Below are positions 1 to 64,000 of a stretch of 64,000 nucleotides of DNA, piece after piece (positions within the stretch are counted from its first letter, which is position 1; each line of letters starts with the position of its first letter). A program made the translations under genes and the position numbers. A model generated the notes under the pieces. The model saw only the letters and a program-made list of their open reading frames with translations. It had not been told where the DNA came from and did not search any database. The stretch covers positions 1 through 64,000 of the forward strand of contig JANYDK010000080.1 of NCBI GenBank assembly GCA_025363655.1, read 5' to 3'. Source of the DNA: Deltaproteobacteria bacterium. GTDB taxonomy: Bacteria > Myxococcota_A > Polyangia > Polyangiales > JADJMO01.

Positions 1-64
1 GCGCCAACATCGCCTCGAGGCCCGCGCGCTCGTCGATCGTGAGCTGAACTCGATATCGCTTCAT
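1..64 (-). CDS. IS630-like transposase, N-terminal fragment (cut by window edge)
   Basis: The minus strand reads from an ATG at 64 to the window edge without a stop, giving MKRYRVQLTIDERAGLEAML. This resembles the opening of IS630-family transposases and related helix-turn-helix proteins, which typically begin with a basic strand followed by 'LTxxER..LEA'. Only about 21 residues are visible, so neither the catalytic DDE domain nor the terminal inverted repeats can be checked. If the family call is right, the element's 5' end lies just right of position 64, next to the gene starting at 180. A small unrelated DNA-binding protein remains possible. Confidence 0.45.
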   Translation of the reverse strand, partial: MKRYRVQLTIDERAGLEAMLA

Positions 65-179
65 GCTCGACGTGCTCGGCGATTCGCGCACGACCGGGCA
101 ACTTTTCACCCATCGCCGGGGGGCTGACGAACTACTAGTCGAGCGGCACGTTCGCGGTACTCTCGTCACCGGAGGAACG

Positions 180-533
180 ATGTCATCATTCAACGAAGAG
201 ATTTACGCCATCGCCAACGCAGCCGACACGCAGGGGTTCAGCATGGGCGTCGGCGCTCAGGACAACTCCACGTTCGTGATCGCGGTGATCGAGCACGCCG
301 TGAAGCACAAGCTCCACTTCCTCAAGGCGCACGACTTCGGCCACTCGATTCACTTCCGCGAGGTCGACAAGCCGATGCGCGGTGACATCGCCTACTGGGC
401 GCACCACACCAACGGTCACGTCGGCATCATCCTCGAGCCGTTCCAGCACATGTACATCGCTGCCGAGAGCAGCGGCGGCGTCTTCAAGACGCACTGGAGC
501 CGGCACCCGAAGTTCCTCCGCTACGTCGGCTGA
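180..533 (+). CDS. NlpC/P60-like protein with catalytic Cys replaced by Asn
   Basis: A 117-residue protein starts at ATG 180, placed by a GGAGG ribosome site at 171-175. It looks like a minimal NlpC/P60 (CHAP-like) papain-fold domain. The block QDNSTFVIAVIEHA matches the usual DCSGFV helix, and RGDIAYW followed by NGHVGIIL matches the GDLVFW...HVGIYL strands that carry the catalytic His. The nucleophile Cys of DCS is Asn here (codon aac near residue 28), so peptidase or amidase activity is unlikely by the classical mechanism. No signal peptide is visible. Possible roles are a non-catalytic peptidoglycan or peptide binder, or a divergent enzyme. The fold call is moderate. Confidence 0.6.
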   Translation: MSSFNEEIYAIANAADTQGFSMGVGAQDNSTFVIAVIEHAVKHKLHFLKAHDFGHSIHFREVDKPMRGDIAYWAHHTNGHVGIILEPFQHMYIAAESSGGVFKTHWSRHPKFLRYVG

Positions 534-566
534 GAGTCGTCACCGCACGCCGCTCGAGGGCGCGCG

Positions 567-613
567 AAAGGGCACGAGACGCTGGAGCTTCCAGCGACGC
601 TCGTGCCCTTTTT
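567..613. terminator. Bidirectional rho-independent terminator
   Basis: The stem AAAGGGCACGAG (567-578) pairs with CTCGTGCCCTTT (600-611), with an inner CGCTGG/CCAGCG stem at 580-585 and 591-596 and an A-run and T-run on the two flanks. It lies between two convergent genes and can serve both strands. Confidence 0.85.
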
Positions 614-634
614 CGTGGCGTTCGAGGGGAGCTC

Positions 635-1108
635 TCAGTGAATGTCGATCTGCGCCGCGGTCGTGGCGTCGAGCTTCTTGCCCCCGAGATCGACGCCGTT
701 GGCCTTGAGGTCGAACGCGAGGATGTCGAGGTACTCGTCGTCCTTGAGCGAGCCGGGGGTGTCGTCGGGCATCGCCTTCTTGATGTAGCCGAGCACGTCG
801 GCCGCGGTCTTGAACTGCACCTGGCGACCCTTGCCCTTGTTCGGAGGATCGAGCGGGAGCGCCGCCTTGCCGACGACCGCGGGACCACCGCCGGTGCCTT
901 CGCCCTTGTCACCGTGACAGCTCGCGCAGTTCGCCGCGTAGAGCTTGGCGCCGCGATCGGCATCGGCCCCGCCGCCGCTGCTGGTGGTGGGAGAAGTCTC
1001 GCCGCCGACCTTCGAAGGATCAGTGACCGGTTTCGGTCCCCCGCCACCGCAGGCGGTGAGCAGAAGCATCGTCGCCGCGCCCAGCGTAAACATACCGACC
1101 TTATGCAT
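635..1108 (-). CDS. Cytochrome c-type lipoprotein
   Basis: A 157-residue protein starts at ATG 1108, chosen over an upstream in-frame ATG because AAGGAG sits just before it (1115-1120). The N-terminus is a lipoprotein signal ending LLLTAC, followed by a Gly/Pro/Ser/Thr linker. A single haem c site, CASCH, lies near residue 65. It is followed by a GxGTGGGPAVVG-type loop and a helix with KKAMPDD, whose Met is a plausible axial ligand. This architecture fits a small class I cytochrome c tethered to the membrane as a periplasmic electron carrier. The redox partner is not encoded nearby. It shares the terminator at 567-613 with the convergent gene. Confidence 0.82.
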   Translation of the reverse strand: MHKVGMFTLGAATMLLLTACGGGGPKPVTDPSKVGGETSPTTSSGGGADADRGAKLYAANCASCHGDKGEGTGGGPAVVGKAALPLDPPNKGKGRQVQFKTAADVLGYIKKAMPDDTPGSLKDDEYLDILAFDLKANGVDLGGKKLDATTAAQIDIH

Positions 1109-1220
1109 CACGTGCTCCTTGGGGTGCGGAGCTCGTCCCCGCACTCCCGAGCATCATCGCACCGAAGACGGGCTCGGGCGACGAGGATCGCCTATGGCGA
1201 CCAGAGAAGCGCGCCACTCA

Positions 1221-2054
1221 TCACGCCACCAAACTTCCGCAGGCACCACCGCGAAGACGAGCGAGCGTGACGTCGATGGCGGCGCGCGCACGCTCTCCGA
1301 TCGGACCGCACGGATCGGAGCCGATGGCGGCGACGAGCGTGTGCAGGGCCGCCTCCTCGCCGTGGGCGGTCGCGTGCGTCGCCAGGAGGAGCCGTGCGTT
1401 ACCCAAGAGGCGCGCGCGAAACGCCGGATCGACCAGGTTTTTGGCGGCGACGATGCAATCGATGGCTCGCTGCAGCTCGAGCAACCCTCGGCCGCGCACG
1501 TCGAGCGCCAGAGGGAGCGCGAGGAAGACGCGTGCACGTGCAAAGAGCGCGAGCGCATCCCGCAACGGATTGGGATCGGGGTCCGCATGGACGTCGACGG
1601 AGACGAGGCGCTCGAAGGCTTCGACGATGGCGGCGTCTTCCCTGGCGAGGTCGTGGAGCTCGGCGATCGCGAGGAGCACCTCACCGAGGGGAAACCCACG
1701 CGCGGCGTGGACAGCGCCCCGCAAGACTTCGAGCGTGGCCAGCGTCGGGCTCGCGAGGTATCGCGCCCAAGCGACCATCGCCCACGCCCTGGGGCCGAGA
1801 ACGCCGAGGATGGATGCGTCGAGGTGGGCGAGCTCGGTCTCCGGTCCGACGGCGAGCAAGTGGACGACGAGCTCGTCGGCGGCGCCCGGCTCACGAGCAC
1901 GAACGCGCGCATCGAGGGCCGCGCGCGTTCGATCGACGGCGAAGCGCTGACGTTGGCGCGCCCCGAGCGGGAGCATGAACCCTTCGGCGCGGACCTCGGC
2001 GACGAGCCCCGGCAGGGTCCGGAGCGCCGCGAGGATCGTCTCCTTCGTCTGCAT
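1221..2054 (-). CDS. Hypothetical protein, alpha-helical
   Basis: A 277-residue reading frame with strong GC3 codon use, starting MQTKETILAALRTL. It is rich in Ala, Leu and Arg and predicted largely helical, with no signal peptide, membrane segment or recognisable motif. Several stretches of the type 'EVLLAIAELHDLAREDAAIVEAFERLV' spacing suggest helical repeats resembling HEAT or TPR arrays, but no family can be named. It stands alone, transcribed away from the uspA-rpiA pair. No clear ribosome site supports the chosen start. Confidence 0.6.
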   Translation of the reverse strand: MQTKETILAALRTLPGLVAEVRAEGFMLPLGARQRQRFAVDRTRAALDARVRAREPGAADELVVHLLAVGPETELAHLDASILGVLGPRAWAMVAWARYLASPTLATLEVLRGAVHAARGFPLGEVLLAIAELHDLAREDAAIVEAFERLVSVDVHADPDPNPLRDALALFARARVFLALPLALDVRGRGLLELQRAIDCIVAAKNLVDPAFRARLLGNARLLLATHATAHGEEAALHTLVAAIGSDPCGPIGERARAAIDVTLARLRGGACGSLVA

Positions 2055-2227
2055 GACCCAAGATCGAATGAGAAGATCGTGCCGGCCACTCCAGTGCCTT
2101 TTTCACCGCGAATTTCCGAGGCTTCCTGCAAGGCTTTCGCCTCCGCGCAAGACGTGCGGGAGGCGGGGCGCGCGCGCGTCACCGTCGTCCATTGTCCCGA
2201 GCTGGCGATGAGGTTTAGGACGTGTGG

Positions 2228-2671
2228 ATGAACCTGCGTCGCATCCTCGTTCCCATCGACTTCTCGGAAGGCTCGCTCCACGCCATGCGCTACGCCGCCG
2301 AGCTCGGCGCGCGCCTCGGGGCCGAAGTCGAGGTGATGCACGTATGGAACGCCCCGGCCTACGTCGGCACCGGCGGAGTGATCGTCCACCTCCCCGGCGA
2401 CGCCACCGGTTCGCTCCGCGACTACGTGCACGATCAGGCGAAAAAAGAGCTCGAAAGCACCGTCGACGCCGCGCGCGAGAAGTGGCCGACGCTGAAGGCG
2501 ACGCTGATGGAAGGCGACCCGCGCGTGGTCCTCCGCGAGACCTCGAGCGCCTTCGACTTGCTCGTGATCGGCACCCATGGTCGTACCGGCCTCGCGCGTC
2601 TGGTGCTCGGCAGCGTCGCCGAAGACGCGGTGCGCCACGCTGCCTGTCCGGTGCTGACGGTGCGCTCGTGA
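2228..2671 (+). CDS. Universal stress protein, UspA family
   Basis: A 147-residue protein starts at ATG 2228 (an AGGA site lies 7 bases upstream; a GTG at 2222 is an alternative). It opens with NLRRILVPIDFSEGS, the usual first strand of the Usp fold, and ends with CPVLTVR. Near the C-terminus GTHGRTGLARLVLGS fits the nucleotide-binding pattern G-x2-G-x9-G(S/T), placing it among ATP-binding UspA proteins. It likely acts in the cytoplasm during stress or growth arrest. Its stop overlaps the GTG start of rpiA, so the two are probably translationally coupled. Confidence 0.9.
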   Translation: MNLRRILVPIDFSEGSLHAMRYAAELGARLGAEVEVMHVWNAPAYVGTGGVIVHLPGDATGSLRDYVHDQAKKELESTVDAAREKWPTLKATLMEGDPRVVLRETSSAFDLLVIGTHGRTGLARLVLGSVAEDAVRHAACPVLTVRS

Positions 2672-3351
2672 GCACCGCCCAATTCACCCAAGAAGACGCA
2701 AAGAAGGCAGCTGCCGTCGCCGCCCTCTCCGAGCTCCCCGAGGCTGGCGTGATCGGTCTCGGCACCGGCTCGACCATCCGTCCCTTCGTCGACGAGATCG
2801 GCAAGCTCGTCGCACAGGGCCGCAAGCTGGTCGGCGTGCCGACGAGCGAGGCGACACGGAAGCAAGCGATCGCACTCGGAATCCCGCTGCTCTCGGACGA
2901 CGGCCCGTGGGACATCCTCGTCTGCTTCGACGGCGCCGACGAAGTGGACGCCGAGAAGAACCTCATCAAGGGCGGCGGTGCGGCCCATACGCGCGAAAAA
3001 ATCGTCAACTACGCGGCGAAGAAGAACGTCATCGTCGTCGACGAGAGCAAGCTCTCGCGTCGCCTCGGCGAGAAGTGGCCGGTGCCGATCGAGGTGCTCG
3101 CGTTCGCCCACCTCGCGACCGCGCGGCTCCTCGAAGCCCACGGCGTGCCGACGATGCGTCGCAAAGACGGCGTGCCCGTCAAGACCGACTCCGGCAACTA
3201 CGTCTACGATTTGAAGGTCGGTGAAATCGCCGATCCGGCCGCCCTCGAACGCGTCCTCGGCGCGGTGCCCGGCGTGGTCGAGGTCGGCCTCTTCGTCGGA
3301 CGCGCGGACGTCGTCGTCATCGCCGGCGCGACCGGAGTCCGTCGGCTCTGA
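2668..3351 (+). CDS. rpiA: Ribose-5-phosphate isomerase A
   Basis: A 227-residue protein begins at GTG 2668, overlapping the uspA stop by GTGA. RpiA interconverts ribose 5-phosphate and ribulose 5-phosphate in the non-oxidative pentose phosphate pathway. Family motifs are present in order: GLGTGST (phosphate-binding loop), FDGADEVD (catalytic Asp region), KGGGAAHTREKI (substrate Lys and general-base Glu), and a C-terminal half with SGNYVYD and GVVEVGLF. The length matches the family (about 220). Linkage to a universal stress protein suggests co-expression, though the biological reason is unclear. The call is firm. Confidence 0.95.
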   Translation: MSTAQFTQEDAKKAAAVAALSELPEAGVIGLGTGSTIRPFVDEIGKLVAQGRKLVGVPTSEATRKQAIALGIPLLSDDGPWDILVCFDGADEVDAEKNLIKGGGAAHTREKIVNYAAKKNVIVVDESKLSRRLGEKWPVPIEVLAFAHLATARLLEAHGVPTMRRKDGVPVKTDSGNYVYDLKVGEIADPAALERVLGAVPGVVEVGLFVGRADVVVIAGATGVRRL

Positions 3352-3374
3352 GGGCGGCGTCGCGCAACGCGGCT

Positions 3375-3920
3375 ATGCTCCGAGGCATGTCACGCGGCGC
3401 TATTTTCGGGCATTTCACTCGGCTCGGCGGCGCCTACGCCCTGGCATTCGTCGGCGTCGCCGCGTGTCACGGAGATCCGCCGCTCCCCCCGCAGAAGGTA
3501 CCGGACGACCAACCCATCCCGACGGCGACGACGACGGCGAGCCCGTCCACGGCGCCGCTCCTCGTCTACCGCGAAGACGGCGCGAGGCTCTCGTTCTGGG
3601 AGATGGGCGCGGTCCGCATCGTCGTCGACGCGCCGTCGGGGCCACGTACCTGCGACGGCCAGCTGGGCGAGAATGGCAACGCGTGGACGCGCAGCGACCT
3701 GCTCGCCGCGTTCGAGAACGTCGACGTCAAGGCGGCGCTGAAGAGATCCGAGCTCTACAAATCGAGCTATCCCGCGCCGGCGGTGGTGGAAGCTGGCAAA
3801 GATCGCATCGCCTGGGTGATCGCCTGGAAAGAGCTGCCGCCGCCCGAGCCGGAGGCCGTGCGCCATTTCCACGAAGTGCTCCACGTGATCACGACGAACC
3901 GCCGCTCGCTCTGCTCGTGA
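3375..3920 (+). CDS. Putative lipoprotein, function unknown
   Basis: A reading frame of 181 residues; a second ATG at 3387 (MSRGAIFGH) is an equally good start. The N-terminus is a signal peptide ending VGVAAC, a lipobox, followed by a Pro/Thr-rich linker to about residue 65. The globular part includes a WEMGAVRIVVDAP strand and C-terminal WKELPPPEPE. No family is recognised. It follows rpiA by 23 bases on the same strand, so it could be the third gene of that transcript. Confidence 0.65.
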   Translation: MLRGMSRGAIFGHFTRLGGAYALAFVGVAACHGDPPLPPQKVPDDQPIPTATTTASPSTAPLLVYREDGARLSFWEMGAVRIVVDAPSGPRTCDGQLGENGNAWTRSDLLAAFENVDVKAALKRSELYKSSYPAPAVVEAGKDRIAWVIAWKELPPPEPEAVRHFHEVLHVITTNRRSLCS

Positions 3921-4083
3921 TCACGCCGCCGGTCTGCGATACTCGAACGATGCGCCGTCAGGGCGGCCTCTTCGGACGCCGGGCCGAGCACGACGCAATC
4001 CTCACGCAGCTTCTGCACCGACACGCTGATGGGCAAATGGGCTGAATTTCCCAAGGGAAAGTGATCGGAGCGGCCTTGCTCGT

Positions 4084-4737
4084 TCAGCTCTTCTTGCGCG
4101 TCGCGTTCACCGAGAACTTGATGACGACGTCGTCCTTGATGAGATTGTCGGCCATGCCAGCGTAGACGATGCCGAAGTCTTTGCGGTTGATGACGAACTC
4201 CGCGTTCGCCGTCACCGCACCAGCATCGAGCGTGATCTTCGCAGGAAAACCGATCGACTTCTTCACGCCGTGGAGCTCGAGGTTGCCGGTGACCCAGTGG
4301 GTGGCGCCGGCCGCGCCGTCCTGCTTGCGAATCTCGGTCGACTGGAACGTCGCCTTCGGGAACTTCGCGACGTCGAAGAAGTCGGGGCTCTTCAGGTGAT
4401 CTTGCAGCTTCTGCTCGGGAATGCTGACGGTCGACATGTCGATCGAGATCGTGACTTGGCTCCCTTCGATCTTGCCATCGGTGAGATCGACGCTGCCGGT
4501 GAAGCCGCCGAATGAGCCCTCGTGCGAGCCGGTGACCTTGGCGCCGACGAAGCCGACCTTCGACGACGCGGTGTCGAGGCCGAGGAGCTCGTGGTTCGCG
4601 CCCTTGGCTGCGGCGACGGGATCGACTGGCGCGCCCACCTGCGCCTTCGGCTTGTCGCCGTTGCGGTCGCAACCGACGGCGACGGAGACGGACGCAGCGA
4701 AGAGGGCGACGAGAAGAGCGCGGGACGAGAAGGACAT
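4084..4737 (-). CDS. YceI-family lipoprotein
   Basis: A 217-residue protein starts at ATG 4737 behind AAGGAG. A lipobox VSVAVGC near residue 23 is followed by Asp, then a linker, then a YceI-like lipocalin-type barrel. Typical YceI features are SKVGFVGAKVTGSHEGSF, the strand pair ending SQVTISIDMSTVSI, HLKSPDFFDVAKFPKATF, and VTGNLELHGVKKSIGFP. The family binds polyisoprenoid-like lipids in the periplasm. Upstream, at 4841-4862, lies an operator shared with the lysR/doxX intergenic region, so it may belong to that LysR regulon. The family call is strong; the ligand is unknown. Confidence 0.9.
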   Translation of the reverse strand: MSFSSRALLVALFAASVSVAVGCDRNGDKPKAQVGAPVDPVAAAKGANHELLGLDTASSKVGFVGAKVTGSHEGSFGGFTGSVDLTDGKIEGSQVTISIDMSTVSIPEQKLQDHLKSPDFFDVAKFPKATFQSTEIRKQDGAAGATHWVTGNLELHGVKKSIGFPAKITLDAGAVTANAEFVINRKDFGIVYAGMADNLIKDDVVIKFSVNATRKKS

Positions 4738-4840
4738 GGCGGAAGCTCCTTGGACGGTTTCGCGGGACGGTTTCGCGAGCATCGACTCGCTTCGTCCCCG
4801 GCTCCGATGTCCCGATCGGCAAGGCGTGACACCAACAGAC

Positions 4841-4862
4841 TGTTGCTCGATCAGCAACAATC
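4841..4862. promoter_or_regulatory. Putative LysR-type operator, copy B
   Basis: TGTTG-N7-AGCAACAATC, containing the perfect inverted repeat TGTTGCT-CGATC-AGCAACA (4841-4859). The same block with the same 7-base spacer occurs at 7721-7742 between lysR and the doxX-like gene. It lies about 100 bases upstream of yceI (minus) and about 67 bases upstream of the hot-dog gene (plus). Confidence 0.55.
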
Positions 4863-4928
4863 GCTCGGGTCTGTGCCCGCGCCCGCACCCGACCCGCGCC
4901 CGCGTGCTCTCGATGCTATTAGGGCCTC

Positions 4929-5438
4929 GTGGACCTCCCCGCCCCCTTCGAGCAGCCCTTCCTCGACGACATCCTCTACCACCCCGAGGTCCTGTTCCTC
5001 GATCGCATCGAGGAAATCGATCGCGAGGCCTCACGCGTCGTCTGTCGCATGCCGACCGATCGGCCGATGCCGTTCATGGACTCGCAGCGGTCGACCTATC
5101 CGAAGCACGTCGCCGGGGCGGTGATGGTGCAGGTGACGGCGATGCTCGGGTTCGTGCATCTCTATTATCTCGAGGGAAAGCGCAGCGCCGACGGCTGGAT
5201 TGGATTCGGCACGCACATCGATCGCGCCGTCTTCCGCAAGATGGTGCCGCCGGGGACGCCGATGCTCTGCAGCTGCACGCAGGTGCGCGTACGACGCGGC
5301 GCGAAGCGCATCTTCTCGAAGTACAAGTTCGAGTTCCGCCATGAAGGCGCCATCGCCTTTCAATCGGAGCAGAGCGCGATGTGGATTCTCCAAGAGCCCG
5401 GCGCGCCGCCGCTGGGAGCCGCCGAACCGACCGCCTGA
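4929..5438 (+). CDS. FabZ-like hot-dog fold protein
   Basis: A 169-residue protein whose start (YHPEVLFLDRIEEID) resembles the opening of FabZ-type 3-hydroxyacyl-ACP dehydratases and related thioesterases ('hR.PfLlvDRv'). The later block with FGTHIDRAVFRKMVPPGTPM and FRHEGAIAFQSE continues the hot-dog pattern. The canonical active-site segment GHFPxxPxxPG is not recognisable; in its place is QRSTYPKHVAGAVMVQ, so the catalytic His is uncertain. No signal peptide. It may act on acyl thioesters or only bind them. It is transcribed divergently from yceI across the putative LysR operator. Confidence 0.6.
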   Translation: MDLPAPFEQPFLDDILYHPEVLFLDRIEEIDREASRVVCRMPTDRPMPFMDSQRSTYPKHVAGAVMVQVTAMLGFVHLYYLEGKRSADGWIGFGTHIDRAVFRKMVPPGTPMLCSCTQVRVRRGAKRIFSKYKFEFRHEGAIAFQSEQSAMWILQEPGAPPLGAAEPTA

Positions 5439-5459
5439 CTCGGTGACGGCTCGTCGCGC

Positions 5460-5966
5460 TCAGAGGCCCGCGGTCTGGGCGAGCTCGGCGGTGAAGAGCG
5501 GACAGGCTGGAATCTCCAGCGTCTCGAGGTCGCGGATGTTCTTCATCGACTCGCCGGTGGCGTCCTTCTCGTAGCGACGCACCACGAGCGCGCCTTCCTT
5601 GGCGAAGACGACGCGCGCGAAGGACGAGCTGTCGCCGTGCGCGCACACCAGCTCGGTGACGCCGACGCCTTCGCCGGGAGTCTCCGGCGGCTTGCCGAGC
5701 TCGACCAACTTGCAGACGCCGGTGATGTCGCCGATTTCGACGCGCTTCTCCGGGCCCGCCTTGAGCACCAGGGTGACCTTCGGACGCGGCGGATCGTCGT
5801 CCATGTTGGTGTGGGCGATCTCCCACGTGAGCTGCACGGGCGGCCGCGTCGCACCTTCCGGCGCCGAACAGAGCTTGCCCGAGCCCGACCGGCCGCAACC
5901 GGTGAGCGAAAGGAGCATGCACGAGACGAGGGAGCTGGCGATCGAGATCGAAGCTGCAAATCGCAT
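5460..5966 (-). CDS. Putative lipoprotein
   Basis: A 168-residue protein from ATG 5966 with a signal peptide and lipobox (LLSLTGC) near residue 25. The mature part holds strands such as PVQLTWEIAHTN, KVTLVLKAGPEKRVEIG and a conserved-looking Cys pair (GVCKLVELG, ELVCAHGD), suggesting a small disulfide-bonded beta-sandwich. No family recognised. The gene converges tail to tail with the hot-dog gene, 21 bases apart. The longer in-frame extension upstream of 5966 includes repeat-derived sequence and is not thought to be translated. Confidence 0.6.
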   Translation of the reverse strand: MRFAASISIASSLVSCMLLSLTGCGRSGSGKLCSAPEGATRPPVQLTWEIAHTNMDDDPPRPKVTLVLKAGPEKRVEIGDITGVCKLVELGKPPETPGEGVGVTELVCAHGDSSSFARVVFAKEGALVVRRYEKDATGESMKNIRDLETLEIPACPLFTAELAQTAGL

Positions 5967-6030
5967 GGGCGAGTGCGTGTATAGCAAGAGCCCGCGCCGG
6001 GCGCGCAAACGCGCGTAGAGGGTGAAAAAT

Positions 6031-6093
6031 GGCACCTCGGGCGCTCGGGCGAGGGACGTCGGACGGCCATGTCGCGAAGCAACCTTTGGCCAA
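6031..6093 (-). repeat. Dispersed hairpin repeat, diverged copy 1
   Basis: On the minus strand 6093-6061 reads GGCCAAAGGTTGCTTCGCG then ACATGGCCGTCC, closely matching the conserved 5' part of the copies at 53595 and 53667. The 3' hairpin part (6060-6031) is degenerate. It lies between two divergent lipoprotein genes. Confidence 0.6.
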
Positions 6094-6171
6094 GTGAAGA
6101 CGCCCGTGACGCGTCGCAAAGAAATAGGCTTAGTTCGTGGCGATCGCTCCGCGCGGCTGCAAGGTGAGCGC

Positions 6172-6753
6172 ATGAGCCTCTCTCGTTTCGCTCCTCGCGT
6201 CGTCGCCACCGTGGTCCCGCTCGCGCTCGTGACGGGCATTTTTGCGTGTGGCGGTCGCCTCGCCGAGGAAGCGGGCTCCGACGCGGGCCCAGCCCCGACT
6301 GGCACGACGACGACCACGCCGACAGGCACCGCTCCGACGACGACGCCCACGACGACGCCGACGACGACTCCGACGACGCCTGCCGATACCGGTCCGCGAC
6401 CCGACGCCGGGAGCGAATTCTCACTCGACGTCACCGGCTGCGTCTCGCGCCCAGACAAATGTACTCCGGCCGGCAGCGGCTACGCGAGCGACGGGGTCGA
6501 CGCCTGGCTGGCAGGACTCATCGCCGGCTGCAGCTCGACTCCACCGAACTGCGGCACGATGAAGATCAAGTTCAGCCGCCTGCCTGATTTTGGCGCCTGC
6601 GGTCAGTCACTGAAGTTCAGCGTCGCGCAGCCGGTCGACTTCGTCATCTGCCTGGAGAAGGAGCTGACGGTGCAGCGGTGCGGTCTCGGGTTGTGGGTGG
6701 GGATTGGGTCGGACGTCGATACGGAGACGGTGGATCTCTGCAAGGGGCACTGA
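6172..6753 (+). CDS. Putative lipoprotein with Thr/Pro linker
   Basis: A 193-residue protein starting at ATG 6172, with AAGGTGA upstream. A signal peptide ends at the lipobox TGIFAC, and a long low-complexity tract of Thr and Pro (about residues 45-70) joins it to a globular domain with five or more Cys (CVSRPDKCTPAG, GCSSTPPNCG, FGACGQSLKF, FVICLEKE, VQRCGLG). It is likely a disulfide-stabilised outer-surface protein. No family recognised. It ends 17 bases from the convergent lysR gene. Confidence 0.6.
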   Translation: MSLSRFAPRVVATVVPLALVTGIFACGGRLAEEAGSDAGPAPTGTTTTTPTGTAPTTTPTTTPTTTPTTPADTGPRPDAGSEFSLDVTGCVSRPDKCTPAGSGYASDGVDAWLAGLIAGCSSTPPNCGTMKIKFSRLPDFGACGQSLKFSVAQPVDFVICLEKELTVQRCGLGLWVGIGSDVDTETVDLCKGH

Positions 6754-6770
6754 GGAGCGCGGGGGGTGGA

Positions 6771-7694
6771 CTACTCGACGCCGCGCTCGAAGATCTCTTT
6801 GAAGCCCGCGACGATGTGATCGCGAAAGAGCGCGACCCTGTGGGGCAGATGACGCGATGACGGGTACACCAGGTGAAGTGCTCCGAGGCGGGTGACGCGG
6901 TCGGGGAGGATGGGGACGAGGCGACCCTTTTCGATTTCGATGCGGCAGTGGAAGCTCGGGAGGTGGGCGATGCCGGCGCCGGCGAGGGCGGCTTGGCGAA
7001 CGAACACGAAGTCGTCGACCGAGATCGGGCCGCTCACCTCGACGTGCTCGATGCCGTCGGGGCCATGGAACGTCCAGGTGGTGGTGCCGGAGCTGGCGCG
7101 AAAGAGGATGCAGTCGTGCTTGGCGAGCTCTTCCACGCTGCGCGGCAGGCCCTTCCGACGGACGTACGCGGGAGAGGCGAAGAGGCCGAAATCGGTGGGG
7201 CCGAGGCGGCGGGCGACGAGCGACGAGTCGCGGAGCTTGCCGGCGCGCACCGCGAGATCGAAGCCTTCTTCGACCATGTCGACGGTGCGTGACGTGAGCG
7301 AGAGATCGATGCGGATGAGGGGATAGGTGCGGATGAAGTTGGCGATGACCGGCGCCAGGACCCAGGTGCCGAGGTCGACCGGAGCGGTGACGCGGACGAC
7401 GCCACGCGGCGCCTTGTCGAGATCGGCGACGACAGCGCCGGCATCGGCGAGCTCTTCGAGGGCGCGTGAGGCTCGCTCGTAGTAGCTACGACCCGCGGCG
7501 GTGAGCTGTAGACGTCGCGTCGTGCGGTGGAGCAAGCGGACGCCGAGCTCTTCTTCGAGCGCGACCACGCCGCGGCTGACCGAGGATTTCGGCAACTCGA
7601 GCGCCTTCGCCGCCGCCGTGAAGCTGCCGGTCTGCACGACGCGCACGAAGAGGGACGTCTTGCTGAGATCGATGGGTCGCGTGTGAGTTCGCAT
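6771..7694 (-). CDS. LysR-family transcriptional regulator
   Basis: A 307-residue protein of standard LysR length. The N-terminal winged helix-turn-helix is clear: FVRVVQTGSFTAAAKALE, then KSSVSRGVVALEEELGVRL and HRTTRRLQLTAAG. The C-terminal effector domain contains GVVRVTAPVDLGTWVLAP and the SPAYVRRKGLP and DFVFVRQAALAGAGIAHLPS segments typical of the subgroup that regulates small neighbouring enzymes. It is divergent from a DoxX-like gene; the 89-base gap holds a 9-bp inverted repeat that fits a LysR operator. The same operator upstream of yceI suggests a small regulon of yceI, doxX-like and lysR itself. Inducer unknown. Confidence 0.93.
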   Translation of the reverse strand: MRTHTRPIDLSKTSLFVRVVQTGSFTAAAKALELPKSSVSRGVVALEEELGVRLLHRTTRRLQLTAAGRSYYERASRALEELADAGAVVADLDKAPRGVVRVTAPVDLGTWVLAPVIANFIRTYPLIRIDLSLTSRTVDMVEEGFDLAVRAGKLRDSSLVARRLGPTDFGLFASPAYVRRKGLPRSVEELAKHDCILFRASSGTTTWTFHGPDGIEHVEVSGPISVDDFVFVRQAALAGAGIAHLPSFHCRIEIEKGRLVPILPDRVTRLGALHLVYPSSRHLPHRVALFRDHIVAGFKEIFERGVE

Positions 7695-7716
7695 CCGATG
7701 CCGCCAGGTGAGAAGT

Positions 7717-7743
7717 GGATTGTTGTCATGTTAGCAACAATCC
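7717..7743. promoter_or_regulatory. Putative LysR operator, copy A
   Basis: A perfect 9-bp inverted repeat GGATTGTTG-N9-CAACAATCC, centred between the lysR start (7694) and the doxX-like start (7784). It includes TGTTG-N7-AGCAACAATC (7721-7742), which recurs with identical spacing at 4841-4862 upstream of yceI. Confidence 0.65.
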
Positions 7744-7783
7744 GTTCGTGTGACCCAAACGAGATCCGCGACGTCCTACCGAC

Positions 7784-8230
7784 ATGCCTACCGCAAACCG
7801 CTCGCCGCTCGCCCCGCGCATCGCCCGCACCGTCCTCGGCCTGGCGTTCTTCGTCTTCGGCCTCAATGGCTTCCTCCACTTCCTGCCGCAGCCCCCGCTG
7901 CCCGGTCCTGCCGGAGAGCTGCTCGGCGCGATGGTCGGGAGCAAGTACTTGATGGCGTTGGTCAAAGGCACCGAGGTCGTCGCGGGGCTGCTCCTGATTC
8001 TCGGCCGCTACGTGCCCCTCGCGCTCACCATCCTCGCGCCGGTGATCGTCAACATCGTCGCCTTCCATCTCTTCCTCGCGCCCGCCGGCCTCGCGGTCCC
8101 GTTCGTGATCACCGCGATCGAGCTCTACCTCGCCTGGTCGTACCGCGACGTCTTCGCGCCGATGCTCCGTGCCGACGCGAGGCCGCACGCCGACGCGCTC
8201 CCGGCTGCACGCACCCCGCAAGCAATCTGA
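7784..8230 (+). CDS. DoxX-like membrane protein
   Basis: A 148-residue protein with four predicted membrane helices: ARTVLGLAFFVFGLNGFLHF, a segment around GSKYLMALVKGTEVVAGLLL, PLALTILAPVIVNIVAFHLF, and VPFVITAIELYLAW. The helix count, the 'GLNGF..FLP' opening and the size fit the DoxX family of small bacterial membrane proteins, often found beside redox or detoxification genes and YceI-type proteins under LysR control. Here it is divergent from lysR with an operator in between. Biochemical function is not established from sequence. It converges with the beta-helix gene 13 bases downstream. Confidence 0.78.
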   Translation: MPTANRSPLAPRIARTVLGLAFFVFGLNGFLHFLPQPPLPGPAGELLGAMVGSKYLMALVKGTEVVAGLLLILGRYVPLALTILAPVIVNIVAFHLFLAPAGLAVPFVITAIELYLAWSYRDVFAPMLRADARPHADALPAARTPQAI

Positions 8231-8243
8231 GCAAGCGCGCGGC

Positions 8244-10001
8244 TCAGTAGCCGATGTTCTTCAGCGCCGAGGGGCCGAGCCGAACGCAGAGCTGCGCGAG
8301 GTAGAGGCTCTTCGGCGCGACCGGTTTGCCTGCCGAGTCGATGATTCCCTGCGGCAGCGGCGTGGGATCGCTGGAGCCCGGCGCCGCCGATTTGGTGAGC
8401 GTTCCGATCGGACCGATCGCCCAGTTTTGCGCTCCCGGAGGCGCTTGCACGAGCATCCCGCTGGTGACGACGCCGTTCCAGATGACGCCGAAGCCCATCG
8501 TCCAGCCGTGCCCGGTGCCGAAGTAACCGCGGCTCATCAAATCGATCTCCTCGGCCTTCACCGAATCGACGAGGAGCCCGGTGCCCCAACGCTGATGCGG
8601 CTGCACGGGGCTGTGCTTGGCGGCGCTGACGAGACCGAGGAGCACGTTGGGACCAGGCGTGCGCGCCTGGATCGCGTAGGGGAAAGCGTCGTCTCCCGAG
8701 TTGTCGATGCGCTGCACCAACGTCTGCTGACCGGCGACGCTGATCTGGAAGGGATACCCAGCGCCGTTGTCGATCGGCGCGGTGCGGGCGATCTTCACGT
8801 CCTGCACGGTGATCCATTTGGCGCCGTCGGAGAGGACGATGCCCGAGGTGAACTCCTCGAGCGAGACGTCACGAATCCAGCCGTTTTGTGCGGCGTCCAT
8901 GGTGATCGCGGTGAAGGTCGGTTGGTCGATCGGCACCGTCTGTTTGGGGGCGACGAGGTGGAGCGATTCGACGCCGACCTGCTCGAGCCGGCCCGCGAAC
9001 GTGTACTTGGTGACCTTGACGCCGGGCGGTGAGACGTACTTGGCATCGAGCGAATCGGAGAGCGACGCGTCGACGGTGACGAGGTTGCCGGCGATGGCGG
9101 TGATCACCCTGTCGCTGTGGATGATGGTGGTGTCGCTGAGCCAGGTCTGCGGCTTCCCGTCGCGCACGAGCGCGTCCATTCCCATGAAGTGAATCCACGC
9201 GGCGGTGACCGGACGATCGACGAGCACCGTGTCGCCGACCGCGAGCCCGCTGGCGGAGTCGACGTGGAAGCTACGGGCGCCGGACGGAACGTAAGCATCG
9301 CTGATCGTCGCCGAGGTGCTGCCTTTGATCGACCACGCGCCGGTGCCGGAGACCGAAATGGCAGCGCGCGGCGAGCCGTCGAGCACCAACGTCGTGCCGC
9401 CCGCGCCTGCGCCGCTGCCGCGCAAGACGACGCCCGACGCAGCGAGGTTCAACGTCGCGCTCACCTTGAAAGTGCCTGGTCCGAGCACGACGGCGCCGCG
9501 TACGCCCTTGTCGAGCGGGAGCTTGGCGACGTCGGCGAGCGCGCCGTTGATCGCTGCGCTGTCGTCGCCCCCCGAAGGCTTCAACGTCACCTTCATCGGC
9601 ACACTCGGGAGCGCGACGCCGCCGCCCATGTATCCGGCCGTGGAGAAGTCGAGGAGACGATCGCCCTTCGGCGTCGTCGCGTAGGTGAGCTCGTGACCGA
9701 CAGGCTTGGCCCAATCGCTCGTCGGACGGGTGACGTCGTCGACGAGCACGCAGCCACTAGCAACGTCACCGACGTCACCGACGTCACCGAGCGCGTCGGT
9801 CGTTGCGTCGGTGAGCGCGTCGACACTGCCATCGACCGAGCTCGCTGAGTCGACGTCACGCGCATCGTCCGCGCGGACGTCGACGTTTCCATCGTTCGCC
9901 CCGCCGCCGTCAGTCCCATCGTCGCCGGTCGATGAAGAACCGCCGCAGCCAGCTGCGACGACGACTGCGAGATGGACGAGGAGGTGTCGGCTACGTCGCA
10001 T
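8244..10001 (-). CDS. Right-handed beta-helix lipoprotein
   Basis: About 585 residues from ATG 10001 (MRRSRHLLVHL); in-frame ATGs at 10028 and 10052 are alternatives. A lipobox (VVVAAGC) leads into an Asp/Ser/Val-rich linker. The body looks like a pectate-lyase-type parallel beta-helix: PSGGDDSAAINGAL is the classic 'DDT.AIq.Al' entry, followed by GPGTFKVSATLNL, GVVLRGSGAGAGGTTL, and repeated strand rungs (VGVESLHLVAP, WIRDVSLEEF, WITVQDVKIA). Such proteins bind or cleave polysaccharides at the cell surface; active-site residues cannot be assigned. A second beta-helix lipoprotein lies at 50418-51767. Confidence 0.75.
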   Translation of the reverse strand: MRRSRHLLVHLAVVVAAGCGGSSSTGDDGTDGGGANDGNVDVRADDARDVDSASSVDGSVDALTDATTDALGDVGDVGDVASGCVLVDDVTRPTSDWAKPVGHELTYATTPKGDRLLDFSTAGYMGGGVALPSVPMKVTLKPSGGDDSAAINGALADVAKLPLDKGVRGAVVLGPGTFKVSATLNLAASGVVLRGSGAGAGGTTLVLDGSPRAAISVSGTGAWSIKGSTSATISDAYVPSGARSFHVDSASGLAVGDTVLVDRPVTAAWIHFMGMDALVRDGKPQTWLSDTTIIHSDRVITAIAGNLVTVDASLSDSLDAKYVSPPGVKVTKYTFAGRLEQVGVESLHLVAPKQTVPIDQPTFTAITMDAAQNGWIRDVSLEEFTSGIVLSDGAKWITVQDVKIARTAPIDNGAGYPFQISVAGQQTLVQRIDNSGDDAFPYAIQARTPGPNVLLGLVSAAKHSPVQPHQRWGTGLLVDSVKAEEIDLMSRGYFGTGHGWTMGFGVIWNGVVTSGMLVQAPPGAQNWAIGPIGTLTKSAAPGSSDPTPLPQGIIDSAGKPVAPKSLYLAQLCVRLGPSALKNIGY

Positions 10002-10160
10002 CTTTTCATCTTTGCCGACGGCGACCATTCCGTCGAATGACGTTTTCCTCATGAAATTGCGCCTTGGCAATGATGTCGGCCTTCTGCCTTCATCGACGAA
10101 CCGAACGGGACGGATATGCTGAAACCGCAACTTTACAGTCCAACTTCACGAGGCCCTCCC

Positions 10161-13100
10161 GTGCGTCATCTCCGCGCCCCCACGAACGCTCGCCTCTGGT
10201 CTCTGTTCGTCACGTCGTTGGCGCTCTCCGCGACGGCATGCGGATCGAGCAGCAGCGACCCTGGCGATCTCTTCGTCGATGGTGGCGACTGCGAGGGCGG
10301 CGCGTGCACCGACTCGATCGTCCCCGACACCGCGGCCCCTGCGTGTGGGGACGGCGTGAAGAGCGCCGGCGAAGACTGCGACGACGGCAATGCCAAGGAC
10401 GGCGACGGGTGCACCACGAGCTGCAAGCTCGAAGATGGTTGGACGTGTCCGACGCCGGGCGCACCTTGCTTCAAGGTCTCGTCGCCTCACTGCGGAGACG
10501 GACACATCGACGCCGACGAGACGTGCGACGACGGCAACGCCAAAGCGGGCGACGGCTGCGGCACGACTTGTCAGACCGAGCCGGGATATCGCTGCCTCAC
10601 GCCCGGCTCCCCGTGCGAGGTCTTCGCGTACTGCGGCAACGGCGTCGTCGAACCGCCCGAGGTCTGCGACGACGGCAACGCAATCCCCGGCGACGGCTGC
10701 AGCGGCACCTGCCACGTCGAACCCAACTACGCGTGCGCGACGCCTGGAAAACCGTGTGTTTCGACGATCGTCTGCGGCGACGGAAAAATCACCGGCGACG
10801 AGGTCTGCGACGACGGCAACAAGATCGACGGCGACGGTTGTGCGTCCGACTGCAAGAAGGTCGAGAGCGGCTACACGTGTCCGAAGGCGAGCGATGGCAC
10901 CGGCGGCACCTGCAAGAAGAAGGACGTGGCCGCGTGCGGCGACTCCAAGCTCGATCCTGGTGAGACCTGCGACGACGGCGCGAAGATCGACGGCGACGGT
11001 TGCTCGGCGACCTGCGATGCCGAGCCTGGTTACACCTGTCCGACGCCGGGCAAGCCGTGCAAGCTCATCAGCTACTGCAGCGACGGCAAGCTCGACCTCT
11101 CGCTCGGCGAGTCCTGTGACGACGGCAACAAGCTGAGCGGTGACGGTTGCAGCTCGGGCTGCGCGCTCGAACCCGATTTCGTCTGCCCGACGCCGGGCAA
11201 GGACTGCGTCTCGACGGTGGTCTGTGGCGACGGCAAGGTCACCGGCAAAGAGACGTGCGACGACGGCGGAAAGGTCGACGGCGACGGTTGCTCGAAGACG
11301 TGCGCCCTCGAAACAGGCTGGATTTGTCCCGTTCCGGGGACTCCCTGCGTCGCCGCCAAATGTGGTGACGGCAAGCTCGCGGGCGGTGAGCAGTGCGACG
11401 ACGGCGACATCAAGCCTGGCGACGGCTGCTCCGCGACCTGCACCATCGAGGTCGGCTATGCGTGCACGCCGACGTGTCACAAGACGGTCTGCGGCGACAA
11501 GACCACCGAAGGCGCCGAGCAGTGCGACGACGGCAACCTCCGTCCGTACGACGGTTGCTCACCGACCTGTCAGCTCGATCCGAAGTGCACGGCCGGCGGC
11601 TGCGCGGCCGTGTGCGGCGACGGCATCATCGAGCCCGGTGAAGGCTGCGACGACGGCAACGTCGCCTCGAAGGACGGCTGCTCGTCGGCGTGCGTCCTCG
11701 AGAAGGGCTACGACTGCTCGACGATCACTGCCGACTTCCCGACCTCGATCGACATCCCGATTCTCGTGCGTGATCAGCTCTACGCCGGCACGTCGTTCAC
11801 GTTCAAGGGCGCGACGGTGCTCGGCAACCAAGACTTCGAATATTACGGCTGCGGTGGCGCGACGACCGGCCTCGTCAACGCTGCGCTCGGCATCGACGAC
11901 ACGCCGGTCTTCAACAGCGTCGCCGGTGACAACAACCAAGGTTGCAACACGATGATCACCAGCGCGACGACCTTCGCGCGTTGGTTCCACGACGACGGCT
12001 CGTACAACGTGCCGGTGTGGCTCGACGCCGCCGCCAAGCCGCTGACCCTCAACTTCGCGCGCGCCGGCACCGCGCCCGGCTACACCTACGGCTATTCGAG
12101 CAGCGCGTTCTTCCCCATCGACGGCCTCGGCTTCGGCGCGCTCCAAACCGATGGCGGGCACAATTTCTCGTTCGCCAGCGAGATCCATTATGCCTTTACG
12201 TATCAAGGCGGCGAAGCGCTCAGCTTCACCGGCGACGACGACGTCTGGGTCTTCATCAACAGCAAGCTCGCGGTCGACATCGGCGGTCTCCACCCGCCGG
12301 CGAGCGGGGCGATCACCCTCGATGCGACGAACGCGACGAAGCTCGGCCTCACCAAGGGCGGCCTCTACGAGTTCTCGCTCTTTCAAGCCGAACGTCACAC
12401 CAGCGGCTCGAACTACCAGCTCACGCTCGGTGGCTTCGTCAAGGCACACACCGTCTGCGCACCGCATTGTGGCGACGCCGTCGTCGAGCCAGGCGAAGTC
12501 TGCGACGACGGCAAGAACGACGGCAGCTATGGCAGCTGTCTCCCTGGTTGCAAAGGTCGCGGGCCCTACTGCGGCGACGCGAAGGTGGTGACGCCGCCCG
12601 AGGATTGCGACGACGGCACCAACCTCGTCACCTACGGTGGCTCGAAGAAGGTCTGCGGACCGAGCTGCAAGTGGGCGCGCTACTGCGGTGACACCGTCGT
12701 CAGCGACGGCGAGGAGTGCGACGAAGGACCGCTCAACGGCAGCGGATACGGCCACTGTACGGCTGCCTGCAAGGCCGGTCCGCGCTGCGGCGACAACCTG
12801 AAGAACGGCGCCGAAGAGTGCGACGACGGCGTCTCCAACGGCGCCTCGGGCGATCCGTGCTCGAAGACCTGCACGCTGCTCTGCGGCAACGCGACGGTCG
12901 ATCCGGGTGAAGATTGCGACGACGGCAAGGCGCTCAACGTCGGTGGCTATGGCAAGTGCAACGCCGATTGCACGAAGGGACCGCGCTGCGGCGATGCCAT
13001 CAAGAGCGGCGCCGAGGCCTGCGACGACGGCAAGAACGACGGCAGCTACGGCACCTGCAGCCCCGACTGCACGCTCGCGCCCTATTGCGGTGACGGCGTG

Positions 13101-13286
13101 AAGAACGGCACCGAAGGCTGCGATCTCGGCCCCGCGAACTCACCGACTGCGTACGGGTCGGGCAAGTGCACCTCGACGTGCGAGGTCGCGCCCTTCTGCG
13201 GCGACGGCATCATCGAGCCGTCGTTCGGCGAGGAGTGCGACGGAGGCTCGAAGTGCGACAGCAAGTGCAAGCTGAGCGTGCACTGA
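10161..13286 (+). CDS. Fibro-slime domain lipoprotein flanked by Cys-rich CDDGN repeats
   Basis: About 1041 residues from GTG 10161, which gives a clean signal with lipobox LSATAC; ATG 10116 is an alternative. Ten Cys-rich repeats of the DUF4215 type (CGDGxxxxGExCDDGN ... DGCS..C) fill roughly residues 35-530. Then comes a domain of about 240 residues with fibro-slime/PA14-like hallmarks ([51 protein letters not shown]). Eight more repeats follow to the C-terminus. The Asp/Gly-rich loops could bind calcium. The layout suggests a long, disulfide-rigidified surface stalk presenting a carbohydrate-binding head. It is divergent from the beta-helix lipoprotein. Confidence 0.88.
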
Positions 13287-13300
13287 CTCTCAGCTGGTTT

Positions 13301-13765
13301 TCATCGAGTCAGTGAACGACCGTAGAGACCGATCGCGAGCACCATCGTCACCGAGATGGCGGTGGTGCAGAGGGCCGGGGTGAGCCGCGCGCCGAGCATC
13401 ACGCTCAAATCTCCGAGCAGGGCTGGCACCTGGGCCATCGTCGTGCCGATCAACATCGCCGGGAGTTCGGCCTTCTCGCGCTCGGCGCCCTGACGGACGA
13501 GGTCGAGCGTGGCGATACGCACCTCGGCCTTGCGCACCATCGAGCGATAGAGCGCGAAGCCGAGGAGTCCGCCGAGGACCGGGCCAGGCAAGAGGAACCA
13601 CGCGTAGTGCGTGATTTGCTCGGCCATCCATAGCCGGACGTCTTCGGGCTGATTCGCGAGCACGAAACGCCGTGCAATGAGGTCGAAACCGAGCGCGATG
13701 GGACCGGCGACGGCGATGGCGACGAGGACGAGCGCGCGTGACCGACCCGAATGCACGACGAACAT
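13301..13765 (-). CDS. Predicted integral membrane protein
   Basis: A 154-residue protein with four likely transmembrane helices (ALVLVAIAVAGPIALGF; HYAWFLLPGPVLGGLLGFAL; around AMLIGTTMAQVPALLG; and TTAISVTMVLAIGLYG). A charged helix with VRKAEVRIATLDLVRQGAER lies between helices 2 and 3 and is probably cytoplasmic. No named family recognised. It converges with the fibro-slime gene and is followed upstream by a secreted-protein gene on the same strand, 54 bases away, so the two may be co-transcribed. Confidence 0.62.
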   Translation of the reverse strand: MFVVHSGRSRALVLVAIAVAGPIALGFDLIARRFVLANQPEDVRLWMAEQITHYAWFLLPGPVLGGLLGFALYRSMVRKAEVRIATLDLVRQGAEREKAELPAMLIGTTMAQVPALLGDLSVMLGARLTPALCTTAISVTMVLAIGLYGRSLTR

Positions 13766-13819
13766 CTTAGCGGGCTTGTCCGCTCGCGTGGCTCTTCGCG
13801 GGGGCTTTCGTGGGCGTGA

Positions 13820-14737
13820 CTATTTCTGGACGATGACGAGTGCGCCGTTTTTCACCTTCACCCCGAAGGGTGCACCGGCGTTCTTCACCGTCAGCGATTT
13901 GCTCGCGGGAGGGTCTTTTCCCCATTGCCCAGCTGCCTTGTCGGCCGGGACGGTGAGCACCGAGCCGCCCTTTCCGACATCGCGATAGATGGCCTGCACG
14001 ATGCCCGCGAGCATCGCGAGTTGGAGATCGGCAACCTGCGCCGGCTTCGCGCCCCACCACGGGTGCTGCTCGGGCCCGCCCGCATACGTCAACGTCACGA
14101 AGCAGATACGCGTCTGATCGGGCGTCTGGCCGTCGTAGCGAACGGCGAGCGTGAAGCCGCGACCATCGTCGATGATCGCGCCGAGCGACCAAGGAATGGC
14201 GACGCTCGTCGGCTTCATCACCACGTCGCCGTTCGTCTTCACGCGAGCCATCGTCGAATGCACCGCGCCTACCGCCTCGCCCTGCTCTTGCCAGAGCACC
14301 GTGAAACCGTCGGCATCGGCGCAGGCGACCGCCGTGGTCGGCCCGTAGCCCGCAGGTGCGGTGCGCGGGAGATCGACCGTCTTGATCTTGCCCTTGTCGA
14401 GATCGACGATCGCGAGCTTGGCGAACGCACCGGCGCCGCCGCGAAAAAGCAGCACCCCAGCGAATCCCGGGCGCACCGCCAGGGTGGTGCCGACGAGCGC
14501 GCCGTCGTGGACGACGACCGGAGCTCCGACATTGGCCATCTTGTCGTCGAGCGGCTGCAGCTTCACCGTCGCCTTGCGCTTGCCTCCACCGGCGGGCGTC
14601 ACGACCGTCGTCGAGAGGAGCGCTGCTCCACCGTCGAACGCGCGAAGCTCTTCCACCGTCGAGGCGTCGTCGGCCCGCGCCCGAGGTGCGAGGAAGAAAG
14701 CCAGAAAAACCAGGGCGATGGCAAAAGCGCGGTGCAC
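13820..14737 (-). CDS. Secreted protein, predicted beta-rich
   Basis: A 305-residue protein from GTG 14737. The N-terminus FAIALVFLAFFLAPRARADD is a signal peptide with an ARA-type signal peptidase I site. The body alternates short strands such as FAGVLLFRGGAG, FAKLAIVDLDKGKIKTVDLP and FTLAVRYDGQTP, suggesting a beta-propeller of four to six blades. It ends GVKVKNGALVIVQK. No catalytic motif or family recognised. It is divergent from the AT-hook gene at 14838. Confidence 0.6.
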   Translation of the reverse strand: MHRAFAIALVFLAFFLAPRARADDASTVEELRAFDGGAALLSTTVVTPAGGGKRKATVKLQPLDDKMANVGAPVVVHDGALVGTTLAVRPGFAGVLLFRGGAGAFAKLAIVDLDKGKIKTVDLPRTAPAGYGPTTAVACADADGFTVLWQEQGEAVGAVHSTMARVKTNGDVVMKPTSVAIPWSLGAIIDDGRGFTLAVRYDGQTPDQTRICFVTLTYAGGPEQHPWWGAKPAQVADLQLAMLAGIVQAIYRDVGKGGSVLTVPADKAAGQWGKDPPASKSLTVKNAGAPFGVKVKNGALVIVQK

Positions 14738-14837
14738 ATGGAGCAGGTAGCCGGGTCGTCGAAAAACGTGACCGAAAAACTCTCGTCCACACGGCGAGGG
14801 GAAGCCGGGGCCTTGTCCGCCGCGTGGAAATCTGAAA

Positions 14838-15614
14838 GTGGAGAGCGTGCCGCTTCGTCAGAGCCTCGATCACCTCATCGCCACTTTCACCGACGGAGTC
14901 CTCCGCGCGCTCGCGAATAGCAGCGTCGCGCAATGGGAGGCGCCGACGCCGAGCGTCGCGAAGAGGAACGCGCAAAGGCCGACGACGAAGCTCGAGCCAA
15001 AGACCGAGCGCAAGGCCGCGGCGAAGATCGCGCCGAAGACCGCGCCGAAGACCGCGCCGGTCGCCGCCAAAGCCCGCGTCGGCACGAGCGCATCCACGAG
15101 CTCTCCCACGCGCACCAGCTCCAGCATCACGACTCGGCCGGCTCCGGCCCGCCGTGAACCGATCGCCGCCGATGCCGTCGCGATCGAGCGGGCGCTCCTT
15201 TCGGCCCTGAAATCAGCGCCGATCCTCGCGCAGGCCGATCTCCTCGACGCTGCTGGCATCGGCGCCGAAGTGAGCGCCTTCGCCGAGCAGGTGATCTCCG
15301 CGCTCCTCGCGAGCGGCGTCCTCGGCAGCGCGGCGATGGGTGGCACGCCGCTGCTCTTCGCCAAATCGAAAGCACGCCCCGTCGGTCGGCCGCGTGGCTC
15401 ACGCAACGAGACGCGACCGCGTGCCGCTTCGACGATCACGACGGGCCTCGTCGAGACGGCGCCAGAAGCGACCGAAGGTTCATCGACGTCGGAAGCGAAG
15501 CCGCAGGCGCCCGCCGCCGAGCCGTGGCGTCCGACGGTGATCCGCCGCAAAAAAGCGACGATCGAGGCCGCCGACGTCAACGACCCGAAGCTGGCGACGA
15601 CGCCGACTCACTGA
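14838..15614 (+). CDS. AT-hook, Lys/Ala/Pro-rich DNA-binding-like protein
   Basis: A 258-residue protein; GTG codons at 14838 and 14847 are both possible starts. Residues about 40-80 form a basic tract rich in Lys, Ala and Pro (KTERKAAAKIAPKTAPKTAP), like histone H1-type tails. Residues about 110-175 look like a compact helical domain (AIERALLSALKSA, ADLLDAAGIGAEVSAFAEQV). ARPVGRPRGSRN near residue 180 is a good AT-hook core (GRPR flanked by basic residues). A disordered acidic/basic tail follows. It is probably a nucleoid-associated or DNA-binding protein; specificity unknown. Confidence 0.6.
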   Translation: MESVPLRQSLDHLIATFTDGVLRALANSSVAQWEAPTPSVAKRNAQRPTTKLEPKTERKAAAKIAPKTAPKTAPVAAKARVGTSASTSSPTRTSSSITTRPAPARREPIAADAVAIERALLSALKSAPILAQADLLDAAGIGAEVSAFAEQVISALLASGVLGSAAMGGTPLLFAKSKARPVGRPRGSRNETRPRAASTITTGLVETAPEATEGSSTSEAKPQAPAAEPWRPTVIRRKKATIEAADVNDPKLATTPTH

Positions 15615-15624
15615 CGCCTCACTC

Positions 15625-16176
15625 TCACTGACGCCAACTGCCCTCGAAGACGCAGGCCGTGTCGCCACGTGCGCGACATCGGCGATGCTCGACGTGCACC
15701 GCCTTCGCGCCGACGAGCTCGAACATTCGCCGGATGTACGCCGTGAGCATGCGACAGAAGGGGGCGTCGACGATGAAGTCCTCGAGCGTCGCCTTCGCCC
15801 CACCGGTGGCCGTGCGCGTCACCGTCCAACGCCCCACGTCGTGGAATCGATGCCAGTACTCGCCGGCCTTCTCGAGCACGTAGGCGGGGTTCGCCATGCG
15901 GAGAAAGAGCCGATTGGTGGTGGTGAGATCGCGCTCGGCGGAGTACGTCCCGAGGTGCTCGAAGATGCGGCGATCGCTCTCGCCCTCGGTCTCTTCGATC
16001 GCGCGAAAGAGACGCGGCAGGAGCGCCATGTCGTACCAACCGACGACGAGCGCGTCGTCGATGATCGCGGCTTCCTCTTCGGCGAGCGTGGCGAGGACGG
16101 CCGCCCAGCTCGGTTCACCGTAGCGGGTGAGGACGAACTTCTTCGCGTTGAGCAGGTTGATGCCCTTGGTTCGCAC
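15625..16176 (-). CDS. HNOB/V4R-like small-molecule-binding protein
   Basis: A 183-residue protein. The beginning (MRTKGINLLNAKKFVLTRYG) resembles haem-NO-binding (HNOB) domains, which start with 'kG.i...l..fv.e.yGe..W'. The C-terminal half (GEYWHRFHDVGRWTV; HVEHRRCRARGDTACVFEGSW) resembles V4R domains, including the terminal Cys-x5-Cys pattern that often binds metal. Such proteins sense small ligands and usually pass the signal to partners. No signal peptide, so cytoplasmic. The haem-ligating His of true HNOB domains cannot be placed with confidence. Convergent with the AT-hook gene. Tentative family call. Confidence 0.45.
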   Translation of the reverse strand: MRTKGINLLNAKKFVLTRYGEPSWAAVLATLAEEEAAIIDDALVVGWYDMALLPRLFRAIEETEGESDRRIFEHLGTYSAERDLTTTNRLFLRMANPAYVLEKAGEYWHRFHDVGRWTVTRTATGGAKATLEDFIVDAPFCRMLTAYIRRMFELVGAKAVHVEHRRCRARGDTACVFEGSWRQ

Positions 16177-16226
16177 GCGCTCGCCAGCATAGCGTGCCCG
16201 CCCCGCAGGACGGAGTAGTCACGTGG

Positions 16227-16997
16227 TCACTCGGTCGAGAGGAGCCGCCTGACGAAGCCGGCGGTGGCCGCCAAGGTCTCCATCGGCTTGTCGCGATGCG
16301 GACTGTGACCACACGCCGGGAGAATGCAGCGCTCGACCTTCGCCCCCACTCCGCGCGCGATGCTCTCGACCTGCGCGAGCGTTCCATAGGCGTCGTCCTC
16401 GCCTTGGATCACCAACGTCGGCACGTGCACTTCGGGCAACTTCGACTCGAGGTTCCACGTGAGAAATCCTGGGTCGAGCCAAGCGCCGTTCCAGCCGAGG
16501 AAAGCGCAGTCGACGTTGCCGTGATGATGACGACGAAGCCGTTCACGCAAGTCGCCGTGAACGAAGGCCTCGCGGGCCTCGGCGATGCTGGTGACCGAGA
16601 TGGGCTCGACGAACACGTGCGGCGCCTCCAGCACGAGCCCGAGGAGACGCGGCGCGGACGTCTCGTCGGCAGCATGGAGGAGCGCGATCGATCCGCCGTC
16701 GCTGTGACCGAAGAGGATCGCGCGACGAACTTGGAAGGCATCGAGGATCGCCGGCAAGCGCTCGGCCTCGTCATGCATGTACGAGAGTGGCCTCGGCAGC
16801 GGCACCGCTTCGGAGAGACCGTATCCGACGCGGCTGTAGACGAGCGCGCCACACCCCGTCGCCTCGGCCACTTCCGCCGGAAACGCGCGCCAGGTGGAGA
16901 CCGAGCCCAAACCCTCGTGGAGAAACACCAGCGTCGGAGCGACCTCGGGAGGCGGCCCGTGCCACGCGGTCTCGAGGCTGCGTCCGTCGATGATCAC
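16227..16997 (-). CDS. Alpha/beta hydrolase
   Basis: A 256-residue protein from GTG 16997. The nucleophile elbow GHSDGG, the acid-containing segment GEDDAYG and the C-terminal CGHSPH give a complete Ser-Asp-His triad, and LVFLHEGLGS supplies the oxyanion HG region (HE here). The cap region (about residues 120-190) is rich in His, with RRHHHGNVD. Size and lack of a signal peptide fit a cytoplasmic esterase or lactonase of the alpha/beta fold. The substrate cannot be deduced. The gene is divergent from the DoxX gene at 17129. Confidence 0.88.
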   Translation of the reverse strand: MIIDGRSLETAWHGPPPEVAPTLVFLHEGLGSVSTWRAFPAEVAEATGCGALVYSRVGYGLSEAVPLPRPLSYMHDEAERLPAILDAFQVRRAILFGHSDGGSIALLHAADETSAPRLLGLVLEAPHVFVEPISVTSIAEAREAFVHGDLRERLRRHHHGNVDCAFLGWNGAWLDPGFLTWNLESKLPEVHVPTLVIQGEDDAYGTLAQVESIARGVGAKVERCILPACGHSPHRDKPMETLAATAGFVRRLLSTE

Positions 16998-17049
16998 GAC
17001 GCAGTGAGGCCCTGGTCCGGGAGCGAAGCAATCACAAAGGGGCAGGCAC

Positions 17050-17078
17050 CGAGGCGGTCACCGAGGCGGTCACCGAGG
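17050..17078. repeat. 12-bp tandem repeat
   Basis: CGAGGCGGTCAC occurs twice in tandem (17050-17061, 17062-17073), followed by a partial third copy, in the gap between the hydrolase and the divergent DoxX gene. Its spacing would suit a repeated regulator site, but no function is shown. Confidence 0.5.
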
Positions 17079-17128
17079 GAGGTGCAGGAGAGTGAAACAA
17101 TCTCCTTTCACCGACGTAGGATGCGGGC

Positions 17129-17698
17129 ATGACGCTCTCCCAGACCCTCGGGAAATACCGCAGCCTCGGCCTCGACATCGCCGAGCGCCACGTCAAACCG
17201 CTCGCGCTCCTGCTCCTGCGCGTGTCGATTGGGCTTTATTTCGCGGTCAGCGGCTGGGGGAAGATCCATCACCTCGACAAGGTGACGGCCTTCTTCGTCG
17301 AGCTGAAGATCCCGATGGCGCACGCGCAGGCGGTGATGGTCTCGTGCGTCGAGCTCTTCGGAGGGCTCGCGCTCACGTTTGGCATCCTCACGCGTCTGGC
17401 CGCGATTCCGATGTCGGCGACGATGGTGGTGGCGATCCTCACCGCCAAGCTCCCCGATCTCGGAAAGGACGCCGTCGGGCCCGGGCAGACGCCGACCTTC
17501 TCCGACAAGTTCTCCAGCTTCTTCTCGATGGACGAGCTGGTCTTCCTCGCCATCTTCGCCGTCCTCGTCGGCGTCGGGCCGGGCTCGCTCTCGGTCGATC
17601 GTTTCCTCGCCAAGATGTTCGGCAAGCCCCCGCAGAAGGACGACGAGGCGAAGTCCGACGCGAAAGAAGCCGTGAAAGAAGCCGCGAAAGAAGCTTGA
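17129..17698 (+). CDS. DoxX-family membrane protein
   Basis: A 189-residue protein with four membrane helices typical of DoxX: LALLLLRVSIGLYFAVSGWGKI, AVMVSCVELFGGLALTFGIL, a third around PMSATMVVAILTAKLP, and ELVFLAIFAVLVGVGPG. The conserved ALLLLRV..G..F...G..K opening and the 'E..gGlaL..G..tr.aA' segment support the family. The tail is a Lys/Glu/Ala-rich helix (KDDEAKSDAKEAVKEAAKEA) made of short repeats. The family is linked with redox processes, but this protein's role is unknown. It converges with the PF10118 gene 15 bases downstream. Confidence 0.88.
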   Translation: MTLSQTLGKYRSLGLDIAERHVKPLALLLLRVSIGLYFAVSGWGKIHHLDKVTAFFVELKIPMAHAQAVMVSCVELFGGLALTFGILTRLAAIPMSATMVVAILTAKLPDLGKDAVGPGQTPTFSDKFSSFFSMDELVFLAIFAVLVGVGPGSLSVDRFLAKMFGKPPQKDDEAKSDAKEAVKEAAKEA

Positions 17699-17713
17699 TC
17701 GCCCGACTGAGCT

Positions 17714-18565
17714 TCAGCTCGGCGATTCGTTCGTGAGCGGCACGCCGGCGACGCGTTTCCAGGCCTCGAGAATTTCCGTGCTGTCGATGTCGCGCGGATG
17801 GAAGGTCGGTCGGAAGTAGTCGAAATAGAAACGTGTCAGGCGAAGCATGCCGCCGGGCTCGATGAAGAGGAAGCGTACGACCGAGGCCCACTCGCGCACC
17901 GAGAAGCCGATACCGACGGCGCTCATCATCCGCGCTTGCTGCTCGAGGACCTTCGCCCAAAAAATGACACTCGCGAGGACCATCACGGTGGTGCGCTCGA
18001 AATAGGTGCCGCCGGCCGCTTGGAAGAGATCGTAGGCCACGGATTTGTGCTCGTTCTCTTCGGCGGCGTGCCAGCGCCAGAGCTCGGCCATCGCCGGGTG
18101 CGCGCCTTCGAGGAGACCCTCGTCGGCGAGGATGAAGTGCCCCATCAGCGCGGTGAAGTGCTCGAGCGCACAGGTGACCGCCAGTCGACGTCGACGCGGC
18201 AAGAAGCGCTTCGCCCCTGCGAGGAGCCACGTCACGCCACGCTCCATCTTCTCGACCGGATAGCCGTGCGCGGCGACCATCGCGTTGTAGCGAACGTGCT
18301 CGCGACTGTGCACGCCCTCTTGCCCAGAGAACGCGCGAACGTCGGCGGCGAGGCGCGGATCTTTGGCGAAGGCCCGATGTGCCTGCACGCTGGCGACGAA
18401 GAAGCGCTCGCCTTCGGGAAACATCACGCTCAAATTGTCGAAGAAAATCGAGACCGCACGACGACCGCCGTGCCAGTAGCGCGGCACGGTCGAGAGATCG
18501 AAGCGGAGGTTACGCACCTCGAGCGGCGGCTCATGCGACTCGTGCGACATGGGAATGGTCTGCAT
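17714..18565 (-). CDS. Predicted metal-dependent hydrolase, PF10118 family
   Basis: A 283-residue protein from ATG 18565 (ATG 18550 also possible). It carries hallmarks of the PF10118/COG3687 family: GERFFVASVQAHRAF, FSGQEGVHSREHVRYN (Glu/His-rich putative metal site), ALEHFTALMGHFIL and WHAAEENEHKSVAYD, a second Glu/His cluster. These residues suggest a ferritin-like di-metal helical bundle. A hydrophobic stretch near MVLASVIFWAKVL may associate with the membrane. The physiological substrate is not known. It is divergent from an AraC-family regulator starting about 40-130 bases away, which probably controls it. Confidence 0.85.
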   Translation of the reverse strand: MQTIPMSHESHEPPLEVRNLRFDLSTVPRYWHGGRRAVSIFFDNLSVMFPEGERFFVASVQAHRAFAKDPRLAADVRAFSGQEGVHSREHVRYNAMVAAHGYPVEKMERGVTWLLAGAKRFLPRRRRLAVTCALEHFTALMGHFILADEGLLEGAHPAMAELWRWHAAEENEHKSVAYDLFQAAGGTYFERTTVMVLASVIFWAKVLEQQARMMSAVGIGFSVREWASVVRFLFIEPGGMLRLTRFYFDYFRPTFHPRDIDSTEILEAWKRVAGVPLTNESPS

Positions 18566-18602
18566 GTTGTCGAGTGTCGGACCTCGCCCCTTGCCGCGGT
18601 AG

Positions 18603-19667
18603 GTGCGCGCGTGCCAAAGTCTTGTCAGTTTGGGCCACGAGCAAAATCGCCCTCGTCCGACGCGTGGTGAGCATTCGCTGCCGACCGCGCAGCTCGTGCA
18701 CCTGGTCGAGCTCGTCAAACGCTTCGGCGTCACGCAGGCCGATCTCCTCCGCGGTGAGGACATCGAGAGCGCCGACCTCAAAGATCCGTCGTCTCGTCTT
18801 CCCATCGCCGCCTTCGTGCGCATCGCCGAGCGCGCACGTGCTCTCACCTCCGAGCCCGGCCTCGGCATCTATTTCGGTCTGCGCATGCAGGTGTCGTCGC
18901 ACGGGTATCTCGGCTTCGCGGCGATGGCAGCGTCGACGGCCGGTGAAGCGCTCGAGCTCGCCACCCGCTTCGCACCGACCGTCACCAGCGCGGTCACGCT
19001 GCAACTCCATCGCGATCGCGACAAGGCCCGCCTCGTCATCGAAGAGGAGGCCGACTTCGGCTCCGCGCGCGACGCCATCCTCCTCGCGATCCTCGTCGGC
19101 ATCTGGCGCATCGGCTGCACGCTCACCGGTCGCGAGCTCACCGGACACGCCGAGTTGGCGATGAAGGAGCCCGAGTACTTCGGCCGCTACGCCCGCGTCT
19201 TCCCCAACGCGCGCTTCGGACAAAGACAAAATCAGCTTGTTTTCTCGGCGAACGTGCTCGACTGTCCGCTGCCGACCGCCGACCCTGCCGCCCTCGAGCT
19301 GGCGCGCGATCAGTGCGAGCGCGCCATCGACGCGCTCGGTTGGGGAGGACGCGTCGTCGCCCTCGCCCGCAGCGCCATCCCCATCGTCGGCGGCGGCTAT
19401 CGTCCGCTCGAAGAGGTCGCCGCCAAGCTCCATCTCAGCACGCGCACGCTCAAGCGACGTCTCGCCGATCGAGGCACGAGCTTCTCCGACTTGCTCGAAG
19501 AGGTGCGCCGCGAACGCGCGCTGCGACTCTTGCGTAGCGACCGACACTCGATCGAAGAGATAGCGGCGCGACTCGAGTATTCGGACGCCGCGAATTTCAC
19601 GAGGGCGTTTCGCCGCTGGATGGGGACGACACCAGCGGCGTATCGGAAGAGGCTGCCGAAGAAGTGA
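18603..19667 (+). CDS. AraC-family regulator (OruR/ArgR-like)
   Basis: Up to 354 residues; the start is uncertain (GTG 18603, TTG 18630 or GTG 18696). The N-terminal half matches the 'arabinose-binding domain of AraC-type regulators' seen in long AraC proteins (QADLLRGEDIESADLKDP; YLGFAAMAASTAGEALELATRF). The C-terminal double helix-turn-helix is clear: EEVAAKLHLSTRTLKRRLAD, then IEEIAARLEYSDAANFTRAF and RRWMGTTPAAYRK. It is divergent from the PF10118 hydrolase, the most likely target. Inducer unknown. Confidence 0.9.
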   Translation: MRACQSLVSLGHEQNRPRPTRGEHSLPTAQLVHLVELVKRFGVTQADLLRGEDIESADLKDPSSRLPIAAFVRIAERARALTSEPGLGIYFGLRMQVSSHGYLGFAAMAASTAGEALELATRFAPTVTSAVTLQLHRDRDKARLVIEEEADFGSARDAILLAILVGIWRIGCTLTGRELTGHAELAMKEPEYFGRYARVFPNARFGQRQNQLVFSANVLDCPLPTADPAALELARDQCERAIDALGWGGRVVALARSAIPIVGGGYRPLEEVAAKLHLSTRTLKRRLADRGTSFSDLLEEVRRERALRLLRSDRHSIEEIAARLEYSDAANFTRAFRRWMGTTPAAYRKRLPKK

Positions 19668-19778
19668 AGCGCCATCAACATGGCGCAAGGCAGCGTCGTT
19701 TTCGTCTCGATGTGTCTGGGGCAAAATCAGCGGCCCGCCGACCACGCAGCCACGCACGACCTCTGCTATAGCGACGAG

Positions 19779-21272
19779 ATGTTCAGTCATCGCCGTTTCA
19801 CCTCCGCCCCGTCCCTCGTCGCCCTCTTCGTCGCTGCCAGCGCCTGCGGTCTCGTCGCCTGCGGCTCGGGCGACGACGCCGTCATCGACAACGACACAGG
19901 CGAGCACGGCGACTCCGCGCCGTTCGACTCGGGCACGCCGGTCGATTCGACGGCGAAGGACAGCGGGAAGGATTCGGGCGTCGTCGATTCGACGGTCGAC
20001 GACACGGGGACGGTCGCTGATTCAGGGACCGATACGACGGACTCGTCGGTCGCCGACAGCGCCAAGGATGCCGATGCGACCGCTGACGCAGCCGACTCGG
20101 CCGATGCCGTCGTCGCCGACACGACCGACGCAGCAGACACGACCGATGCTGCCGTAGCCGACACGACGGATGCTGCCGCCGCCGACACCGCCGATGCTGC
20201 GGACACGACCGACGCGGCCGCGGCCGACACCGCCGATGCAGTAGTGGCCGACACGACGGATGCAACGCCGAGCGACACGAGCGACGCGGGACCGACGGCG
20301 ACCGAGGTTTGGGTCGTGCGCGTCAACACGCCGACGACCGGCACCGATGGCGCAGCGGTCTTCATCGACAAGTTCCTCGCCGACGGCACCAGCAAAGGCT
20401 CGATCGCTCTGCCCGGAACGACGGCGACGGCGCCGCAGCACCTCTTCACGCTCGCCGGCGGCGCGGCGACAGAAGGCGCGTTGGCCCTGTCGGGCGATGG
20501 ACACTACGTGACGCTCGGCGGGTACGCGGCTGCGATCGGCACCGCGACGGTGGCGACGGGCTCGACCCGCGTCATCGCGCGCATCGACGCCGCCGGCACG
20601 ATCGACACCTCGACGCTTCTGACGGTCGGCACCTTTGCCGCCAACCCGTTCCGCTCCGTCGTCACCTCCAACGGCACGGATTTCTGGGCCGCGGGCACCG
20701 CGTCCGGCACCAACGGCGGCGTCCACTACATCGCTCTCGGCGCCTCGACGGACAGCGGCAATCTCGCGTCCGCGCCGACCAACGTTCGCACCGTGAACAT
20801 CTTCGGCGGCCAGCTCTACATCGCCACCGCCTCGAGCCCGTACGTCGGCATCTCGTCGTTCGGCACGGGCCTTCCGACGACGACGGGGCAGACCGCGGCC
20901 CTCCTGACCAGCAGCACCTCGGCGTACGCGTTCGCAGGGCTCGATCTCGACAGCGCCGTCCCGGGCATCGACATCCTCTATGTCGCCGACGACGGCGCAG
21001 GCATCCAGCGCTGGAAGCAGGCGCCGACAGGAACCTGGACGAAGGCCAACACGTTCACCGACGCTTCGTTCACCACCATCAAGGGCGTGGCCGCAAAAGT
21101 CGTCGGTGCCGATGTCGTCATTTACGGCAGCAACGTGTCCTCGGCCACGTCCTCCTCGATCTTCAAATTCACCGACGTCGGTGCTGCGCTGACCACCTCG
21201 CCCGCGTTCACCAAGATCGCCGACGCCCCTGCCTCGTCCGTCTTCCGCGGCATCGCGCTTGCGCCGAAGTGA
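19779..21272 (+). CDS. Lipoprotein with extreme Asp/Thr/Ala repeat linker and beta-propeller
   Basis: A 497-residue protein from ATG 19779. A lipobox (CGLVAC) is followed by about 130 residues of low complexity made of DTTDAADTTDAA-type repeats, highly acidic. The remaining about 330 residues are beta-rich (VWVVRVNTP, GSIALPGTT, FWAAGTASGT, LDLDSAVPGIDILYVADDG), suggesting a six- or seven-bladed propeller. The linker likely spans the outer surface or holds calcium. No catalytic motif. The short acidic repeats look prone to length change. Confidence 0.72.
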   Translation: MFSHRRFTSAPSLVALFVAASACGLVACGSGDDAVIDNDTGEHGDSAPFDSGTPVDSTAKDSGKDSGVVDSTVDDTGTVADSGTDTTDSSVADSAKDADATADAADSADAVVADTTDAADTTDAAVADTTDAAAADTADAADTTDAAAADTADAVVADTTDATPSDTSDAGPTATEVWVVRVNTPTTGTDGAAVFIDKFLADGTSKGSIALPGTTATAPQHLFTLAGGAATEGALALSGDGHYVTLGGYAAAIGTATVATGSTRVIARIDAAGTIDTSTLLTVGTFAANPFRSVVTSNGTDFWAAGTASGTNGGVHYIALGASTDSGNLASAPTNVRTVNIFGGQLYIATASSPYVGISSFGTGLPTTTGQTAALLTSSTSAYAFAGLDLDSAVPGIDILYVADDGAGIQRWKQAPTGTWTKANTFTDASFTTIKGVAAKVVGADVVIYGSNVSSATSSSIFKFTDVGAALTTSPAFTKIADAPASSVFRGIALAPK

Positions 21273-21298
21273 GCTTCTTCTAGGCCCTCGCGACACTT

Positions 21299-21329
21299 GA
21301 CCGGGCGGCATCGCATGGTGCGCCCGGTG
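21299..21329 (+). terminator. Possible hairpin terminator
   Basis: ACCGGGCG pairs with CGCCCGGT across a 13-base loop, shortly after the stop of the propeller lipoprotein. There is no T-run, so this is weak; it could also be a regulatory hairpin upstream of the kinase operon. Confidence 0.3.
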
Positions 21330-21500
21330 TGGCCGTCCGCCCCTGTACCTGAACAGCCGAACGTGGCGTTCGTGCTCTGGCGCAGCACATCTGGCTAAGC
21401 GGAGAAACGTCGGCCGTCTCGAACAGACGGATGCATCCGCTTGATCCAACGTAGCGGGGGACGCGGCAGTCGTTGCTGCGCGGGGGTTGGCCTGCATAAC

Positions 21501-23318
21501 ATGAACATTCCGAGAATGTCGTCTGCCCGCCCGAAAGAGCAGTCCGGTCCACGGACGATTCCGCCTCTAGGTGGAGCGGAGAAGTACCGCGACATCGCAG
21601 AGCTCGGCAGCGGCGGCATGGGCGAGGTGTACCTCTCGGTGGCCAAGGCTTCGGGGCTCGAGGGCTTCAACAAGCTCCTCGTCGTGAAGCGCATTCGGCA
21701 GAGCTTCGCCGACGACGACGACGTCCTGAAGATGTTCCTCAACGAGGCCCGCCTGGCCGCGCGTCTCATGCACCCGAACGTGGTGCAGACGAACGAGGTC
21801 GGGTTCGACGGGCAGCGCCACTACATCGCGATGGAGTACCTCGACGGGCAGTCGCTCTTGTCGGTGCTCCGGCGCGCGCGCGAGCTGAAGGTGCGCTTCC
21901 CGCTCGACATGCACCTGCGCGTCATCACCGAGGCGCTGGCGGGGTTGCACTACGCGCACGAGCTCGGCGACTTCGACGGCACGCCGCTCAACATCGTCCA
22001 CCGCGACGCGACGCCCCACAACGTCTTCGTCACGTACGACGGGCAGGTCAAAATCGTCGACTTCGGCATCGCCAAGGTCGGGCAGTCGGGCGACACGCGG
22101 ACCGGCGTCTTCAAGGGGAAAATCCCCTACATGGCGCCCGAGCAGGTGACGCAGGGGGCGATCGATCGGCGCTGCGACATCTTCGCGGTCGGCGTCATGC
22201 TCTGGGAGGCCGTCGCGCAGCGCCGCATGTGGAAGGGCGCGAGCGACGTGCAAATCATGCTCGGTCTGCACAACGGCGAGCTCGCGCGGCTGAGCGAGTT
22301 CGCGCCGAACGCACCGCCTGCCCTGGTGAGCATCGTCGAGCGTGCGCTGTCGCTGAAGATCGAAGAGCGATACGCCACTGCCGGCGCGATGCAGGCCGAT
22401 CTCGAGTCGTATTTGCGGTCGTTCGGGGCGCCGCCGAGCGCGCGGGACGTCGGGCGCTGGGTGTCCGACGCCTTCGCCGATGCGCGCAAGCAAATCCGCG
22501 CCGCGATCGAGACCCAACTGAAGACCATCAACGAGCAGCCCTCGGCGCTCCTCGTGAAGCCGCTCGAAGAGCTGACCGGTCCGGCTGGCGACGGGACGCC
22601 GCCACACATCGACGGCACACCGTCCGATCTTCGTCGCTCGATGTCGACGCTGTCTGCGCCGTCGGTCTCGGCGGCCTCGCTGACCGACACGCGCACACAA
22701 GTTCGCTCGGGAAATACCGGCATTTTCATCGGCGTTGCGGCCGCGTGCCTCCTCCTCGGTGGCGCGGCGGCCTACTTCGCGACGCGCAGCGCAGGTGACC
22801 CGCCGCCGTCCACCCAGCCGACGACCGGCGAATCGACGGCGGCGACGGCGAAGGCCAGCGCCAATGCGGAGGCGACGACGAAGATCGCAGCCGCGACGAC
22901 GGCACCTGCGCCGCTGCCGGCCGCCACGCCGACGACGAACGAAATCGTCGTCGTCGAGGTCACCACCACGCCGCCCGACGCCAAGGTCTTCCTCGACGAC
23001 GCCACGCTCACCGGAACGACCGCCAAGTATCCGAAGGACGGCATGTCGCATCGTCTGCGCGTCGAGGCGCCGGGGTACTTGCCGCAGAGTCAGTGGGTGA
23101 CCTTCGACGGCAAGCCGATCACGCTGAACGTGAAGCTCGATCGCGTCCCGTTCGCCTATGGCAAGCCCATCGTCACCGTGACTGCGCCGACCGTGCCGGC
23201 AATCGCCAGCGCCAAGCCGCCGGCTGCGACCACGACGACCACCTTCGGTGAGCTCGACAAGCCGCCGCCCAAAGCTCCGCCGAAGAGCTCCATCGACACC
23301 AGCGATCCTTTCAAATGA
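21501..23318 (+). CDS. Ser/Thr protein kinase with C-terminal PEGA domain
   Basis: A 605-residue protein from ATG 21501 (ATG 21516 also possible). The kinase domain has a Gly-rich loop LGSGGMGEV near residue 36, the ATP Lys in VVKRI (about 63), catalytic loop HRDATPHN (about 167-174), DFG (about 187) and APE. The catalytic Asp and Asn are kept, but the Lys of HRDLKPEN is Thr, as in a group of myxobacterial kinases with HRDxxPHN. A single membrane helix (IFIGVAAACLLLGGAAAYFA, about 410-430) is followed by an Ala/Thr linker and a PEGA domain (about 480-550) outside the cytoplasm. Its stop overlaps the next start by ATGA. It is likely an envelope-sensing receptor kinase. Confidence 0.93.
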   Translation: MNIPRMSSARPKEQSGPRTIPPLGGAEKYRDIAELGSGGMGEVYLSVAKASGLEGFNKLLVVKRIRQSFADDDDVLKMFLNEARLAARLMHPNVVQTNEVGFDGQRHYIAMEYLDGQSLLSVLRRARELKVRFPLDMHLRVITEALAGLHYAHELGDFDGTPLNIVHRDATPHNVFVTYDGQVKIVDFGIAKVGQSGDTRTGVFKGKIPYMAPEQVTQGAIDRRCDIFAVGVMLWEAVAQRRMWKGASDVQIMLGLHNGELARLSEFAPNAPPALVSIVERALSLKIEERYATAGAMQADLESYLRSFGAPPSARDVGRWVSDAFADARKQIRAAIETQLKTINEQPSALLVKPLEELTGPAGDGTPPHIDGTPSDLRRSMSTLSAPSVSAASLTDTRTQVRSGNTGIFIGVAAACLLLGGAAAYFATRSAGDPPPSTQPTTGESTAATAKASANAEATTKIAAATTAPAPLPAATPTTNEIVVVEVTTTPPDAKVFLDDATLTGTTAKYPKDGMSHRLRVEAPGYLPQSQWVTFDGKPITLNVKLDRVPFAYGKPIVTVTAPTVPAIASAKPPAATTTTTFGELDKPPPKAPPKSSIDTSDPFK

Positions 23319-24352
23319 CCTTTTTCTCCGCTCGCCGCCGCCTCGCCGTTTGCGTCGTTCCCGTCCTCGCCGCGTTCGGGGCGAGCTCGCTCGGCGCGTT
23401 CCCGTTCTCGTCCCCGTTCTCGTTCTCCGAGGCCTTCTCCTTGCCCGCTGCGTTCGCCGCCGACGACCCGGTCACGGTCGAAGCGCGCGCGCACTACGAC
23501 CGCGCGGTGCAGCTCTACAAAGAGGGCGCCTACGACGCCGCGCTCGTCGAGTTCGAGCGTGCGTACAAAATCATTCCGAACTTCCGCATCCTCTACAACA
23601 TGGGCCAGGTGCAGTTCGAGCTGAACCACTTCGGCGCCTCGCTCAAGCTCCTGCGTCGCTACCTCGCCGAGGGCACCGACTTCCCGCCTGGCCGCAAAGA
23701 AGAGGTGCAGGCGCGCATCACGCAACTCGAGCTCCGCGTCGCCAACATCACGGTCGTGGTCGACGTCCCCGGTGCGGTGGTGAGCGTCGACGATCTCGTC
23801 GTCGGCAAGAGTCCGCTCGCCGAGCCCATCCTCGTCGACATCGGGTATCGCCGCATCAGCGCGACGAAAGACGGCAAGACCGACAGCAACGTCGTCACCG
23901 TCGCGGGCGGCGACAAGCTCAGCGTGCAGCTTGCCGTCGCACCCGCCGAGGTGCAGAAACCAATCGTCGACGATTCGATGGCGAAGAAGCCGGTCGAGAC
24001 CAAGGGCTCGTTTCCCATCGTGCCGTGGGTGGTCACCGGCGTGCTGGCGGCTTCGGCGGTCACGTTCGGCGTGCTGACGATTGGCAAACAGAAGTCCCTC
24101 GCCGACGAGCGCGACAATCCCAACGCCTCGCGCGACACGCTCGACTCGAAGCTGAAGAGCGAGAAGACGTTCGCGCTCACGACCGACATCCTCACTGCCG
24201 GCGCCGTCGTCATGGGCGGCATCTCGCTCTACCTGACGTTCTCCAAACCGAGCAAGCCGAGCAAACCGAGCGACGAGAAGAGCGGCGGCGCGAACGTGAA
24301 CGTGAACGTCGGCGTCGGGCCCGGATCGATCATCGTGATGGGGTCGTTTTAA
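23315..24352 (+). CDS. TPR/PEGA-domain exported protein, kinase partner
   Basis: A 345-residue protein starting in the ATGA overlap with the kinase stop. The signal peptide ends at AFAADD. Residues about 55-125 form TPR-like helices (ARAHYDRAVQLYKEGAYDAALVEFE; RILYNMGQVQFEL). Next is a PEGA domain (ITVVVDVPGAVVSVDDLVVGKSP), a membrane helix (PWVVTGVLAASAVTFGVLTIG), a charged helix and a last hydrophobic segment, then KPSKPSKPS and a Val/Asn repeat tail. PEGA domains often sit in envelope proteins linked to kinases. The coupled expression suggests it acts with the upstream kinase. It ends at the terminator 24357-24385. Confidence 0.85.
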   Translation: MTFFSARRRLAVCVVPVLAAFGASSLGAFPFSSPFSFSEAFSLPAAFAADDPVTVEARAHYDRAVQLYKEGAYDAALVEFERAYKIIPNFRILYNMGQVQFELNHFGASLKLLRRYLAEGTDFPPGRKEEVQARITQLELRVANITVVVDVPGAVVSVDDLVVGKSPLAEPILVDIGYRRISATKDGKTDSNVVTVAGGDKLSVQLAVAPAEVQKPIVDDSMAKKPVETKGSFPIVPWVVTGVLAASAVTFGVLTIGKQKSLADERDNPNASRDTLDSKLKSEKTFALTTDILTAGAVVMGGISLYLTFSKPSKPSKPSDEKSGGANVNVNVGVGPGSIIVMGSF

Positions 24353-24356
24353 AGAG

Positions 24357-24385
24357 AAAACGGAGCGGATTTCGCCGCTCCGTTT
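24357..24385. terminator. Rho-independent terminator between convergent genes
   Basis: AAAACGGAGCGG, loop ATTTCG, then CCGCTCCGTTT. A strong stem with A/T runs on both sides can terminate the kinase operon (plus) and the fibronectin-like lipoprotein gene (minus). Confidence 0.85.
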
Positions 24386-24414
24386 CGATTTCGCGGGGAA
24401 CGCGAGGTCGTCGA

Positions 24415-25836
24415 CTATGCCGGACCTTTGAGCGCGCCGCCGAGGATCCATGCCTTGATGCGGTCACGCTCCTCGGTCGTCAGCGTCGCGCCCGAGCTGG
24501 CCGGGTTGGGCATTTCGGTGTTGCCCGGATCGTCCTTCGCCTTGCGACGATGGGTGTTGGTGATCTTCTGGTACATGAAGCTCACGATCGGGAGACCCGG
24601 GAGAACGCGGTAGTAGGCCGCCTCATCGTACGGCGCGCCGAACTTCGGCTGAATGTCACCCGGGGTCGCGATGAACGAGATGCTTCCAGAGGCCACGGTG
24701 CCGCCGTCTCCATCGGAGAGCGTCGTGACCGTTCCACCGTCGAGCATCTGTACGCTCGGCCACGGCGGGTTGTAACGCACGCTCGCCGGCACCTTCACGA
24801 GGTTCGCGTACGCGTTGTCGACGCTGTCCATCGCCAGACCGCCAGGCGCGCTCGGACCCAAGTGACAACCGCCTTCGCGAGCGCACTTCGCCGAGTTGGC
24901 GACGCCAGGGATGCCGACGAAAATGGGCATGATGTGGTCGGTGAGGTTGGGGACCCTCTGCGCCTTGCGCTCGACCTTGTTGGAGTTCTTGTTGCCGGCC
25001 TTGTCACGCGCGAGGACGACGTAGAAGTGAGAGATGGTGTAGTCGACGCCGGGGACTTCGGCGGTGTTGGTGCCGGTGACGCTGACCTTGGGAATGCCTG
25101 CGAAATCTTCGCCGCCCGGAGTCACCGAGTCGTAGACGTCGTAGGCGATCTCGCTCGCGCCGCTCTTGTCGTCGGTCGCGGGGGCCCAGGTGAGCCTCGA
25201 TTTACCCGTCGTCGCGGCGGTCGAGTCGGGGATGAAGTCGACGAAGAGGAGGCCGGCGAACTGCGGCGGCACCGTGTCGTCGGAGGTCGCGATCGATTTC
25301 TCGATCTTGTTGACGTCCTCGACGCCGGCGGCGTTGACCGCACGAACGACGAAGAAATACGTGCCGCCCGCGTCGAGGCCGGTGACGTTGAAGGAGACCT
25401 TGCCCGGCAGCGTCGTGTACTGCGGTGAGCCGAAGGTCTGTCCGCCCGACTTCTGGGCGACGTAGACGTGATAGGCGATCTTGTCGGCGGTGGTGGTCGG
25501 ATCGGTCGCCGCGGCCCACGTGAGCGTCGCGGTCGTCGGAGTCGCGGTCGTCGCAGCAGCGAGGCCGGCGAACGTCGGTCCAGCGCCGACCGTCGGGACG
25601 ACGCAAACGCCACCGACGAGGACGGTGCCCGGGCCGCACGTGATCGTGCTGCCATCGGTCGGAACGGAGGAGTCGAACGGATCGGAGACGCAGCTGGTGC
25701 CCTCCTGATGCGTGCCCGCGCCACAGGTGATCGTGGTCCCCGGCGAGTTGCTGGTGCTGCTGCACGCGCTCACGCCTCCCGCGCTGATGGCGACGGCGGC
25801 GACGAGGACGCAGATCAATTCGCTTCGCAATTTCAT
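24415..25836 (-). CDS. Fibronectin III lipoprotein with cytochrome c-like C-terminal domain
   Basis: A 473-residue protein from ATG 25836 (AAGG upstream). A lipobox (GGVSAC) is followed by two short Cys motifs (TITCGAGTHQEGTSCV and TITCGPGTVLVGGVCV) and two fibronectin type III-like domains (ATLTWAAATDPTTTADKIAYHVY; SRLTWAPATDDKSGASEIAYDVY). The C-terminal about 140 residues resemble cytochrome c domains of the planctomycete type: CAREGGCHLG, then GGLAMDSVDNAYANLV, and finally MPNPASSGATLTTEERDRIKAWILGGA. The haem motif would be CX5CH instead of CXXCH, so haem attachment is uncertain. Confidence 0.72.
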   Translation of the reverse strand: MKLRSELICVLVAAVAISAGGVSACSSTSNSPGTTITCGAGTHQEGTSCVSDPFDSSVPTDGSTITCGPGTVLVGGVCVVPTVGAGPTFAGLAAATTATPTTATLTWAAATDPTTTADKIAYHVYVAQKSGGQTFGSPQYTTLPGKVSFNVTGLDAGGTYFFVVRAVNAAGVEDVNKIEKSIATSDDTVPPQFAGLLFVDFIPDSTAATTGKSRLTWAPATDDKSGASEIAYDVYDSVTPGGEDFAGIPKVSVTGTNTAEVPGVDYTISHFYVVLARDKAGNKNSNKVERKAQRVPNLTDHIMPIFVGIPGVANSAKCAREGGCHLGPSAPGGLAMDSVDNAYANLVKVPASVRYNPPWPSVQMLDGGTVTTLSDGDGGTVASGSISFIATPGDIQPKFGAPYDEAAYYRVLPGLPIVSFMYQKITNTHRRKAKDDPGNTEMPNPASSGATLTTEERDRIKAWILGGALKGPA

Positions 25837-25909
25837 CACATTACCTTCTACGAAAGAGAGACGAGCGCAGGCGCGCTACGGGACGGACAGAGGTACAGAG
25901 AGACGGCAG

Positions 25910-27400
25910 TCACTTCGCACAGAGTTTCGCCGGCTCGCGGCCGCGGATGCGCGACGGCACGTAGTCGGTGGCCGGCCACGGGAGCGCCGTCAACGTGAGC
26001 GTCGGGCTCGTCGTCACGTGCGCGGCCTTGAGGCCGTTGCTGACGTAGGCGGCGACCATCGTCTTGGTGTCGAAGGCCATCTGACTCGCCGAGCCGCCTT
26101 CGATCGACGTCGGGGTGAGCGTGCCGCCGGTGAAGGGCACGGCGTTGAGCTTGCCGACGAAGGTCGTGAAGATGGCGATGTCCTGGCAACCAGCCATCAC
26201 CACCGGAGAGAACGTGGCGCGCCCGGCGTAGTCGAACGTCGCGACGGTGTCGGGGGTGGTGGTGGAGAACGTCTGCGAGTTCTCGAGGATGGCGCCCTTG
26301 GTGGCGCTCGTCGGGACCACCATCAGGGCGGCCTTGTGCCGATACGACGTGCCGAGACCGACCGTCGTGTCGACCGAGTACGAACCGAACGGCAGCTGAT
26401 TTCCAGAGAGATCGTGGCCGTCGTTGCCGGTGTAGCGATAGCGCTGGAAGTACACCGGGCAGGTGCTGGGCGCGCCCGAACAGCCCTGCTTGAAGCCGAT
26501 GCCTACGGTGCCGCCGGTCAAGGTGTCCTCGGCGCGACCGCCGACGAAGAAGCCGAGGTAGGCCTCGGCGGCGCTGCCCTTCACCACCGTGTTGGCAGGG
26601 CCGTCGGTGGGCGTGCACAAGACGCACACCTGCTTCACGGCCTTCGGGTTGCTGACGTCGAGGAGGAAGATGTTTCCCACCGCGAGCGGATCGGAGCCCG
26701 TGTACGTCGCCATGTAGATGAGACGACCGTTGAGGACGACGATGTCGCCGGCTCCGGTCGGCTTCGGCACCGCCACCGTCGAGAGCTCGGTGTATTTGCG
26801 CGTCGACGGGTCGAACGTGCGCGCGTGCAGTTTGGCACCTGAGCCGCCGGCGTCGGTGTGGCTGGCGTCGTCCTCGAAGATGTACCAGACGTCGCCGCCG
26901 CCGGTGGGAAGGCCGGGATCGTAGGCGATGGCGGTGACGGTCATCACCTCGCGGGCGAGCTCGGTGCCGGTCATCGGATCGACTGCCACGAGCACGCCGC
27001 CGGAGAGCGTGGTGCCGCCGACGAGGAAGACACCTCCATTCGAGTCGCCGGTGTCGGCGAGCGGCGTCTCGCCATCGGGCGCGTCGACGACGAGGGTCTC
27101 GTCCTGGGCGTCGACGCCGATCTCCCCGATGTCGGGCGTCGCCGTGTCGGCGTCGATGCCGCTGTCGGTGCCCGTCGTGGAGCGGACGCAGACGTGATCG
27201 GCGTTGCAGGTGCGACCGCGAAAGTCACCGCCCTTGGCGTCGCAGTCGGCGCTCGTCGTGCATTGGTCGGCGTTCTTGTCGACGAGCGCGAAGCAGGCAC
27301 CGCTCGCGAGGACACCGAGCCCAAGCGCCATCGAGGCGCCGAGTCGAGTCGCGCGAGGAAGTGCCAGGCGACCCGCGCGTGATGAAAACAGCCTCGACAT
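25910..27400 (-). CDS. Large secreted lipoprotein, propeller-like
   Basis: A 496-residue protein from ATG 27400 (GGAGCGGG upstream). A lipobox (LASGAC) is followed by a Cys cluster (DQCTTSADCDAKGGDFRG, CNADHVCV) of the kind common in myxobacterial surface proteins, then an acidic linker. The body has propeller-like strands (GGVFLVGGTTLSGGVLVAVD, YDPGLPTGGGDVWYIF, GDIVVLNGRLIYMATY, AEAYLGFFVGGRAEDT). No enzyme motif. It is upstream on the same strand of the FN3/cytochrome-like gene (73 bases), and the two may form one transcript. Confidence 0.7.
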   Translation of the reverse strand: MSRLFSSRAGRLALPRATRLGASMALGLGVLASGACFALVDKNADQCTTSADCDAKGGDFRGRTCNADHVCVRSTTGTDSGIDADTATPDIGEIGVDAQDETLVVDAPDGETPLADTGDSNGGVFLVGGTTLSGGVLVAVDPMTGTELAREVMTVTAIAYDPGLPTGGGDVWYIFEDDASHTDAGGSGAKLHARTFDPSTRKYTELSTVAVPKPTGAGDIVVLNGRLIYMATYTGSDPLAVGNIFLLDVSNPKAVKQVCVLCTPTDGPANTVVKGSAAEAYLGFFVGGRAEDTLTGGTVGIGFKQGCSGAPSTCPVYFQRYRYTGNDGHDLSGNQLPFGSYSVDTTVGLGTSYRHKAALMVVPTSATKGAILENSQTFSTTTPDTVATFDYAGRATFSPVVMAGCQDIAIFTTFVGKLNAVPFTGGTLTPTSIEGGSASQMAFDTKTMVAAYVSNGLKAAHVTTSPTLTLTALPWPATDYVPSRIRGREPAKLCAK

Positions 27401-27578
27401 CCCGCTCCCGACTCCTCGACCGACGCCCGGTCCGCACAAGATAGACCGTTTAGCCTAGTCGAATCGAGGCTCGGAAGGCAGGATTTGCGAGCCGAAATGG
27501 GCCGACGCCGTTGGTGACGGATCGCATGTCCCGGCCTTGCGATGGCTCAGTGCGGCGCTCGCGAAGGCGCAGTCGGCG

Positions 27579-29219
27579 CTACGAAAATGCGCGCTCCAGC
27601 GTGCGGAGAATGCCATCGGGCTCGCGCAAACCGGCAGCGACGATCGCGTCGGCGCGCGCCTGCGAGCTTGCGTTGGCGTAGATGCGAAGCTGGGGCGCGT
27701 TGCCGGAAGGGCGGATGTGCGCGACGTCACCATTGCGGAAACGCACGCGTACGCCGTCGAGCACGTTGATGGAGGCGATCTCGTCGAAGCCGAGGACCGG
27801 CGTGAAGAAGCGCTCGAGGGACGCCTTGCTGGCGCGCCAAGCGTCATCGATTCGCGCGTCGGAATCGGCGCGGGTGAAGTCGACCTCTCGCACGTCACCG
27901 GGCGGCACCAGCTGCGCGAGGATCGCCTTGCTGACGACGACCGGGACTTCGTCGATGAGCCCCGAGGCGCCGAAGCGCGCCGGCAGAAGCTGCCAAAGCT
28001 CGGCGAGCGTCAGCGATTGCGACTTGGCCGCGAAGAGGTTGGCGAGGATCGGCAACGTCGCGTCACGCGTCGGGAGCGGCGCGAGCGTCCCAGCGTCGAG
28101 CGTGAGCGCGCTGCCGACGAGGAATCCGCCGTTGGCCTCCCAACCGACGACACGCTGGGAATCGCCGGTCGCGCGGATCTCGTCGATGGCGGCGATGACG
28201 TAGGGCGAACCGATGCGCGTCTTCGACAAACGCACGCCACGCTCGCGGAGCCGCGTCTCGACGGCGTCGTTGGCGCTGATCGGCACCGCGACGGCGTCGG
28301 CTCGAAGGTACTCGGCGACGACGATGCCGAGGAGATCGCCGGGGAGAAATCGCACTCGTTCCCCACGCGCGTCGGGCCCTTCGAGCACGGCGGTGACGAG
28401 TGGCCTGTCGGAGTCGCCGTCGGTGGAGACGAGCGCGTCGATTCGCTTGTTTTCCGGGGCCGCGGCGACGAGCGCCTCGAGCCGCGCGAGCAGCTCGGAG
28501 GTGACGTTCTCGGTGTCGATCGGCGTGAAGACCTCGGCGCGTCCGACGCACACCACCTCTGCCCCGAGCGCACGAAGGATGCGCGGGAGGAGCTCGCGAC
28601 CAACGGCGGAGTGCTCGTAAAAGAGGACGCGAAGACCAGACAGTCCATTCGCCGGAAAGCTCCCGACGTAGCGCGCGACGTAACGCTCGACCGCGGCTGC
28701 GCTCTCCAGCGGGAGCGCGCTTGCGCTCTTCAGCATTCCCTTGGCGTCGAACGCCGAGGTCTCGGCCGTCTTCGCGTACTGCGCGGCGCGCACCAGCCCG
28801 ACTGCGCCGGTGATTCCTGCCTCGTCCGACTTCAGCACCTCGGAGGCGCTCCTGTTGATCTTGATGCCGTTGCGATCGAACGGGATGTGACTGCCCGTGA
28901 CCATCACCCCGGCGCGACGATTCTCGAGCGCGTGCAACGCGAGCGCGGGAGAAGGCAGCTTCCCGACGTTCTCGACGACGCAGCCGACGTCGACGATCGC
29001 CTGCGCGCACGCGCGAAGAATGCGATCGGTGCTCGGCCGGAGATCACCACCGAGGACCACCGTGCTGCCGACCTCGATGTCTTTGGCGTCGATGAGGTAG
29101 CGGAGCGCGCCGACGACGTTGATGTACGCCTCGAGGTCGGTGATGTCTTTGACGAGCCCACGCAGACCGCTGGTGCCGAAGGAGAGCGCGGTGGGGACGT
29201 GATCGAGAAAGGAGGGCAT
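27579..29219 (-). CDS. Phosphomannomutase/phosphoglucomutase family
   Basis: A 546-residue protein from ATG 29219. All four alpha-D-phosphohexomutase sites can be seen: active-site Ser loop TGSHIP, metal loop DGDSDRP, sugar-specificity loop WEANGG and phosphate-binding loop RPSGNAPQLRIY near the C-terminus. The opening TALSFGTSGLRG is standard. The enzyme moves phosphate between C6 and C1 of mannose or glucose, feeding polysaccharide precursors. The loops differ from textbook forms (TASHNP, DGDGDR, GExSGH), so the preferred sugar is uncertain. The next gene on the same strand begins 13 bases upstream. Confidence 0.92.
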   Translation of the reverse strand: MPSFLDHVPTALSFGTSGLRGLVKDITDLEAYINVVGALRYLIDAKDIEVGSTVVLGGDLRPSTDRILRACAQAIVDVGCVVENVGKLPSPALALHALENRRAGVMVTGSHIPFDRNGIKINRSASEVLKSDEAGITGAVGLVRAAQYAKTAETSAFDAKGMLKSASALPLESAAAVERYVARYVGSFPANGLSGLRVLFYEHSAVGRELLPRILRALGAEVVCVGRAEVFTPIDTENVTSELLARLEALVAAAPENKRIDALVSTDGDSDRPLVTAVLEGPDARGERVRFLPGDLLGIVVAEYLRADAVAVPISANDAVETRLRERGVRLSKTRIGSPYVIAAIDEIRATGDSQRVVGWEANGGFLVGSALTLDAGTLAPLPTRDATLPILANLFAAKSQSLTLAELWQLLPARFGASGLIDEVPVVVSKAILAQLVPPGDVREVDFTRADSDARIDDAWRASKASLERFFTPVLGFDEIASINVLDGVRVRFRNGDVAHIRPSGNAPQLRIYANASSQARADAIVAAGLREPDGILRTLERAFS

Positions 29220-29232
29220 GGGGCCGCAAATA

Positions 29233-30060
29233 CTAGAGCAAAGGAGCCGCGAGCTGCGAGCCACCATGGACCTTGGCTCCGAAGGCGCGCATCCACTTCT
29301 CTTCCTCGGCGCTCAGCGGACCTTTGTCGAGGGCGTTCAGGTTTTCTTCGAGCTGGGCGAACGTCTTCGGGCCGGTGAGGGCGACGTCGACGTGTGGGCT
29401 GCTGAGGCAGAAGCGGTAGCAGTCGCCGGCGGTCATCACCGGCCCCGTCCAACCGCTCGGCGCCTTGAGGAGCTTGCGCCAAGAGGTCGCGGTGTAGGCG
29501 ACGACGGCCGGCTTGCGCTTCTCGAGATGGGGGAAGATGTCGCGTTCGGCGCCTGGGTGAGCGGCGTTGTAGCGGAGCATGAAGACGTCGAGCGGCGACT
29601 CTTCCGCGAGACGCCCGGCGCGCTTTCGATCGTGGATCGAGATGCCGATCGCGCGAACTTTTCCTTCGTCCTTCAGCTTCGTCAGCGCTTCGATGGTGGC
29701 GTCGGTCCAGGCCGAGGTGGTGCCGAGCCAGAAGAGATGGAAGACGTCGAGGTAGTCGGTGCCGAGCTGCCGCAGCTGTTTTTCCGCGGCGCGACGCACG
29801 CTGCCCCCGAACCAACCGAGGGAAGCTCCAGCCGCGACGACCATGCGCTCGCGATCGCGCGCGAGAGCCTTCTTCAGCGGCTCGCGCAGGTGACCGGTGC
29901 GCATCGTCGTCCAGAAGACGTATTGGATGCCTCGTTCGAGGGCCTGCTCGAAGCCGGCGGCGTCGATGCCGTAGTTGCATGCGAGCCCCAGGCGATGCAC
30001 GCGGCGCCCGGGGCTTCCGAACGAAGGTATCTCGCGATGGGTGAAGGCTGAGTCGGCCAT
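29233..30060 (-). CDS. Aldo/keto reductase-fold protein lacking the catalytic tetrad
   Basis: A 275-residue protein from ATG 30060. The fold is recognisable from the order of AKR segments: GFEQALERGIQYVF..., LRQLGTDYLDVFHLFWLG, ALTKLKDEGKVRAIGIS, DVFMLRYNAAHPGAERD and VVAYTATSWRKLL. Aligning the active-site regions, the catalytic Asp is Trp (FWTTMRTG for FDTAxxYG), the Tyr is Thr, the Lys position is Gly (VVAAG for iaTK) and the His position is Phe (HLFW for LIHW). Classical reductase activity is therefore unlikely. It may be a binding protein or use other chemistry. It lies just upstream of the hexomutase gene, probably one operon. Confidence 0.7.
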   Translation of the reverse strand: MADSAFTHREIPSFGSPGRRVHRLGLACNYGIDAAGFEQALERGIQYVFWTTMRTGHLREPLKKALARDRERMVVAAGASLGWFGGSVRRAAEKQLRQLGTDYLDVFHLFWLGTTSAWTDATIEALTKLKDEGKVRAIGISIHDRKRAGRLAEESPLDVFMLRYNAAHPGAERDIFPHLEKRKPAVVAYTATSWRKLLKAPSGWTGPVMTAGDCYRFCLSSPHVDVALTGPKTFAQLEENLNALDKGPLSAEEEKWMRAFGAKVHGGSQLAAPLL

Positions 30061-30234
30061 CGCTCGATGATGCCATGTCTCCCTGTCATCGCGTGAGCCC
30101 TCGGCACCAAGTGACACAGCCCTCGAATTTTGTGCGCGCGCAAGCTCGAACGCTGCAGGGTCGTAGAAATACGGAGCGCGTGATCACGGAGCCAAGGCGG
30201 CGCGCGCGGAACGGCGTTTGCTGTATCAGCCTCC

Positions 30235-32565
30235 ATGTCCGCGTCCGATCCGTCGGTGAGCCAGTCGATGCGACTGAAGCTCGCCGAACAGGAGCCTTCT
30301 CGATCTCGATCCCTTCGCGCAAACCTGGAAGAGCGCGCGCCGAGCGGAGCCCAGACCGCTCGGCGCGCGTTGATCGCCGCTCGAGTCATCTTCGCCATCG
30401 CCGTCGGAGTCATCGCCCTTCGCACGGGCAAGCCGCTGCACTGGGACGGCGCGGCCTTCGACGTCTATGCGCACGCGGGGAAGCTCACCTTCGGTCTCGC
30501 GCTGGTGGTGGGCGTCCTCTCGATCACCCATGGGCAGACGATCGCGCGGCTCGCGGGTCGGGTGCCGCGCTGGGCGCTCGACGTCATCGTCTTCACGATT
30601 GCCTTGATTTCATGCCACTTCATGACGCAGGCGGCCTTCCACGCCCTGCCACAGGTGCAGGACGAGATCGCCTACGACTGGCTCGCGCGGCACCTCGCGG
30701 TGTTCGACGCGGTGCCGGCGTCGCATCCGCTCGGTGAGCACTTCCGCATTCGTTTCCTCGTCGACGACGGGCGTACGTATCCGCTCTTCCAGCCGGGTTG
30801 GCCAGCCCTCCTCGCAGTGTTCCATCGGCTGCACCTCACGAGTTGGGCACCGGCGTTCGCCTCGGCGCTGTGGGCAGTCTCGTGCGCTCGGCTGGCCGAT
30901 CGACTGTACGGTCGACTCGCCGCCGTGTTCGCCGCGGCGGTGCTCGTCTGCAGCCCGTTCTATCTCTTCCTCGGCGGCGCCTACTTCGCGCATCCGCTCG
31001 CCGCGGCGCTCGTCGCTTTCACGCTCGAGCGCTGGATCGCGGTGTTCGATCGCGCGACGGCGGCTCCGGAGAACGAGGGCTCGATCCTCCGCGCGGCGTC
31101 GGCGGCTGGAATCGCATTCGCCTGGTTGATCGTCACGCGCGGACAAATCGCCGTGGCGACGCTGGTGCCACTCACGCTCGTCACCGTCCTCCGCGGGCGC
31201 GCGCTCCTCGCCAAGGGGAAGTCGCAAAACCGTGGACGCGTTCTCCGCGCGCTCGGCGTCCTCGTCGCCGTCGGATCGCTCGGGCTCTTCCTCCAGGGAG
31301 CCTGGAATCTGAGGACCACGGGCCACGCGCTCGAGCTGCCACAAGACCGTTACTTCGCGATGACCGAAGCCAAGCCCGGATGTCATCGACTCGGCTTCGG
31401 TGACGACGTCGGCTGTCGTCGCGAGCACGGTCCGGACATCGGCCCCGAGGGTTTCACGCCCAAAATCGCGCTCGACGTGCACGAGAAGCGATGGTCGACG
31501 TTTCGCAACGACGCGTGGGGAACGGTGATTCCGCTGGCGCTCCTCGCGCTCTGTTTTCTCCGTGCGCCGACGTGGCGTGCCGCGGTGATTGCAGGCGCGG
31601 TGGTGGCGCCGATCGCGCTCTCGTTCTTCTTCTATTACCACGCGATCGCGCACGGGGTGCGGCTCTGGGCGGAGTCGCTCGGACCGATCGCGATCGCGAT
31701 CGGCGCAGCGCTCGCACCTCGCGAAGAGACACCACCGGGGATGACCCTCGCCCGCGCGAGCTCGCGGCTTCTCCGTGGCGTCGGGTTCGCCGCGCTCTTG
31801 CCGATCCTCGTCGTCGGCTACGCCGTCGATGCCAAGGCGCGCGCCGCGGAGAACGGCGCCGATCCGATGGGGCCGCGGATCACCAAGAACCTCGACGAGG
31901 CCAACATCCATCACGCCATCGTCTACGTCGGCAACTGCAGCGACGTCGATCGCGGCGACGTCGTCTACGGATGGGCCTCGGTGCTCAACGAGAACCCGGC
32001 GCCCTCGGGTGATCGCTGGATCGTCCGTGATTTCGGGCTCGCCCACGATCGACAGCTGGCCGCGATGTACCCCGAGCGTCGGCACGTGCGCGTCGACTGC
32101 AACGGCGTCTTCAACGGCGAGGTCCCGTCAGCGGGCCCAGGCGATCCCATCGTCACCGAGTGGGAGGCGAAGTTCCCGGCCGACGCGCAAGAAGAGGCGT
32201 TCACGCTCATCGAAGCCGGTGACGGCGCGCCCGACAAACCGAGCAACGGCGCGGTGCTGACGATCGCGACGAAGACGCCGACTGCCTTCACGTCGTTCCG
32301 TCAGTATCTGCCGAGTCGTGGCCTCTACCTGGTCTCGGTGCGCGTGATGCAGCGGATGGATGGTGGGCGCCTCGCGCTCGAGGTCGATGGCAAGGTGGTC
32401 ATCGAGGCGATCCCGACGATGGGTCCGGTCGCGATGCTGACGATCACCGCCGCGCAGCCGATCACCCTCGACGCCGGCGTCCACGTCGTCACCCTTCGCG
32501 CCCAAAATGGCGTCGGCGCCTTCCGCACCTCGATCGATCGAATCGAGTGGAGACCCCTGCCGTGA
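30235..32565 (+). CDS. GT-C-type membrane glycosyltransferase-like protein
   Basis: A 776-residue protein with about ten membrane helices in its first 480 residues (FAIAVGVIALRTG; LTFGLALVVGVLSI; DVIVFTIALISCHF; VFAAAVLVCSPFYLFLGGAYF; VIPLALLALCFL; and others). The first large loop holds VQDEIAYDWLARHL, matching the acidic 'DE' motif of GT-C enzymes (ArnT/PMT type) that use lipid-linked sugars. The C-terminal about 270 residues are soluble, with a jelly-roll-like segment (SFRQYLPSRGLYLVSVRVMQ; VVTLRAQNGVGAF) like carbohydrate-binding modules. It probably glycosylates an exported acceptor. It converges with the next gene, one base apart. Confidence 0.72.
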   Translation: MSASDPSVSQSMRLKLAEQEPSRSRSLRANLEERAPSGAQTARRALIAARVIFAIAVGVIALRTGKPLHWDGAAFDVYAHAGKLTFGLALVVGVLSITHGQTIARLAGRVPRWALDVIVFTIALISCHFMTQAAFHALPQVQDEIAYDWLARHLAVFDAVPASHPLGEHFRIRFLVDDGRTYPLFQPGWPALLAVFHRLHLTSWAPAFASALWAVSCARLADRLYGRLAAVFAAAVLVCSPFYLFLGGAYFAHPLAAALVAFTLERWIAVFDRATAAPENEGSILRAASAAGIAFAWLIVTRGQIAVATLVPLTLVTVLRGRALLAKGKSQNRGRVLRALGVLVAVGSLGLFLQGAWNLRTTGHALELPQDRYFAMTEAKPGCHRLGFGDDVGCRREHGPDIGPEGFTPKIALDVHEKRWSTFRNDAWGTVIPLALLALCFLRAPTWRAAVIAGAVVAPIALSFFFYYHAIAHGVRLWAESLGPIAIAIGAALAPREETPPGMTLARASSRLLRGVGFAALLPILVVGYAVDAKARAAENGADPMGPRITKNLDEANIHHAIVYVGNCSDVDRGDVVYGWASVLNENPAPSGDRWIVRDFGLAHDRQLAAMYPERRHVRVDCNGVFNGEVPSAGPGDPIVTEWEAKFPADAQEEAFTLIEAGDGAPDKPSNGAVLTIATKTPTAFTSFRQYLPSRGLYLVSVRVMQRMDGGRLALEVDGKVVIEAIPTMGPVAMLTITAAQPITLDAGVHVVTLRAQNGVGAFRTSIDRIEWRPLP

Positions 32566-32566
32566 G

Positions 32567-33667
32567 TCACTTCGGCGCGAATTTGAGGTCGTAGGCGAAC
32601 GGCGGTCCAGCGAACGGAGGCAGCCGTGCTCCGAGCGCAGCCTTCTCGGCACACGCACCCTTGACCGTTTTTTGCAGCGGTTTGTTGGGACTCTCGGCCG
32701 CGGTGGCGAAGCCGTTGGGATCGAAGTCGATGTGCATCAGATAGAACGCCTTCGGGAGGCCCTTGGCGCACGCCTCGATGGCGGGACGAACGCGCTCGGC
32801 CATCCGATCGATCGCCGCCTTGCTCGGCTTCGGCCCCGGCTCTTTGACGAGCAGATCGGGCGGCACGTCGGCGCTCGTGGCGCTCGTGGCGCTCGTGGCG
32901 CTCGTGGCGGAAGACGAAGTCGACGGCGCGGCGATCACGGTGGCGCTCGGCAAAATTTTGGCGACCGAGTGGGTCGAGGTCGAGGTCGACGGCAGCGGGT
33001 TGCTCGGCGGCGTCGCGGTGGGAATCGGCGCAGTGGTGACGACCGTCGCGGCTCCGACGGCGTCACGCGGGACGAGGACGTAGCTCTTCGAGAGGACGAG
33101 ACCGCCCGCGATCACCAGCGCACCGGCGACGATGGCGGTCGCCAAGATCGAGGTGACGACGACCGGCGTGACGTTCACCATCCGCGCCCCACGCGCGGAT
33201 TGCCCACGATTTGCAATACTTTCTGTCTGCGACGCGTTCGAGTCTCGTCCGATCGCCGAGGCCGGGACGCGTGACTCGCGCTCGTGCGCGGGCGAGCCGG
33301 CGACTTCACGTGCGTGCGCGGGCGCCGGCGTGACGCCCCACGGAGTCGTCGTGTCGGCGGGCTCGTTGATGCGCACGGGCGGCGGCGCCTCCGTGCTCTC
33401 ACGCGGCCCCGCACCCTTCTTCGCGTCCGGATGACCGGGAGGATTCTGCAGGAGAAGTCCCATCGGAAGGGTGGCGAGGCGAGGCGTGCGCTTCACGGGT
33501 GCGGCGGCGGTCGGCTTGGACGGCGCCGCCGCCTTGTTGTCGGACTCGCTGGCGTAGTCGAGACCGCTGACGTCGACGGCCCGCTCGTGCTCACTGCGAT
33601 CGTCCTTCGTCTGCTCGTCCCACTCCTGATCGAGTGAACCGGGAGGGGACGAGGAAGAACGTGTCAT
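32567..33667 (-). CDS. Single-pass membrane protein, unknown function
   Basis: A 366-residue protein with a long disordered cytoplasmic part (about residues 1-160, charged and Pro-rich), one membrane helix (VVVTSILATAIVAGALVIAGGLVL, about 165-190), a Pro/Thr/Ser linker that includes SATSATSATSA, and a C-terminal globular domain (about residues 275-366) with two Cys and MAERVRPAIEACAKGLPKAF. The domain looks like periplasmic domains of myxobacterial proteins ending in a 'TonB C-like' or energy-coupling module, but this is not certain. The linker arises from four 9-bp repeats at 32872-32907. Confidence 0.6.
   Translation of the reverse strand: MTRSSSSPPGSLDQEWDEQTKDDRSEHERAVDVSGLDYASESDNKAAAPSKPTAAAPVKRTPRLATLPMGLLLQNPPGHPDAKKGAGPRESTEAPPPVRINEPADTTTPWGVTPAPAHAREVAGSPAHERESRVPASAIGRDSNASQTESIANRGQSARGARMVNVTPVVVTSILATAIVAGALVIAGGLVLSKSYVLVPRDAVGAATVVTTAPIPTATPPSNPLPSTSTSTHSVAKILPSATVIAAPSTSSSATSATSATSATSADVPPDLLVKEPGPKPSKAAIDRMAERVRPAIEACAKGLPKAFYLMHIDFDPNGFATAAESPNKPLQKTVKGACAEKAALGARLPPFAGPPFAYDLKFAPK
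32872..32907. repeat. 9-bp tandem repeat encoding SAT units
   Basis: CGCTCGTGG occurs four times without change. On the minus strand it encodes Ser-Ala-Thr repeats in the linker of the single-pass membrane protein, so copy-number change would alter linker length in frame. Confidence 0.8.
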
Positions 33668-33715
33668 GGGCGAGGCCAGCTCCGTCGAGGAGCATACCTC
33701 GAAAGTAAGCGGGGC

Positions 33716-34594
33716 TTACTCGCAGATGCCGCCGCCGAGCGGGAGGCTGCCGGCCGGCGTGCAGGTCTTGCCGCCGGTGCACGCGTGAGCCGTGTCGCAG
33801 AGCGCGTTGCAGCTGTCGGCGCCGGTCGACTTCGGGTCGTTGCAGACGAGGTCGTTGGCGCAGTCGGTGGCCGCAGCGCAGCTCGCGCCCGCAGCGACGG
33901 TGCCTGCCGCGCGGCACGTGCCGTAGAGCGCGGTGCCGTCCATGTCACCGATGAGCACGCTGCAGTTCTGACCGCTCGGGCAGTCGGTGCCGAAGAGGGT
34001 GCACGTCGGCACGCAGATGCCGTAGAGCGCCGTGCCGCCCGAGTCGGCGATGAGGATCGAGCACTTCTGGCCCGTTCCGCAGCCCTTGTCGTCGGCGCAG
34101 AACTTTCGGCAATGACGCGTCGGCGGCGAGGTGAGCGAGCCGATTCCCGAGCAGTACGAGCCCGGCGCACAGGTGTCGTCGCCGATACCGGCGGGCGTCT
34201 CGCTGGTGCGCGTGCAGGGCGCGTCGACGGCAGCAGTGCCCGCCTTCATGCAGCCCGGCGTGGTGGACGTGCCGCTGCCGTCGTCGACCGCGGTGCACTT
34301 CGAGGTCGCGCCCGAGCAGCCCGTCTGTTTGATCGGATCGCAGTCCGGCGGCGGCGGGGCGGTGTCGGTGGGCGGCTTGCTGTCGGCCTTGGCGTCGGTC
34401 GCGACCTTGGTGTCGCCGGTGCCGGTATCGACCGGCGTGGTGCCAGTGTCCTTGCCGACGGCCGTGTCGGGAGCAGTGGTGCCCGTGTCGGTGACGGTGG
34501 CGCCTCCGCTGCTGCTGCTGCTGCTGCACGCCGCGCTGGTGAAGACGATGAAGGTCGAGAGGAACGCGGGCATGAAGGCGTGAGTCGTGCGCAT
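33716..34594 (-). CDS. Cys-rich surface lipoprotein
   Basis: A 292-residue protein. A lipobox (FTSAAC) is followed by a Ser/Gly run, a Thr/Asp/Lys-rich linker (about residues 30-85), and roughly 200 residues with more than 20 Cys in small disulfide modules (CDPIKQTGC, CRKFCADDKGCGTGQKCS, CTLFGTDCPSGQNCS, CAAATDCANDLVCND, CDTAHACTGGKTC). Pairs such as GQKCSILIADSGGTALYGIC and GQNCSVLIGDMDGTALYGTC repeat, pointing to internal duplication. Such modules are common in myxobacterial surface lipoproteins of unknown role. The next gene upstream ends at a terminator, so this is its own unit. Confidence 0.72.
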   Translation of the reverse strand: MRTTHAFMPAFLSTFIVFTSAACSSSSSSGGATVTDTGTTAPDTAVGKDTGTTPVDTGTGDTKVATDAKADSKPPTDTAPPPPDCDPIKQTGCSGATSKCTAVDDGSGTSTTPGCMKAGTAAVDAPCTRTSETPAGIGDDTCAPGSYCSGIGSLTSPPTRHCRKFCADDKGCGTGQKCSILIADSGGTALYGICVPTCTLFGTDCPSGQNCSVLIGDMDGTALYGTCRAAGTVAAGASCAAATDCANDLVCNDPKSTGADSCNALCDTAHACTGGKTCTPAGSLPLGGGICE

Positions 34595-34750
34595 CGGAAG
34601 CTCCCACCGCGGTTGACCGCGGCTCGCAGAATGTAGAGGGGGCGCATCCTAGCCGAAACGCGCTCATCGCTTGCACGAGAGGTCCGTCACGTCGCAATTG
34701 CCGTCCGACGCGGACTTTTACCGGTTTTCCGTGCGCGGCCTCTAGGTCGC

Positions 34751-34792
34751 AAAAAAGAACGAGCCCGGCGCCGCTTCCTCAGCGCCGGGCTC
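34751..34792 (-). terminator. Rho-independent terminator
   Basis: On the minus strand GAGCCCGGCGC and GCGCCGGGCTC form an 11-bp stem with a 10-base loop, followed by GTTCTTTTTT. It lies after the Spy-like gene that ends at 34888 and before the Cys-rich lipoprotein gene. Confidence 0.9.
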
Positions 34793-34887
34793 TCACTACA
34801 CGTCACTGCGGGTCACTCACTCCGTCACTCCGTCGGATCTCTCACGTACTCACAACGTGCGGGTTTCGCCGCTACTTACACTCGAGC

Positions 34888-35865
34888 TCACTTCTTGCCG
34901 GTCATGTGGGGATGGTCCTTCGGACCCTGCTCGATCTTCGTCGCCAGCTTCTCGCGCTGCTCCTTGGTGAGGAGCGGGACGATGACCGCGAGGTCCTTCA
35001 GCATGTGATCCATCGGGCCCTTGCCGGCGAACGCGGGCTTGTCGGGGGCGCCTTGCGGCTTGGCGAGGAAGGCCGTGGCGTCGAAGTTGGCGTCGGCGAA
35101 GGTCTGGAGGCGAGCATCCATCTCCTTCTTGAAGGTCTCGTGCTGCGCCTTCATCGCCGTGATGTCGGCGTCGCTCGGCGCGGCGGGCTCGTTCGCTGCG
35201 AGCTTCGCCTGGATGGCGTCGCTCTGCTCCTTGGTCAGGTCGAGGTCCTTGAGCATTCCCATCGGCCCGAAGCCGCCAGGGTGCTTGTGCTCGACTTGAT
35301 CGTTCTTCTCGTTCTTCTCGTTCTTGTTCCACTTGTGGTCGGGACCGCCCTTGGGGCCATCGGCCATCTTCTTCTCGATCCCCATCACCAGGAGCGAGCG
35401 CTGCTCCGAAGAGAGCGTGTCGTGGAGGGTGGTGAGCGCCTTCGCCAGCGCCACTTCACGGGCCGAGTGGTCGACGAGCTCGGGCTTGATGTCGAGTGCG
35501 AGGGCCGTGGTGTCGATCTGGCCGGCGCGAATCGCGGCCACGAGCGCCGTCTTGTGTGCGTCGTTCGGGGGCGGCATCGGCGCCGCGGGCTTCAAGGTGG
35601 CGACGAGCGCTTCGATCGTGGTGCGCTGGTCGGTGGTGAGGTTGATCGGCTCGTGCAGCGCGGCGAAGAGAAGGCCGGCCGGGCCGTGGCCCTTGTGCAT
35701 ACCGAAGTGGTGCTCGCCAGGGTTCGACTGCGCGCCGGGCGCCGGGGTGTTGACCGAGCTGCTCGTCGATCCGGTGCCGTCGCTCGGAGCCTGGGCCCCG
35801 CAAGCGGCGAGCGAAGCGAGAAGGCCAAACAGCGGAAGGATCATCGATGCGCGGAACGTTTTCAT
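34888..35865 (-). CDS. Spy/CpxP-like (LTxxQ) lipoprotein
   Basis: A 325-residue protein from ATG 35865 with a strong GAGGAG site upstream. A lipobox (ASLAAC) is followed by a short linker and a long helical body with LTxxQ motifs of the Spy/CpxP family: LTTDQRTTIEALVATL, LTKEQSDAIQAKL and LTKEQREKLATKIEQ. Three motifs suggest a duplicated, roughly double-length version of the usual 150-residue domain. A charged insert (NKNEKNEKND) and His/Gly/Met-rich stretches (HHFGMHKGHGP, HPGGFGPMGM, DHPHMTG) may bind metal. Family members act as ATP-independent periplasmic chaperones or metal/stress sensors. Confidence 0.78.
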   Translation of the reverse strand: MKTFRASMILPLFGLLASLAACGAQAPSDGTGSTSSSVNTPAPGAQSNPGEHHFGMHKGHGPAGLLFAALHEPINLTTDQRTTIEALVATLKPAAPMPPPNDAHKTALVAAIRAGQIDTTALALDIKPELVDHSAREVALAKALTTLHDTLSSEQRSLLVMGIEKKMADGPKGGPDHKWNKNEKNEKNDQVEHKHPGGFGPMGMLKDLDLTKEQSDAIQAKLAANEPAAPSDADITAMKAQHETFKKEMDARLQTFADANFDATAFLAKPQGAPDKPAFAGKGPMDHMLKDLAVIVPLLTKEQREKLATKIEQGPKDHPHMTGKK

Positions 35866-36040
35866 GGGGAATCTCCTCGGTGCCGCTCGCAATCGGCGGA
35901 GCGTGACCCAGCTCTTTGCAGCGTCGATGCCAACGTCGAAATCGCAGAAAACGGCACATTTCTGCGTCTGGGCGCGTGCGGAATGCTGAAGGCGCAGTGC
36001 GGGAGTGCGGAATCCGCAGTCCTCTCGACGGTCGCCCTCT

Positions 36041-36112
36041 TCTCGTTTCGCCAAAGAATGCTGCGCAACTTCGACCGCTTCGGTGAATCTCGCTCCGCTC
36101 GGTTGCCGAAGC
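36041..36112 (+). repeat. Dispersed hairpin repeat, copy 2
   Basis: Begins TCTCGTTTCGCCAAAG as in the copies at 53595 and 53667, then a hairpin GCTTCGG / CCGAAGC enclosing TGAATCTCGCTCCGCTCGGTTG. Both arms differ from the GTCCGG/CCGGAC arms of the other copies in a compensatory way. It lies in the gap upstream of the sensor kinase gene. Confidence 0.75.
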
Positions 36113-36128
36113 CAGAGCGGCCCGCTTT

Positions 36129-37436
36129 GTGCGAACGTACCCGCGCGTGAACGACCGACGCCGCCGGTGGATGGGACGAGGAAGCATGGCGATGGCGCTG
36201 CTCGCTGCCGTCGCGCTCGCGGTGACGGTGCTGGTTGCTCAGCGCGCGCTCTCGCACGCGTCGGAGGTGGTGATGCGCGGCGAGGCCGACGGGCTCGTCT
36301 CCACCATCGTCACCGACATCACGCAGGCCGAACAGGACGGCACTTCGACGACGAAGGAGTGGCTCGCCCACGAGCTCGAGCTCCACGCCGATCGCGGCCT
36401 CCGCTACGTCGCCATCGTCCAACGCGACTCCATCCTCGCCGAGGCAGGGACGCCGACGATGCCCGACGTCAAGCTGCGTCCGGGCGAGACGTCCACCGTC
36501 GAGAAGCGCGTCCGCGTCACCGGTTTCATTCCTCCGATACACGCGCCGCAAGGGCTCGGGGGTCCATACGGACCGCGGCCGCACCTGCCGCCGGCGCTGC
36601 TCGTCGTCGAGCTCGAGCCACCGATGATCGAGCAGCTGCGTGGTCACCTCCAGCGCATCTCCTTCGTCGCTGCCGGCGCTGCGGCCGTGCTCGTGCTCTT
36701 CGCGATCGCGCTCTCCCGCAGCGCCGCTCGGCTCGCCGCCATCGAGCAACGTGCCGCGCGTGAGCAACGCCTCGTCGCCCTCGGGGGCATGTCCTCGGTG
36801 ATGGCCCACGAGCTGCGCAACCCGCTCGCGTCGCTCAAGGGGCACGCCCAACTGCTCGCCGAAGATCTCGACGAAGAGCTCGACGGAGGCAAACCGAAGA
36901 AGAAGGCCGAGCGCGTGGTGGCGGAGGCGCAGCGCATCGAAGAGCTGACCACGAGCCTCCTCGATTTCGTGCGCGATGGACCGATCGAGGCCGCCGAATG
37001 CACGCCGACGGCTCTCGTCGAACGGGCCCTCGCCGACGTGCCGCGCGAGCGCGTCGACGTCACCACCGAGGAGATGCCGCCGTTCGTCGTCGACGAGTCA
37101 CGCCTCGCGCGCGCGGTGCACAACCTGGTCGACAACGCGCTCAAGGCGTCGAAAGAAGCCGAGCACGTCGAGCTGACGATCGCCCGGGGCAACTCGAGAG
37201 AACGAGTGGGCGAGGTCGTCATCACGGTGCGCGATCATGGTCCCGGAATCACCGACGAGAAGATGTTCGAGCCCTTCGTCACCACCCGCGTCCGCGGTAC
37301 CGGCCTCGGGTTACCCGTGGCGCGCCGAATCGCCGAGCAGCACGATGGTACGCTGGTGGGCGAGAACCACGCCTCCGGCGGCGCTGTTTTCACCCTGCGT
37401 TTTCCTGCGCGTTCTGCGGGAGGAGCTCGTCCATGA
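36129..37436 (+). CDS. Sensor histidine kinase
   Basis: A 435-residue protein. Two membrane helices (about residues 19-38 and 178-198) flank a periplasmic sensing domain of about 140 residues. The phosphoacceptor box MAHELRNPLASLKGH has its His near residue 227. Next come the N box (AVHNLVDNALKAS), G1 (DHGPGI), F region (FEPFVTT) and G2 (GTGLGL). No PAS or HAMP domain is obvious. Its stop overlaps the NtrC-type regulator start by ATGA, so the two form a classic two-component operon. Just upstream is a dispersed hairpin repeat. Confidence 0.95.
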   Translation: MRTYPRVNDRRRRWMGRGSMAMALLAAVALAVTVLVAQRALSHASEVVMRGEADGLVSTIVTDITQAEQDGTSTTKEWLAHELELHADRGLRYVAIVQRDSILAEAGTPTMPDVKLRPGETSTVEKRVRVTGFIPPIHAPQGLGGPYGPRPHLPPALLVVELEPPMIEQLRGHLQRISFVAAGAAAVLVLFAIALSRSAARLAAIEQRAAREQRLVALGGMSSVMAHELRNPLASLKGHAQLLAEDLDEELDGGKPKKKAERVVAEAQRIEELTTSLLDFVRDGPIEAAECTPTALVERALADVPRERVDVTTEEMPPFVVDESRLARAVHNLVDNALKASKEAEHVELTIARGNSRERVGEVVITVRDHGPGITDEKMFEPFVTTRVRGTGLGLPVARRIAEQHDGTLVGENHASGGAVFTLRFPARSAGGARP

Positions 37437-38824
37437 AGCCCGTCGAGAAGCCCCTTCGCACGCTCGCCAAGGGAGGTCGGGTCCTCGTCGTCGACGACGA
37501 AGAGGGCGTCCGCTCGTTCCTCGCCGAATCGCTCGAACGCGACGCGCACGAGATCGAGCAGGCCGAGGACGGCGAGGTGGCGCTCCGTCTCGCGCGCGAA
37601 GAACCGTTCGACGTCGTGCTCACCGATCTGCGCATGCCGAAGGTCGACGGCATGACCGTCGTACGCACGCTGCGCACCGAGCAACCCGACGTCGAGCTGA
37701 TCGTCCTCACGGCGTTCGGCGACGTCGGCACCGCGGTCGAGGCGATGAAGCTCGGCGTCTACGACTACCTACAAAAACCGCTGTCGGGGCCGGCTGCAGT
37801 GCGTGAGTTGGTGAAGGGTGCACTGGCGCGAAGGCAGGCACTCGGGGCGCCGTCGCGCGAGGAGAGACTCCCCACGAAGTCGAAGCTGACGTTCGGCGCG
37901 CCGTCGATGCGTCCGGTGGTCGAGGCGCTGGCGAAGGTGGCTAGGTCGGGCGCGACGGTGCTCCTGCAAGGAGAGAGCGGCACCGGCAAGGAGGTCGCGG
38001 CGCGGGCGATCCACGAGATGAGCCCGCGGACGCAGAAGCCCTTCGTCGCCATCAACTGCGCGGTCCTCACCGAGCAGCTCCTCGAGAGCGAGCTCTTCGG
38101 TCACGAGAAGGGCGCATTCACCGGCGCCCACGCGCAGCGCCGCGGTCGCATCGAGCTCGCCGACGGCGGCAGCTTCTTCCTCGACGAGGTCGGCGAGCTG
38201 CGTCCGTCGTTGCAGGCGAAGCTCCTCCGCGTCATCGAAGAGCGCACCTTCGAGCGGCTCGGCGGCTCGCAATCGATCGAGGTCGACGTCCGCTGGATCG
38301 CGGCGACGCACCGAGATTTGCGGGCGATGGTGCGCGAAGGCACCTTCCGCGAAGACCTCTACCATCGACTCGCGGTCTTCCCCATCAAGCTCCCGCCGCT
38401 GCGCGAGAGGCGCGAGGACATCGTGCCTCTCGCCGAAGCACTCCTCCTCGATCTCCATGCCGCCGCCGGGCGAAAGCCCCCACGGCTCGACGAGGCGCTC
38501 GCACAGAAGCTCCGCGAGGCTCCGTGGCCGGGCAACGTCCGCGAGCTGCGAAACGCGCTCGAACGCGCGATGATCCTCGCCGACGGAGAGCGCCTCGGCG
38601 TCGAGCACCTGTGGCTCGAAGAGAACGAGGAGCTGGCTGCCCCGCGCAACACCGAGACCACCGAGACCACCGCCGGCAAAGGTGGCTCGCTCGCCGATCT
38701 CGAACGAGCGACGATCGAGCAGACGCTCGCCAAGGTCGGTGGCAATCGTCGCGCCGCCGCGCAAGCCTTGGGAATCGGCTTGCGCACGCTGTACGAGAAG
38801 TTGAAGCGGTATCAGCTGCGCTGA
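37433..38824 (+). CDS. NtrC-family sigma-54-dependent response regulator
   Basis: A 463-residue protein from ATG 37433. The receiver domain carries VVDDEEGVR, phospho-acceptor Asp65 in TDLRMP and the conserved Lys in YLQKPL. The AAA+ domain has Walker A GESGTGKE, the sigma-54 contact loop ESELFGHEKGAFTGA, Walker B FFLDEVGEL and the R finger region LYHRLAVFPI. The C-terminal Fis-type helix-turn-helix reads VGGNRRAAAQALGIGLRTLYEKLKRY. It should activate sigma-54 promoters on a signal from the partner kinase. The giant Cys-rich gene next downstream is a candidate target. Confidence 0.96.
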   Translation: MKPVEKPLRTLAKGGRVLVVDDEEGVRSFLAESLERDAHEIEQAEDGEVALRLAREEPFDVVLTDLRMPKVDGMTVVRTLRTEQPDVELIVLTAFGDVGTAVEAMKLGVYDYLQKPLSGPAAVRELVKGALARRQALGAPSREERLPTKSKLTFGAPSMRPVVEALAKVARSGATVLLQGESGTGKEVAARAIHEMSPRTQKPFVAINCAVLTEQLLESELFGHEKGAFTGAHAQRRGRIELADGGSFFLDEVGELRPSLQAKLLRVIEERTFERLGGSQSIEVDVRWIAATHRDLRAMVREGTFREDLYHRLAVFPIKLPPLRERREDIVPLAEALLLDLHAAAGRKPPRLDEALAQKLREAPWPGNVRELRNALERAMILADGERLGVEHLWLEENEELAAPRNTETTETTAGKGGSLADLERATIEQTLAKVGGNRRAAAQALGIGLRTLYEKLKRYQLR

Positions 38825-38932
38825 TTTGTCGCAGTTTCTCCGACGCTCGACGACGGCTATTGCCTTGTTCGCGAGGTCGCGCAACTCTTGCCTGGCAGGC
38901 GCGAACACGTCGGCGAACGAGGGAGAGGTTGC

Positions 38933-41900
38933 ATGTCAGCGCGTCGTCCGGGCACTGGGCCTCTGGGCTCGATCGTCCTTGCTCTCGGGATGCTCCATGG
39001 ATGCGCCAACGACGCACCCGAGTCGACGAACGCGGCAGGCGGCGACGCCCAGACAGACGCCTCGACCTCGAGCTCGTCGACCTCGGCCAACGCGAGCAGC
39101 GAGAAGTCGTCGCGCGCCAAAGCGATCATCGAAGAGCTGAAGCTGCACCAAGAGTTCGTCGGTCATCTCGGCGGAGGTGCGACGCTCGCGAAGATCCCGA
39201 GCACGGCGGGAAAGGTCGGCGCCTTCCAATTGGCGGCCGATGGCACTCCGGCATCCAGATTCACGGTTCTCGGTAGCGACAGCCTCCTCGTCGAGCTCCC
39301 CACCGACGCGAGCGGCCCCGTGCACCTCGGAATTTCCGGCCGTCCGCAGGTCTTCGTCGAGCTGACGCCGCTCGAGACGACGCACGTCGTCGCCGAGCCC
39401 TACGAGGGCGCGCTCGTCTTCGGCGAAGCGGCAACCGACACCGACGTCGTCCACATCGTGGAAAAGACGCGTATGGAGGAGATCCACGTCCTTCGTTCGC
39501 GAAGTGCGCCGACCGTGCTTCGGTCCACCCTCACCACCGGCGCCGAGGTTCGCGAGGTGCGGGTGCGAGGCGGCGTCATCGAGGTCGTCGACATCACGGG
39601 GAACGTGGTGCTGACGAGCGCGCCGCTCTTCGCCGTCGACGCGAAGGGCGTTCGTCGCGAGGTCGTCGCGCGCCTCGAGACCAGCGGCGAGGCGCGCGTG
39701 CTCGTCTGTGAGCTCGATACGACAGGGCTCGAATTTCCCATCGCCGTCGATCCGGTGTGGACCGCGGCGACCCCGATGCCGACTGCGCGCTCGCACGCGA
39801 CGTCGATTCCCCTGCCCACAGGTCCGATCCTGGTGGCTGGCGGTCTCCTCGGCGACGGCACCACCACCGGGAACACCGAGCTGTGGGATCCGGGCACCGG
39901 CGTTTGGGTCACCAAGGGCTCGATGGTGAAGAAGCGCCACTCGTTCGGCGCGGTCAACATCGCCGGCGGACGCGTCTTCGCAGCAGGCGGCTACGACTCC
40001 GGCGGCGTTCCGGTGAACGCCTACGAGGTCTACGATTCAGGCACCTGGACGCAGAACTCGGGCTTTCCGCACGCCGACGGCTTCGTCGTCAAGCTCGCGA
40101 GCGGGCGCGTGCTCGTCGGCGCCGGCTACACGTCGGCGACCGCGTCCACGAACGGCGTCCACCTCTGGGATCCCGGCAGTGGTTGGGTGACCCCGGATCC
40201 CAGCGGAATGACGACCTCGCGCGTCGCTCCCTCGGCGACGCTGCTCCCGAGCGGCAAGTTGTTCGTCGCCGGCGGCCTCTCGCTCTCCGGCAGCGCGTTC
40301 AACACCACGGAGGTCTTCGATCCGCCGGCGAACAGCTTCAGCGGTGGACCGACGATGAGCACGCCGCGCGGACGGCACTTCGCGGTGCTGCTCTCGTCGG
40401 GCAAGGTCTTGGTCGGCGGTGGCACGGGCGCTTCGGGTCCGCTGTCGAGCGCCGAGCTCTACGATCCCGGCACCAACACCTGGGCCGGCGCTGCCTCGAT
40501 GAGCACGCCGCGCGTCGGTGCGGCATGCGTCCTCCTCGGCAACGGCAAGGTCCTCGTCGCCGGCGGCAGCCCCGCCAGCGGGTCTCTGCTCGACACGGCC
40601 GAGGTCTACGATCCTTCCGTCAACACGTGGACGAACGTGGGCACGATGAGCGCGAAGCGCGCCAACATCGCCAACATGGGCGCGTACATCGGCGGCATCA
40701 GCGCCCTCATCCCCGGCGGCGCCATCTCGGCCGGATCGCCCGCGCCGGTGACTGCCAGCGCCGACATCTACAACGACGGCGCGGCCAACGGCGCCGCGTG
40801 TCTCACGAATTCGGCCTGCGCTTCGGGCTACTGCGTCGACGGCGTGTGTTGCAACACCGCCTGTGGCGGGCAGTGCGAGGCCTGCAACGGTACGCCTTCC
40901 GGCACGTGCAAGGCCGTCTCCGGTGCGCCGCACGGCAGCCGTACGCCGTGCGTCGGTTCGGGCGTTTGTCAGGCGCAATGCGATGGAACGGTCACCACCG
41001 CCTGCGCGGCACCTCCTACCGCCACCACGAGCTGTGGCACGGCCTCGTGCAGCGGCGGCATCGCCACCTCGGCGCGCTCCTGCGACGGCACCGGCGTCTG
41101 CACCTCGGCGTCGTCGACCACCTGCTCTCCGTATCTTTGCCAGAGCGCCCCGGGCACCGGATGCAAGTCGAGCTGCACCGTCGCCGCCACCGACTGCGCC
41201 TCCGGTTACAACTGCATCGGCGGCATCTGCAAGACCGGCGGCGGGCTCGGCACCGCTTGCTCGGTCGCGTCCGATTGCGGCAGCGGCAACTGCGTCGACA
41301 ACGTCTGTTGCAGCACCGCATCGTGCAGCGCGCCGCAGAAGTGCAACGCCAACGGCCTCGGCACCTGCAGCAAGCCACTCGGCGCCGTTTGCAGTGTCGG
41401 TGGCGAGTGTGGCTCGACGTATTGCGTCGACTCGGTGTGTTGCGACAAACCGTGCTCCGGTCAATGCGAGGCGTGCAGCGTCACGCCGGGCTCCTGCAGG
41501 CCGGTCGTCGGCGCGACCATCGGCACGCGCACCGCGTGCAGCGGCACGGGCTCGTGTCAGGCGACCTGCGACGGCAACGACACCACCACCTGTCGTTCGG
41601 TCCCCGGCTCGTCGACGAACTGCGCCGCCGCCACCTGCAGCAGCGCGATCGCCACCACGGCGCGCTACTGCGATGGCGCGGGCAGCTGCGCCAGCGGCAC
41701 CACGCTCGGCTGCGGCGCTTACGTCTGCGGCGCCACCACCTGCCTCACCTCGTGCACCACCGACACCCAGTGCAGCAGCGGATACTTCTGCAGCGGCGGC
41801 GCTTGCACGCTCAAGCTCACCAACGGCTCGGTGTGCACCACCGGCGCGGGCAACCAGTGCCAGAGCGGCAACTGCGTCGACGGCGCGTGTTGCACGAGCT

Positions 41901-44545
41901 CGTCTTGCACCGCTCCCGCGACCTGCAACGCCAACGGGCTCGGCACTTGTGCCCGTGCGCTCGGCGTCACCTGCACCTCCGGCGCCCAGTGCGCGGCGGG
42001 CAATTGCGTCGACGGCGTCTGCTGCAACTCGAGCTGTTCGGGACAATGCGAGGCCTGCGACGTCGGCGGCAGCTCCGGCACCTGCAGCGCAGTCGTCGGC
42101 TTGCCGCACGGCACGCGTACGACCTGCACCGGCACCGGGGCGTGTCAGGCGCAATGCGACGGCTCGAATCACCTCGCGTGCGGCACCTTCCCTGGCGTCT
42201 CGACCATTTGCGCGGCGGCGACGTGCGCGTCGGGCTCCTCGACACCGACGCGTCTCTGCAACGGCGGCGGCACCTGCACCGCGGCCTCGGCCTCGAGCTG
42301 CGGGGCATATTTGTGCAACGGCACGACCGCCTGCAAGACCACGTGCACGCCGGCGACCGGCGCCACCGACTGCGCAACGGGCTATTTTTGCAGCGGATCG
42401 AGCTGCATCACGACCGGCGCGGCGGGAACGGTCTGCAGCTCGGCTGGCCAGTGCGCGAGCGGCAACTGCGTCGACAGCGTCTGCTGCACGAGCACCTCGT
42501 GCACCTCGCCGCTGAAGTGCAACGCCAACACCACCGGCACGTGTAGCAAACCGAACGGCACCACCTGCACGCTCGGAACCGAGTGCGGCTCGGGCAACTG
42601 CGTCGACGGCGTCTGTTGCAACCTCGCGTGCAGCGGGCAGTGCGAGGCTTGCGACATCGGTGGAAGCGTCGGCCAGTGTCTCCCCGTCGTCGGCACGCCC
42701 CACAGCGGCGTCACTTCGCGCGCGAGCTGCACCGGAACGGGCACCTGCAAGGCGAGCTGTGACGGCAGCAATCGCATCGCCTGCGGTGCACCACCGGGCA
42801 CCTCGACGGTCTGCGCGGCGGCCAGCTGCGCCACCGGAAGCGCGACCCCGACCGCCTATTGCGATGGCATCGGCGCCTGTGGCGCGGTCACCTCGTCGAG
42901 CTGCGGCGCGTACATCTGCGGCGGAACGTCGTGCAAATCGAACTGCACGAGCATCAGCGACTGCGCGACGGGCTTCTACTGCAACGCAGCGAGTTGCGTG
43001 CCCAAGCTCTCCCTCGGCGTCACTTGCAGCGCGGGCACCGAGTGCACGAGCGGCAATTGCGTCGACGCCGTCTGCTGCTCGAGCAGCTCGTGCGGCGCCG
43101 GATTGAAGTGCAGCTCGAAGGGCGACGGCACCTGCAGCAAGCCCCTCGGGACGACGTGCTCGACCGACAGCGAGTGCGGGTCGGGCAAGTGCGTCGACGG
43201 CGTCTGCTGCGACTCGGCCTGCAGCGGCCAATGCGAGGCGTGCGATGTCGGCGGCTCGGTCGGCAAGTGCTCGGCGGTCATCGGCAAGGTCCACGGCACG
43301 GTGCGCACCGCGTGCACCGGGAGCGGCGCCTGCCAGTCGTCGTGCAACGGCTCCGATCGTCTCTCGTGCGGCGCGGTGCCTGGAACCTCGACGATTTGCG
43401 GTCCGGCGAGCTGCACCACCGGCAGCGTGACGCCGGCTTCGTTCTGCGACGGGCTCGGCTCGTGTGCGGCGGCCTCGCCCTCCAGCTGCGGCGCGTACCT
43501 CTGCGCGGCGACGACGTGCAAGTCGGCGTGCACGACCAGCACCGACTGCGCCACGGGCTACGGCTGCAAGGACGGCCGCTGCGTCACCACCGGCGCGCTC
43601 GGGACGATTTGCACCGACGACACGCAGTGCAAGAGCACGCACTGCACGCCGAGCGGTCCGGGCGGCAACGTCTGCTGCAACGCCGCGACCTGCCCGACGG
43701 GCTCGATTTGCGCCGACGCGTCGTCGCCCGAAGCAGGCAACTGCGTGAAGGACAACGGACAGACCTGCGTGACGTCGGCCGACTGCAAGAGCGGCTTCTG
43801 CGTCGACGGCGTCTGCTGCGACGGCGGATGCACCGGACAGTGCGAGGCGTGCGACATCCCCGGCGGGCTCGGCAAGTGCACCGGCGTCTCCGGACCGCCG
43901 CACGGCTCGCGCACGAAGTGCGACGGCGGCGCCGCCGACGTTTGCAAGGCGCTGGCGTGCGACAGCTCGAAGGATCGGAGCAAGTGCGTCGGCTTCCTCA
44001 ATGGCCCGAGCACGGAGTGCACGGCGGCCTCGTGCAAGGACGGGTCGGCGACGACGGAGGCCTTCTGCGACGGCAGCGGAACGTGCAAAGCGGGCGCGAC
44101 GTCGAGCTGCGGAACGTTCGCGTGCGGCGACAAGACCTGCAAGGACAAGTGCCTCGTCGACACCGACTGCGGCGCCGGCTTCATCTGCAACAAGGACAGC
44201 GGCAAGTGCGTGCCGCCGACGGCCACCTGCAGCGCCGACGGCACCAGCTCGGTCGCGGCCGACAAGACGGTGAAGCCGTGCGGACCGTTCCGCTGTGACA
44301 CCTCGACGGGCAATTGCTACACGAAGTGCACGGCGAGCGACGAGTGCGCGCCGGGCGCGACCTGTGACGGAACGGCTTGTATTGCCGACCCGACTGGCGA
44401 TGCCCAGAGCGGTGGTGGCTGCGCGGTCTCGCCGAGCGACTCGGGCAGGCGCGAAGGCAGTGAAGGCAACGGCGGCGCAGGCCTCGCCGGTCTCGTGGTC
44501 GGTGCAGCGGCCCTCGCGATCGCCGGTCGCCGTCGGCGCCGCTGA
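38933..44545 (+). CDS. Giant kelch plus Cys-repeat surface protein with lipobox and MYXO-CTERM-like tail
   Basis: A 1870-residue protein from ATG 38933 behind GGGAGAGG. A signal peptide with lipobox (LGMLHGC) opens it. Residues about 60-270 are a beta-rich N-terminal region. About 275-590 hold around six kelch/galactose-oxidase-like repeats (GKVLVGGGTGASG; LYDPGTNTW; VYDPSVNTW). About 620-1825 hold six Cys-rich repeats of 194-203 residues, each with CVDGVCC...CSGQCEACD, PHGxRTxC, CDGxGxC and CGAY motifs; repeat starts lie at 40832, 41423, 42005, 42599, 43190 and 43799. The end has GGGC, a Gly/Ala hydrophobic helix and RRRRR, like MYXO-CTERM sorting tails. It is likely an outer-surface fibre or adhesin. 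Confidence 0.9.
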   Translation: MSARRPGTGPLGSIVLALGMLHGCANDAPESTNAAGGDAQTDASTSSSSTSANASSEKSSRAKAIIEELKLHQEFVGHLGGGATLAKIPSTAGKVGAFQLAADGTPASRFTVLGSDSLLVELPTDASGPVHLGISGRPQVFVELTPLETTHVVAEPYEGALVFGEAATDTDVVHIVEKTRMEEIHVLRSRSAPTVLRSTLTTGAEVREVRVRGGVIEVVDITGNVVLTSAPLFAVDAKGVRREVVARLETSGEARVLVCELDTTGLEFPIAVDPVWTAATPMPTARSHATSIPLPTGPILVAGGLLGDGTTTGNTELWDPGTGVWVTKGSMVKKRHSFGAVNIAGGRVFAAGGYDSGGVPVNAYEVYDSGTWTQNSGFPHADGFVVKLASGRVLVGAGYTSATASTNGVHLWDPGSGWVTPDPSGMTTSRVAPSATLLPSGKLFVAGGLSLSGSAFNTTEVFDPPANSFSGGPTMSTPRGRHFAVLLSSGKVLVGGGTGASGPLSSAELYDPGTNTWAGAASMSTPRVGAACVLLGNGKVLVAGGSPASGSLLDTAEVYDPSVNTWTNVGTMSAKRANIANMGAYIGGISALIPGGAISAGSPAPVTASADIYNDGAANGAACLTNSACASGYCVDGVCCNTACGGQCEACNGTPSGTCKAVSGAPHGSRTPCVGSGVCQAQCDGTVTTACAAPPTATTSCGTASCSGGIATSARSCDGTGVCTSASSTTCSPYLCQSAPGTGCKSSCTVAATDCASGYNCIGGICKTGGGLGTACSVASDCGSGNCVDNVCCSTASCSAPQKCNANGLGTCSKPLGAVCSVGGECGSTYCVDSVCCDKPCSGQCEACSVTPGSCRPVVGATIGTRTACSGTGSCQATCDGNDTTTCRSVPGSSTNCAAATCSSAIATTARYCDGAGSCASGTTLGCGAYVCGATTCLTSCTTDTQCSSGYFCSGGACTLKLTNGSVCTTGAGNQCQSGNCVDGACCTSSSCTAPATCNANGLGTCARALGVTCTSGAQCAAGNCVDGVCCNSSCSGQCEACDVGGSSGTCSAVVGLPHGTRTTCTGTGACQAQCDGSNHLACGTFPGVSTICAAATCASGSSTPTRLCNGGGTCTAASASSCGAYLCNGTTACKTTCTPATGATDCATGYFCSGSSCITTGAAGTVCSSAGQCASGNCVDSVCCTSTSCTSPLKCNANTTGTCSKPNGTTCTLGTECGSGNCVDGVCCNLACSGQCEACDIGGSVGQCLPVVGTPHSGVTSRASCTGTGTCKASCDGSNRIACGAPPGTSTVCAAASCATGSATPTAYCDGIGACGAVTSSSCGAYICGGTSCKSNCTSISDCATGFYCNAASCVPKLSLGVTCSAGTECTSGNCVDAVCCSSSSCGAGLKCSSKGDGTCSKPLGTTCSTDSECGSGKCVDGVCCDSACSGQCEACDVGGSVGKCSAVIGKVHGTVRTACTGSGACQSSCNGSDRLSCGAVPGTSTICGPASCTTGSVTPASFCDGLGSCAAASPSSCGAYLCAATTCKSACTTSTDCATGYGCKDGRCVTTGALGTICTDDTQCKSTHCTPSGPGGNVCCNAATCPTGSICADASSPEAGNCVKDNGQTCVTSADCKSGFCVDGVCCDGGCTGQCEACDIPGGLGKCTGVSGPPHGSRTKCDGGAADVCKALACDSSKDRSKCVGFLNGPSTECTAASCKDGSATTEAFCDGSGTCKAGATSSCGTFACGDKTCKDKCLVDTDCGAGFICNKDSGKCVPPTATCSADGTSSVAADKTVKPCGPFRCDTSTGNCYTKCTASDECAPGATCDGTACIADPTGDAQSGGGCAVSPSDSGRREGSEGNGGAGLAGLVVGAAALAIAGRRRRR

Positions 44546-44562
44546 CGTCTGGCTGACCTTCT

Positions 44563-45417
44563 GTGGGAAACGTGACTAGGCTCGGTATCGTGGAAGCGCG
44601 CGCGATTCGAACCGTCGAAGACTGGGCGCGGGCCTACGTCGAGAGTGATTCGCTCTCGCACAAGCTGACGCCGCCGCCGTTGCCTGCGATCTACGAAGAT
44701 GCGCCGCGCGCGTTGCGCCTCGATTGCCCGGGTCGTCCTGCCGAGCTCCACGTGGAGATGCACGCCGAAAAGACGCGCGGGCTCGGCAGCGCGCGCAATC
44801 GAGCGCGAGCGATGCACACGTTCTTCCATCACGAGCTGCAAGCGGCCGAGCTGATGCTCTGGGCGCTGCTCGCGTTTCCCGAGACGCCGCGACCCTTTCG
44901 TGAAGGGCTGGTGCGCATCGCGCTCGACGAGGTGCGCCACATGAACCTGTACGCGCGCCACGTCGAGCATCTCGGGTTTCACCTCGGCGACTTCCCGGTG
45001 CGCGACTGGTTCTGGACGCGCGTGCCGAGCTGCGTCGACGCCGCCAGCTTCGTCGCGGTGATGGGCCTCGGGCTCGAGAGCGCCAACCTCGATCACGCGC
45101 CGCTCTTCGCAGCTCGTTTCCGCGCTGCGGGAGACGAAGAAGGTGCCCGCGTGCAAGAGTTGGTCGGGCTCGAAGAGATCGCCCACGTCCGCTTCGGCGT
45201 GCGCTGGTTCTCGGTGCTCTCCGGCGGCGAGCCGGGAGCGCTCGATTTCGACCACTGGCGATTGGCCCTCCCCCCGCCGCTGAGCCCGCGGATGATGCGC
45301 GGTCAGCCGATCGAACGGGCGGCTCGACTCCGCGCCGGATTGCCCGAAGAATTTCTCGAGAGGCTGGCGTCATGGGAACTGCAAGAGACCGCGCCCAGCG
45401 CCGCGCCTTCGTCCTGA
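44563..45417 (+). CDS. DUF455 family, ferritin-like protein
   Basis: A 284-residue protein from GTG 44563. It is recognised as DUF455 (PF04305) by HVEMHAEKTRG, HTFFHHELQAAELMLWALLAFP, ALDEVRHMNLYARHV and LGDFPVRDWFW. Glu/His residues in HHELQAAE, DEVRH and EEIAHVRFGVRW are placed as in ferritin-like di-iron helical bundles, so a metal-dependent oxidase or hydroxylase is plausible. Its function is not established. It overlaps the next gene by 46 bases, implying that the two products act together. Confidence 0.85.
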   Translation: MGNVTRLGIVEARAIRTVEDWARAYVESDSLSHKLTPPPLPAIYEDAPRALRLDCPGRPAELHVEMHAEKTRGLGSARNRARAMHTFFHHELQAAELMLWALLAFPETPRPFREGLVRIALDEVRHMNLYARHVEHLGFHLGDFPVRDWFWTRVPSCVDAASFVAVMGLGLESANLDHAPLFAARFRAAGDEEGARVQELVGLEEIAHVRFGVRWFSVLSGGEPGALDFDHWRLALPPPLSPRMMRGQPIERAARLRAGLPEEFLERLASWELQETAPSAAPSS

Positions 45418-46241
45418 ACCTCGACGCCGATCTCGAGCTCGGCGCGGGACCCGGATATCGACCGAGCCGTCGGGTGCTCGCGGCGATGACGGCGAACGAG
45501 ACGCCGCTGCGCGCGTTGCTCGACGAAGGCGACGTGATCATCGGCGACGAGACCGAGGTCGGATCGCTCCGCGGTTTCGTCGGACACGCGTTCTGCCCGA
45601 CCCCGCGTGCGGTCGCGCTCATGCGACGAGCAGGCGCCGAGCCCGCGCGCCACCCGTCGGTCGAGGTCTTACGCACCGTCGCCTCGCGGGCGTTCGGCTT
45701 CTCCGCGGAGCGGGGCCTTCCTGGGGCGCTGTTCGCCAATCGCTTCGAGCTCGTGATCGAGACCCTCGCGAAGGCGCCGCCCATCGGAAGGGCCTGGCGA
45801 CTCAAGCGAGCGTACGGCATGGCCGGCCGAGGTCATCGGACGATCGCCCCCGGTGAGCCCTCGACCGCCGACGCGGCTTGGATCCGTGCGTCGATGCCGC
45901 AAGGCCTGGTCGTCGAGCCCGAGGTGCGCATCGTCAGCGAGCTCGGTCTCCACGGCTGGCTGGAGGAGGATGGCGCGCTCGGGGCCGGAGCCGTCGTCCG
46001 ACAACGTTGCGACGCACGCGGCGCTTGGATCGCGAGCGAACGGCATCTCTCGGTGCACGCGGGGCGGCTCGGCGAAGAGCTCGTCGTGGTCGGCCGCGAG
46101 CTGCATCGAGCCGGATTTTTCGGGCCTTTCGGGATCGATTCCCATGAGTACGAGGTCGAAGGGGGACAGGCGTTCCAACCGCGGAGCGAGATCAATCCGC
46201 GGTACTCGATGGGCTGGGCGGTGGGGTACCTCGGGAGGTGA
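45372..46241 (+). CDS. ATP-grasp-like enzyme
   Basis: A 289-residue protein overlapping the DUF455 gene by 46 bases. ATP-grasp character is seen in WRLKRAYGMAGRGHRTI (nucleotide-binding Lys and Gly loop), LVVEPEVRI (strand with Glu), FGPFGIDSHEYEVEGG and the end SEINPRYSMGWAVG, where Glu and Asn usually bind Mg2+. The N-terminal about 110 residues (LNLDADLELGAGPGYRPSR; FVGHAFCPTPRAV) resemble a preATP-grasp domain. Such enzymes join a carboxylate to an amine or thiol, so a role in peptide-like or natural-product synthesis with DUF455 is plausible. Substrates unknown. Confidence 0.7.
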   Translation: MGTARDRAQRRAFVLNLDADLELGAGPGYRPSRRVLAAMTANETPLRALLDEGDVIIGDETEVGSLRGFVGHAFCPTPRAVALMRRAGAEPARHPSVEVLRTVASRAFGFSAERGLPGALFANRFELVIETLAKAPPIGRAWRLKRAYGMAGRGHRTIAPGEPSTADAAWIRASMPQGLVVEPEVRIVSELGLHGWLEEDGALGAGAVVRQRCDARGAWIASERHLSVHAGRLGEELVVVGRELHRAGFFGPFGIDSHEYEVEGGQAFQPRSEINPRYSMGWAVGYLGR

Positions 46242-46245
46242 AAGT

Positions 46246-48297
46246 GTGGGATACCTCAGGATGAGCGGGCGTGCGTCGGCCGGCCTCGGCGCGGTGATCA
46301 GCGTCGCTTCGATCGCCTGCGGCAGAACCGAGACCGAATTCGATCTCACCTCCGGCGATGGCGCCGTCCTCGTCGAAGACACTTCGCGCGCAGACACCAG
46401 CACGCACGACGACACGACCAACGCGACCACTTCCGACGCGAGGGACGCGGGGGATGCCGACGACTTCGAGATCGGCGTCGACGCAACGATCGATGCCCCC
46501 AGCGACTCGAGCGACACGAGCGTAGGCCCCGATCGCACGCATGGCCTCTTCGGCGGCTACGTCGGCGCGATCGTCGTCGATCCCTTTCATCACGGAACGG
46601 TGTACGCGGCACCGACCCGCGTCGAGAACACGTCCCTCGAGAAATCCACCGACGGCGGCGCGACGTGGTTTCGCGTCTGGCGCACGGCCGGCTCGTCGAT
46701 CGATCGACTCTTCGCCGATCCTGCGGTGGAAGGGCGTCTCTACATCGTCGCCGATGGTCGGCCTTCTCGGAGCGACGACGGCGGCGCGACCTGGAAAATC
46801 CTCCGCACCGACCGTCTCGCGGATTTCGCCTGGTCGCCAACGCACCCCTCGCGGATGTACGCGAGCCTCGCCACGGACGTTTGTGCTCCCGGAAACCTCT
46901 CGCGCAGCGACGACGGTGGCGAGACCTGGAGCTGCGTTCACGAGACGCCGACGCTGACCGGCGCGATCGCCGTCTCGCCACGTGATCCCGACGTCCTCGT
47001 CTCCTACGATCCTTCGGGGTCCGCGCTCGTGCCACTCCGGCGCTCGATCGACGGCGGAAAAACCTGGTCGATCGTCGTCGGCCCGCTCGGCGCTTCGTTC
47101 GGTCCGCGCGCGAGGTCGCCGCTCTTCGGCTTCACGGGAGGAACGCTCTTTCGCAGCGACGACGACGGCGCCACGTTCCGCGATCTCGTCACCGGCTTCG
47201 GCGGCCCTTCGACCTTCGACCTCGGCGACGCGCTCGTTCTCTTCGTCGCCGCCGCGGGTCGTCAGATGCGCAGCGTGGACGAAGGAAAGACCTGGCACGA
47301 GACCTCGGAGAAGCTCGCCGACCTGCACGTCGTCGCCTTCGATCCGAACGAGCCGAAGACCGCTTACGCCGGGGCCGGATACGACGTCTACCGGACGACC
47401 GACACCGGCGATCACTGGACCAACGTCTCGAGCACGCTCAAAGGAATCGACGTCGACGACGTACGCACGACACTCGCCGATCCCAATCGGCTCTACGCCG
47501 AGACCGCCAAGGGTCTCTACGCGAGCCGTGACCGCGCCGGCTTCTTCGCGTTCATCGCCCCGAGGCCGCGACAGTGGGTGAACGCGCAGAGCAACGCCGA
47601 CGTGCTCTATCGGCGAGAAGAGGGCGATCGCGTCCTCCGCAGCGGCGACGGCGGCGTGACGTGGAAGCTCGTCTACGACGATTTGCTGACGACGACGAAC
47701 GTGTCCGGTCTCGCCGTCGCCACCGACGACGAACAGCGCGTTTGGATCGACACGCGCAAGGGGCTCCAGCGCAGCACCGATGGCGGCGCGACGTGGACGC
47801 TGCTCCCGCCCGTCGCCGGCCTCGACCGAGCCCACCTCCAGGCGACCACGAAAGACCACCTGATCACCGCGGGCGCCGCCGGCGGACTCTTCAGGTCGAG
47901 CGACGGTGGCCTCACGTGGAGCAAGACCGACGTAGCGAGTGGTGACCTCTCCGATCTGCGGTGGTCGATCGCCGGCAGCTCGCACACTGTCTACGGCTGT
48001 GCGACGGAAGGGCTCCGCGTGACGACGGACGATGGCGCTCACTGGGCCCTCGTCCATGCCGGACCGTGCGAGTGGTTCGCCGCCAGCCCGAGCGATCCCC
48101 AGCGCATCTATCTGACCGATGCCGTGCACAAGCTGTGGCGCTCGGAAGATGGCGGCGCGAGTTGGACGGGCGCGCTGACACCCTTCTGGTCGGGTGAGTT
48201 CACCGTCGACGCAGCGGACGCGAGCGTGCTCCTCGGCTATCGCGGCGCCGACTTCGCGTGGTCGCACGACGGCGGGCGCACATGGACCTACGACTAG
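46246..48297 (+). CDS. Asp-box (sortilin/BNR) propeller lipoprotein
   Basis: A 683-residue protein from GTG 46246, chosen for a GGGAGG site 7 bases upstream; ATG 46261 is an alternative. A lipobox (SVASIAC) leads to an acidic Asp/Thr linker. The rest has about ten Asp-box repeats of the type S-x-DGG-x-TW: STDGGATWF, SDDGGATWK, SDDGGETWS, SIDGGKTWS, SGDGGVTWK, STDGGATWT, SSDGGLTWS, SEDGGASWT, SHDGGRTWT. These mark multi-bladed propellers of the Vps10/photosystem-stability type. No sialidase catalytic residues are evident. Probably a surface binding protein. Confidence 0.85.
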   Translation: MGYLRMSGRASAGLGAVISVASIACGRTETEFDLTSGDGAVLVEDTSRADTSTHDDTTNATTSDARDAGDADDFEIGVDATIDAPSDSSDTSVGPDRTHGLFGGYVGAIVVDPFHHGTVYAAPTRVENTSLEKSTDGGATWFRVWRTAGSSIDRLFADPAVEGRLYIVADGRPSRSDDGGATWKILRTDRLADFAWSPTHPSRMYASLATDVCAPGNLSRSDDGGETWSCVHETPTLTGAIAVSPRDPDVLVSYDPSGSALVPLRRSIDGGKTWSIVVGPLGASFGPRARSPLFGFTGGTLFRSDDDGATFRDLVTGFGGPSTFDLGDALVLFVAAAGRQMRSVDEGKTWHETSEKLADLHVVAFDPNEPKTAYAGAGYDVYRTTDTGDHWTNVSSTLKGIDVDDVRTTLADPNRLYAETAKGLYASRDRAGFFAFIAPRPRQWVNAQSNADVLYRREEGDRVLRSGDGGVTWKLVYDDLLTTTNVSGLAVATDDEQRVWIDTRKGLQRSTDGGATWTLLPPVAGLDRAHLQATTKDHLITAGAAGGLFRSSDGGLTWSKTDVASGDLSDLRWSIAGSSHTVYGCATEGLRVTTDDGAHWALVHAGPCEWFAASPSDPQRIYLTDAVHKLWRSEDGGASWTGALTPFWSGEFTVDAADASVLLGYRGADFAWSHDGGRTWTYD

Positions 48298-48369
48298 TCC
48301 CGTCGACGTGACGCCCATGATCCGAGTGATCATCTTGTGGGAGTGGGAATCAGCTGCAAAACTCGGGGA

Positions 48370-49821
48370 ATGCGCAGTCGACAGACACTCATCGTCCTTG
48401 GTCTCGGAGTCTTCGGTGCGAGCGCCAGTGCGTGCAGCGCCGCCGATGGCTCATCGGCCGACGATGATGCCGCGCTCGATGGGTCGCACGACGCGTCGTT
48501 CGATGGGTCGTCCGATGGATCGGCGAACGACGCGAAGATCGACGACGACACGAGCGGCGACGGAACTGCGAGCGATGCGATCACGACCGACGCGGGCAAG
48601 GACGCTGCGACGGACGCCGACGCCGGCTATCCCTTCCCGACGCCGATTCGCTACGTGGTGGTGATCGTCAAAGAGAATCACACCTTCGACAACATGTTCA
48701 CCGGCTTCCCCGGCACCGATCCGCCGCCAGCCTCGGTGAAGCTGGCCGACGGAACGACGGTCACGCGCAAGCCGGCGGCGTTCAAACCGCTGCTCTTCGA
48801 CACCACGCACGCGCACACCGCGGGCGTCTCCGAGTACAACGACGGAAAGATGAACGGCTGGAGCACGCCCCTCGCTGCCGGCCTCACCGCGCAGGCGCTC
48901 TCCTATTTTCCGGAGTCACAGATCCCCAACTACTGGGCCTACGCGCGCAACTTCGTCCTCTTCGATCACTTCTTCTCGACCTTCATGGGCCCTTCGGGGC
49001 CGGGCCACTTCTCGACGCACACCGCGAACACGGTCTCGTACGAGAACGTCACCGGCAGCGGCGACTGCTCCGATCTCAAGGCCGCCGGCAACGTCGGGAC
49101 GTTCGATCCGAAGACGGGCGCGACGAAGGACATGTTCCCCTGCTTCGACGTGCCTGCGGTCGAGTCGCTGCTCCCGAAGACGCTCACCTGGCGCGCCTAC
49201 CCGGGCTCACCGCTCGACTACGTGCAAGACATCGGCGGCGATCCGGCGATCCGCGCGGCGCACTACCACTCGATGGGCTCGCTCCTCGACGACGTCGGCA
49301 AGGGCGAGCTCGCCAACCTCACGTACGCCAACGTCGGCGGCGTCACCTACGACGGCGCGCCCGCGAGCGAGCATCCGCCGCAGCACCCGTGCAACGGAGA
49401 GAACTACACGGTCGAGCTCGTCAACCGCCTGATGAAGAGCAAATACTGGCCAGAGATGGCGATCATCTTCACCTACGACGATTACGGCGGTTGGTACGAT
49501 CACGTCAAACCGACGGTCGAGCTCTGCACCAACGGCGACTTCTTCCACACCGGCTTCCGCCTTCCGGCGATGATCATCTCGCCTTACGCGAAGACGGGCT
49601 TCGTCGACCACACGAAGACCGAGCACGCGTCGATTCCGCGCCTGATCGAAGATCTCTTCGGCCTCCCGCGAATGACGGCCAACCCCAAGGCGCCGTGGAA
49701 CAAGTACGTGCCGCGCGATGCCACCGCCGGCTCGATGATGGGCGCGTTCGACTTCACCCAACCCCCGCGACCGGCCTTCATCCGCACCAAGCGCACCGAC
49801 TGCCCCGCAGCGCCGCCCTGA
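48370..49821 (+). CDS. Phosphoesterase family (PF04185) lipoprotein
   Basis: A 483-residue protein from ATG 48370 (GTG 48337 possible). A lipobox (ASASAC) and a long Asp/Ser/Ala linker precede a catalytic domain of the acid phosphatase/phospholipase C type: IVKENHTFDNMF (metal-binding Glu/Asn/Thr), FFSTFMGPSGPGHFSTHTANT, IIFTYDDYGGWYDHV and TEHASIPRLIEDLFG. These residues bind metals and the nucleophile in the family. It may release phosphate or cleave phospholipids at the surface. Substrate unproven; the linker suggests display far from the membrane. Confidence 0.88.
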   Translation: MRSRQTLIVLGLGVFGASASACSAADGSSADDDAALDGSHDASFDGSSDGSANDAKIDDDTSGDGTASDAITTDAGKDAATDADAGYPFPTPIRYVVVIVKENHTFDNMFTGFPGTDPPPASVKLADGTTVTRKPAAFKPLLFDTTHAHTAGVSEYNDGKMNGWSTPLAAGLTAQALSYFPESQIPNYWAYARNFVLFDHFFSTFMGPSGPGHFSTHTANTVSYENVTGSGDCSDLKAAGNVGTFDPKTGATKDMFPCFDVPAVESLLPKTLTWRAYPGSPLDYVQDIGGDPAIRAAHYHSMGSLLDDVGKGELANLTYANVGGVTYDGAPASEHPPQHPCNGENYTVELVNRLMKSKYWPEMAIIFTYDDYGGWYDHVKPTVELCTNGDFFHTGFRLPAMIISPYAKTGFVDHTKTEHASIPRLIEDLFGLPRMTANPKAPWNKYVPRDATAGSMMGAFDFTQPPRPAFIRTKRTDCPAAPP

Positions 49822-49864
49822 AAGAGAGCTCGAATCGTTCCGCCATTCCTGCAGCAGCGACGGG

Positions 49865-50338
49865 CTACTTCCGTGCGTTCGCCAGCGCGGCCGCGAGCCA
49901 GCGCTTGACCTCGGCGCGCGGCAGTTCTTCGAGCTTGCGCAGCTTGAGGTGACGGCCCGTCTTTCCATCGCCTTCGAGGAGCCCTTTCGGATCGACGAAG
50001 GTGCCGGGCGGACCGGCGAGGATGAGGTTCACGTGCGCTTTGAAACCTGCGAGCGCACAGAGATGCTCGCCGTCGATCGTGAAGAAGGGCATCCCCCACT
50101 TGAGCGACGACTGCGCCATCGGCGCCGCCGCTTCGACCATCGTGCGCAGCTCTTCGAGGATCGCTCGGAGGTGCAGCGGTTGCTTGGTGAAGAAGGCGTC
50201 GATCGGCGCTCCGAGATCGGCGCGCTTGGCCGGCATCTTCGAAGCAGCCTTCTTCGTGCCGGCCTTCTTCGTGCCAGCCTTCGCCGGCGTGGGCTTCTTC
50301 ACAGCTGGCTTCTTCACGGCGGGCTTCTTGGCGGCCAT
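49865..50338 (-). CDS. DUF1801 protein with histone H1-like tail
   Basis: A 157-residue protein from ATG 50338. Residues 1-38 are Lys/Ala/Pro-rich tandem units (KKPAVKKPAVKKPTPAK, GTKKAGTKKAASK) like histone H1-type tails. Residues about 42-157 match DUF1801: APIDAFFTKQPLHLRAILEELRTMV, SSLKWGMPFFTIDGEHLCALAGFKAHVNLIL, ending EVKRWLAAALANARK. The DUF1801 fold is a small alpha/beta domain of unknown role. The tail would bind nucleic acid or other polyanions. It converges with the phosphoesterase gene 43 bases away. Confidence 0.82.
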   Translation of the reverse strand: MAAKKPAVKKPAVKKPTPAKAGTKKAGTKKAASKMPAKRADLGAPIDAFFTKQPLHLRAILEELRTMVEAAAPMAQSSLKWGMPFFTIDGEHLCALAGFKAHVNLILAGPPGTFVDPKGLLEGDGKTGRHLKLRKLEELPRAEVKRWLAAALANARK

Positions 50339-50417
50339 CGGACGCCCATGATGCCAGACCTCTCGCGAGATTTCCTCGTCCTCCGCGCGGCCTTTGGCGT
50401 CGCTGTAGTATCGGTGG

Positions 50418-51767
50418 ATGCGTCCAAGCGCGGCACGGCTCGGTTTGCTCTGCATGCTCTTCTCGGGAGCCTCTGCCTGCGGAAGCGACGGCGGCAGTAG
50501 TGACGAAGCTAGCGACGCGGGCGACGCAGGAAACGATGCGATCGCCGACTCGACGGCGCTCGACCTCGGGACCGACGTCACGCCGAGCGACACCGACGGC
50601 GGCGGGGGATTGCCCATCGGCGAGTGGACCGACAGCAAGGGCGTTTGTCCGGCGGGCACCAAACAGGTCGATCTGCACACCACCAGCGAGCTCTCCGATG
50701 CGACCCGCGGCGAAAGCGCCTACGCGAGCGACGGCCCCGGCACCTGCTATTTCCTCCACGACGGCACCTACAGCCAAAACGGCGCGGTGCTCCTCTGGTT
50801 CAAGCACGGAGGGACGGCGGCGAAGCGCGTGTACTTCATCGGCGAGAGTCGCACCGGCGTCGTCATCCACGCCCGCGGCACCTTCGACAAGGGCGGAGAC
50901 CACATCACCGTCTCCAACATGACCTTCGACTTGAAGGGATATTCGAACAGCGGCCTCGCCTTCAACACCCTCGATTTGCTCGCCTCGGACGACGTCACGG
51001 TCTCGCATGTGACCTTCACCGGCGACTGCACCGTCGGGCACGATGGCGGTCACCTCGAGACCACCGGCGCGACCCACGCGCTCATCGAAGCATGCCTCAT
51101 CGAGAAATACGGCGCGTGCGGCGCCGCCGGTCATCAAGACCACGGCATCTACCTCTCGGCCGGCAGCGATCTCACGGTGCGCAACAACGTCATTCGCGGC
51201 AACGCCTCACGCGGCATCCAGATGTACACCCAGGCCGGCGTGTTCGGTACGCTCACCCGCGTCACCATCGAGCAGAATCGCATCTACGAGAACGGGCACG
51301 GCGAATACGAGGACGGCATCGTCATCAACGCCGACGCCTCGGGCACCATCGACCACGTCACCATCCAACGCAATCTCTTCTATCGAAACTACTATTCAAG
51401 TGTCCGCTTCAGCTTCGCCGCGACTTCGGCGATCGTCATTTCGCACAACACCTTCTTCGGCGACGGGCTCGCGGCCACCACCGGACACCCGAGCGAGATC
51501 AACCTCGATCACAGCGGCTCGGGTGCCGGCGCCAGCATCGGCGGCAACCTCTTCGGCGGCACCTCGGCGCTGATCAACGACGCCTGCTACGACGCGACCA
51601 GCCGCGGCTTCACGATCAGCGACGACTTCTTGCAGACCGCGCCGGGAACGCTGCCTCCCTGTGTGAACAAGCTGACCACCGGCGATCCCCGCTTCGTCGA
51701 CCCCGCCGGAGGAGACTTTCACCCGATGAATCCTGCCGCTTCGAGCTTCGGTGCCTATGCGCCCTGA
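50418..51767 (+). CDS. Right-handed beta-helix lipoprotein, second paralogous fold
   Basis: A 449-residue protein. A lipobox (SGASAC) and a linker rich in Asp, Ala and Ser precede a parallel beta-helix with repeated rungs: KRVYFIGESRTGVVIHA, HITVSNMTFDLKG, DDVTVSHVTFTGD, THALIEACLIEKYGAC, SDLTVRNNVIRGNASRGIQM, RVTIEQNRIYENG, HVTIQRNLFYRNYYSSV. Asn/Asp ladders are typical of pectate-lyase-like or carbohydrate-binding helices. The end (DPRFVDPAGGDFHPMNPAASS) is the usual closing motif of such secreted proteins. No catalytic residues assigned. It overlaps the next gene start slightly. Confidence 0.85.
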   Translation: MRPSAARLGLLCMLFSGASACGSDGGSSDEASDAGDAGNDAIADSTALDLGTDVTPSDTDGGGGLPIGEWTDSKGVCPAGTKQVDLHTTSELSDATRGESAYASDGPGTCYFLHDGTYSQNGAVLLWFKHGGTAAKRVYFIGESRTGVVIHARGTFDKGGDHITVSNMTFDLKGYSNSGLAFNTLDLLASDDVTVSHVTFTGDCTVGHDGGHLETTGATHALIEACLIEKYGACGAAGHQDHGIYLSAGSDLTVRNNVIRGNASRGIQMYTQAGVFGTLTRVTIEQNRIYENGHGEYEDGIVINADASGTIDHVTIQRNLFYRNYYSSVRFSFAATSAIVISHNTFFGDGLAATTGHPSEINLDHSGSGAGASIGGNLFGGTSALINDACYDATSRGFTISDDFLQTAPGTLPPCVNKLTTGDPRFVDPAGGDFHPMNPAASSFGAYAP

Positions 51768-52515
51768 GCGCGCCCGAAAGAGCCTCGTAGGCCTCCTACG
51801 TCTCGTTGGCCTCGTGGCGTTCGCGTTCCTTTCGTCGTGTCATTCGCCGAAGCGCTTCGTCAAATCGATGCTCGAGTCGGCGGTGAAGGGAACTTTGTCG
51901 GGCTACGACACGTTCTTCCGGCTCGGCATATGCGGGTGGGATCCGGCGGCAGAGATGCAGCTCGGCAGCTCCGAGACGACGCTCGACGGCAACGACGACA
52001 AGGGCACCGCCGAGACGAGCGCCACCTTCGTCATGCCGGCGGGCTCGAAAACCAGCAGCCTTCGCTGCGAAGGACGCGTCGCCTACTCGTACCTCTACGT
52101 GGCCGGCAACGCCGGTAAACACGGTGAGTACCTGGAGGTGAAGTCTCTCCACCGCATCGGCGCCGAGCCGGCGATTCTCGCCGACGTCAAGGAGCACGCG
52201 ACGAAGCTCGACCTCGACACCAAGACGAAGGCCTTCACCGAAGAGTGGACCTTGCCCGACGGCACGCCAGGAGTCGCCTATCGTCTCGAGATTTCCGACG
52301 AGGGGAACTACGCGGTGAAGTTCGGCAAGCGCTACGCGATGCACGAAGATCCCCGCATCGCGGTGTTCCAGAAGAATCGGCCGATTGCCAATGGTGACGA
52401 CTTCGGCAAGCGGGGGTTCTTCCACCTCGCCGAGGGGACCGCGTGGTTTCTCTTGGCGGCGAGCGCGAAGGCGCCGGAGCCGGTGGAGCTGTGGGTCGTC
52501 GTTTTGGCGGAGTGA
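51757..52515 (+). CDS. Putative lipoprotein
   Basis: A 252-residue protein from ATG 51757, overlapping the end of the beta-helix gene by 11 bases (so probably translationally coupled). A lipobox (FAFLSSC) is followed by a helix and a beta-rich domain (AAEMQLGSSETTLDGND; LRCEGRVAYSYLYVAGNA; AVKFGKRYAMHEDPRIAVF; GTAWFLLAASAK; ELWVVVLAE). The last strands look like an immunoglobulin-like sandwich. No family recognised. Its overlap with the beta-helix gene suggests a joint function. Confidence 0.65.
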   Translation: MRPERARKSLVGLLRLVGLVAFAFLSSCHSPKRFVKSMLESAVKGTLSGYDTFFRLGICGWDPAAEMQLGSSETTLDGNDDKGTAETSATFVMPAGSKTSSLRCEGRVAYSYLYVAGNAGKHGEYLEVKSLHRIGAEPAILADVKEHATKLDLDTKTKAFTEEWTLPDGTPGVAYRLEISDEGNYAVKFGKRYAMHEDPRIAVFQKNRPIANGDDFGKRGFFHLAEGTAWFLLAASAKAPEPVELWVVVLAE

Positions 52516-52518
52516 GGC

Positions 52519-53502
52519 CTACGGCGAATCGGCCATCTTGATGCAACGAAGCGCCAGCCCGCCTTCGTAGTGATTCTTCAGAACGGTCCCCTTGGGGAAC
52601 GCAGCCACCCGCGGGCTCGCCGAGGGATCGAGTTGGCCGATGGCGATCGAGCCGTCCTTGGCGCGGACGTAGACGCTGAGCGCGAAGTAGAAGCTCCCGC
52701 CGCTGGTACTCGTCAACGTGGTGCGAACGAGATCGAAGTCGGTCGCGGCGACGTGCGAGAGATCGTCCTCGGTGATGAGTCGCCAACCGCTCCCGAGCTC
52801 GGCCGCGCAGATGTCGACGTCGGAGACGAGCTGGGGAATCCAATAAGGTTTGGCGGTGTATTTGTCGTAGGAACAGGCAGCGACTTCGTCGTAGTTGGTC
52901 TTGATGTCGTCGATGGTGATGGGCGGCTTGGTCTTGATCGTCGGGTGCGTGGAACCGCAGTCGCCGAGGAGGAAGCAGAAGGTCAGCGCCGAGTCGTGCG
53001 CGAGCTTTGCGCGATCGACGTCGGTCGTCGGGTAGGCCGAGCCTTCGCCGGCGTACATCGTCAAGACCTTGGGGAAAATCGGCGCCGAGATGGAGACCCG
53101 CTCACGACCTCCGCCGCCGGGCTTGTCGTGGATGAACGACACCGAGCCGCTGAATTGAAGTCCGGCGCGAAAGGAGAGGCCGAGGCTCTCGCCGCACGGT
53201 TCGCCGAACGAGAGGGGCGCGACGGTCTCGTCGCCGGTGTCGGTGACGTCGACGGTCGTGACGTCGAGAGTGGCGTCCTGCCCGACGTCGCGTGCGCTCG
53301 AGTCCACCGCGCTGTCGACCTTGGAGGCGCCCGTATCGCCGACATCGGCGCGTCCGCTGTCGACGTCGGAGACCTTGTCGACGGTCGCGCCACATCCCGT
53401 GAGTGACACGAGCGAGACGAGCGAGACGAGCGAGACGAGCGAGACGAGCGAGACGAGCGAGACGGACGACACGAGCGAGAGGAAGATCGGCGATCGCGAC
53501 AT
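52519..53502 (-). CDS. Lipoprotein with repeat-built signal peptide
   Basis: A 327-residue protein from ATG 53502. The signal peptide hydrophobic core is a run of Val-Ser-Leu units encoded by 9-bp repeats (53408-53461), ending in the lipobox VSLTGC. Next comes an Asp/Thr/Val linker, then a domain of about 240 residues whose middle part resembles Fibrobacter succinogenes major paralogous domains or C-type lectin-like folds: GSGWRLITEDDLSHVA, SFYFALSVYVRAKDGSIA, NHYEGGLALRCIK. Copy-number change of the repeat would lengthen or shorten the signal core by three residues. Function unknown. Confidence 0.72.
   Translation of the reverse strand: MSRSPIFLSLVSSVSLVSLVSLVSLVSLVSLVSLTGCGATVDKVSDVDSGRADVGDTGASKVDSAVDSSARDVGQDATLDVTTVDVTDTGDETVAPLSFGEPCGESLGLSFRAGLQFSGSVSFIHDKPGGGGRERVSISAPIFPKVLTMYAGEGSAYPTTDVDRAKLAHDSALTFCFLLGDCGSTHPTIKTKPPITIDDIKTNYDEVAACSYDKYTAKPYWIPQLVSDVDICAAELGSGWRLITEDDLSHVAATDFDLVRTTLTSTSGGSFYFALSVYVRAKDGSIAIGQLDPSASPRVAAFPKGTVLKNHYEGGLALRCIKMADSP
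53408..53461. repeat. 9-bp tandem repeat coding for a signal peptide core
   Basis: ACGAGCGAG occurs six times without change, followed by two imperfect units. On the minus strand it gives (Val-Ser-Leu)n inside the signal peptide of the adjacent lipoprotein. Confidence 0.9.
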
Positions 53503-53594
53503 GAGCGGGAGCCTACGCCCGCGCTCGACCCGAGGCTCTTGCTCCCAGGTCGCGCGCGGACACTTTCCGCCTGAAACTTGCGCGATCGCAGGTG

Positions 53595-53666
53595 GTCTCG
53601 TTTTCGCCAAAGATTGCTTCGCAACTTGGCCGTCCGGTCGATCTCGCTTCGCTCGGTCGCCGGACA
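53595..53666 (+). repeat. Dispersed hairpin repeat, copy 3
   Basis: GTCTCGTTTTCGCCAAAG, then ATTGCTTCGCAACTTGGCC, then the hairpin GTCCGG / CCGGAC around TCGATCTCGCTTCGCTCGGTCG. It is in direct tandem with copy 4 (53667-53739) and nearly identical to it. It lies in the gap between two lipoprotein genes. Confidence 0.85.
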
Positions 53667-53739
53667 GTCTCGTTTCGCCAAAGATTGCTTCGCAACTTTG
53701 GCCGTCCGGTCGATCTCGCTTCGCTCGGTCGCCGGACAG
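53667..53739 (+). repeat. Dispersed hairpin repeat, copy 4
   Basis: Direct tandem duplicate of copy 3, differing by one T less after GTCTCG and one T more in CAACTTTGGCC. Same hairpin GTCCGG / CCGGAC. The 3' end touches the stop codon of the lipoprotein gene at 53740. Confidence 0.85.
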
Positions 53740-54093
53740 TCACTTCGGCAGCGTGCCCGGAGGATCGGGCGCGGTCGTCGGTCCCGGAAGGTTGGGCGGC
53801 TCGCCGCCAGGCTTCTTCTGCAGGCCCGGCTCTTCGCACCCGCGCGCGTCGTCGCCCATGCTGGCAAACGACGAACAGACATACTCGGTGCTCGCACCAC
53901 AGCCGCTCGCGCGATAGGTGGTGCCGCCGCTGCTGACGACCTGGACCTCGTCGGCATCGCACGCGTGCTCTTTGGCGTAGCGCGCCTTGAGCTTGTCGGT
54001 AGTGGTGCTGCAGCCGGCGAGGCCTGCGAGAGAAACGAGCGCGCCGAAGATCGCGAGCGGACCGAGCACGCGGGGACGAACGAGCTCAGGCAT
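53740..54093 (-). CDS. Small Cys-containing lipoprotein
   Basis: A 117-residue protein from ATG 54093, overlapping the end of the upstream gene by 8 bases. A lipobox (LAGLAGC) is followed by a Cys-containing core (HACDADEVQVV, ASGCGASTEYVCSSF, ARGCEEPG) and a Pro/Gly-rich tail. The spacing suggests two disulfides. 'Y.A.GCG....Y.C' patterns recur in short myxobacterial surface lipoproteins of unknown role. It is probably co-expressed with the acidic-tail gene. Confidence 0.68.
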   Translation of the reverse strand: MPELVRPRVLGPLAIFGALVSLAGLAGCSTTTDKLKARYAKEHACDADEVQVVSSGGTTYRASGCGASTEYVCSSFASMGDDARGCEEPGLQKKPGGEPPNLPGPTTAPDPPGTLPK

Positions 54094-54751
54094 TTTTCGA
54101 GTCCTCTTTGTCGTCGTCCTCGTCCTCGTCTTCGTCCTCGTCGTCATCACCTTCGCCGGCTTCTTTCGCCTTCGGCTCGAAGCTGGTGCGTCCGTCGCCG
54201 TTGGAGTCAGCGAGCTCTTTCACCGCGGCGAGGTGCTCTTCCGAGAGCTCCTTCGGCAACGCACCGAGCTCTTGCGCGAGCCAGACGTCGAAGGGAACGA
54301 AGCCACGAACGACGGCCGCGCCCTCGGCGTTGGTCTCGAGCGTGATGACCGGATACTCACCGGCCGAGTCGGGCGTACCGATGTAGAGGAAGCGCGGCGG
54401 CTCGACGCCTTCGCCGAGGAGGAGGCAATCGTCGCCGAGGAGATCGTACGCCTCACCGAAGCGCGGGACCGACTCTTCACCGAGCTCCTGCTCGACGATG
54501 TCCTCGACCGCCATCGCCTCGAACTCCGGCTCTTCGTCGTCGAATTCGAAGCCGAAGTACGACGCGTCGAAGGCGAAGAACGCCTTCATCGCCGGCGAGA
54601 TTTTCTCGTCGTTGGGCAGGCGGAGCTTCTTGAGGATGCCGGGCGGGACCGGCGTCGGCTCGGCGATGGTGCCTTTTTCCGTCGCCGAGGCGATTGCTGC
54701 TTTGACGAGTGCTGCGCCGCGGAGCGCTCCCTGGTTCTTCTTGCTGGCCAT
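54086..54751 (-). CDS. Acidic-tail protein with EF-hand-like loop
   Basis: A 221-residue protein from ATG 54751 (MASKKNQG). It is cytoplasmic by lack of a signal. The middle (about residues 60-170) is an alpha/beta domain with AFDASYFGFEFDDEEPEFEAMA, YDLLGDDCLLLGEG and RFLYIGTPDSAGEYPVITLE, which resembles SMI1/KNR4 (SUKH) immunity-type folds; this is a weak call. Then DSNGDGRTSFEP looks like a calcium EF-hand loop. The tail is a run of Asp/Glu with Lys. It overlaps the lipoprotein gene by 8 bases. Confidence 0.55.
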   Translation of the reverse strand: MASKKNQGALRGAALVKAAIASATEKGTIAEPTPVPPGILKKLRLPNDEKISPAMKAFFAFDASYFGFEFDDEEPEFEAMAVEDIVEQELGEESVPRFGEAYDLLGDDCLLLGEGVEPPRFLYIGTPDSAGEYPVITLETNAEGAAVVRGFVPFDVWLAQELGALPKELSEEHLAAVKELADSNGDGRTSFEPKAKEAGEGDDDEDEDEDEDDDKEDSKNA

Positions 54752-54782
54752 GGGGAGCAAGAACCACCTGACGCCCAGGAGG

Positions 54783-55529
54783 TCAACGTTGACGGGTGAA
54801 GATCTCGCGTGGGACGCGTGCGAAGCGCGCGAGGACGATCGGCATCACGAAGGCGAAGGCAGGCAAGAGGGCGAAGGCGATCATCCAGCTGTCCTCCCAG
54901 CCCGGATGGATGCTGCACGGGGTGAGCGTGTGCGTGCTGAGCGCCGCGACCGCGTAGATGCCGAGCGCCGCGGGCGCGCCGAAGATCACGCCCCAGGCAC
55001 GCATGCGCGCGACCGCGTGGGCCCCGGCGACGAGCATCAAGCTGAAGCCGCCGAGGAGGGCGGCGTCGCCGTATCGGTGGACGACGGTGGCGCTGATGGC
55101 AGTGAGTGAGGTGGTGACCGCGATGGTGGCTGCAGAGATCATTCCGACGACGAACCACCGCGAATGACGAATCGGTGCGAACGCGCTGCGATCGAGGGCT
55201 GCGCGAAGGACCGAGCGGGAGAGGACGATCGCGACCAGCGAGGCGACCGCGAGGATTCCGGTGCGCGAGAAGAGCTCACCATGTTGGAGCGTGACGTACG
55301 CCGTGGTGGCGAAGACGAGCCAGAGGACGCCGTGCGCGACCACCTGGGCGAACGCGGAGAGACGGGTGATGGCGAAGGTCGCCAAGAACGCGAGCCCCGT
55401 GAGAGCGAGCAGCGGCGCCGAGATGGCTCGCGGTGCGTGGAGGGTCGCGTTTTCGCGGAGCACCTCGACGCTGGCATGGGTGAGGCCGAGGGCGACGACG
55501 AAGGATGCGAGGGGGGCGGCGAGCCTCAT
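54783..55529 (-). CDS. Polytopic membrane protein
   Basis: A 248-residue protein from ATG 55529 with about seven membrane helices (LASFVVALGLTHA; PLLALTGLAFLATFAITRLS; VVAHGVLWLVFATTAYVTL; GILAVASLVAIVL; WFVVGMISAATIAVTTSLTA; LGGFSLMLVAGAHAVARM; AFALLPAFAFVMPIVLA). No family recognised. The last loop holds PCSIHPGWEDSW. It is downstream on the same strand of the startless coding stretch at 55541-55830. Confidence 0.65.
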   Translation of the reverse strand: MRLAAPLASFVVALGLTHASVEVLRENATLHAPRAISAPLLALTGLAFLATFAITRLSAFAQVVAHGVLWLVFATTAYVTLQHGELFSRTGILAVASLVAIVLSRSVLRAALDRSAFAPIRHSRWFVVGMISAATIAVTTSLTAISATVVHRYGDAALLGGFSLMLVAGAHAVARMRAWGVIFGAPAALGIYAVAALSTHTLTPCSIHPGWEDSWMIAFALLPAFAFVMPIVLARFARVPREIFTRQR

Positions 55530-55540
55530 GAGAACCTCAC

Positions 55541-55830
55541 TCACGCTCGCACCCGCTTGAGGTCGCGGACCGCACGTCGCAAGAGGACAGACATCTCTTC
55601 CACGCGCTTCAGCATCGCATCGACTTCGCTCTTGTCGAGCTTGTCGCCGAAACCGGCGAACGCCTTGGAGCCGAGGACCGACTCGAGACCGGACGCGAAG
55701 CCGGTGACCTTCGAGAGCGCGCGCTTGCCCGTCAGCCTCGTCCGCGTCTTCCGACCTTGCGCCTTGAGCGCCTCGACGACGTAGCAAAAGTCCCGGTTCT
55801 GGCGCCGGAACCGGAGCAGTTTTGCGGGAA
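55541..55830 (-). pseudogene. Coding-like stretch without a normal start (possible frameshifted gene)
   Basis: On the minus strand one frame ending at TGA 55541-55543 reads with strong GC3 codon use through RRQNRDFCYVVEALKAQGRK, ALSKVTGFASGLESVLGSKA and LDKSEVDAMLKRVEEMSVLL to the end KRVRA. Composition (balanced Lys/Glu/Asp, helical periodicity) looks like a real protein, but no ATG or GTG precedes the well-formed part; the first in-frame ATG is 55615. An adjacent frame upstream gives a plausible N-terminus (MGDGTLTPPPASQLLPEDPD, starting near 55913). A frameshift or a non-standard start would reconcile them. Confidence 0.4.
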
Positions 55831-55894
55831 TTTGGCTCGATTTCCGATCGCAGGTCGGGGTCTTCGGGGAGCAACTGCGACGCCGGCGGGGGCG

Positions 55895-56296
55895 TCAGCG
55901 TTCCATCACCCAACGTGCGAGTCGTCGGACGTGCTCGCGCTCACTCTCGAGGTTGGCGGCGGCGACGGCGTGGACGCGCGCGGGGCGGAGGCGGAGGGCG
56001 AGACGCAGCTGATCGCGAAACTGCTCGGAGAAGATCCCGTCGGCGAGTCGGCGCGTCACCGCTCCGACGAGGCGCTCGATCTGCGCGTCGGTGAGCGGCC
56101 GGTGCTTGAGCCGACGAGCCATCATCGCGCGCGCGCGTCCGTGCCAGAGACCGCGCGTCTCGAGGACGAAGAACTCGAGGCATGTCTCGATCGCCGAAGG
56201 GTCGTCGCTCAGCAGTCGATCGGCGAGCGCGCGCAGCGAGGGTTTGCTGACCGACACGCCCGAGAGGGTAGCCGAGTGGCCCCTCATCTCGGACAC
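55895..56296 (-). CDS. Hypothetical helical protein
   Basis: A 133-residue reading frame; GTG 56257 (VSVSKPSLRALADRLL) is an alternative start. It is predicted fully helical, with no signal or membrane segment: SLRALADRLLSDDPSAIE, CLEFFVLETRGLWHGRAR, MMARRLKHRPLTDAQIERLV, GIFSEQFRDQLRLALRL. Codon use supports real coding. No family recognised. Confidence 0.6.
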   Translation of the reverse strand: MSEMRGHSATLSGVSVSKPSLRALADRLLSDDPSAIETCLEFFVLETRGLWHGRARAMMARRLKHRPLTDAQIERLVGAVTRRLADGIFSEQFRDQLRLALRLRPARVHAVAAANLESEREHVRRLARWVMER

Positions 56297-56306
56297 TACC
56301 GAGCGC

Positions 56307-57467
56307 TCACGGCACCAGCGCGCGCGGAATCGACACTACCCGATAGGGATCGACGAGGAAGACGTTGGTCGGTCCCACCAAAAGTCGCCGCGCGATGAAG
56401 TCGATGCGCGGAATCGACAGGGTGTGCGCATCGGGGTGCGCCGTTCCGAGAGGGACGCGCTCGACACCGAAGCCGGAGACCGTGCCTCCTTCGTCGCTCG
56501 ATCGGTCGAGGACGGTGAAATAGAGGCTGGTCCCGTCGGTGCCGAGGTCGCGACCGAAGTGCTCGTCGTCGACGAAGATGTCGAGCGGAGCCGAGGTGCC
56601 TGCCTGCGTCGTCGAGATGACGAAGCCCGTCCCGCCATCTCCGGTATGGGACGCCGACACCGCAGCGACGCCGCCGGGGATCGGTGCGAGCGCGATCAGG
56701 CCGCGGTTGGCGAGCGAGAGCACGTTGCGAGCGGCGCCGCCGGCCTTCGGAACACCGCGCACGGTCGCCACGCCACCGCCTTGCGCGAACCAGTAGAGGG
56801 TATCGGCGTCGCCCCAGATGCAGCGCGCGTCCGTGCACGTGATGCTGGTCACCTCGGCGACTTGCGTGACGGCGTGCGAAGTCTTGTCGATGCGCTGAAG
56901 GGAGTTGGCTTGGCGCGCCGAATGGCCATTGAAGTCGCAGCAAGGGTCGAAGATCTCGGTGCCACCGGCAGTTCCGTTGCCGACCGCGACGTAGATCGCG
57001 CCGTCGTCGACGACGAGGTCCCACACGGCACACTGATTACCCGTGGGACCCGAGGGCGCGGTGTCGGCGTCGGCGACGACGGTCGAGGCGCCTCCGGCCT
57101 TCGAAACGCGGTGCACCTTGCACGAGCTGCCCTCCACCCAATAGAGGTCGGTCGCGTCGCGCGCGAGGTAGATGCCGCCGTCGAGGCCATCGGCGATCAC
57201 CGTCTTGCCAGAGCCATCTTTGGCGAGCGCCCAGATGGCCGAGCTCTTGGCACCGGCGCTGGTGTCGCCCGACTCCACGGCGACGAAGACCGTCGTGGAG
57301 TCGAGGACGGCGCTGCCGAAGAACGAACGGTTGCCGGTCGTCCTGTCCGGGGACCAGCTGAGCAGGATGGCCTGGTCGTTCGGCGTCGGACCGGGATCAG
57401 GGCCAGCGCCGAAGCACGAGGCGATCGAAGTAGCGCCGACGAGGAGGGAGAGAAGGAGCTTGCGCAT
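56307..57467 (-). CDS. Propeller-type lipoprotein
   Basis: A 386-residue protein from ATG 57467, six bases after the stop of the PEGA/barrel gene, so the last gene of the second kinase operon. The lipobox is SIASC. The body has repeated strand blocks (TTVFVAVESGDTSAG; GGIYLARDATDLYWVEGS; DDGAIYVAVGNGTAGG; DADTLYWFAQGGGVATVRG; GTSLYFTVLDRSS; GPTNVFLVDPYRVVSI), typical of the 'DxxxLYW' propellers found in myxobacterial lipoproteins. CCDFNGHS is a Cys pair. A ligand-binding surface role is likely. Confidence 0.78.
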   Translation of the reverse strand: MRKLLLSLLVGATSIASCFGAGPDPGPTPNDQAILLSWSPDRTTGNRSFFGSAVLDSTTVFVAVESGDTSAGAKSSAIWALAKDGSGKTVIADGLDGGIYLARDATDLYWVEGSSCKVHRVSKAGGASTVVADADTAPSGPTGNQCAVWDLVVDDGAIYVAVGNGTAGGTEIFDPCCDFNGHSARQANSLQRIDKTSHAVTQVAEVTSITCTDARCIWGDADTLYWFAQGGGVATVRGVPKAGGAARNVLSLANRGLIALAPIPGGVAAVSASHTGDGGTGFVISTTQAGTSAPLDIFVDDEHFGRDLGTDGTSLYFTVLDRSSDEGGTVSGFGVERVPLGTAHPDAHTLSIPRIDFIARRLLVGPTNVFLVDPYRVVSIPRALVP

Positions 57468-57472
57468 GGCGT

Positions 57473-59029
57473 TCAAAAGGTCAGCGCCGCACGGGCGCCG
57501 AAGAGGAGGGAGAACCCGAAGCCGTTCTCGCTGTGATGGATGCCGAACGACTCCCTGCCGTTGTCACCCGAGGTGGTGACGCCCCCGGAGGTGGTGCTGC
57601 TGAGGCGGAATCGATCGAACTTGTCGCTGCCGTAGATATTCAACGAAGAGGCGAAGAAGGGGCCGACGGTGAACGGGCGATACGAAGGGGTGACGTGCCA
57701 ATCGACGCCGAGCTGCAGGCCCGGCTGCAGCGCGCCGGTGTTGACGGAGTCGGTGCTGGCGCCGCCGAGTGGATCGTACGTGCGCGCCTTGCCTCCTTGG
57801 ACCATGAAGCCGAAGTCGAAGCCGATCCATGGATCGATGTCGGCGCTTGGCAGCGTGTGGACGATGAGCTCGACCCCCACCTTGCCATAGGCGCAGCTGT
57901 CGAACGAGTAGCGCATCTCGAGATCGGCGCTCGATGCGGCGGTGGGGCCGTGCGCGGCGGTCGCACACGACTTCCCGGTCGTGATCTTGCCGGCCTGCAG
58001 ATAGATGCCCCAGATCACGGCGCGCCCGAGGTGAAAGCCGAGGTCGAGCCACAACGGCGCGACGCCCGCGCCGCCGTTGCGCGTGAACGTGCCGTAGCCG
58101 GTGCGCAGTCCCATCGTGAACGTCGGTCCTGAAGGCGCGAGCGGCGCGGCGGGCCCGACCTTCTCGCCTGCCGGGTCGAGCACCACGTCGACGACGCGAG
58201 CGTCCCCATCGAGGAGCACGACCTCGGATTGGTGCGTGAGCATCCCGGGCGCGCTCACGCGGAGCGGATGTCCACCGGCGGCGAGCTTGCCCTGCCAGGT
58301 GCCGACGCCGACCTCTTCGTTGTCGATGAAGATGTGCGCCCCCGCCGGCGCGTTGATCTTCAGCGTCGCGCCGGTGACGACGATGATCAGCTTCGCCTCG
58401 ACGACAGCCTCTTTGTCGCCGCCGACCACGATGGTGGCCTCGAAGTCCTTGAAGCCCTCTTTGTGAATTCGCACTTTCCGCGAGCCGAGGTCGACCGCGA
58501 TCGGCTTCTCGAGGGGCGTCTTCCCCGCGACCTCGTCGTCGATGAGCACGTCCGCGCCCGGCTGATCGACGACGACCTTCAAGGTCGAGATGAAGGGCTC
58601 GATCGCCGCGATCAGCGCCTCGGCGTCTTCACGATCTTTCTGCGTCAGGAGCGCGCCGCCCTCGGCGAGGTACCGCTGGAGGTGCGTGCGCATCTTCACG
58701 TAGTGCCGGAGATTCTTCTCGCAGCTGGCGAGGTTGAAGAGGAGCCGCGCGTCCTTCGCCTTGTCGTGGGCCGCGCTGAACTTGATCGACGCGCCCCCGA
58801 AGTCCTTAAGCGAGTACGCCGTCATGCCGGCGTCGTAGTCGTCCTTCGCAGGACCGCTCAGCGTCTCGGCCAGCGGCTTCGGACCCATGGCCGTGGGCAC
58901 TGCGGACGCGGATGCACTGGCTTTTGCCGACCCCGCGGGCTTCGCCGGCGCACCGAGCACGCGCGAGCTCGCTGCGACGAGCCCTGCGATCGGCAACACC
59001 GCGATCACCCCCCATCGACGAAGCTTCAT
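57473..59029 (-). CDS. TPR/PEGA and outer-membrane beta-barrel protein, kinase partner
   Basis: A 518-residue protein from ATG 59029, overlapping the kinase stop by ATGA. The signal peptide ends VLGAPAK. Residues about 55-130 are TPR-like (YDAGMTAYSLKDFGGASIKFS; RLLFNLASCEKNLRHYV). Two PEGA domains follow (STLKVVVDQPGADVLIDDEV; ATLKINAPAGAHIFIDNEEV). The last about 230 residues look like an outer-membrane beta-barrel ending in an aromatic residue (FGFSLLFGARAALTF, terminal Phe). So a periplasmic PEGA part tied to a barrel could report outer-membrane state to the kinase. Confidence 0.82.
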   Translation of the reverse strand: MKLRRWGVIAVLPIAGLVAASSRVLGAPAKPAGSAKASASASAVPTAMGPKPLAETLSGPAKDDYDAGMTAYSLKDFGGASIKFSAAHDKAKDARLLFNLASCEKNLRHYVKMRTHLQRYLAEGGALLTQKDREDAEALIAAIEPFISTLKVVVDQPGADVLIDDEVAGKTPLEKPIAVDLGSRKVRIHKEGFKDFEATIVVGGDKEAVVEAKLIIVVTGATLKINAPAGAHIFIDNEEVGVGTWQGKLAAGGHPLRVSAPGMLTHQSEVVLLDGDARVVDVVLDPAGEKVGPAAPLAPSGPTFTMGLRTGYGTFTRNGGAGVAPLWLDLGFHLGRAVIWGIYLQAGKITTGKSCATAAHGPTAASSADLEMRYSFDSCAYGKVGVELIVHTLPSADIDPWIGFDFGFMVQGGKARTYDPLGGASTDSVNTGALQPGLQLGVDWHVTPSYRPFTVGPFFASSLNIYGSDKFDRFRLSSTTSGGVTTSGDNGRESFGIHHSENGFGFSLLFGARAALTF

Positions 59030-60501
59030 TTCGGTTCCATGTCGAGGAGCACGTTCTTCTTCGGGGTGGACGCGGTGGTCGGCGGGCTCTGCGTGGCGAC
59101 GACGGGAGGTGCGGAGACGATCGGAGGCGCAGAGACGGTGGCTTTCACGATCACCGGGATCTTGGGGAGCTTGACGGTCGCCGACGGCGAGACGGTCACC
59201 GCCTCGGTGCTGGTCGACGTCGCAATTGCAGTCGTCGTGGTCACGGTCGTGGTCACCGCCGCGGCGCTGGTCGGCGTCGCCGTCTCCGTCGCCGTTCCTG
59301 GACGCGTCGCGTTCACATTTGCCGGCACTTTGGCCGAGTCCGTGCTCTGTGTCGGCGTGCCGTTCTTCTCTCCCGCGCCCCTCGTCAAGAAGAACACGCC
59401 GGCGCCGCCGAACGCGACGATCGCCAGACCAAAGGCGATCCAACTCGCCGACGACTTGCGCGGCACGTCGAGGTTCGTTCCGCCCCACGCGTTGGTGGCT
59501 GGCTCGCTCGCGCCCATCGTCGCGGTCCGCGCGAGAGCGACGCGCTGCGGGTCGAGGACCGGATGCTCGCCGGAAAGACGCGAGATGCGCTCGAGCGAGA
59601 CGTCGGCGATTTTGGAAGGAGTGTGGGCCGCGATCGCGTGCACGAAGGCCGACACGTTGGGAAAGCGCTGCGCGGGATCCTTCGCCAAGCAGCGCGAGAT
59701 CGCCGCGTCGAGCGTGGGCGGGACGTCGGGCCGCACTTCGAGGAGCGAGGCGTGCGGCGCGTGGAGGATGCGCGTCACCAGCTCGGCGACGGTGGCGCCG
59801 TCGAAGGGAGGGCGCGCCGCGATCAGCTCGTAGAGAATGACACCGAGCGCCCAGACGTCGGAGCGCGCGTCGACGTCCTTCGCCGAGATCAGCTGCTCAG
59901 GCGACATGTAGAGCGGCGAGCCCATGACCGCGGCAGTCTTGGTCAGCGCGACCTCTTCGCTCCGTCCACCGACGGTGAGCTTGGAAATTCCGAAGTCGAG
60001 GACCTTGATCAGATCGCCCCGCCCCGGGCGCGTGGCGAGGAAGAGGTTCGCCGGTTTGAGATCGCGGTGGACGATGCCGGCCGCGTGCGCCTCGGCGATG
60101 GCCTCGCACGCCTGCAGCAGGTACCCGACGGCCTCTGCTACCGGCAGCGCGCCGCGCTTCTGCAGGAGCTGCGAGAGGTCCGACCCCTCGAGAAACTCCA
60201 TCACCATGTACGGCGAGCCGGACTCGGCGAGGGTGCCGACGTCGATGACGCGCGCGACGTGCTCGCTGTGGATCTTGGCCGCGGCCCTCGCCTCACGGGC
60301 GAAGCGCGCGACGATCTCGGGCTCTCGCGCCGCGCCCGGGAGGAGGAACTTGAGGGCGACGCGTTGATCGAGCTGGAGGTGCGTCGCCGCGACGACCACG
60401 CCCATGCCGCCGACGCCGAGCACCTTCTCGACGCGATACTTCCCCGCGAGGATCTCCCCCTCGCGAGCACCCTCCGGCACCGCCTCCGACGCCCCGCTCA
60501 T
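59026..60501 (-). CDS. Ser/Thr protein kinase with single membrane segment
   Basis: A 491-residue protein. The kinase domain is canonical: Gly-rich loop LGVGGMGVVV, ATP Lys in VALKFL (about 51), catalytic loop HRDLKPAN (about 145), DFG (about 168) and SPE for APE. A membrane helix (WIAFGLAIVAFGGAGVFFL, about 348-366) leads to an outside tail of about 120 residues rich in Thr, Val, Ala and Pro with no folded domain. It heads an operon with the PEGA/barrel protein and a propeller lipoprotein. It probably phosphorylates cytoplasmic targets when the envelope state changes. Confidence 0.94.
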   Translation of the reverse strand: MSGASEAVPEGAREGEILAGKYRVEKVLGVGGMGVVVAATHLQLDQRVALKFLLPGAAREPEIVARFAREARAAAKIHSEHVARVIDVGTLAESGSPYMVMEFLEGSDLSQLLQKRGALPVAEAVGYLLQACEAIAEAHAAGIVHRDLKPANLFLATRPGRGDLIKVLDFGISKLTVGGRSEEVALTKTAAVMGSPLYMSPEQLISAKDVDARSDVWALGVILYELIAARPPFDGATVAELVTRILHAPHASLLEVRPDVPPTLDAAISRCLAKDPAQRFPNVSAFVHAIAAHTPSKIADVSLERISRLSGEHPVLDPQRVALARTATMGASEPATNAWGGTNLDVPRKSSASWIAFGLAIVAFGGAGVFFLTRGAGEKNGTPTQSTDSAKVPANVNATRPGTATETATPTSAAAVTTTVTTTTAIATSTSTEAVTVSPSATVKLPKIPVIVKATVSAPPIVSAPPVVATQSPPTTASTPKKNVLLDMEPK

Positions 60502-60563
60502 CGTCCCCCCCGGTCGACGTCGATTCTATCACAGCGCCTGGATGCTGGATGCGTGCGGCTGGC

Positions 60564-61997
60564 TCAGGTCTCTTCCCCGCGAATCGCCGCCTTCAACGTC
60601 TTCACGTCGAGGCCGAGCGCGCGGAAGGCAATGGCGAAGAAGACGAGCGTGGCGATGGCGCGCATCGCCAGCGAAGCGATGCCAGGACGAGCGATGGCGA
60701 CGAGCACGGTGCAGGAGGCGGCGCCGAGCGCGAGGACCACCAGCGCGCGCGCGACCGGCAAATCGAGCGGGAAAATGCGCTGAACGAGCACGCGGCAGAC
60801 GATGGTGGTGGCGAGCGTGGCGACGAGGAAGCCGATCGCTGCACCGATGAGGCCAATGTGCGGAAGGAGGAGCCACGTCAGCGGGAGTGCGACCGCGACG
60901 TGGACGACGGCGACGACGGCCCAAGCGTCGGTGCGTTTGGCGAAGTCGGCGCCGAGGCCGACGATGCGCATCACTCCATCGATGACGAAGGCGAAGACGA
61001 GCGCGGGGGCGAGGAGCGCGGCGTCGCGATAACTTCCGGGCGCGAGGAGCGGAAAGACCTCGGGCGCGAGCGACGCGGTGCCGAACGCAATGCTGGCGAA
61101 GAGGACGACGTAGCCCGCGAAGAAGAGCCGCAACATCGCCTGCCCGCTGCGCGTCGCGAACGTCTTGTAGATGTACGGCTGCAAGGCCAACGTCAGCGCC
61201 ATGTTGGCGAGGACGATCGGCGCGACGATGCGCACCGCGAGATCGTAGCGAGCGACGTCGCCGACCCCGAGGCGGAACTTGATGATGTAACGATCGAACT
61301 CGCGGACGCCGCTGAGCACGAAGAGGACGCCGATCGGCGCGCCGAGCCGGAGCATTCGAAGCGCGTGATCGAGCCGCGGGCGACCTCGGAACGTCGATCG
61401 ACAGGCGACGAGATAGGGCACGAGCACGATCAGCTTCGCCCAGAGCGAGGCGAGGAAAAGTCCGCGGAGACCGCCGTCGTGGACGACGACCCAGAAGACC
61501 GTCAGCCCCGCTTCGGCGACCGCTTGGAGCGCCGTCAGCGCCGAGAGCGTGAGGTGCCGCTCTTCACTCCGCAGCTGATCGCCGAAGCCGAAGACGAGGG
61601 TCGCCGGCACGACGTTGGCGATGACGAGCGAGAACATCGACGGCCCGGTGGCGCCGGCCTCGAGCCAATGCGCGAGCGGGGCGGCGAAGAAAAACAGCGC
61701 GCCGACGACCGCGGCCGTGAGGACCACCCGCATGACCATCAGCGAGGCGAAGAGCGACGCGCGTCCGCCCTCGGGCTCGTCCGCCGAGAGACGCAGCGCA
61801 GCCGTTCCAGTGCCGAGATCAGCGGCGATTTGCGCGAAAGGGACGATCGTCCCGAGGATGATGAAGACACCGTAGGTCTGCATCGAGACCGCGTGGACGA
61901 CGAGCGGCACGGTGACGATGCGAAGGAGCCGCGGCGCCATCAGCGCGATCGAGTAGACGGAGACGCTCCGGAGGAGGCGGACTGCGGGGCGCGTCAT
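60564..61997 (-). CDS. Polysaccharide flippase, Wzx/MATE-like (PST family)
   Basis: A 477-residue protein with about 12-14 membrane helices and the PST/Wzx pattern: the opening VSVYSIALMAPRLLRIVTVPLV, ADLGTGTAALRLSADEPEGG, and later GLGADFAKRTDAWAVVAVVH. The family moves lipid-linked sugars across the inner membrane. It ends 63 bases before the kinase gene. On the same strand, immediately upstream (18 bases), is the zinc-ribbon membrane protein. This fits a small exopolysaccharide or O-antigen block with the WbsX-like gene at 62671. Confidence 0.82.
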   Translation of the reverse strand: MTRPAVRLLRSVSVYSIALMAPRLLRIVTVPLVVHAVSMQTYGVFIILGTIVPFAQIAADLGTGTAALRLSADEPEGGRASLFASLMVMRVVLTAAVVGALFFFAAPLAHWLEAGATGPSMFSLVIANVVPATLVFGFGDQLRSEERHLTLSALTALQAVAEAGLTVFWVVVHDGGLRGLFLASLWAKLIVLVPYLVACRSTFRGRPRLDHALRMLRLGAPIGVLFVLSGVREFDRYIIKFRLGVGDVARYDLAVRIVAPIVLANMALTLALQPYIYKTFATRSGQAMLRLFFAGYVVLFASIAFGTASLAPEVFPLLAPGSYRDAALLAPALVFAFVIDGVMRIVGLGADFAKRTDAWAVVAVVHVAVALPLTWLLLPHIGLIGAAIGFLVATLATTIVCRVLVQRIFPLDLPVARALVVLALGAASCTVLVAIARPGIASLAMRAIATLVFFAIAFRALGLDVKTLKAAIRGEET

Positions 61998-62015
61998 GTC
62001 GGCTCGCAGGCCCTG

Positions 62016-62597
62016 TCATCCATGCGGGCCACGCGAAGCGTCGATGACCGCCGTCAGCGCGTCGAGGTGGACGCCACGCAGCCAAATCAGCCGATCATCG
62101 ACCCGCGTCGAGGAGATGAAGCGGCCCCGCATCTTGACGACGAGGACGATGAAGCCCGCGAGCGCGAGGATGACGACGAGGACGCCGAAGATCGGCTCGC
62201 TGGCAGCGGCGGCGACGACTCCAGCGACGAGCGAGAGGAGGAGGCCGACCGCGCTGAGCCCGAAGAAGAGGACGCCCCTCTTCCAACGCTTGGCGCAGGC
62301 GACACAGAGCGGAAGGTCGAGCGCACCTTTCTTCTGCACGATGAGCATGACGATGAGCCCGAGCAGCCAACTGATGAGCACCAGCACGATGAGCCAGGGC
62401 GGGTTCCAGACGAACCGCTGACGTCGCCGCTCGGTGGCCCCGTGCGCGCCACACTTCAGGCACACCGGCGGGAGGGGTGCTTCCTTCTGCACCACCAACT
62501 TGTCGCCATCGACGTAGGCCGTGAACCCGCCCGAGCCCGGCGCGCCAGGTTGAATGGCGGTCGTCGGAGGTGCATAAGGATTGTATGTAGGTTGCAT
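62016..62597 (-). CDS. Zinc-ribbon membrane protein
   Basis: A 193-residue protein. After a Pro/Gly/Tyr-rich start comes a CLKCG knuckle (about residue 46), a helix WLIVLVLISWLLGLIVMLIV, a CVAC knuckle (about 98), and further membrane helices FGLSAVGLLLSLVAGVVAAA and ILALAGFIVLVV. The two Cys pairs could bind one zinc across the first helix, like the zinc-ribbon start of some multi-helix membrane proteins. A short soluble tail ends it. Function unknown; context suggests envelope polysaccharide. Confidence 0.65.
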   Translation of the reverse strand: MQPTYNPYAPPTTAIQPGAPGSGGFTAYVDGDKLVVQKEAPLPPVCLKCGAHGATERRRQRFVWNPPWLIVLVLISWLLGLIVMLIVQKKGALDLPLCVACAKRWKRGVLFFGLSAVGLLLSLVAGVVAAAASEPIFGVLVVILALAGFIVLVVKMRGRFISSTRVDDRLIWLRGVHLDALTAVIDASRGPHG

Positions 62598-62670
62598 GCG
62601 CGCCTCGGGCGACGCCTATCTCACGGCGCGACGCGCTGGGAAACAGGCGAGCGCAGCGCCCACGCGCGCT

Positions 62671-63753
62671 CTAGCGCCCATCCCGTACCGCTTCCATCCA
62701 CCCCAAACCAAACCGCGTATCGGGCTCGAGGTAATGCCCTTCGCTCCACTCGTTGAGCGACGCGACGAAGACCAGTCGTTCATCCTCGGGAAGGCTCGCG
62801 CGGGCGTAATTCGCTGCGCGAGTGACCGCGGCGCGGAACTTCGACGGGTGCTCGCCCTTGATCACCGGCCACCACGGATACTTCCGTGGGCGCTCTCTTC
62901 CGAAGTCGGCACCTCTGGGCGAGGCATCCCATCCGGGCGTCACCGAGGGGTGGTACGGAAGGCCTGAAGCGGCCGCGATCGTCGGCCACTCGGCGGCGCG
63001 AACGGCGACGCGCTCGTCGTAGTCCTGGAGGAACTCACCCTTCCAATCGGGCAAGAGCACGTAGTTCGTGACGCTGTCGAAGCCGACGTCGCGCACCTCT
63101 TCGATGACGTCGTGTGCCGGCTCGATCGCCGCGAGGTGCATCGGCGGCAGACGCGCATCGGCGAGCATCTCTCGCGCCCTCTCTACGGCCCGCCGCGCCC
63201 CGTCGACCCCGAGCTCGCGGAGGAAGAACGTGGAATCGAAGATCGAGAAATACGCGCGCCCGCCGAGCCGCAGGTAGTTGTCGCGCACGAAGTAGCGCTC
63301 GGCGATCACGCGCACCATGGCGACGAAATCGGCCTCGTCGGCGGGCACCAACCGCTCGGCTTCGATCACCGGCGCATCGACGCGGCGCACCGGGAGCACG
63401 CGCCTCGGCATCCGGTTCGCCCACATGACGGCGAAAGGGGTCGAACGTCCCTCGCTCGATCCGAGGTATCCGAGATCGAGCGCGTCCTCGAAGACGCGTT
63501 TGCCGCGACACCAGAAGAAGCCGTAGACGAGCCCATCGATGCCGTGATCGCGACAGAGGGCGACGCGACGTCCGACCGCCACCGGATCGCGATCGTCGTA
63601 CGTGCCATGGAGCGGCAGACGTGGCTGCACATGCCCCGGGAAACGCGGCTTCGACGCGTAGACCAGCTCCCATTCGGTGAAACCCGGATGAAACGAGACG
63701 TCCCGTTCGGGAATCGGGTGCCAACCTGGATAGACGTAGGCGAGGACGCGCAC
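62671..63753 (-). CDS. WbsX-like protein (PF14307), glycan-related
   Basis: About 360 residues from GTG 63753 (ATG 63792 also possible). It is recognised as WbsX-type by AYVYPGWHPIPERD, GFTEWELVYASKPRFPGH, QPRLPLHGTYDDRDPV, GIDGLVYGFFWCRGKRVFED and the C-terminal SLNEWSEGHYLEPD. These match the family's 'W.ENd.wwG.GFTEW..v..A.P.f.GH.QPh.P' and 'WNEWaEG.yLEPd' signatures. The fold is a TIM barrel like GH99. The family is found in O-antigen and polysaccharide clusters and its precise reaction is not settled. Confidence 0.85.
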   Translation of the reverse strand: MRVLAYVYPGWHPIPERDVSFHPGFTEWELVYASKPRFPGHVQPRLPLHGTYDDRDPVAVGRRVALCRDHGIDGLVYGFFWCRGKRVFEDALDLGYLGSSEGRSTPFAVMWANRMPRRVLPVRRVDAPVIEAERLVPADEADFVAMVRVIAERYFVRDNYLRLGGRAYFSIFDSTFFLRELGVDGARRAVERAREMLADARLPPMHLAAIEPAHDVIEEVRDVGFDSVTNYVLLPDWKGEFLQDYDERVAVRAAEWPTIAAASGLPYHPSVTPGWDASPRGADFGRERPRKYPWWPVIKGEHPSKFRAAVTRAANYARASLPEDERLVFVASLNEWSEGHYLEPDTRFGLGWMEAVRDGR

Positions 63754-63855
63754 CGCCGACGAGCCTAGCCGACGCAACTCTGCGCGGCGCATTCGCAAAC
63801 CTGCAGTGGAGGGATTGCTCGCCCCCGCCCTTCCGACGAGCTACCTCGCAGAGCG

Positions 63856-64000
63856 ATGGGAGTGATGGACCAGTTCACGGCTGCGCACGTCGGGCCGCTG
63901 TTGCAGCCGGGCGAGCCGATTCAATGGATGGCCTGCATCGGTCGGCCGGCGCGGTTCAACATCCTCGGCGTCCCCGAGCGCTACGACTACTACCTCGCGG
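63856..64000 (+). CDS. Partial gene at right edge, unknown
   Basis: From ATG 63856 (or ATG 63865) the frame stays open to the window edge, giving about 48 residues: MDQFTAAHVGPLLQPGEPIQ then WMACIGRPARFNILGVPERY. A run of this kind ('ll.pGE.i...a.') resembles the start of membrane-linked PH-like or DUF domains in which a basal signal is measured, but too little is seen to name it. Confidence 0.45.
   Translation, partial: MGVMDQFTAAHVGPLLQPGEPIQWMACIGRPARFNILGVPERYDYYLA

Follow-up and report, generated by a model that had tools for sequence, protein, structure and literature searches.

A DUF455 ferritin-like protein and an ATP-grasp protein form a recurrent, often fused gene pair and a candidate two-enzyme module

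Two overlapping genes in the DNA of a Deltaproteobacteria bacterium raise the question of what a ferritin-like DUF455 protein and an ATP-grasp-like enzyme might do together. They lie in a window of 64,000 nt (contig JANYDK010000080.1 of assembly GCA_025363655.1; positions refer to this whole stretch), and an initial annotation had proposed that the two proteins are very likely made together, that they would be a natural pair for modifying a small molecule or peptide and that no known pathway can be assigned to them. As that annotation had it, both genes are on the + strand, the DUF455 gene (gene 1) at 44563..45417 and the ATP-grasp gene (gene 2) at 45372..46241, and they share 46 nt at 45372..45417 (+), stop codon included, an arrangement pointing to translational coupling. 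The length of the overlap is set by the ATG of gene 2, because no other start codon close to the conserved N-terminus can be used; a Shine–Dalgarno-like GAGAGG, read by eye, lies within gene 1 at 45358..45363 (+), 8 nt 5' of that ATG. Gene 1 encodes 284 amino acids if started from GTG 44563, but its homologues start about nine codons downstream of that position in the alignment, so that GTG 44590 is the likelier start; moving it there does not affect the overlap. In most related loci, the two genes overlap by 1 to 46 nt or nearly abut. Scans for sigma-70 promoters and terminators gave no matches. The gene preceding the pair (38888-44545) ends 17 nt before it and encodes a large Cys-rich repeat protein of 1885 amino acids, with Kelch-like repeats at the N-terminus and a Gly-rich stretch, a hydrophobic segment and an Arg-rich tail at the C-terminus; it looks like a surface protein.

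The identification of gene 1 as a ferritin-like DUF455 protein with Glu and His metal residues stood up well. The protein matches PF04305 (DUF455) with an E value of 4.8e-45 and 154.5 bits, against a Pfam gathering cut-off of 34.3, and its AF2 model (pLDDT 93.4) is a four-helix bundle with helices at residues 77-104, 110-136, 160-188 and 192-219; in the literature, the DUF455 fold has been assigned by remote homology. The predicted diiron ligands (44833..45186, +) form a complete set of the pattern E, ExxH, E, ExxH, with all six residues intact: E91 (44833), E123 (44929), H126 (44938), E172 (45076), E205 (45175) and H208 (45184). Three of the four motifs, E123xxH126, E172 and E205xxH208, align in a profile of 22 homologues with residues of bacterioferritin 1nf4 that we take to be its iron ligands, and the spacing points to E91 as the ligand contributed by helix 1. 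The putative ligands are invariant in all 67 gene pairs that we inspected, E91 in the 66 that have a residue at that position, and the non-ligand residues H90, E96, Y130 and N175 are conserved as well.

The structural neighbours of gene 1 are less decisive about its role. The best matches of the model in the PDB are structures of Dps-like proteins, aldehyde-deformylating oxygenase, mini-bacterioferritin, rubrerythrin and bacterioferritin, all at Z scores of about 14-15; aldehyde-deformylating oxygenase reaches 14.5 and bacterioferritin 14.1, and with values of 13-15 for both kinds, the Z scores do not discriminate an oxygenase from a bacterioferritin. A ferritin-like fold serves iron storage and peroxide defence too, which counts against reading gene 1 as an oxidase, and the DUF455 protein might instead store iron or remove O2 or peroxide, supplying or protecting an oxygen-sensitive ligase partner. 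Bacterioferritins, Dps-like proteins and rubrerythrin scoring on par with oxygenases would fit such a role, as would an ordinary DUF455 gene of Sphingomonas that adjoins genes for peroxiredoxin and erpA. Yet the fact that the protein pairs exclusively with a single ligase and is fused to it in many genomes, as described below, and the conservation of the four non-ligand residues fit a dedicated active site better, and ATP-grasp enzymes are not known to be generally oxygen-sensitive, which also counts against it; we regard iron handling as quite unlikely. From its fold model and conserved residues, gene 1 is most likely a ferritin-like diiron oxidase or oxygenase.

Gene 2 on its own matches no family in Pfam or NCBIfam, and its initial description as an ATP-grasp-like enzyme was nevertheless confirmed by a profile of 30 homologues and by the AF2 model (pLDDT 94.4). 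Searched against the PDB, the profile finds BesA (8yi6) as the best match with an E value of 2.7e-4, followed weakly by PurK and PGM1, and among the 30 homologues, 6 match the Pfam ATP-grasp family PF02222 (best 6e-5) and 5 match DUF3182; the ATP-grasp motifs do therefore align in profile searches. The best 50 structures among the matches listed for the model are all ATP-grasp enzymes. VIA-align ranked the pheganomycin peptide ligase PGM1 (3wvr) at the top with Z 19.2 over 262 residues, followed by BesA with Z 18.9 over 266 residues, a Streptomyces peptide ligase (8ynd, Z 18.1) and, lower down, S. aureus SAOUHSC_02373 (7r8q, Z 16.3), DcsG (16.0) and D-Ala ligases (about 15). By structure and by profile alike, the nearest relatives of gene 2 are thus the PGM1/BesA amino-acid ligases. 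By their general description or their entry titles, PGM1, BesA, the Streptomyces peptide ligase, SAOUHSC_02373 and DcsG are amide-bond makers. A predicted Mg-ATP site at 46137..46202 (+) comprises D256 (46137), E273 (46188), N275 (46194) and R277 (46200); across the inspected pairs, the corresponding residues are D in 67/67, E or D in 67/67, N in 66/67 and R in 67/67, and the glycine-rich loop G152-R153-G154 is conserved. Together, the fold and these residues make gene 2 most likely an ATP-dependent amide ligase.

The pairing of the two genes is not peculiar to this genome, and they were found as neighbours or fused in others. Of 56 relatives, 38 carry the ATP-grasp gene, and a strong DUF455 match is present in the same 38 and in one further genome (G002), where it sits at a contig edge. 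Extending this to 282 genomes of the phylum, we found, among the matches listed, the ATP-grasp gene in 143, a strong DUF455 in 140 and both in 136, with DUF455 only in 4 and ATP-grasp only in 7 (Fisher P 8.5e-66, a value that ignores shared ancestry). The four DUF455-only cases are a protein of another subfamily (G147), a genome with a weak ATP-grasp match (G106, E 1.5e-4) and two genes at contig edges (G167 and G253), and none of the inspected cases among the 282 genomes shows a DUF455 of the module's subfamily without an ATP-grasp partner. The members paired with the ligase score about 105-176 bits to PF04305, and the ordinary DUF455 of G147 (L146:7630-8775), which has no ATP-grasp partner, scores 328 bits; the paired proteins therefore form a distinct subfamily. 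Two of the seven ATP-grasp-only genomes are cut by a contig edge and four or five appear real; as no DUF455 was detected in these, the ligase may act alone there. Loci L170, L171, L168 and L169 keep the ATP-grasp gene with no DUF455 detected. Candidate substitutes upstream of the ATP-grasp gene were rejected: in G168 and G244, the long frames are out-of-frame readings of an oxidoreductase gene and of a hydrolase-like gene, and in G154 and G260, the preceding gene is sulfatase-like. By eye, we recognised no replacement oxidase in these four genomes.

The arrangement of the pair varies. Among the matches listed, and with one genome carrying two copies counted twice, 60 pairs are fused in one open frame, 42 lie on the same strand within 300 nt, 19 on the same strand farther apart, 14 on different contigs and 2 on opposite strands; as the distances were measured between profile matches, many of the 19 distant pairs are probably adjacent genes. 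Profiles confirmed 22 fused proteins among the 67 inspected pairs. Sixteen fused open frames were read whole (the fusion in G040 is an ORF of 724 amino acids), and in most of them an SxGRPPxV-FxPxxExE-type junction precedes the N-terminus of the ATP-grasp part. Both sets of active-site residues are conserved alike in the fused, adjacent and unlinked forms of the 67 pairs. On the ATP-grasp tree, which was built by a quick method and has weak deep branches, the label fused or separate switches four times, and at least two of the switches are forced by well-supported branches. In two genomes (G015 and G030), a gene seemed to separate the pair; the gene called in G030 is on the opposite strand, the same-strand overlapping ORFs seem spurious in both genomes, and neither yielded a recognisable operon member between the pair.

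These patterns bear on whether the two genes have separate roles and lie side by side only through chance or common descent. Descent can keep neighbours together, and counts from related genomes are not independent. That account is already contradicted by repeated fusion or fission, by retention of both genes when unlinked and by their nearly exclusive co-occurrence, and we consider it highly improbable. The DUF455 and ATP-grasp genes are coupled, through overlap, co-occurrence and fusion, in agreement with the early proposal that they are made and function together. Because the genes travel together, often fused, in about half of the sampled phylum genomes, they very likely perform two steps of one reaction.

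For what that reaction might be, we favour, as the rather probable explanation, a two-enzyme module in which a diiron oxidase or oxygenase and an ATP-grasp amide ligase would yield an oxidised amide derived from amino acids. The DUF455 diiron protein would oxidise an amino-acid-like substrate with O2, and the ATP-grasp protein would turn a carboxylate into an acyl phosphate, to be joined to an amine; either step could come first, and the product would be an oxidised amide or dipeptide-like compound. Family membership and conserved sites suggest catalysis and amide-bond formation, and the product would be a small molecule. The module reading is further supported by the nearest structures: those of gene 1 are diiron proteins, aldehyde-deformylating oxygenase among them, and those of gene 2 are amide-bond makers. 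Against it, the absence of a recurring third gene is unusual for a secondary-metabolite pathway: in neighbourhoods of 9-18 kb, we found no third gene recurring across families. A broader proposal, which we put forward only tentatively, sees in the pair an undescribed core module of metabolism or signalling, widespread in this phylum and often encoded as a single bifunctional protein, which by itself would make oxidised amide-linked metabolites of a new class.

The known systems nearest to the pair resemble it in part, and we agree with the initial view that no known pathway can be assigned. BesA, an L-propargylglycine--L-glutamate ligase, although the best sequence-profile match of gene 2, shares 20% identity with it in the structural alignment and has a chain of 458 residues against 289, and its substrate is not transferable. 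The BesA pathway also uses a diiron oxidase, BesC, which is heme-oxygenase-like and not a DUF455 protein. The L-aspartate--L-methionine ligase LdmS (NF047900) and SAOUHSC_02373 are, we presume, one protein; a Bacteroidota relative of the ATP-grasp protein matches LdmS with an E value of 8.4e-8, below the LdmS cut-off, and its locus differs from the module in having no DUF455 partner. An ATP-grasp protein of Parabacteroides (L153:7476-8684) with an N-terminal FNPGHE motif is related to the module's ligase, and weakly to LdmS, and has no adjoining DUF455. The mangotoxin mbo system resembles the module in combining a diiron oxidase with amino-acid ligases to give an oxidised small peptide, but its diiron enzyme has a heme-oxygenase-like fold rather than that of the ferritin-like DUF455, and it is a bigger cluster of separate genes (PMC13185094). 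The pairing of a diiron oxidase with an ATP-grasp ligase is indeed known for the heme-oxygenase-like fold (PMC13185094; PMC2922099), and its DUF455 version appears to be undescribed in the literature searched, which lay outside subscription journals. The module would bring ferritin-like DUF455 into a pairing hitherto described for heme-oxygenase-like enzymes and give an orphan DUF a place as one of two enzymes in a pathway that can be tested and that is present in about half of the sampled phylum genomes. The natural fusions offer one expressible gene with a fixed partner and two mutable active sites.

The similarity to PGM1 raises the alternative that the pair modifies a protein or ribosomal peptide, the ATP-grasp enzyme adding an amino acid or cross-linking and the diiron enzyme oxidising the polypeptide. 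PGM1, the top structural match, attaches a non-proteinogenic amino acid to a core peptide made by the ribosome (PMC8939145), and wide conservation without a biosynthetic cluster would fit a housekeeping protein target. PGM1 shares 15% identity with gene 2. The module has no precursor peptide gene nearby; up to 2.5 kb from either gene, the only conserved clusters of short ORFs were out-of-frame shadows, cast by the pair itself or by neighbours that close relatives have in common. This speaks against a peptide target and leaves room for a protein encoded elsewhere, and we hold the alternative as a whole to be unlikely. Membership in the graspetides, a class of RiPPs, was likewise rejected because of the missing precursor. 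The early suggestion of a small molecule or peptide as target drew no support from the neighbourhood: across the phylum, the pair has no recurring neighbour that encodes a precursor peptide or would donate an amine or a carboxylate.

Outside the phylum, viral contigs contained no matches to the module, and plasmids yielded nothing but DUF455 proteins of the ordinary kind and a single unpaired ATP-grasp protein from Bacteroidota; in the one plasmid record that we inspected, from an alphaproteobacterium, the DUF455 gene has no annotated ATP-grasp gene next to it. A scan of a genome collection returned only a MAG labelled Archangium, where the pair is about 175 nt apart. Within the phylum, the pair is unlinked in one family (f26), where the DUF455 gene lies about 0-30 nt downstream of a gene for 5'-deoxyadenosine deaminase in at least eight genomes (loci L135, L137, L139, L141, L155, L156, L157 and L161). 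Two of the deaminases were tested and scored 554-566 to NF005557, against a cut-off of 522. As a lead only, this adjacency possibly hints at an adenosine-derived substrate.
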